A stretch of 21,592 bases of DNA from positions 1 through 21,592 of the IMG/VR virus record IMGVR_UViG_3300018078_000006; one strand, written 5' to 3'. Origin of the DNA: a virus. Below the pieces are notes generated by a model. That model saw nothing but the letters and a program-made list of their open reading frames with translations. It ran no database searches and was not told where the DNA came from. Positions 1 through 21,592 of the stretch are shown here, one piece after another (within the stretch, counting starts at the first letter, position 1; the number at the start of each line of letters is the position of its first letter). Position numbers and translations under genes: made by a program.

Positions 1-20
1 CTCCACCCAAACGCCGCCTG

Positions 21-212
21 ATGGACTCGGACACTCGGACACTCAGCGCGTGCGCGCGCGAGGACGCGGCGCGCGAGAAGATCCGTGAGGCGCTCGTCGG
101 CCATCGGATCGAGTCAGTGGAGTGGCCGGAGTTCGGCGGGGTGTTGCTCAAGACGGCGGACGGGCTCGTGGTGTTGCTCGGGCAGACGCGCGCGCGCAGG
201 GGGGCCGCGTGA
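21..212 (+). CDS. Small hypothetical protein upstream of terminase
   Basis: This 63-residue ORF has strongly G/C-ending codons. It ends in a 4-bp GTGA overlap with the small terminase gene, so the two are probably co-translated. I see no recognisable domain. The N-terminal third is charged and helical-looking (about residues 8-30), followed by a short strand-like stretch with the motif EWPEFGGVLLKTADG (34-48) that could form a beta hairpin. The ATG at 21 has no good Shine-Dalgarno (SD) sequence and lies only 20 bases from the window edge, so the true start could be elsewhere. An 8-bp repeat (ACTCGGAC, bases 25-40, plus a partial third copy) sits in the first codons. Its function is unknown; position suggests a packaging-region accessory gene. 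Confidence 0.6.
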   Translation: MDSDTRTLSACAREDAAREKIREALVGHRIESVEWPEFGGVLLKTADGLVVLLGQTRARRGAA

Positions 213-685
213 GTGCGAAGACGGCGGATGCGAAGCTGGCCGGGTTCCTCGAGTTGCTCGCGCAGGGCTACAGCGCGACCCGCGCCTGCCGCGAGCTCGA
301 CATCGGACGCTCAACCGTCTACGGGCTCCGCGACTCCGACGAGGAGTTCGCGCGCCAATGGGGCGACGCTGAACAGGCGGGCGTCGACGAGCTCGAGGAC
401 GAGGCGCGCCGCCGCGCCGTCGACGGTGTCGAGCGGCCCGTCACGATCGCCGGCGAGGCCGAGACGGTCCGCGAGTACAGCGACCAGCTGCTCGTCGTGC
501 TCCTCAAGGCGAAACGGCCCGGCGTCTACCGGGAGCGGTTCAAGCACGAGCACGTCGGCCCGGGCGGCGGGCCGGTCGTCGTCGAGGAGCGGATCGACAC
601 GCGACCCGTTCTCAAGGTGCTAGCAGATGTCGGTCTCCTCACCCGAGCAGCAGCTAACGGAGCTGGCGACTCCGAGGCTCACTAG
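209..685 (+). CDS. terS: Terminase small subunit (DNA-recognition)
   Basis: The predicted product has 158 residues from a GTG start that overlaps the previous stop (GTGA). An earlier in-frame GTG at 122 exists, but it would read through the upstream gene and is less likely. Residues about 21-46 (YSATRACRELDIGRSTVYGL and following) form a helix-turn-helix of the kind used by phage small terminases to bind the packaging site. A helical oligomerisation-like region follows (50-72), then the VERPVTIAGE segment and LLVVLLKAKRPGVYRERF (94-111), a pattern typical of this family. Its role is to recognise concatemeric phage DNA and pass it to the large subunit. The next gene, TerL, starts inside its 3' end (59-bp overlap), which fits the usual TerS-TerL order. 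The family assignment is from pattern recognition. Confidence 0.85.
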   Translation: MSAKTADAKLAGFLELLAQGYSATRACRELDIGRSTVYGLRDSDEEFARQWGDAEQAGVDELEDEARRRAVDGVERPVTIAGEAETVREYSDQLLVVLLKAKRPGVYRERFKHEHVGPGGGPVVVEERIDTRPVLKVLADVGLLTRAAANGAGDSEAH

Positions 686-2120
686 GTACATCCCCCATGC
701 ACCCACGGAGAAGCAGAGTGCCGCGCTCGTCGCGCACCGATTCGTCGAGGACCCCACCGAACCGATCGAGATTTTCTACGGTGGCGCCGCCGGAGGAGGG
801 AAATCGGACTGGCTGCTCATGGCCGGCCTTCAGTACGTGGATTACCCGAGCTATGCCGGCATCATTTTCCGCCGCAATTACGCGCAGCTTTCCAAGCCCG
901 GCGCGCTCATCGCCCGCTCGAAAGAGTGGCTGCGCCCCACCGATGCTCAGTGGTCGGAGCAGCGGAAAGAGTGGACGTTCCCGTCCGGCGCGGTGCTCGC
1001 GTTCGGGTTCCTCGAGCACTCCGGCGACGAGGAGAACTACCAATCCGCCGAGTTCCAGTACATCGGCTTCGACGAGCTCACCCACTTCGACGAGCGCCAG
1101 TACGTCTACATGCTCTCGCGGCTGCGCCGCCTCGAGGGCGTCGAGATCCCCTTGCGGCAGTGCGCCGCGTCGAACCCCGGCTCGCGCGGGCACGGCTGGG
1201 TCCGTGATCGCCTAGTGGAAGCCGTCGGCATCCCCAACCGTGTGTTCATCCCCGCCCGCCTGCCCGACAACCCGCACCTGGACGAGGCCGCCTACATGAC
1301 GTCGCTGTCGCACTTGTCGCCGACGCTGCAGCAGCAGCTCCGCGATGGCGACTGGAACGCGTTCGAGGGGCTCGCCTACTCGAAGTTCGACCGGGCCGTG
1401 CACGTCGTCCCGAAGTTCGACGTCCCGGCGTGGTGGGACCGCTTCGAGGGGCACGACCACGGCAGCTCGAACCCGTGCGCGTGGATCAGCTTCGCCGCCG
1501 ACGGCGACGGCAACTACCTCGCCCACGCCGGCTACTACTCGCCGGGCCTCGTGTCCGCGCACTGCGCCGCGATCCTGAAGCGGCGCGAGACCGCCGGCGT
1601 CGGCGTCTGCTACGCCGACCCCTCGATCCGCAACACGTTCGGGGTCAAGGACTGGCGCGGTCGCGAGATCAGCGTCGAGCTCGAGTACAACGATCACGGC
1701 CTGTTCTTCGCCCCGGGCCAGAACGAGCGCCGTGCCGGCTACCTCCGCCTCGCCGAGCTCCTCCGCCCCGACCCCGACCGCTACTTCCCGCCGTGGCATC
1801 CGAAGCACGGGCAGAAGGGCGCGCCCCGCCTGTTCTTCCTCGACATCCTCGAGCTCGAACCGCTGATCCAGCAGATGCGGGACGCGCCGCTCGAAGACGT
1901 TGACTCGCCGCTATCGAAGCATCCGGGCGAGGCCGTCGATCAGGAGTGGGAGTCGAACTACGGGCACTACCACGCCGCCGCCCGCTACGCCGCGATGAGC
2001 AGGCAGTCGCCGGGCACGCAGCCGGAGCAGCCGCCGGAGGATCCGCGGGCCCGTTTGTTGTGGGAGCACGAGCGCCGCGAGGATCCGTCGCGTGGCGGCG
2101 ACGTCGGCTACAGCAGGTAA
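627..2120 (+). CDS. terL: Terminase large subunit (packaging ATPase-nuclease)
   Basis: This 497-residue protein is the motor that pumps DNA through the portal and cuts it. The Walker A P-loop is at residues 53-60 (GAAGGGKS). Walker B is at 145-150 (YIGFDE), with D149 and E150 as the expected magnesium and catalytic acids. A coupling-like SNPGSRGHGW follows at 182-191. The C-terminal half has the RNase H-like nuclease layout, with candidate metal ligands D277 (GHDHG), D331 (YADPS) and an acidic residue near 438 (AVDQEW) before a HAAARYA helix. ATG 627 is the only start in this frame ahead of the P-loop that leaves a plausible N-terminus, and AAGG at 614-617 may serve as its SD. It overlaps terS by 59 bp. 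Length and motif order are normal for the family. The packaging mode (cos or headful) cannot be told from this. Confidence 0.95.
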   Translation: MSVSSPEQQLTELATPRLTRYIPHAPTEKQSAALVAHRFVEDPTEPIEIFYGGAAGGGKSDWLLMAGLQYVDYPSYAGIIFRRNYAQLSKPGALIARSKEWLRPTDAQWSEQRKEWTFPSGAVLAFGFLEHSGDEENYQSAEFQYIGFDELTHFDERQYVYMLSRLRRLEGVEIPLRQCAASNPGSRGHGWVRDRLVEAVGIPNRVFIPARLPDNPHLDEAAYMTSLSHLSPTLQQQLRDGDWNAFEGLAYSKFDRAVHVVPKFDVPAWWDRFEGHDHGSSNPCAWISFAADGDGNYLAHAGYYSPGLVSAHCAAILKRRETAGVGVCYADPSIRNTFGVKDWRGREISVELEYNDHGLFFAPGQNERRAGYLRLAELLRPDPDRYFPPWHPKHGQKGAPRLFFLDILELEPLIQQMRDAPLEDVDSPLSKHPGEAVDQEWESNYGHYHAAARYAAMSRQSPGTQPEQPPEDPRARLLWEHERREDPSRGGDVGYSR

Positions 2121-2134
2121 ACCTCAACCAGAGC

Positions 2135-2140
2135 AGGAGG
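2135..2140 (+). promoter_or_regulatory. Ribosome binding site AGGAGG
   Basis: A perfect AGGAGG lies 8 bases before ATG 2149. It selects that ATG over the longer reading of the same frame, which starts at 2092 inside the terminase gene. Confidence 0.75.
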
Positions 2141-2148
2141 GTTTCGCA

Positions 2149-2310
2149 ATGAAAAAGAGTCAGCAGCCAGAGGTCAGCGAGGCGCAGCACAAGGCGGCGC
2201 TCGCTCGCATCCTCAAGCTCGAGCGGCGCTTCGACGCCGCGATGGCCCAGCTCGGCGGAGCCGTGAACTTCACGTTCGTCGACCCGACCAACGAGGACGC
2301 CGATGCTTGA
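2149..2310 (+). CDS. Small hypothetical protein (53 aa)
   Basis: This 53-residue protein starts at an ATG with a strong SD. The N-terminus is MKKSQQPEVSEAQHKAALAR, followed by a charged helix to about residue 36 and an acidic tail (VDPTNEDADA). I recognise no family. Its stop lies 8 bases inside the next gene, so the two are likely translated together. The size and helical character would suit a small binding partner or assembly factor, but that is only a guess. Confidence 0.7.
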   Translation: MKKSQQPEVSEAQHKAALARILKLERRFDAAMAQLGGAVNFTFVDPTNEDADA

Positions 2311-3715
2311 GTTCATGCTGATCGACCGGCCGATCCTGTTCCCGAACCGCTGCGCGTTCTGCATCAACACCCGCGGCCCCGTCTTGGACACGATGATCGC
2401 CGACCCGCAGAACCGCCGCTACTACGTCTGCGAGAGCTGCGCGAAGCGGATCGCCCGCGTCTTCGGGTTCATCGAGGGCCCACGGATGGAGGAGCTCTCG
2501 GACGCCGCAACGGGGATCGCGGAGGCTCAGGCTGAGGTTGAGACCCGCAACGGGTGGATCGCTGAGCGGGACGAGCGGATCGCGCAGCTCGAGCAGGAGC
2601 TCGTCATGCGGGTGACGCAGCGCGACGACGCGGTCGACAAGCGTGTCCTGTTGGAGTCGTTGGCGCGGTCGGTTGTGGACACGGCGCAGCAGATGGCCGG
2701 CGCGCTGGCCGAGCAGCTCGAGCCGTCCGCCGACGAGACGGTCGCGCAGCGCGGCGGTCAGGACCTCGTCGACCACGTGAGCGAACTCGTCCGCCGCGCC
2801 TACGCGGAGCTCCCGCCCGGAGAAGGGCCGGCGACGATCACGTTCGACGGCGACAGCTGGCTCGGCGAGCGGGGCGAGGCGATGTACTGGCGGCCGGCGG
2901 ATCTCTCCGAGCCGTGGGATCGTCTCCCCGAGCCGGCGACCGCGACCGAGGTCTCCCTTCGCGAGGAAGCCAAGGAGCAGGTCGGCGTCGGTGTCCTCGA
3001 CGGCCTGCCGACGGACCCCGCGACGGGGATCGCGGCGATCGACACGCTCGAGCGCGTCGGCGACGAGTGGGTGTGCGTGATCGACGGTGCCACCTACGTA
3101 CGGCCTCGTGACTTCTCCGGCCCGTGGGAACCCGCCGCGGAGCCTGCGCCTCTGATGGCGGCTCTCGAATACTCAGGGCCACCGCTTACGCGGGAGACAC
3201 CGAACTTCGGAGCAGCGGCCGCATCCACCGACGGCTTGCCTCCCGGCACTGAGGGGACGGCGATCGACTCGCTCGAGTTCGACAGCAACCGCGACCGCTG
3301 GATGGCCGACGTCGGCGGCGTCACGTACGAGCGGCCGGGCGACCTGTCCGCGCCGTGGAGGCCCGCCGTCTCCGGGCCTCGCAGCGTGTGGGCGCGACCC
3401 GTGGGCGCCGAGAAGACGGGCACGCTCGAGGAGGCTCTCGTCGTGGACCCGGAGCTCGAGTCCGCCGCTCACCGAGGCATTTGGGCACGACCACGCGAGG
3501 AGGACGACGATGGGGCTGAGACACGGGAGCTCGAAGCTGACCCCGGAGCAGACAGCCGAGACCGAGGAGAGGACGGGGGAGCGCTACCTGCGGATTCAGG
3601 AGCAGCCGCAACGGCCGACCCGTCGGCAGGGCCGGCGGAACCGGCGGAGCTCGAACCCGACCTTCGAGACGCGGCTGGACTGGCTGAAGGACCTGATGGC
3701 GGTGAGAGCTCGTGA
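2303..3715 (+). CDS. Zinc-finger, coiled-coil protein with three internal repeats
   Basis: The ORF encodes 470 residues. C17xxC20 and C43xxC46 form a plausible four-cysteine zinc site. A helical, coiled-coil-like stretch covers about 62-140. Three copies of a short domain follow, at about 184-205, 254-275 and 331-352. Each has a D-x-W start and a Y/W-x-RP-x-D-x-S-x-PW end; copies 2 and 3 are also preceded by related GLP...AID-x-LE segments. Two SVWARP/GIWARP-like echoes lie at 361-366 and 392-397. From about residue 402 the chain is acidic, low-complexity, and overlaps an out-of-frame gene at 3510-3752 with much better codon statistics, so the tail may carry little sequence constraint. The start overlaps the previous stop by 8 bp, and the stop forms GTGA with the next GTG. 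I do not recognise the family. The zinc site suggests nucleic-acid or protein binding. Confidence 0.75.
   Translation: MLEFMLIDRPILFPNRCAFCINTRGPVLDTMIADPQNRRYYVCESCAKRIARVFGFIEGPRMEELSDAATGIAEAQAEVETRNGWIAERDERIAQLEQELVMRVTQRDDAVDKRVLLESLARSVVDTAQQMAGALAEQLEPSADETVAQRGGQDLVDHVSELVRRAYAELPPGEGPATITFDGDSWLGERGEAMYWRPADLSEPWDRLPEPATATEVSLREEAKEQVGVGVLDGLPTDPATGIAAIDTLERVGDEWVCVIDGATYVRPRDFSGPWEPAAEPAPLMAALEYSGPPLTRETPNFGAAAASTDGLPPGTEGTAIDSLEFDSNRDRWMADVGGVTYERPGDLSAPWRPAVSGPRSVWARPVGAEKTGTLEEALVVDPELESAAHRGIWARPREEDDDGAETRELEADPGADSRDRGEDGGALPADSGAAATADPSAGPAEPAELEPDLRDAAGLAEGPDGGESS
3497..3504 (+). promoter_or_regulatory. Strong ribosome binding site inside the upstream gene
   Basis: GAGGAGGA ends 5 bases before ATG 3510. 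This SD lies within the 3' part of the 470-residue ORF and is the main reason to accept the nested gene that starts at 3510. Confidence 0.7.
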
Positions 3716-3752
3716 GGCCGCGCACGGAAACGGAGCTCGTGAGGTCGACTGA
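3510..3752 (+). CDS. Basic 80-aa protein nested out of frame
   Basis: The product is 80 residues, rich in Arg and Gln, with a helical C-terminal segment FETRLDWLKDLMAVRAREA (51-69). Over its first 206 bases it overlaps the 2303-3715 ORF in another frame. Counting by hand over the shared 69 codons, about 61 end in G or C in this frame, against about 37 of 68 sense codons in the other. With the strong SD at 3497-3504, this argues that the frame is truly translated. No family is recognised. The basic composition would allow nucleic-acid contact. An alternative is that the long upstream gene really switches into this frame through a +1 shift or a sequence error. Confidence 0.65.
   Translation: MGLRHGSSKLTPEQTAETEERTGERYLRIQEQPQRPTRRQGRRNRRSSNPTFETRLDWLKDLMAVRAREAAHGNGAREVD
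3706..3744 (+). repeat. 12-bp direct repeat spaced by 27 bp, duplicating a GTG start
   Basis: GAGCTCGTGAGG occurs at 3706-3717 and again at 3733-3744. The 27-bp offset is nine codons, so both copies put a GTG in the same frame (3712 and 3739), giving two possible starts for the following gene. Confidence 0.7.
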
Positions 3753-4110
3753 CGAGTGGCCGCCGGCGCGACCGTTCGGCCTCGAGCTGCTCGACGACGA
3801 CGGCCACTTCGGCGCGATCTTCGGCACGCCCGAGGCGCCGGCGCCCGAGCTCGACCTGATCGAGCGGCACGTCGATCGAGCGTTCCATCTTGTGATCCCG
3901 GTCAGCTTCGCGACCGTCGATCAGGCGGACCGCGCCGGCAGGATCCTCGAGATGGCGTTCCGCAAGGTCCGCAACATCGCCAGTGAGCCTGTCCCTGTCC
4001 CCGAGGGCTGCGTGCACGGGCGGACGCGGAGCGTGCGCTTCTCGCGGAGCACGGCTCAGTACAGCGTGTGTGTGGACTGCAACGCGAACCTCGGCGAGGC
4101 GACCGACTGA
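3712..4110 (+). CDS. Hypothetical protein with C-terminal CxH-CxxC motif
   Basis: The product is 132 residues if started at GTG 3712, which forms a GTGA overlap with the 470-residue gene, or 123 residues from GTG 3739, which overlaps the nested gene by 14 bp. The two starts are in a short direct repeat and I cannot choose firmly between them. The middle (about residues 21-90) looks like a compact alpha-beta domain. The C-terminus contains CVH and, about 25 residues later, CVDC, a possible zinc knuckle. The stop overlaps a downstream ATG as TGATG. No family is recognised. Several neighbours also carry small cysteine motifs. Confidence 0.65.
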   Translation: MRPRTETELVRSTDEWPPARPFGLELLDDDGHFGAIFGTPEAPAPELDLIERHVDRAFHLVIPVSFATVDQADRAGRILEMAFRKVRNIASEPVPVPEGCVHGRTRSVRFSRSTAQYSVCVDCNANLGEATD

Positions 4111-4169
4111 TGCGGCAGCTCGTCCGCTCGATCGTCTGGTTCTTCCGGCTGCGGGGGCCGCTCTCGTGA
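4110..4169 (+). CDS. Tiny 19-aa hydrophobic-basic ORF
   Basis: MRQLVRSIVWFFRLRGPLS is bracketed by stop-start junctions. It begins in TGATG (4108-4112) with the preceding stop and ends in GTGA (4166-4169) with the next start. It fills the space between two genes exactly. It may be a real micropeptide, whose composition would suit membrane association, or merely a ribosome-relay ORF that keeps translation coupled. An ORF this short can arise by chance. Confidence 0.35.
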   Translation: MRQLVRSIVWFFRLRGPLS

Positions 4170-4312
4170 CCCGGCTTCGCCGCTGGCTTGCGCTGAAGCT
4201 ATGCCCGGCGCTCCGCCCTGACCCTCAGATGTGCGACTGGCTCAGGTTCGACCAACTGGACAGGCTTCTGACTGAGGTCAATCAGCTGCGCGAGCGAGAG
4301 AAGGTGGCATGA
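4166..4312 (+). CDS. Small hypothetical protein (48 aa)
   Basis: This 48-residue protein is read from GTG 4166. The N-terminus is basic (VTRLRRWLALKLCP) and the rest a probable helix (FDQLDRLLTEVNQLREREK, about 28-46) with heptad-like leucines. The same frame is open further upstream, but codon quality there is poor and belongs to the neighbouring gene. ATG 4229 is a possible shorter start (27 residues). The stop lies in an ATGA overlap with the next gene. It may be a small coiled-coil partner protein; the function is unknown. Confidence 0.55.
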   Translation: MTRLRRWLALKLCPALRPDPQMCDWLRFDQLDRLLTEVNQLREREKVA

Positions 4313-4645
4313 CCCGTTTCGGCACGGTGCCGGGCGCCGCGAATAGCGGCACGAAGTTCCGGCCCGCAGCCGCGACCGAGCAGCGGCCGGCGTGGGTGTG
4401 CTCGAACGGGCACGAGTGTCGCGTTCGACCGCGACGCGGCCGACTTCTCCCTCGGCTTCGAGTGCGGACGCATATGGGCGCTGCTCAGGGAGGACGCACT
4501 CGCCCAGGACTTCGACGTGCACGTTGAGAACGCCGAGATGATGATGCGAATGGCCGACGCGACCGACCGGGCGTTCCGTGCCGAGGAGACGACGGACGGC
4601 TGGGTGACCGTCTACTTCGACTACGCGGAGTCGGCCGTCGCATGA
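4309..4645 (+). pseudogene. Frameshifted or fused gene (zinc-motif N-terminus plus second frame)
   Basis: Translation starts at ATG 4309 (ATGA overlap) and reads well to WVCSNGHE near 4416. By hand count about 33 of 36 codons end in G/C up to there, but only about 14 of 36 afterwards, to the stop at 4527. From about 4418 the +1-shifted frame takes over (VAFDRDAADFSLGFECGRIW and onward, to YFDYAESAVA), with roughly nine in ten codons ending in G/C, and stops at 4645. That second frame has no ATG, GTG or TTG between the stop at 4310 and GTG 4517. Its stop overlaps the next ATG (ATGA at 4642), as expected of a translated gene. Explanations are a one-base indel (real or sequencing), a deletion that joined two genes, or programmed +1 frameshifting. 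Joined, the product is about 111 residues. No function is recognised. Confidence 0.6.
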
Positions 4646-4869
4646 TCTACGTCGCCCTCGCCGCGCTGCTCGTCGCCCTCGTCTCCGTCTACGCATCACT
4701 CAGCGTTATCCGTGCGATATCACGCGCCCATGACCGCCGCGTCGACGTGCTCCTCGACCGCCTCGCGCACGCCAGCCATAACCCGTGGACGCCGGCGCCC
4801 GCGTCCGCGCCAGAGCCGGAGCCCGAGGGGCTCGAGTACAGCCGCGGCGAGCAAGAGCCGACCTTCTAA
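4642..4869 (+). CDS. Small single-pass membrane protein
   Basis: The 75-residue product begins with one strongly hydrophobic helix (about residues 2-26, IYVALAALLVALVSVYASLS and on). It continues with a charged helix (28-43) and a Pro/Glu-rich tail (48-75). The ATG sits in an ATGA overlap with the preceding frame. One membrane segment with a long polar C-terminus would be compatible with a holin or spanin-like inner-membrane protein, but there is no endolysin beside it and no specific motif, so I leave it as a membrane protein of unknown role. Confidence 0.7.
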   Translation: MIYVALAALLVALVSVYASLSVIRAISRAHDRRVDVLLDRLAHASHNPWTPAPASAPEPEPEGLEYSRGEQEPTF

Positions 4870-4884
4870 CCCTCTCCCCTTCCT

Positions 4885-6972
4885 ATGAGCAGCATCGCTT
4901 ACCGGCAGCCGGACGGACAGCTCGTCCCCGGCGAAGACGTCGCGAAGCCTGTCCGCGACAAGATCAAGCAGGCGAGGGAGCACCGCCGGAAGTTCGAGCC
5001 CGACTGGAACCTCAGCCTGGCCTACGCGCTGGGGAAGCACTGGACGGTGATCCACAACAAGAGCCGCCAGTTGCGCTCGATCCAGCAGGTCGACCCGCGC
5101 TACGCCAACAAGGAGCTCTACTCCGCGGACGTCATTAACGAGTACCGGATGCTCGCGTTGGGTGAGCTCGGCTCGAACGACGACCGGCCCGAGCTGCTGC
5201 TGCAGCGCGACGATGGGGCGAGCGAGGACTTCCAAGAGTCCCTCAACAAGCGGCTCGCGTTCGGGTGGGACTACGAGTTCGACGGCGACGAGATCCTCGC
5301 CGAGGCCGACCGCCTCTGCGTCGACTTGGGCACGTCGGCGATCCGCTGCCGCTTCGACCCGACCGTCGGGCCTGACCGCGACGAGGGGGAGATCCCGCAC
5401 GTCAAGGGGCTGCCGGTGTTCGGCGACGACGCGCGCCGTGCCGCCGCCGCCGCGGTGCAGGCCGGGGAGCAGCTCGAGTACCGGACGATCCCCGAAGGCA
5501 GGGTCAGCTGGGAGGCACTGTCGGCGTTCAACATCCTCGTTCCGCCCGGGATCACGCACGAGCGCCGGCTGCCGTGGGAGTGCATCGTCCGCCCGACGCT
5601 CCTCAGCGACCTGCGGGCGGAGTTCGGAGACGTCGTCGACGGGCTCCCCGAAGACGCCAACATCGGCTCCACGCTCGGCTCCGAGGTCCAGACCGGCAAC
5701 AGCGTCGACGGCACGTCCTACGCGATCGGGGAGGGCCGCGACACGCGCCTGCAGGGGCACGCGTGGCTGTTCACCTACTTCGAGAAGCCGAGCCAGCGGC
5801 ACAGGCAGGGCCGCGTCCTGTACTTCGGCGGGAACGAGATGCGGCTCCTGCGGATCGAGGACAAGCTCCCGTACGCGCGTCTCGACGAGAAGGGCCGGCC
5901 GGTGGAGTGGCGATCGGGGCTCGTGTTCTTCCATTGGTGGAGAGCGACCGGCCGGTTTTGGGCCCGCGGGTTGGTCGAAGCCTTGCGCGAAGGACAGTTC
6001 CAACTTAATCGGCTCGGGACAGATGTCGCGACGATCATCGAGCGCGGCAAGGCCTACGTGATCGCCGAGGAAGGCCCGATGGCGACGGCGCTCAAGAAGA
6101 CGAACGAGCCGCTCGAGGTCGTCCGTGTACCGCAGGGCACCCGGGCGCCGCAGCCGGTGCAGGGGATCGGGCCCGGCGCGTGGATGGCCGAGGCCCGCCA
6201 GAAGTACCTCGAAGACATCGAGCGGGCCGCCGGCATCCGCAGCCCGTCGCTGGGTGAGAACCCGACGAACGTCGACACGTACTCGCAGCTCGCGCAGCTG
6301 TCGCAGGCGGATCAGGTCAAGCGGTCGCCGATGCAGCGCGAGCGGAAGATGGCGATCAAGCAGCTCGTCGAGGACACCGTCTACGACTTCCGCACCTACG
6401 ACGGCGAAGGCAAGCAGGTCGCCTTGGCCGGCGATGAGGACCGGATCGAGACGGCGGTCTTCAACGGCACGAAGATCCCCCCGTTCTTCATCGTCCGTGT
6501 CGCGAAGGGCGCCGCGAAGCCACGCGATCAGGTCGCCGAGCTGAAGAAGGTGGAGCAGCTCTGGCAGGCCGCCCTCGCCTCCGGCGCGGTAACGAAGCGA
6601 CCCGGGGAGTGGATCACGTGGTACTACGAGAGCCTCGAGGCCGGCGAGGCTCTGTCGCTGCCGGAGGACTCGACCGACGACCAGTTCGAGAAGGCCGAGG
6701 CCGAGAACCACATGCTGCTCCTCGGGCAGGAGGACGTCCCCGTCGCGTACTACGACCCGGCCGACGTGCACATCCCGCGGCACCGGCGCGCGCAGATCCA
6801 GGCGGAGCTCACCGATATGCAGGCGTGGACGCGGCTCGAGGACCACATTCAGGAGCACTTGGCGATCGCGAAGCAGCTGCTTGAGCAGCAGGCCGCCCAG
6901 CAGGCCGGGATGCCGCCACCGGATATGCCGCCCGACGAGGGACAGCCCGCTAGCGAGGAGGCGCCACTGTGA
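4885..6972 (+). CDS. Portal protein
   Basis: The product has 695 residues, in the size range of large podoviral portals of the P22 type. It forms the dodecameric ring at one capsid vertex through which DNA enters and leaves. Supporting features are the N-terminal helical segment with WNLSLAYALGKHW (about 36-48), a long mixed core, a helix-rich stem region with YSQLAQLSQADQVKRSPMQR (about 471-490), and a C-terminal Gln-rich helix ending in a Pro-rich tail (about 665-695). Its place between terminase and scaffold/capsid genes agrees. The leader before ATG 4885 is pyrimidine-rich with no SD, so initiation may depend on coupling to the gene 15 bases upstream. It ends in GTGA with the next gene. 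The assignment rests on pattern and context. Confidence 0.88.
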   Translation: MSSIAYRQPDGQLVPGEDVAKPVRDKIKQAREHRRKFEPDWNLSLAYALGKHWTVIHNKSRQLRSIQQVDPRYANKELYSADVINEYRMLALGELGSNDDRPELLLQRDDGASEDFQESLNKRLAFGWDYEFDGDEILAEADRLCVDLGTSAIRCRFDPTVGPDRDEGEIPHVKGLPVFGDDARRAAAAAVQAGEQLEYRTIPEGRVSWEALSAFNILVPPGITHERRLPWECIVRPTLLSDLRAEFGDVVDGLPEDANIGSTLGSEVQTGNSVDGTSYAIGEGRDTRLQGHAWLFTYFEKPSQRHRQGRVLYFGGNEMRLLRIEDKLPYARLDEKGRPVEWRSGLVFFHWWRATGRFWARGLVEALREGQFQLNRLGTDVATIIERGKAYVIAEEGPMATALKKTNEPLEVVRVPQGTRAPQPVQGIGPGAWMAEARQKYLEDIERAAGIRSPSLGENPTNVDTYSQLAQLSQADQVKRSPMQRERKMAIKQLVEDTVYDFRTYDGEGKQVALAGDEDRIETAVFNGTKIPPFFIVRVAKGAAKPRDQVAELKKVEQLWQAALASGAVTKRPGEWITWYYESLEAGEALSLPEDSTDDQFEKAEAENHMLLLGQEDVPVAYYDPADVHIPRHRRAQIQAELTDMQAWTRLEDHIQEHLAIAKQLLEQQAAQQAGMPPPDMPPDEGQPASEEAPL

Positions 6973-7442
6973 CGCTCTACAACCAGTTCCCCACGGACGC
7001 GCACCGTCGCGTCGCCGGCAACCTGACGCAGCCGCGCACCGTCGCCGCGTTGGCGCGCGCGCTCGACGACGACCCGTACGTGCCCTTGGGTCTCGGCGAC
7101 GAGCCGATCCTCGAGGCGATGCTGGGGACGCTGCTCGAGATCGGCGACGTCGTCAACCTCGGCAAGCTGCAAACCGTTAACGAATTGGCTCTGGCGCCGC
7201 TTGTGCATCCGCAGGCGATCACCCTGCACGAGGAGAAGGCGGCGATCCTCCGCGAGCGCGCCGAGGCGCAACCTAGGCGCTACCTAGGTGACGGCGACCA
7301 GTGGATCCTCAGCGAGCAGGGGCTCGCGAAGCTGAAGGGGCCGGCGCCACCGGCACAGATCCCCGCACCGCCGCCCGCCGAGGCTGAGCCTGCGCCGGTG
7401 GAGCTCGGCCGGTTGCGCGGCTGGCTGAGGAGGCACCGATGA
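6969..7442 (+). CDS. Winged-helix-like protein
   Basis: The product has 157 residues, from a GTG in a GTGA overlap with the portal stop. The first 125 residues look like a winged helix-turn-helix: AHRRVAGNLTQPRTVAALAR (11-30) as the first helices, ILEAMLGTLLEIGDVVNLGK (47-66) as the recognition region and first wing strand, and WILSEQGLAKL (112-122) as the final strand and helix. A Pro/Ala-rich linker (125-144) leads to a basic end, RLRGWLRRHR. Such folds usually bind DNA, and sitting directly behind the portal it could be a regulator or a virion protein that touches packaged DNA. Two ACCTAGG elements 11 bp apart lie within its coding sequence. It ends in ATGA with the next gene. Confidence 0.6.
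   Translation: MTLYNQFPTDAHRRVAGNLTQPRTVAALARALDDDPYVPLGLGDEPILEAMLGTLLEIGDVVNLGKLQTVNELALAPLVHPQAITLHEEKAAILRERAEAQPRRYLGDGDQWILSEQGLAKLKGPAPPAQIPAPPPAEAEPAPVELGRLRGWLRRHR
7271..7288 (+). repeat. Two ACCTAGG elements with 11-bp spacing
   Basis: ACCTAGG at 7271-7277 recurs at 7282-7288. The same CCTAGG core with the same 11-bp period appears in three copies in the intergenic region at 10377-10409. It lies inside a coding sequence, so codon constraint could also explain it. Confidence 0.5.
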
Positions 7443-7957
7443 GCGACTACGCGATCCAGCTCCCCGCGGTTAACCCCGGGCTAACCATGCGAGACCTGCT
7501 CGAGGTCGTGAAGGGGAAGCTCGCCGAGCTCGGCCTCGAGATGGCCGGCTTCTCGAACGCCCAAGAGCTCGAGGTTCTCGATTCGGTGTTCGGGGATCAC
7601 GCCTCGATCAACCTCAACGCCGCCCCGACCTATCTCGCGCTGACCACGAGTGCCGTCGGCGAGACCGATACCGGCGCGTCGCTCGTCGAGGCCGCGTACA
7701 CCGGGTACGCCCGCAAGAGCATCGCCGCCGCCGACATGAGCGCGGCCTCGGGCGGCTCGAAGACGAACTCGGCGCTGCTGACGTTCGCGGACTGCACTGC
7801 CGGCTCGAGCGTGGTGATCGGCTGGGCGGTCTGCACAACCTCGGGCACCGGCACCGGCGCCGTGATCGTGTTCGGCACCTGTACCAGCGTGACGATCTCG
7901 CCGACTCAGATGCCCGCCCGGGTGCAGCCGTCCGGGCTGACTGTGACCCTCGACTGA
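7439..7957 (+). CDS. Probable small virion (decoration/fibre-type) protein
   Basis: The product has 172 residues. A helical N-terminus (about 17-45) precedes a beta-rich domain with the pattern PTYLALTTSAVGETDTGASLVEA (about 62-84), then YTGYARKS, and TFADCTAGSSVVIGWAVC ending in a strand LTVTLD. This resembles the common small phage proteins that begin 'LYLALTT...' and are annotated as tail-fibre or capsid-decoration proteins; that likeness is from memory of the pattern, not a search. It would sit on the outside of the particle. It overlaps the previous gene by ATGA. The following gene starts 11 bases after its stop, with a GGAG between. Confidence 0.6.
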   Translation: MSDYAIQLPAVNPGLTMRDLLEVVKGKLAELGLEMAGFSNAQELEVLDSVFGDHASINLNAAPTYLALTTSAVGETDTGASLVEAAYTGYARKSIAAADMSAASGGSKTNSALLTFADCTAGSSVVIGWAVCTTSGTGTGAVIVFGTCTSVTISPTQMPARVQPSGLTVTLD

Positions 7958-7967
7958 TGGAGACCTG

Positions 7968-9185
7968 ATGAGACGCACTCTCGTTCTTCTTGCCCTGGCC
8001 GCGACAGCGGCCTTTTTTGTGCTCGCGCTGCCCGCGGCGGCCACTCATGGGCAGCCGCACATCACGATCACCGGCGCAAGCGAGACCGGCTTCGACGTCG
8101 CGGTCTCGGAGGCCCTATGCGGCAGCAACTACCAAGTCGATGTTCGGGTCGCGGAGACCGGCGAGCTCCTTGCGACGCAGCAGGTCTCTACGAACGTGTG
8201 CCCACCGCCTCCACCGCCACCACCGCCGCCGCCGCCCGCGGTGTGCGACATCGAAGTCGCGGCCGGCGCGAGCATCCAGGCGGGCGTCGACGCGGCCGGC
8301 CCGCTCGACGGCGCCAAGGTGTGCGTCCACTACGCGACCTACAACCAGCAGATCCGCTGCGACGGAACCGACGGCGGAGCACCAGGCGTCAACACGGTTC
8401 TGATGGGCTACCCGGGCGAGCCTAAGCCGGTGCTGACCGGCACGTTCGACGGCATCGTTCGGATCGCCTGCTCGAACTGGCGGCTCGAGGGGTTCGACAT
8501 CGCCGGGCCGTCCGGGGTCGGCAAGACGAACATCTACGGGGTCTCCGGGGCGTTCGTGGAGATCGTCCGCAACAAGATCCACGACTCGGTTTGTCAGGGC
8601 GTCTCAAGTGACGCTACGGCGACCGACTACCTGTTCGACTCGAACGAGGTCTACCGCAACGGTGTGACCCACGCCTGCGACCAGCAGGCTCACGGCATCT
8701 ACTTCCGCGGCGACCGATGCACGATCGTCAACAACCTGATCCGTAACAACGAGGACTATGGGATCCAGCGCTACCCGTCCGGCAAGGACTGCCTGATCGC
8801 CTACAACACGATCGTCGGCAACGGGTTCGGCGACAACGGCAACAAGTCGGGGATCGTCCTTGGCGGCTCGGGCTCCATGACCGGCAACAAGATCATCAGC
8901 AACGTGATCTCGGGGAACGCCGCGTACGGGATCCACCGCTCGGGCTCAAACGGCTCCTGTGACATCCACGGGAACATGGGCGTCAACCCGTCCGGCCTCG
9001 TCGAGAGCGGATTCCCTTCGGGGTGCGTCGGTGTGAACAGCGCCGTCAATCCGCTGCTCGATGCGACCTGGCGCCTGATGGCGGGCAGCCCGGCGATCGA
9101 CGCTGGGGATCCCGCGTTTGCGCCGCCGACTGACTTCGACGGCGTACCGAGAAGTACCCCCGACATAGGAGCGTACGAGCGATGA
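7968..9185 (+). CDS. Exported, cysteine-rich parallel beta-helix protein
   Basis: The product has 405 residues. Residues 1-25 are a textbook Sec signal peptide: RR at 2-3, hydrophobic LVLLALAATAAFFVLALP (5-22), then AAA before a likely cut near 25. A short beta domain (30-77) leads to C78, twelve prolines (79-90) and C93. A right-handed beta-helix follows (about 100-370), with repeated N/D-rich turns of the type NNLIRNNEDYGI and NVISGNAAYGI. The end, SPAIDAGDP (374-382) ... DIGAYER, is the closing motif seen in secreted bacterial beta-helix proteins. Twelve cysteines, an even number, fit disulfides outside the cytoplasm. GGAG 5 bases upstream supports this start. Polysaccharide binding or cleavage is plausible from the fold, but I cannot identify catalytic residues. 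A signal peptide is unusual for a virion protein. Confidence 0.8.
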   Translation: MRRTLVLLALAATAAFFVLALPAAATHGQPHITITGASETGFDVAVSEALCGSNYQVDVRVAETGELLATQQVSTNVCPPPPPPPPPPPPAVCDIEVAAGASIQAGVDAAGPLDGAKVCVHYATYNQQIRCDGTDGGAPGVNTVLMGYPGEPKPVLTGTFDGIVRIACSNWRLEGFDIAGPSGVGKTNIYGVSGAFVEIVRNKIHDSVCQGVSSDATATDYLFDSNEVYRNGVTHACDQQAHGIYFRGDRCTIVNNLIRNNEDYGIQRYPSGKDCLIAYNTIVGNGFGDNGNKSGIVLGGSGSMTGNKIISNVISGNAAYGIHRSGSNGSCDIHGNMGVNPSGLVESGFPSGCVGVNSAVNPLLDATWRLMAGSPAIDAGDPAFAPPTDFDGVPRSTPDIGAYER

Positions 9186-9418
9186 ACTTCGAGCAGATGA
9201 TCGACGCGGGGCTCGTGTCTAAGGACGGGTGGCCCGACACGGCCTGGTTCGTCAGGGACGGCAAGATCGAGAAGGTGGAGGGCTGGCTGAGGATCCAGCA
9301 GCTTCTCCGCGAGGACGCCAGCTACCCGGTCCAGATGCACGGCACCCTCGAAGACGCGGAGGAGTACGTCCGCATGACCTATCACCCCGTCGAATGGCAC
9401 GAGGCGAACCGTGGCTAG
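9182..9418 (+). CDS. Small acidic hypothetical protein (78 aa)
   Basis: The 78-residue product overlaps the beta-helix gene by ATGA and the next gene by 8 bp. It has aromatic and charged residues spread throughout (for example GWPDTAWFVRDGKIEKVEGW, 16-35) and a helical end (LEDAEEYVRMTYHPVEWHEA, about 56-75). No family is recognised. Tight coupling to the exported beta-helix protein suggests it may be made in step with it. Confidence 0.65.
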   Translation: MNFEQMIDAGLVSKDGWPDTAWFVRDGKIEKVEGWLRIQQLLREDASYPVQMHGTLEDAEEYVRMTYHPVEWHEANRG

Positions 9419-9875
9419 GTACGCGGGGACCATCAAGAACGCGGCTAGCGCCGCGACGATCGATCTCGCGCAGCTCCAAATCTGGAACCCGTCGACGACG
9501 AAGCGGATCAAGGTGCTTCAGATCCACTTGGCGAAGGTCACCGCGGGCGCCGCCGACGAGCCAGTGCTCCGCCGCTCGACCGGCAGGGGCGCAACGCCGG
9601 GGACGACGGTTACGCCGACGTCGGTGATGGAGTACGAGCAGATCGCCGCGCCGCCGTCCGCGTTCGTTCTCGAGTCAGGGGCGTTCGGCACACAGCCAAC
9701 CTTCGCGGCCGGCCACCTACACGGATTCATCCTGCCGGCCGCGATCGGCTCGGGAATGATGTGGGTGTTCGACGACAACGGCATCGAAGTCCCCTCCGCC
9801 TCGGGCCTGTGTGTCGTCACCGGCATCGCCCTGGCGTTCCCAGCCTCCCGCTGGACCGTGATCGTCGAGGACTAA
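9411..9875 (+). CDS. Probable virion structural protein (154 aa)
   Basis: The product has 154 residues from GTG 9411, preceded by GAGG at 9401-9404. It is beta-rich. It opens with RYAGTIKNAASAATIDLAQL, continues with strands and with VLRRSTGRGATPGTTVTPTS (about 52-71), and ends GIALAFPASRWTVIVED. It resembles small accessory head or decoration proteins found in many tailed-phage structural operons; I base this on pattern only. It sits among other candidate outer-surface proteins. Confidence 0.6.
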   Translation: MARYAGTIKNAASAATIDLAQLQIWNPSTTKRIKVLQIHLAKVTAGAADEPVLRRSTGRGATPGTTVTPTSVMEYEQIAAPPSAFVLESGAFGTQPTFAAGHLHGFILPAAIGSGMMWVFDDNGIEVPSASGLCVVTGIALAFPASRWTVIVED

Positions 9876-9876
9876 A

Positions 9877-10371
9877 ATGCAGTTCGTAAACAGGGACACC
9901 GGCAACGTATGGGTCCCGATCACCACGAACCAAGCAGGGTCATGGGCGGCGGCACGGCAGGCTACGGTCGCCGGCTTCTGGACTAACCCGCCGACCCCTC
10001 ATCCCGCCGCAGCCCCGCCGGTTGGCAGCCGCATCTTCTTCGTCGAGGAGGCCGTTGCCGCAGGCCCGGTCGATCTCGACCTGCAGAGCTCCGCTGGCGC
10101 CGCCGCTGGCACGGCCGAAGTGAAGGCGGCAACCGACGTCGTCCCCGCTGCCTCCGCCGCCGCTGCCGCCGGCGCCGCTTCGGTCCTCGCGGCGGTCACG
10201 TTGCAACTCGCGACCGATGCCGCTGTCGCGGCCGGCGCTGCCGCGGTGAAGGCCGCGACCTCCGTGCTCCTCGCCGCGGCGCCGTGCGTCTGCTCAGCCT
10301 CCGCGGCGATAGAGGCCGGAGAGCAGGCACCCGCGTCCGCGGACCGGATGCGCGACGGCCACGGAATCTAG
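9877..10371 (+). CDS. Ala-rich protein with internal repeats, probable virion protein
   Basis: The product has 164 residues. Residues 1-60 look folded (QFVNRDTGNVWVPITTNQAG, then GSRIFFVEEAVAAGPVDLDL). Residues about 66-135 are three related units of roughly 20-25 residues rich in Ala, with AAG-x-A-x-VKAAT at the first and third. This kind of periodic Ala/Gly/Val sequence is seen in fibrous or collar-type phage proteins. The last 25 residues differ and are polar. It starts one base after the previous stop. It is the last gene before the only long non-coding gap, so it may end a transcription unit. Confidence 0.6.
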   Translation: MQFVNRDTGNVWVPITTNQAGSWAAARQATVAGFWTNPPTPHPAAAPPVGSRIFFVEEAVAAGPVDLDLQSSAGAAAGTAEVKAATDVVPAASAAAAAGAASVLAAVTLQLATDAAVAAGAAAVKAATSVLLAAAPCVCSASAAIEAGEQAPASADRMRDGHGI

Positions 10372-10376
10372 GGCCC

Positions 10377-10409
10377 TCCTAGGAGCGTCCTAGGAGCGTC
10401 CTAGGAGCG
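10377..10409 (+). repeat. Three perfect tandem copies of an 11-bp unit
   Basis: TCCTAGGAGCG is repeated at 10377-10387, 10388-10398 and 10399-10409 without a mismatch. Each unit holds the 8-bp palindrome TCCTAGGA, so a symmetric protein could bind successive faces about one helical turn apart. It begins six bases after the stop of the preceding gene. Confidence 0.9.
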
Positions 10410-10412
10410 GTG

Positions 10413-10422
10413 ATCCCGGGAT
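10413..10422. other. Perfect 10-bp palindrome ATCCCGGGAT
   Basis: ATCCCGGGAT lies three bases after the last tandem repeat. It is a possible dimer binding site. It has no loop and no T-run, so it is not a normal terminator. Confidence 0.5.
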
Positions 10423-10545
10423 GCCCTGCTCAGCCGTTCCGCCGAGTTCAACAGAGGGACGCGGCCACCCCGGTAGCGAGTCTGCTGCCGCCCCGCAGCG
10501 CCCTCGACTCTAGCCCACACACACGCACGCAGACCACCTATATAG

Positions 10546-10887
10546 ATGGGTCTCGTCCGAGGGAAAGACATCAAGCAGAAGGCGATCGCGCAGGTCGCGA
10601 CCCCCGGCACCCTCGACATCGAGCTCGACGCGGACATCGGGCCACAGACCCGCGTCTACGTGATCGGGATCGTGCTCGCCAGCCCCGCCGCCGGAACGGT
10701 CAAGTTCACCAGCGGCGGCGCTGACATCACCGGCGCCGTCAACGTCGGCGCGAACGGCGGATACACCGCCATCGGCGACGTCGACTCCCCCGTGCTCGAG
10801 AGCACCCTCGGCAACGGCCTCGCCCTCGTGTCCGCCGGTGCCGGTGCGGGCGCGAACGGCTGGATTCGTTACTACCTCGGACCGTAG
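10546..10887 (+). CDS. Probable small capsid-associated protein (113 aa)
   Basis: The product has 113 residues with a beta-rich pattern: RVYVIGIVLASPAAGTVKFT (36-55), a Gly-rich middle (VNVGANGGYTAIGD) and GWIRYYLGP at the end. It looks like small decoration or head-accessory proteins of tailed phages; that is a pattern judgement. The ATG follows an in-frame TAG immediately (TATATAG-ATG), so no upstream start is possible. There is no SD, which suggests leaderless or weak initiation. It is the first gene of the scaffold-capsid block. Confidence 0.65.
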   Translation: MGLVRGKDIKQKAIAQVATPGTLDIELDADIGPQTRVYVIGIVLASPAAGTVKFTSGGADITGAVNVGANGGYTAIGDVDSPVLESTLGNGLALVSAGAGAGANGWIRYYLGP

Positions 10888-10902
10888 AAAGGACTCTCTC
10901 TC

Positions 10903-11244
10903 ATGGGCAACTGCACAGTCGCGATCCGCCGGAAGCACAGCGGGCGCACCAACGGTTTCAGCACCATCGTCGACATCAACCTCTCCGCGTCGTACGCGAC
11001 CGGCGGCGACACCGTCCCGCTCGCGGCCTTGGGGCTCGGGATGGGCCGCTTGACGTCGCTGATGCTGCAGAGCGGCGTTAGCTCGCCGGGAGGCCACGCG
11101 CTCGAGGTCGTCAACGGCGCGACCGAGGACGTCGCCCCGAAGATCCGGGCGCGCGACGTCGCCTCGGGGGCCGAGCTCACGAACGCGACCGACCAGTCCG
11201 CGCAGTCGATCCGCGCCGAGGCGTACTTCTCGGCCCTGCCATGA
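10903..11244 (+). CDS. Probable small virion protein (113 aa)
   Basis: The product has 113 residues. AAGGA upstream, about 8 bases away, supports ATG 10903. The sequence has beta strands and the phrase SASYATGGDTVPLAALGLGM (28-47), which recurs as a theme (Y-x-GG...LGL) in small head proteins of several phages. It ends in an ATGA overlap with the scaffold gene. It is probably a head decoration or accessory protein made together with scaffold and capsid protein. The assignment rests on pattern and position. Confidence 0.6.
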   Translation: MGNCTVAIRRKHSGRTNGFSTIVDINLSASYATGGDTVPLAALGLGMGRLTSLMLQSGVSSPGGHALEVVNGATEDVAPKIRARDVASGAELTNATDQSAQSIRAEAYFSALP

Positions 11245-12026
11245 CCGACCGTCAGCTGACAGTCAGCGCGCCGGTCTCCGGGCCTCTCGCCGAGGCGACG
11301 CGGTTCCTCCGCTTCGAGTTCCCCGAGGGAGCCGCCGCCGGCGAGCCAGCCGGAGACCCTGCAGGCGAACCGGCCGGCGAACCAGCATGGACGGGCCCGT
11401 CTCAGGAGGACTGGACGTCGGTGCAGGAGACGATGGCGCTCGTCCGCGAGGCGATGCAGCCACGCGAGCCCGACCCCGCCCACCAGCCCGAGGCCGGGCA
11501 GCAGCCGCTCGAGATCCCCGACCCCTATGCCGACCCGGAAGGGTTCGCGAACTGGCTCGACGAGCGCACCGATCAGCGGATCGCCCCGTACTCCGAGTTC
11601 GTGCAGCGGCAGGAGTACCAGGAGGGCGAGCAGCGGGGCATGGACATCATCGCCGACTTGGAGTCCGGCGGCCAAGAGCTGATCGGCAAGGCCGGCGAGG
11701 GGCAGGAGCTCGAAATGGACTCCCGCAAGGTCGCCTACGAGCTCGCCCGCGTGTTCTTCCCCGAGGCGCAGGCGAAGCACGGTCCCGGCAACCGCGCCGC
11801 CGAGGCCGCCTTGGAGCGCGCCGTCGGCGTCGTCCGGCAGCTCGAGGGCGTGATCGGCGAGGCGTACCACCAGCGGAAGATCAACGAGCTCCGCACGCTC
11901 GGGCAGGCGCCCCGCGACCTTGGCGGGCAGGGGCCGGCCGGTAGCGAGGAGCGGATCGCCCGCGGCGGCGACGAGCTCGACCTGGCCCGCCGGTTCGTCG
12001 CGGAGCGCGGCATCCCCACCGTCTAA
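11241..12026 (+). CDS. Capsid scaffolding protein (putative)
   Basis: The product has 261 residues, acidic and mostly helical, directly before the major capsid gene: the usual place and character of a scaffold that guides shell assembly and then leaves. A flexible N-terminal part carries the tetrapeptide AGEP/AGDP four times (about 33-49). Helices cover about 54-75 and 105-210. The C-terminal region (230-261) is charged, with a short helix DELDLARRFVAERG, as in scaffolds that bind the coat protein through their C-terminus. Sequence similarity among scaffolds is low, so this call depends on position and composition. Confidence 0.75.
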   Translation: MTDRQLTVSAPVSGPLAEATRFLRFEFPEGAAAGEPAGDPAGEPAGEPAWTGPSQEDWTSVQETMALVREAMQPREPDPAHQPEAGQQPLEIPDPYADPEGFANWLDERTDQRIAPYSEFVQRQEYQEGEQRGMDIIADLESGGQELIGKAGEGQELEMDSRKVAYELARVFFPEAQAKHGPGNRAAEAALERAVGVVRQLEGVIGEAYHQRKINELRTLGQAPRDLGGQGPAGSEERIARGGDELDLARRFVAERGIPTV

Positions 12027-12071
12027 CCCTTTTCCCTCTCAACCTCTACCTCAACTCGAACCTGAAAGAGC

Positions 12072-12077
12072 AGGAGA
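12072..12077 (+). promoter_or_regulatory. Ribosome binding site of the capsid gene
   Basis: AGGAGA lies just before ATG 12079, and a longer purine tract (GAAAGAGCAGGAGAAA) covers the whole leader end. It selects ATG 12079 over an upstream start of the same frame at 11920 inside the scaffold gene. Confidence 0.65.
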
Positions 12078-12078
12078 A

Positions 12079-13419
12079 ATGACCGACATCACAAGAGCAG
12101 CATGGGCCGACTACCTGTTCGAGCAGCAGGGCGTCGTCGTCGAGCTGTACCCCTCCGAAGCGCCGTTCCTGGCCGAGCTCTCAGGCTTCGACGCGAAAGC
12201 TCGGGCAACGGACCGGCACTCAAAGGTCCGGCGGATCTCGGAGGAAATGGACGGAGGCCGCGACCTGTTCGTCGGCGGCCAGCAGGTCCGTCACACGCTC
12301 AAGATGGCCGGGCTCCCGGGCGGCGGAAACCCGACCGAGAACTCGACGTGGAACCAGCCGCACGCGCCCGACACGGAGAAGGCGCTGATCAACCTCGTCC
12401 GGTTCCTGATCCCGTTCGCGATCACCGTCGATCTCGAGCGCGACTCGATGAACAACAGCAACGCCGAGGCCGTGGCGGAGAACATCAAGGACGCCCGGAT
12501 CGCGATGGCGAAGCTGCAGAACCTCGAGTACATCGGGGACGGCACCGGCCTTAACGGTGTCATTACCGACGGCGCAACCTCCCTAACCACGACGATTTCT
12601 GCCGCAACCTTCAACCCTGACGTGCTTTTGCCGGGCACTGTGTGGGACGTGAGGACGCGGGCGTCGGGTGCCGATCCTGGGCAGGGGAACCGCCGCCGCA
12701 TCGTCTCGGTCAACGAGACGACCCGCGTCGTGACGTGGGACACCGCCCAGCAGGCGTCGGATGGCGGCTCGGGCTCGATCGTCCATACGTCGGCCGACGG
12801 CATCTACGTGCCCGGCCTCGGTAACGCGGCCGGTACGGGTGGCCCGTTCAACACCGCCGGCACCCAGGCGGCGCAGGGGCTCGAGCAGGCCGCCGCGATC
12901 ACCGGCACGTTCGAGGGCGTCGACAAAGCGGTGTTCCCGCAGTGGCAGGGAACCGACGGAAGGGTCGGCGACACGACCGTCGTCCCGCTGTCGCAGCAGG
13001 TCCTCGACACCGCCGTCCGGCGAGGACGCCGGTCAGGCATCGGCGCGTGGGACTACGGTCTCGGCGACCCCGCCGCGATCGACGTTTTCAAGCAGGGGCT
13101 TTACAGCTTGGGGCGTTATGAGTTGGAAGTCACAACTCTCAAGAGCGGTTTCAGCGGCATCGTGTACGACGGCTCCGACCGTCCGTTCCCGATGATCAAG
13201 GAGCCGATGCACGCCAAGTCGGCCGTCAAGCTGATCCCGATGGAGGCCTTCATCCTCTACGGGGACAAGGTCGGCCCGAAGTTCCTCGACGACGACGGGT
13301 CGATGTGGCGGCGCTTCAACCGAGCACTCCCCAAGGAGGCCGATCTTCTCGACCGGACTCAGCTCGGCGTGAAGGCGTGCAACCAGCTCGTCTTCCTCGG
13401 GAACCTGGCGGTCACGTAA
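12079..13419 (+). CDS. Major capsid protein
   Basis: The product has 446 residues, in the range for an HK97-fold coat with an inserted domain. An N-terminal helix with FEQQGVVVELYPSEAPFLAEL (about 14-34) is followed by the extended E-loop-like region, including GLPGGGNPTENSTWNQPHAP (about 81-100). A long spine-like helix comes next, MNNSNAEAVAENIKDARIAM (about 124-143). A Thr/Gly-rich insertion spans about 165-270, followed by a C-terminal P/A-domain region ending KACNQLVFLGNLAVT. Position after scaffold and before head-completion genes agrees. Similarity to a named coat protein was not checked. Confidence 0.85.
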   Translation: MTDITRAAWADYLFEQQGVVVELYPSEAPFLAELSGFDAKARATDRHSKVRRISEEMDGGRDLFVGGQQVRHTLKMAGLPGGGNPTENSTWNQPHAPDTEKALINLVRFLIPFAITVDLERDSMNNSNAEAVAENIKDARIAMAKLQNLEYIGDGTGLNGVITDGATSLTTTISAATFNPDVLLPGTVWDVRTRASGADPGQGNRRRIVSVNETTRVVTWDTAQQASDGGSGSIVHTSADGIYVPGLGNAAGTGGPFNTAGTQAAQGLEQAAAITGTFEGVDKAVFPQWQGTDGRVGDTTVVPLSQQVLDTAVRRGRRSGIGAWDYGLGDPAAIDVFKQGLYSLGRYELEVTTLKSGFSGIVYDGSDRPFPMIKEPMHAKSAVKLIPMEAFILYGDKVGPKFLDDDGSMWRRFNRALPKEADLLDRTQLGVKACNQLVFLGNLAVT

Positions 13420-13444
13420 GCCGGGCGAGAGAGGCCTTGGGCCC

Positions 13445-13918
13445 ATGAGCGGCCTGGTCTACAGCAAGACCGACAGCGGTCTGCTCGTCGCCGAGAACGC
13501 GCACTCGGTAGACGAGCAGGCCGTCGCTCGGTCTTTGCGTGAGTACGACCCGGACCTGCGGCTCGTCCCGCAGGTCGTCGTCGGCGACCGTGTCGGCTAC
13601 CGCGTCTACCGCTATGCGGGCCCGGACAGGCCGGCGGAGTTCCTGCTCTATTGGGGCGACGCCTCGACCGGGGAGCCGTGGCCTCTGAGTTCACGCCTGC
13701 TCGACAAGGTCCGCGAGCAGGACAAGAACACCCGAGGCACCTACCTCGACGAGGACGCCCGGGAGAAGCTGCGACGCGAGGAGCTCGAGCGCGCGCACGC
13801 GAGCGCGACCGACAGCGTGATCGCCGACACGCTGAAGTCGGGGCGGACGGTGCTCCGCCGCGGCGTCGGCCTGCGGATGGCCCGGGACAAGCGCAGGGCC
13901 CGAGGCGAGAAGACGTGA
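13445..13918 (+). CDS. Hypothetical head-region protein (157 aa)
   Basis: The product has 157 residues and follows the capsid gene by 25 bases, with a purine-rich GAGAGAGG upstream of its ATG. The first 95 residues form an alpha-beta domain (AVARSLREYDPDLRLVPQVV, about 27-46, then GYRVYRYAGPDRPAEFLLYW, about 51-70). The rest is a strongly charged helix (about 102-157), ending in basic residues. Genes in this place often encode head-completion or internal proteins, but no function is recognised. It overlaps the next gene as TGATG. Confidence 0.65.
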   Translation: MSGLVYSKTDSGLLVAENAHSVDEQAVARSLREYDPDLRLVPQVVVGDRVGYRVYRYAGPDRPAEFLLYWGDASTGEPWPLSSRLLDKVREQDKNTRGTYLDEDAREKLRREELERAHASATDSVIADTLKSGRTVLRRGVGLRMARDKRRARGEKT

Positions 13919-14211
13919 TGGACAAGCTCGACTTGGGTAGCGGCTTCTCCCTCGAGTTCACGGGCTGGCATCCCGACCGCGAGCTCAACCCGCAATACGC
14001 CGATCTCCCCGACGTCGAGAAGCACGGCGCGATCGTGACCTGCCGGCACGGGACGGAAGGAGCGATCCTGTTTGAGGTCGGCCAGCCTCCCGAAATGTTC
14101 GCAGGGCATCCGCGCTGGACGGTCGAGTCCTGGGAGCCGCTGACGCTCAGTCCGTCGATCGACGCGGGCTGCTGCCACGGCTACATCCGCAACGGCCAGT
14201 GGGAGGACTGA
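13918..14211 (+). CDS. Small protein with Cys/His metal-site pattern (97 aa)
   Basis: The product has 97 residues. The TGATG overlap fixes the start at 13918; a longer same-frame reading would run through the previous gene. CRHG at 42-45 and CCHG at 85-88 make a plausible zinc site. The stretch WEPLTLSPSIDAGCCHGYIR (72-91) is a motif I associate with small phage proteins that share an 'LTLSPSI ... C-HG-I-NG' ending. The biochemical role is unknown. It lies between the capsid and adaptor genes, so it is probably made late with the virion proteins. Confidence 0.65.
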   Translation: MDKLDLGSGFSLEFTGWHPDRELNPQYADLPDVEKHGAIVTCRHGTEGAILFEVGQPPEMFAGHPRWTVESWEPLTLSPSIDAGCCHGYIRNGQWED

Positions 14212-14212
14212 C

Positions 14213-14860
14213 GTGAACCGGCTAGCCATCCAGGCGGCGATCGCCCGCAACCGCTTCACCGCCTCGACGGACAACTCCGCGAACACGCTCGAGTGGATCT
14301 CGGCGGCCGAGGTCGCGATCTGGAACGCCGCCGATTGGGAGTTCAAGCGTGTCCCGCTCACGAACCTGACCGTCGTCGCCGGCGTCGCCACAGAGCCCGC
14401 CGACTTCGGGAAGGCGATCGAGCTGTACGACCCGCAGGGCACGCCGATCGCAGGGTTGCCGCCGGACAAGTTCGAGGAGCTCTACACCGCCCCGGTGCCG
14501 GCGCCCGTGGGGAACGCGGAGGCCTACACGGTGATCGACAGGCAGATCATCGTCGGCCCGACCAACTCGGGAACCTACCGGCTCTCCTACCGCCGCCGAG
14601 TCTCGCACCGCGCCGACGGCGCCGCCGTCACCGCCGGCGTGATGAACTCGGATCTGGACACGCCGGTATGGGACGCCGAGCATCACTACATCCTCGTCCC
14701 GTGGGCGATCCGGTTGGGCGAGACGATGCAGCACGACCCCGGGGCCGGCCAGCTAGACGCGGTCGTCGATGAGCTCAAGCAGGGCTGGCTGTTCCGGGCG
14801 ATGGTGGAGGAGCACGTCGGCGGGATCGTCGACCCGTTCGCCGTGTGGGGAGCCTCCTAG
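14213..14860 (+). CDS. Head-tail adaptor (putative)
   Basis: The product has 215 residues from GTG 14213. Helices near the N-terminus (about 3-12 and 24-43, including EWISAAEVAIWNAADWEFKR) precede a beta-rich middle (VVAGVATEPADFGKAIELYD, IDRQIIVGPTNSGTYRLSYRRR) and a C-terminal helical part (HHYILVPWAIRLGETM and on). This layout is that of podoviral adaptor or tail-tubular proteins that bind under the portal. Position between capsid and nozzle genes agrees. I recognise the pattern rather than an exact relative. Confidence 0.62.
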   Translation: MNRLAIQAAIARNRFTASTDNSANTLEWISAAEVAIWNAADWEFKRVPLTNLTVVAGVATEPADFGKAIELYDPQGTPIAGLPPDKFEELYTAPVPAPVGNAEAYTVIDRQIIVGPTNSGTYRLSYRRRVSHRADGAAVTAGVMNSDLDTPVWDAEHHYILVPWAIRLGETMQHDPGAGQLDAVVDELKQGWLFRAMVEEHVGGIVDPFAVWGAS

Positions 14861-15565
14861 ATGCCGACGGTGAGCCCCGACCAGCAGGACAGGCAGATGG
14901 TTCACGCCCTCGTGCAGCGGAAGCGCGGCCGGCAGCCCGCCCGGAAGCTGACGGCGCCGCAGCAGGAGCTCGCCGAGGCGCTCGCCGCGCTCGCACCCGC
15001 CCGGCCGATCGGAAGCAAGGCCGCCACGCTGCCGCGCGGCAACCGGATGATGCTCGACGAGGCGACCGGAGGCGACGGCGAGCTTCGTCGCTCCTACCAG
15101 CGGCAACGGCAGATTTGGGCGGTCCTCGGCAGGCAGCATCCGGGGAAGGTGATGCCCGCCCCGAGCCTGACCCGCAAGGGGAAGGACGCGACGTCTTGGG
15201 GGTACTACCGGCAGGGGAAGGACCCGGTCGGCTGGATCGATCTGCCGCAGGATCTCGCCCGGAAGCTCGTCAGTCCCGTGGACGCGCCGGACGAGTACGG
15301 CCAGAGCACTCAGCGCCACTACAAGTCGGCCGCCCTGCAAACGCTGATCCATGAATGGACGCACGCCCTGCAGAACCCGGCGCTCGCCTACGACCCCGGC
15401 CTCGCTGAGGGCGGAGCCGACATCTACGGGCAAGTGATGCGGCCGATGGTCGCCCGCGAGCTCGGGATGCCCGGGCAGACAACGCCGCTCACATACCCAG
15501 GGCAGGCGCAGCGGACGCTGGACAGGAAGGGCTTGCGGTGGGCTCTACGGGGGCAGTTCCGGTGA
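14861..15565 (+). CDS. Zinc-metallopeptidase-like protein
   Basis: The product has 234 residues. HEWTH at 164-168 is a zinc-peptidase HExxH motif in the usual helix (LQTLIHEWTHALQ). LAEGGADIYG (181-190) supplies a candidate third ligand, E183, 15 residues after H168, with D187 at the position often occupied in E-x-x-x-D helices. The N-terminal 75 residues are basic and Gln-rich and look unstructured. No signal peptide or membrane segment is present. Between the adaptor and nozzle genes it may be a virion-linked protease acting on a phage protein or on the host surface. The ATG directly follows the previous stop, and the gene ends in GTGA with the next. The substrate is unknown. Confidence 0.7.
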   Translation: MPTVSPDQQDRQMVHALVQRKRGRQPARKLTAPQQELAEALAALAPARPIGSKAATLPRGNRMMLDEATGGDGELRRSYQRQRQIWAVLGRQHPGKVMPAPSLTRKGKDATSWGYYRQGKDPVGWIDLPQDLARKLVSPVDAPDEYGQSTQRHYKSAALQTLIHEWTHALQNPALAYDPGLAEGGADIYGQVMRPMVARELGMPGQTTPLTYPGQAQRTLDRKGLRWALRGQFR

Positions 15566-16971
15566 CCGTCATGGATCTCCGCGATTTCGGCGGCGGCCTA
15601 AACCTTCGCGACTCGGCGGAGCAGCTCGCCCTGAACGAGACCCCCGACGCCGTCAACGCGACGCTTGCCCGCCGCGGCGCCGCTCTCGTGCGGAACGGAT
15701 GCGCTCTCGCCGTCACCCTGCCGGCCGGGACCGCCTCCTACCTGTACTACAGCCCCGCCCTGGATAGGTGGTATTGCCAGGTCGGCACGGAGCTTTACCG
15801 GCGCCCCGGTGACCTGTCGGGCTCGTGGACGGACATCACGACCGTCTCGTTGACCACGGTGGCGCCGGTGGCGATGTGCGACTTCCAAGACGTCGTCGTG
15901 ATCTGCCACCCGGTAGACGGGGTCTACACCCACGATGGCGGTACGGGCGTAATCACGAACCGCTCGACGACCGCGAAGGGCTACGCCATCGCCGTGTTCA
16001 AGAACCGCGTGTGGGTCGCTGACGGGAAGCGTCTCTGGTATTCCGATCTCGGCAGCTCGACCGTCTACACGACCGCCACCGGGTTTGTGGACGTGCGCGA
16101 GAAGGACGACGAGGACATAACTGCTCTCGCCGGTTCTGCCGGTGCGCTGCTGGCGTTCAAAAAGCGGAGCGCTTACCGGGTCACGGACGCGGCTACGGGC
16201 GCGTATCAGACGATCGACTGGTCGAACGGGTGCGTCGGCCCGCGTGCGATTACCAGCCTTCGCGGGAAAGCCTACGGCTGGGGCACAGACAGCATCTACT
16301 CGTGGGACGGCGTCGGGGCAGGCAAGGAGATCGGCGACAAGGTGACTCCACTGTTCGAGTGCGTCACTGGCGACCCCGAGCTGTACTACGACAATGTCAG
16401 CGTCGCCGCTTACAACGGCCGCGTCTTCTTCGCCTATCCGCAGCTCGGGCAGACGTCCGCCGGTGCCGCTCAGAGCTTGACCGACCTGCTCGAGCTCGAG
16501 CCGCTGTCCGGCGCGATCATGGTTCACAGGTTGGCGTCGGACGAGCAGTTCGCGGCGCTCGTGGCGAAGGGTCGCCGGCTGTTCTCCGCGTTGTCGTCGT
16601 CGGCGAACCTCTACGAGCTGTTCTCGGGCACGCCGGGGGCCGACAACAGCGTGAACTACACCAGCTACTACAAGACGCCACCGCTGAATCTCGGGAAGCT
16701 CCACCAGCTGCAGCGCGTCCGCGTGTACGGGAAGGCTCACGCCGCCGGGACGAGCACGAAGCAGCTCCGCACCTATAAGGACTGGTCACCGTCCGTGGCG
16801 GACACGTTCGACATCACTACGCCGATCGAAACGTCGGATGGCGAGGAGGCGGCCGACCTGCAAGGGCTCGGCCATGCGGAGGCGTTCCAGCTCGAGTTTC
16901 GTGTCACGGGCGGCACCGGCAGCGCCGAGCTCGACCGTCTCCTGCTGGACCTGACCCCGGTGGCCCGCTGA
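15562..16971 (+). CDS. Tail nozzle / tubular protein, beta-propeller type (putative)
   Basis: The product is 469 residues from GTG 15562, chosen because it forms a GTGA overlap; GTG 15538 and ATG 15571 are alternatives. The opening DLRDFGGGLNLRDSAEQLAL with a following N and R-x-G pattern (about 5-45) is characteristic of podoviral nozzle proteins. Repeated beta blades follow, each with a short aromatic-Asp phrase: LYYSPALDRWYCQVG, VVVICHPVDGVYTHDGG, NRVWVADGKRLWYSDLG, GKAYGWGTDSIYSWDG. The C-terminus is a beta domain (about 375-469). It would extend the adaptor into a short tail tube and keep DNA inside. This is the main evidence for a short-tailed phage. Confidence 0.68.
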   Translation: MTVMDLRDFGGGLNLRDSAEQLALNETPDAVNATLARRGAALVRNGCALAVTLPAGTASYLYYSPALDRWYCQVGTELYRRPGDLSGSWTDITTVSLTTVAPVAMCDFQDVVVICHPVDGVYTHDGGTGVITNRSTTAKGYAIAVFKNRVWVADGKRLWYSDLGSSTVYTTATGFVDVREKDDEDITALAGSAGALLAFKKRSAYRVTDAATGAYQTIDWSNGCVGPRAITSLRGKAYGWGTDSIYSWDGVGAGKEIGDKVTPLFECVTGDPELYYDNVSVAAYNGRVFFAYPQLGQTSAGAAQSLTDLLELEPLSGAIMVHRLASDEQFAALVAKGRRLFSALSSSANLYELFSGTPGADNSVNYTSYYKTPPLNLGKLHQLQRVRVYGKAHAAGTSTKQLRTYKDWSPSVADTFDITTPIETSDGEEAADLQGLGHAEAFQLEFRVTGGTGSAELDRLLLDLTPVAR

Positions 16972-17405
16972 TGCCGTCGCCTCGCCTCCCCCGCATCCTG
17001 ACCCCGGAGTCGTTCGCGTTGCTCGTCGACGCGATCGAGTTCGGGGAGCCTCCGCGATATGTCGGACAGCCCGGACAGCCCGCGTTCGCGGGTGCGTGGG
17101 TGAACTTTGACGGTGCCCCACAAGGAACGCGCAGGAGTGTGGGCTTCTGGAAGGACGCGCTCGGGATGGTGCACTTGGAAGGGCTTTGCAAGGACGGCTC
17201 GGGGGCGATCTTTACCCTGCCTGACGGATACAGGCCGCTCAGATCGGACGCGGTGTTTACTTGCGCCTTTTGGGACGGCACGGTCGTCAAGTGCGTAGTC
17301 GTCGTGTCCTCAGCCGGGACGGTGACCCTGTCTCAAACCGATGGTGGAGGTTCGGGCGCCGGGAAGGGCCCTTGGCTCGACGGGATTTACTTCCGGGCCG
17401 CCTGA
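16971..17405 (+). CDS. Small tail-tip / receptor-binding-like protein
   Basis: The product has 144 residues and begins in TGATG with the previous stop. GFWKDALGMVHLEGL (58-72) and IFTLPDGYRP (80-89) match the phrase found in C-terminal domains of many phage tail fibres and tip proteins ('F-KD--G-VHL-G ... LP-GYRP'). The last residues, LDGIYFRAA, close the domain. A glycine-rich linker lies at 125-132. It may be a short tail fibre or an attachment subunit that contacts the host. I have no basis for naming its receptor. Confidence 0.55.
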   Translation: MPSPRLPRILTPESFALLVDAIEFGEPPRYVGQPGQPAFAGAWVNFDGAPQGTRRSVGFWKDALGMVHLEGLCKDGSGAIFTLPDGYRPLRSDAVFTCAFWDGTVVKCVVVVSSAGTVTLSQTDGGGSGAGKGPWLDGIYFRAA

Positions 17406-18187
17406 TGCCTCGCCCTCGCCCCCGTCCCGTTCGTCGTGGCCTCAACGTGGGCTACCACGGCGCCCAGGCTGATCCCGGCGACGGGTATCAGCCGCGCCCT
17501 GTCGCGCCCGGCCGCGCCGGTGTCCCCGCTCCTGCCCCGGCAGCCGCTCCCGGCGCGGCCCCGGCGAACCCGTACGACTTCTCGGTGGACCCGATCCTGC
17601 AGCGGATCAAGGCGTTCGGGGAGCAGAGTGTCCGCGACGCCGAGGCCGAAGCGCTCCGCTACCGCAAGCAGCTCGCGATCGACTACGGCGACGCCGATCT
17701 CGCCCGTTCTCTCGGGTTGGACGACGCGACGATCGCCGCCGCCGGCTCGAACGCGCTCTCCACCCGGGCGAAGCTGGGGAGGGAGAGGGTTGCGCGGCCG
17801 AAGGCGCTCGACGAGCAGCTCAACGACCGGGACAACCTGTTCTACAGCGGCGCGCGGATCAAGCAGCAGGGGGACCTCTCGACCGCGCTGCTCGACCAGG
17901 AGAACACCGCGCGCGGGGCCGTGCAGGGCCGCTTCTCTGACATCGAGAGCGCGCTGACGAGCGCGCGGAGCGCCGCCGCTGAGCGGAACATCGGCGGCGA
18001 GGAGGACGCCGCCGACAGGCTGCGAGAGAGGCTCGGAGATCGCCCCTACGGCCCTGCCGCGCCCGGCGCGCTCGGGCCGGCGTCACGCGCGGCCGGACGC
18101 ATCCGTGCACCGCTGCCCGCCGCACGCCGCGCCGCCGGCCGCATCCGCCCACCCGCCGCGATCGCGCGCAGAGGGATCGGGTACTGA
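17405..18187 (+). CDS. Helical virion protein, possible ejection protein (260 aa)
   Basis: The product has 260 residues and starts in a TGATG overlap; the frame is open further upstream, but that part lies in the preceding gene. A basic, Pro-rich N-terminus (PRPRPRPVRRGLNVGYHGAQ) and an Ala/Pro linker lead to a helical core (about 60-210). The core includes LRYRKQLAIDYGDADLARSL (about 82-101) and LDEQLNDRDNLFYSGARIKQ (about 138-157), a phrase I have seen in structural regions of other phages. The tail is Arg/Ala/Pro-rich. It is likely packaged in the virion or tail and released with DNA; this is inferred from position after the nozzle and helical content. Confidence 0.58.
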   Translation: MPRPRPRPVRRGLNVGYHGAQADPGDGYQPRPVAPGRAGVPAPAPAAAPGAAPANPYDFSVDPILQRIKAFGEQSVRDAEAEALRYRKQLAIDYGDADLARSLGLDDATIAAAGSNALSTRAKLGRERVARPKALDEQLNDRDNLFYSGARIKQQGDLSTALLDQENTARGAVQGRFSDIESALTSARSAAAERNIGGEEDAADRLRERLGDRPYGPAAPGALGPASRAAGRIRAPLPAARRAAGRIRPPAAIARRGIGY

Positions 18188-19173
18188 TGGCCCGCCGTCC
18201 GCCCGCATACCCGGAGCTCGCGCCGACGACCCGCCGGCAGCAGCGCCGGCAGGTCACGCTCGACGTTCGCGCGCAGGTCGACCCGATCGCCCGCGAGCTC
18301 GCCCGGGGCATCACCGCCCGCACCCAGGCCGGCAGCCGCAACATCACCGGCGTCAGCGACGCGCTCTCCCGGTCGCTCGAGGGGTACGGCGGGCAGCAGC
18401 GCGAGATCTTCGACCGTGCCCGCGCGAACTTGGGCGCCGTAAATCAGGGGGTGGCTGCCGGGTTCGAGAAGGCCGGCGCCGGGATCTCGGAGGACCTCGC
18501 GAAGCGGATCCAGTCGGCGGGCGGCGACCCCGCGTCGGCGGAGCAGTTCGCCGCGGCAACGAAGGGGACCGGGGCGTCGATGTTCACCCGTGACAGCGCC
18601 GAGCTCGGGCAGCTCGCGGGCACCCAGGCGAACGCCGAGCTGTACGCGTCGAAGCTGCCGGGCCTCGCCCGCCTGTCCGGTTTGCAGGGCGTGCGGGATC
18701 TCGAGGCGGGCAGTCAGCAGCAGCTCGCCGATCAGTCGGGAGACCTACGCGCCCGCGTCCCGGGCCTCGTCTCGGAAGCTTTGGGGAGCGAGCGGCGGCT
18801 CGCCTTTGAGAAGGCGGTCGCGCGGCTTGGGTTCTCCGGCGACATCCGCCAGCAGGACATCGACTACGAGACCAAGCTCGCCGCGGAGCAAGGCCGTCGG
18901 CAGCGGGCGGCGGCGGCGGAGCGCGGTCGGAACCAGCGCGCGTCGCAGTCGGAGCTCGGGAAGAACGAGCGGGCGTCGGCGGAGCGGCAGCTGACGGCGG
19001 AGCAGAAGGCGTTGGATCGTGAGCAGCGGATGCACGAGAACACCAGGGACGACGCCGCGCGGTTGCGGCTCGAGGACCGGATCGAGAAGCGGCAGAAGGC
19101 GATCGAGCGGCTCAAGGCCAAGCTGAAGGGGACCGGCGGCGCGGGCGACTCAGGCGTGAAGCCGAAGGATTGA
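18187..19173 (+). CDS. Helical, coiled-coil virion protein, possible ejection protein (328 aa)
   Basis: The product has 328 residues and starts in TGATG. It is almost wholly helical, Ala/Gln/Arg-rich and without hydrophobic membrane segments. Residues about 222-316 form a long charged coiled-coil (for example QLTAEQKALDREQRMHENTR, then RIEKRQKAIERLKAKLKG). The N-terminal part (1-25) is basic. It is followed after one base by the giant helical gene. A run of two medium and one very large helical protein after the nozzle matches the arrangement of podoviral internal or ejection proteins, which leave the head ahead of the DNA. There is no direct sequence proof. Confidence 0.58.
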   Translation: MARRPPAYPELAPTTRRQQRRQVTLDVRAQVDPIARELARGITARTQAGSRNITGVSDALSRSLEGYGGQQREIFDRARANLGAVNQGVAAGFEKAGAGISEDLAKRIQSAGGDPASAEQFAAATKGTGASMFTRDSAELGQLAGTQANAELYASKLPGLARLSGLQGVRDLEAGSQQQLADQSGDLRARVPGLVSEALGSERRLAFEKAVARLGFSGDIRQQDIDYETKLAAEQGRRQRAAAAERGRNQRASQSELGKNERASAERQLTAEQKALDREQRMHENTRDDAARLRLEDRIEKRQKAIERLKAKLKGTGGAGDSGVKPKD

Positions 19174-19174
19174 G

Positions 19175-21592
19175 ATGCCCGAGGATCGGGCGTACAAGAG
19201 GGACAAGTACCGGCTCGCCGCCAAGCTGCGTGCGGCGCAGCGTAAGAAGTCGGCGGCGGAGAGGCGGATCGACGCCGAGGTCGGGAAGGTCCAGCGCGGA
19301 CCGCACGGCTACCTGCCACCGCCGACCGCAGTTGGCCGGACGGAAGCCAGCACGCGGCCTCGATCTCGCGGGGAGACCCGTGACGAGCGCGAGCTAAAGC
19401 GGTACGGGTTCGTCGGCGCGTCCGAGCGGTCGAACGCGCGGGCGAAGCGGCGGCGAGCAGAGGAGACCCGGGGAAGGCCGCGGGCGGAGGCTGTCAGAAA
19501 GGGCGAGTTTAAGCCTTCGACGCCGCGCGAGCAGGAGCAGCAGCGGCGCTCCGCGCTAACGGCCGCGCTTGAGCGTTCAGGCATCTTCGAGACCGCCAAG
19601 CAGGCGCACCGCACCTACGACGACCGGACGCTCCAAGGGAAGGCTCTGTCTTTCGCCATCGGCCCGGCGGGCGAAGCCGAGCCGGGCGAAAAGGCGATCC
19701 TCGCCGCGTCGGCGTTCCCGCTGTTCCGGCCGATCCGGGGCGCGAAGGCGCTCGTCGCCGGGGCCGGCGCGTTGCGGGCGGGTCTTGGCCGCTCCGGGGC
19801 GCGCGCGGCGGCTGAGTCCGCGTACAAGACACCGACGCTGGCGACGGCGGCGGGCAAGGCCGTACGTAAGGTGGCGCCCGGGGCGGCACCGAAAGCAGCA
19901 GTGACGCCGCTCCGTGAGGTAACGCGCGAGCGGACGGAGAAAGAGGCGCAGGCACGGCTGAAGAAGCTCGACGCCGCCTACGAGTCCACCGTCGCCAAGG
20001 TCTCGGAAATGTTCGAGGTCGACCCGAAGCTGAAGCAGCTCGAAACGAGGCTCCGCAACCGCGGCCGCGGCAAGCGCGCCTACGGAAAGGCGACCCGGGC
20101 GACACCACAGCGGACGGTGAACCAGGAGATCCGGGCGAAAGCGGAGGACTCGATCGCCGCGGCGGCCGAGCGTAACCCGCAGTCGCGCGAGGCGAATCTG
20201 CTCAGGGAAAGACAGGAGCTCCGGGCGAAACTGACCGATAGGGGGATGGCGTCGATCGAGGGGCGGTCGCCGTCGTCGCTCGGCACCGTCACGGAACGCT
20301 ACGCCACGGAGCTAGTACCGGAGCGTCTCGAGGGGGATATGCCGGCGGGCCAGAAGGTCCGTGAGGCGCTCGGCCCCGCGCGGGCGCGCCGGGCCGCCCA
20401 AGAGGGGCTGTACCGGGAGGAGCGCGGCAAGCGGGTAGCAAAGGCAGAGGCAGCGGGGAAGGCTGCGGGCGGAGGCATCGCCGGGCACGCCGCCGCCAAG
20501 GCACAACTGCGCGGCGAGCTACCGAAGGTCAAGTTTGCGCATCTGCGTGAGGGCAAGCTCAGCGAGGGCGACCTCGACGAGCTGTTCCGCAACATCGACG
20601 AGCACCCCGACCTCGAGTTCTACGGGAGGCTCAGCGCGCGGGACGCGCTCCGCGAGGCCTTCCTGCATGGCCGGACCCCGCAGAAAGCACAACTCAGGCT
20701 GTTGCAGACGGTATTCGGCGAGGACGGCGCGAACGAGATCGCCAAGGTCTCAAGGCTCCGGCGGGCGGGCGAGTTGACGATGGACGCCGCCAACGTGCCG
20801 CGGGCGCTGATGGCGACCGCCGACCTTAGCTTCCCGTTCCGGCAGGGCATCGTCCTCGCCCATAGCCACCCTGGCATCTTCGCGCGGGGCTTCAGGCCGA
20901 TGGTCAAGGCGTTCGGGAGCGAGCGCGCCCATGCCAAGATCGCCGAGTCGATCCGCGCGCATCCTGACTTCGACCTCGCCGAGAGGGCGGGCGTCTCGTT
21001 CACGGATCTAGAGGGTGTCGCGCAGCGCGAGGAGGCGTTCGCCTCCGGGCTCGCCGAGAAGATCCCTGTCGCCGGTCGTGTCGTTCGCAGCTCCGGGCGT
21101 GCGTACACGACGGCCGCCAACTTCTACCGCATGGAGCTGTTCTCGCGGCTGCTGAAAGAGGGCAAGCTGGCCGGACACAACACCGAGAGCCTCAAGGTCC
21201 AGCGGAGCTTGGCGAACATCGCCAACACGTTCACGGGCCGCGGCACGGGCGGGCAGGCTTGGGAGCAGGCCGCCCCGTTCCTCAACAACATGTTCTTCTC
21301 GCCACGGTTGATCCGCGCCCGGATCAACATGCTCAACCCGGTTTGGTACGCGCGGCTCGACCCGTATGCGCGCAAGCAGGCGGTGAAGGCGCTGGTCCGC
21401 ATGGTCGGGACGTCCGCGCTGATCCTCGGAGCCGTCAAGGAGACCGGCGCCGCGGATGTCAGCCTCGACCCGCGCAGCGCCGACTTCGCGAAGATCCGGC
21501 TCGGCAACACCCGCATCGACATCGGCGGCGGCTTCCAGTCCTACATCCGGCTGATCGCCCAGCTCACCAGCGGGAAGACCGTCAGCTCAACC
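19175..21592 (+). CDS. Large polyvalent/ejection-type protein, 3' truncated by the window
   Basis: There are 806 codons without a stop up to the window edge, so the protein is longer. Residues 1-150 are basic and charged; about 155-207 is an Ala/Gly-rich hydrophobic region; about 225-440 is charged helix. From about 540 a conserved-looking domain begins: DLSFPFRQGIVLA (550-562), GRAYTTAANFYRMELF (about 644-660), FFSPRLIRARINML (707-720) and DPRSADFAKIRLGNTRIDIG (765-784). I associate this domain with phage large polyvalent proteins (LPD38-type) and very large inner-virion proteins. It probably travels in the particle and helps DNA enter the cell. ATG 19175 follows the previous stop by one base. 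Confidence 0.72.
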   Translation, partial: MPEDRAYKRDKYRLAAKLRAAQRKKSAAERRIDAEVGKVQRGPHGYLPPPTAVGRTEASTRPRSRGETRDERELKRYGFVGASERSNARAKRRRAEETRGRPRAEAVRKGEFKPSTPREQEQQRRSALTAALERSGIFETAKQAHRTYDDRTLQGKALSFAIGPAGEAEPGEKAILAASAFPLFRPIRGAKALVAGAGALRAGLGRSGARAAAESAYKTPTLATAAGKAVRKVAPGAAPKAAVTPLREVTRERTEKEAQARLKKLDAAYESTVAKVSEMFEVDPKLKQLETRLRNRGRGKRAYGKATRATPQRTVNQEIRAKAEDSIAAAAERNPQSREANLLRERQELRAKLTDRGMASIEGRSPSSLGTVTERYATELVPERLEGDMPAGQKVREALGPARARRAAQEGLYREERGKRVAKAEAAGKAAGGGIAGHAAAKAQLRGELPKVKFAHLREGKLSEGDLDELFRNIDEHPDLEFYGRLSARDALREAFLHGRTPQKAQLRLLQTVFGEDGANEIAKVSRLRRAGELTMDAANVPRALMATADLSFPFRQGIVLAHSHPGIFARGFRPMVKAFGSERAHAKIAESIRAHPDFDLAERAGVSFTDLEGVAQREEAFASGLAEKIPVAGRVVRSSGRAYTTAANFYRMELFSRLLKEGKLAGHNTESLKVQRSLANIANTFTGRGTGGQAWEQAAPFLNNMFFSPRLIRARINMLNPVWYARLDPYARKQAVKALVRMVGTSALILGAVKETGAADVSLDPRSADFAKIRLGNTRIDIGGGFQSYIRLIAQLTSGKTVSST

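Follow-up and report, generated by a model that had tools for sequence, protein, structure and literature searches.

A gene for a cysteine-rich right-handed beta-helix protein with a putative Sec-type signal peptide lies within the virion operon of a soil-type bacterial virus, whose record is a single contig of 21,592 bases (hereafter the window, meaning the whole stretch of DNA that was analysed). On balance, we favor the explanation that this is a moron-type accessory gene of the late operon, the Sec-exported product of which would act on extracellular polysaccharide and thereby ease the spread of progeny. The best reading is that the gene is of the bacterial secreted-protein type and not a tailspike gene. 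The virus itself is probably a short-tailed phage of a high-GC actinobacterial host; its TerL and portal proteins resemble those of Arthrobacter and Microbacterium phages.

Genomic position and architecture of the beta-helix protein

The window starts with the genes for the small and the large terminase, followed later by the portal gene, a gp80-like fibre gene and several small genes including the beta-helix gene, after which a scaffold-like gene, the gene for the major capsid protein (MCP), an adaptor/nozzle-like gene and further virion-type genes are found. The first-pass annotation of this DNA had placed the beta-helix protein inside a virion operon, which is borne out by the identification of TerL, MCP and portal and by the gp80-like fibre gene upstream of it. 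The region contains the following features:

7439..7957, plus strand: gp80-like (podophage GP4 fibre I) neighbor (PF23140, 1.8e-10)
7959..7962, plus strand: ribosome-binding site GGAG, 5 nt ahead of the ATG of the beta-helix gene
7968..9185, plus strand: exported-type beta-helix gene, 405 aa (ORF and translation, Pfam/NCBIfam domains, homolog at L101:1776-3017)
7968..8042, plus strand: putative Sec-type signal peptide, codons 1-25 (charge, hydrophobicity and AXA pattern; cut likely after A25)
7997..8018, plus strand: perfect 6-bp all-GC hairpin followed by TTTTTT, terminator-like, inside the signal-peptide codons
8043..8201, plus strand: small beta-rich N-terminal domain, residues 26-78, with C51 and C78 (secondary structure of a low-confidence model)
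8202..8237, plus strand: 12-proline linker, residues 79-90, between C78 and C93 (translation)
8250..8975, plus strand: right-handed parallel beta-helix, residues ~95-336 (PF13229/PF05048, models, fold matches)
9063..9179, plus strand: choice-of-anchor Q domain, residues 366-404 (NF041518, 2.7e-12)
9182..9418, plus strand: 78-aa ORF, the start of which overlaps the beta-helix stop (ATGA)

The beta-helix ORF begins 10 bases downstream of the gp80-like gene, with the capsid genes on its other side, and has no start earlier in frame than the ATG at 7968. The gp80-like gene is conserved ahead of this slot in the relatives described below, with a weaker PF23140 match in L008 and L094, and the 78-aa ORF is likely to be translationally coupled to the beta-helix gene. 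The codon use of the beta-helix gene matches that of the phage well, so that its composition shows no foreign origin. No sigma-70-like promoter was found for the gene, and the only terminator-like hairpin lies inside and not after it. An assembly chimera was rejected due to the tight SD/ATGA junctions, the matching codon use and the presence of a homolog with the same architecture in two further contigs.

The N-terminus of the protein reads MRRTLVLLALAATAAFFVLALPAAA and continues with THG behind the putative cut. It comprises an RR n-region, an 18-residue hydrophobic stretch, a proline at position -4 and A-A-A before the putative cut, contains neither a lipobox nor a twin-arginine motif, and looks Sec-type by this pattern. 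The 18-residue stretch, located within the first 30 residues, has a mean KD of 2.57, a value reached when the protein sequence was shuffled in 6 out of 20,000 cases, and the hydropathy peak in the remainder is 1.08. When one rule was applied to all window genes of at least 80 aa, only the beta-helix gene showed the signal-peptide pattern. The twelve cysteines (positions 51, 78, 93, 119, 131, 168, 209, 237, 251, 275, 331, and 353) correspond to 3.0% of the protein compared to 0.5% in the other window genes (Fisher p = 1e-5), and a high cysteine content is usual for proteins folding outside the cytoplasm. The first-pass annotation had named a signal peptide of residues 1-25, which agrees with the RR, hydrophobic and AAA pattern found only here in the window, as well as twelve cysteines in total and a 12-proline linker between C78 and C93, both of which are confirmed in the translation (the linker as P79-P90). 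Its suggestion that the protein looks built to leave the host cell is supported by the Sec-type N-terminus and by the homolog's own signal peptide.

The beta-helix, also seen in the first pass, is recovered by Pfam as Beta_helix (2.2e-8) and NosD (1.6e-9), and with 34.3 bits against a gathering threshold of 25.9 for PF13229 the protein belongs to the right-handed beta-helix proteins. Its “SPAIDAGDP...DIGAYE” ending is a choice-of-anchor Q domain (NCBIfam NF041518) with 46.7 bits against a cut-off of 25. As its name and definition tell, this domain normally precedes a surface anchor; no C-terminal sorting or anchor signal is present behind it here, the protein ending one residue later. A NosD copper protein was rejected, since PF05048 passes its cut-off but TIGR04247 is absent from the NCBIfam matches and the window is without nos genes. 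An exported endolysin was rejected as well, as neither Pfam nor NCBIfam revealed a peptidoglycan-cleaving domain.

Homologs and related phages

In direct searches the beta-helix protein matched none of 50,697 phage records and nothing in close IMG/VR viral contigs or in genome contigs, and single-sequence scans with portal and MCP were likewise without a match. A profile search of genome contigs for a cellular homolog was also without a match, one of its two patterns sitting on the proline run, and an apparent match in a relative (G005, 22449-22628) was dismissed as chance driven by that run. Weak plasmid matches were obtained to beta-helix proteins of cellular organisms, namely Azospirillum, Deinococcus, and a haloarchaeon. 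The Azospirillum protein also has a Q domain, and its gene lies between genes for an O-antigen ligase and a methyltransferase in a surface-polysaccharide cluster. The Q domain and these bacterial and archaeal matches support the earlier suggestion of a bacterial secreted-protein origin, at least in the sense that the protein appears to be of such a type.

Since no phage homolog was found directly, the kin of the phage were gathered via TerL, portal and MCP: a TerL profile led to contig L008, and once L008 was included, profiles of MCP and portal brought in about a dozen contigs. These share TerL, portal, MCP and other genes with the window, portal and MCP mostly with 45-65% identity. In this kin, a cassette of variable content, made up of gp80-like and small decoration-type genes, fills the portal-to-capsid interval, and in the 10 related contigs compared none has a signal-peptide beta-helix gene in this slot. 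However, one relative, represented by L101 (IMGVR_UViG_3300018081_000279) and L105 (3300018075_000061; a contig of this phage type from a second sample, 96.8% identical in DNA), has a homolog with 31% identity along the whole length directly after TerL:

L101, 1776-3017: homolog of 413 aa, GGAG before its ATG

The database search proposed in the first pass thus yielded no direct phage match, and what it did bring was this homolog, reached via the kin, and the weak cellular matches. The homolog consists of the signal peptide MTFRRAAALIVLLAAGFVTAVALG, a Thr-rich stretch, PPPPP, the beta-helix and the ending ...AGSPAIGHSDP...GAYER, which scores 22.7 against NF041518, just under the cut-off of 25. 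It shares with the window protein the signal peptide, a Thr/Pro linker at the corresponding position, a cysteine-containing beta-helix, the kind of ending and a location in the virion operon of a related phage; it differs in lying between TerL and a zinc-ribbon gene and not after the fibre gene, in having 6 instead of 12 cysteines, and in lacking a hairpin in the signal-peptide codons. Phage homologs starting downstream of residue 25 would have spoken against export, according to the first pass, and this sole phage homolog has a signal peptide of its own. When L101 and L105 are compared, 12 of the changes in its gene are synonymous and 5 nonsynonymous (dN/dS about 0.15), and the amino acids of the signal peptide are all unchanged. 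The homologous gene is under purifying selection, and its export signal is kept. Hence, selection preserves the gene together with its export signal without confining it to a single site, and its occurrence at another place in a related virus makes it look like a movable accessory gene. Its presence between conserved genes is patchy, as for moron-type genes: it occurs in two phage lineages at two sites and is absent from ten comparable slots.

Several further genes of these phages were observed. In L008, LAGLIDADG-like and HNH-like homing-endonuclease frames (15332-16738 and 17354-17833, minus strand) flank the gp80-like gene and lie in the slot that in the window contains the beta-helix gene. 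At 14861-15565 of the window an ORF with a HEWTH (HEXXH) motif, possibly a zinc metallopeptidase in the virion operon, has no Pfam match; it looks like another accessory insert because its flanking genes adjoin without it in L088 and L100. A small ORF with an N-terminal membrane helix, which looks like a membrane anchor, is conserved in several relatives, where it lies between portal and the zinc-ribbon gene (window 4642-4869; L008 12616-12846; L101 about 3629-3862). The zinc-ribbon-like gene (window 2303-3715), with an N-terminal CxxC...CxxC part and weak NrdR ribbon likeness, is conserved directly after TerL in the relatives covering that region. A related phage encodes, outside its portal-to-capsid slot, a further protein that looks exported (L110 8335-8751; G005 27335-27751); it is CarboxypepD_reg-like, with 138 aa and five cysteines.

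Possible function and alternative explanations

Structure prediction, also proposed in the first pass, returned a beta-helix in models that are weak: built from three sequences, they have a mean pLDDT of 46 for the window protein and 54 for the homolog, the best part of the homolog's helix being near 70-84. The model of the window protein is too poor for cysteine pairing or active-site mapping. The homolog model matches alginate lyase 6kfn (Z 22.9), pectate lyase Pel9A (Z 22.5), PL6 lyases, RbmB (Z 19.5) and the adhesin PfbA (Z 19.4), among many beta-helices, and polysaccharide lyases, secreted ones among them, and epimerases dominate its matches; these PL6/PL9-type matches come from the homolog, the window protein's own model being weaker, and the Z-scores reflect the common fold and not the function. 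A sequence match to a characterized or solved lyase was not found, and among PDB entries of beta-helix polysaccharide enzymes there was just a weak AlgE4 match (E 0.06). Action on extracellular polysaccharide is likely in view of the fold matches, but it is a guess from the modeled fold.

In the explanation that we favor, the beta-helix gene would be translated together with the virion genes in the late operon, and its product would go to the Sec translocon, be cut after A25 and be freed ahead of lysis to reach the wall or the cell's surroundings, where disulfides can form. There, with the proline linker as a spacer, the beta-helix would bind and probably cut or modify an extracellular polysaccharide, which would help the progeny to be released and to spread. 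In favor of this are the signal peptide unique in the window, the cysteine enrichment, the same build with a signal peptide of its own at a second site in a related phage, the unchanged signal peptide and low dN/dS of this homolog, the absence from the portal-to-capsid slot of ten contigs, the relatives' spikes without a signal peptide, the Q domain and the homologs of cellular secreted type, the predominance of lyases and epimerases among the fold matches, and the precedent of Lys44 for exported phage enzymes. Against this explanation stand the weak models, the missing sequence match to a characterized lyase, the phage-like codon use, and a terminator-like hairpin inside the gene, which fits poorly with strong expression unless it is overridden by translation.

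This hairpin (GGCCGC-GACA-GCGGCC, 7997-8012, -13.7 kcal/mol) is followed by TTTTTT at 8013-8018, the only plus-strand run of at least five T in the window, which has no other perfect hairpin of terminator-like form followed by T6. The run consists of two adjacent TTT codons, and window-wide TTC is used 165 and TTT 13 times. When all genes were recoded with the window codon use, such a site arose somewhere in 3 out of 3,000 trials and once within these codons, figures that serve as a guide only, as the pattern was picked after being seen. None of the relatives has a hairpin with T6 at this place. It could be a translation-dependent attenuator or chance. We consider it improbable that a secreted free polysaccharide-active beta-helix is expressed, together with the capsid genes, under the gate of a terminator overridden by signal-peptide translation; if true, infected cells would release, before lysis, a tool that diffuses apart from the particle and opens the surrounding matrix or alters nearby cells.

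Next to the exported glycan-active accessory protein, which we rank first, an exported non-enzyme comes second, although we regard it as unlikely. Such a lectin- or adhesin-like coat on cell or wall would block further phages (superinfection exclusion) or adsorption of progeny to debris. The export signal, the proline linker, the beta-helix surface adhesin PfbA among the fold matches and the fact that no catalytic site is assigned fit with it, but Pfam and NCBIfam revealed no wall-binding or anchoring motif and most fold matches are polysaccharide-active enzymes. Still less likely is cargo for the infected or lysogenic host, e.g., an auxiliary metabolic gene for degradation of plant or microbial polysaccharides for nutrition. 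The bacterial secreted-protein build, the patchy presence and the Azospirillum homolog in a surface-polysaccharide cluster would agree with this, but the gene lies inside the late virion operon and is therefore probably expressed shortly before death, and the window gives no sign of lysogeny. Least probable is a virion part, i.e., a tailspike or capsid decoration assembled in the cell with a hydrophobic N-terminus that is inefficient or serves membrane contact: beta-helix spikes are common in phages and the gene directly follows the gp80-like fibre gene among small decoration-type genes, but the signal peptide is present at both placements, 12 cysteines would need folding in the reducing cytoplasm, and Pfam and PHROG gave low-complexity matches only and no head- or tail-binding domain ahead of the helix. 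Due to this lack and to the Sec-type N-terminus, membership in the tailspikes was rejected.

That ordinary phage beta-helix spikes lack export signals, as the first pass had stated, also holds for the relatives. One of them is Shocker, an isolated Microbacterium phage whose portal and nozzle proteins are related; its gp28, a beta-helix glycoside hydrolase, begins with MPILRWDGAQY and has no signal peptide. A spike of the closer relative G009 (L111 about 10900-13600, minus strand) has long collagen-like GXY repeats and then a beta-helix, likewise without a signal peptide. Ordinary spike and exported-type beta-helix are thus different things in this phage group.

Comparison with known systems

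Beta-helix proteins of phages are usually classed as tailspikes, and Sec-exported ones would be mislabeled as spikes by annotation and would escape virion proteomics. A Sec-exported late-operon beta-helix at different places in two related phages would suggest that phages possess a class of proteins that are “public goods” or modify the cell surface. Exported phage proteins are already known; the present combination of features was not found described in the literature searched, and literature searches on soil viruses brought up no direct match for phage glycan enzymes that are exported. The endolysin Lys44 of phage fOg44 is exported via a cleaved Sec signal peptide like that proposed here, but is a muralytic enzyme (PMC6116005). 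The gp216 of phage pf16 is a beta-helix protein predicted to be extracellular and proposed as exopolysaccharide depolymerase, but it belongs to a T4-like myophage and its location is only predicted (PMC5587285). With the bacterial choice-of-anchor Q right-handed beta-helix proteins (NF041518) the window protein has the C-terminal Q domain and the beta-helix in common, but it is phage-borne and without a C-terminal anchor. The beta-helix polysaccharide enzymes alginate lyase 6kfn, Pel9A, RbmB and Pantoea WceF may share the fold of the weakly modeled homolog; WceF is bacterial, folds like a tailspike and acts on exopolysaccharide by modifying it (PMC7949094). However, beyond weak AlgE4 likeness no sequence similarity of the window protein to PDB entries of this kind was found, and WceF is a trimer. 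The phage tailspikes (P22-like, Shocker gp28, the collagen-like spike of G009) have the beta-helix and the virion operon in common with the window protein, which differs from them in lacking a head-binding domain and in having a signal peptide and a high cysteine content.
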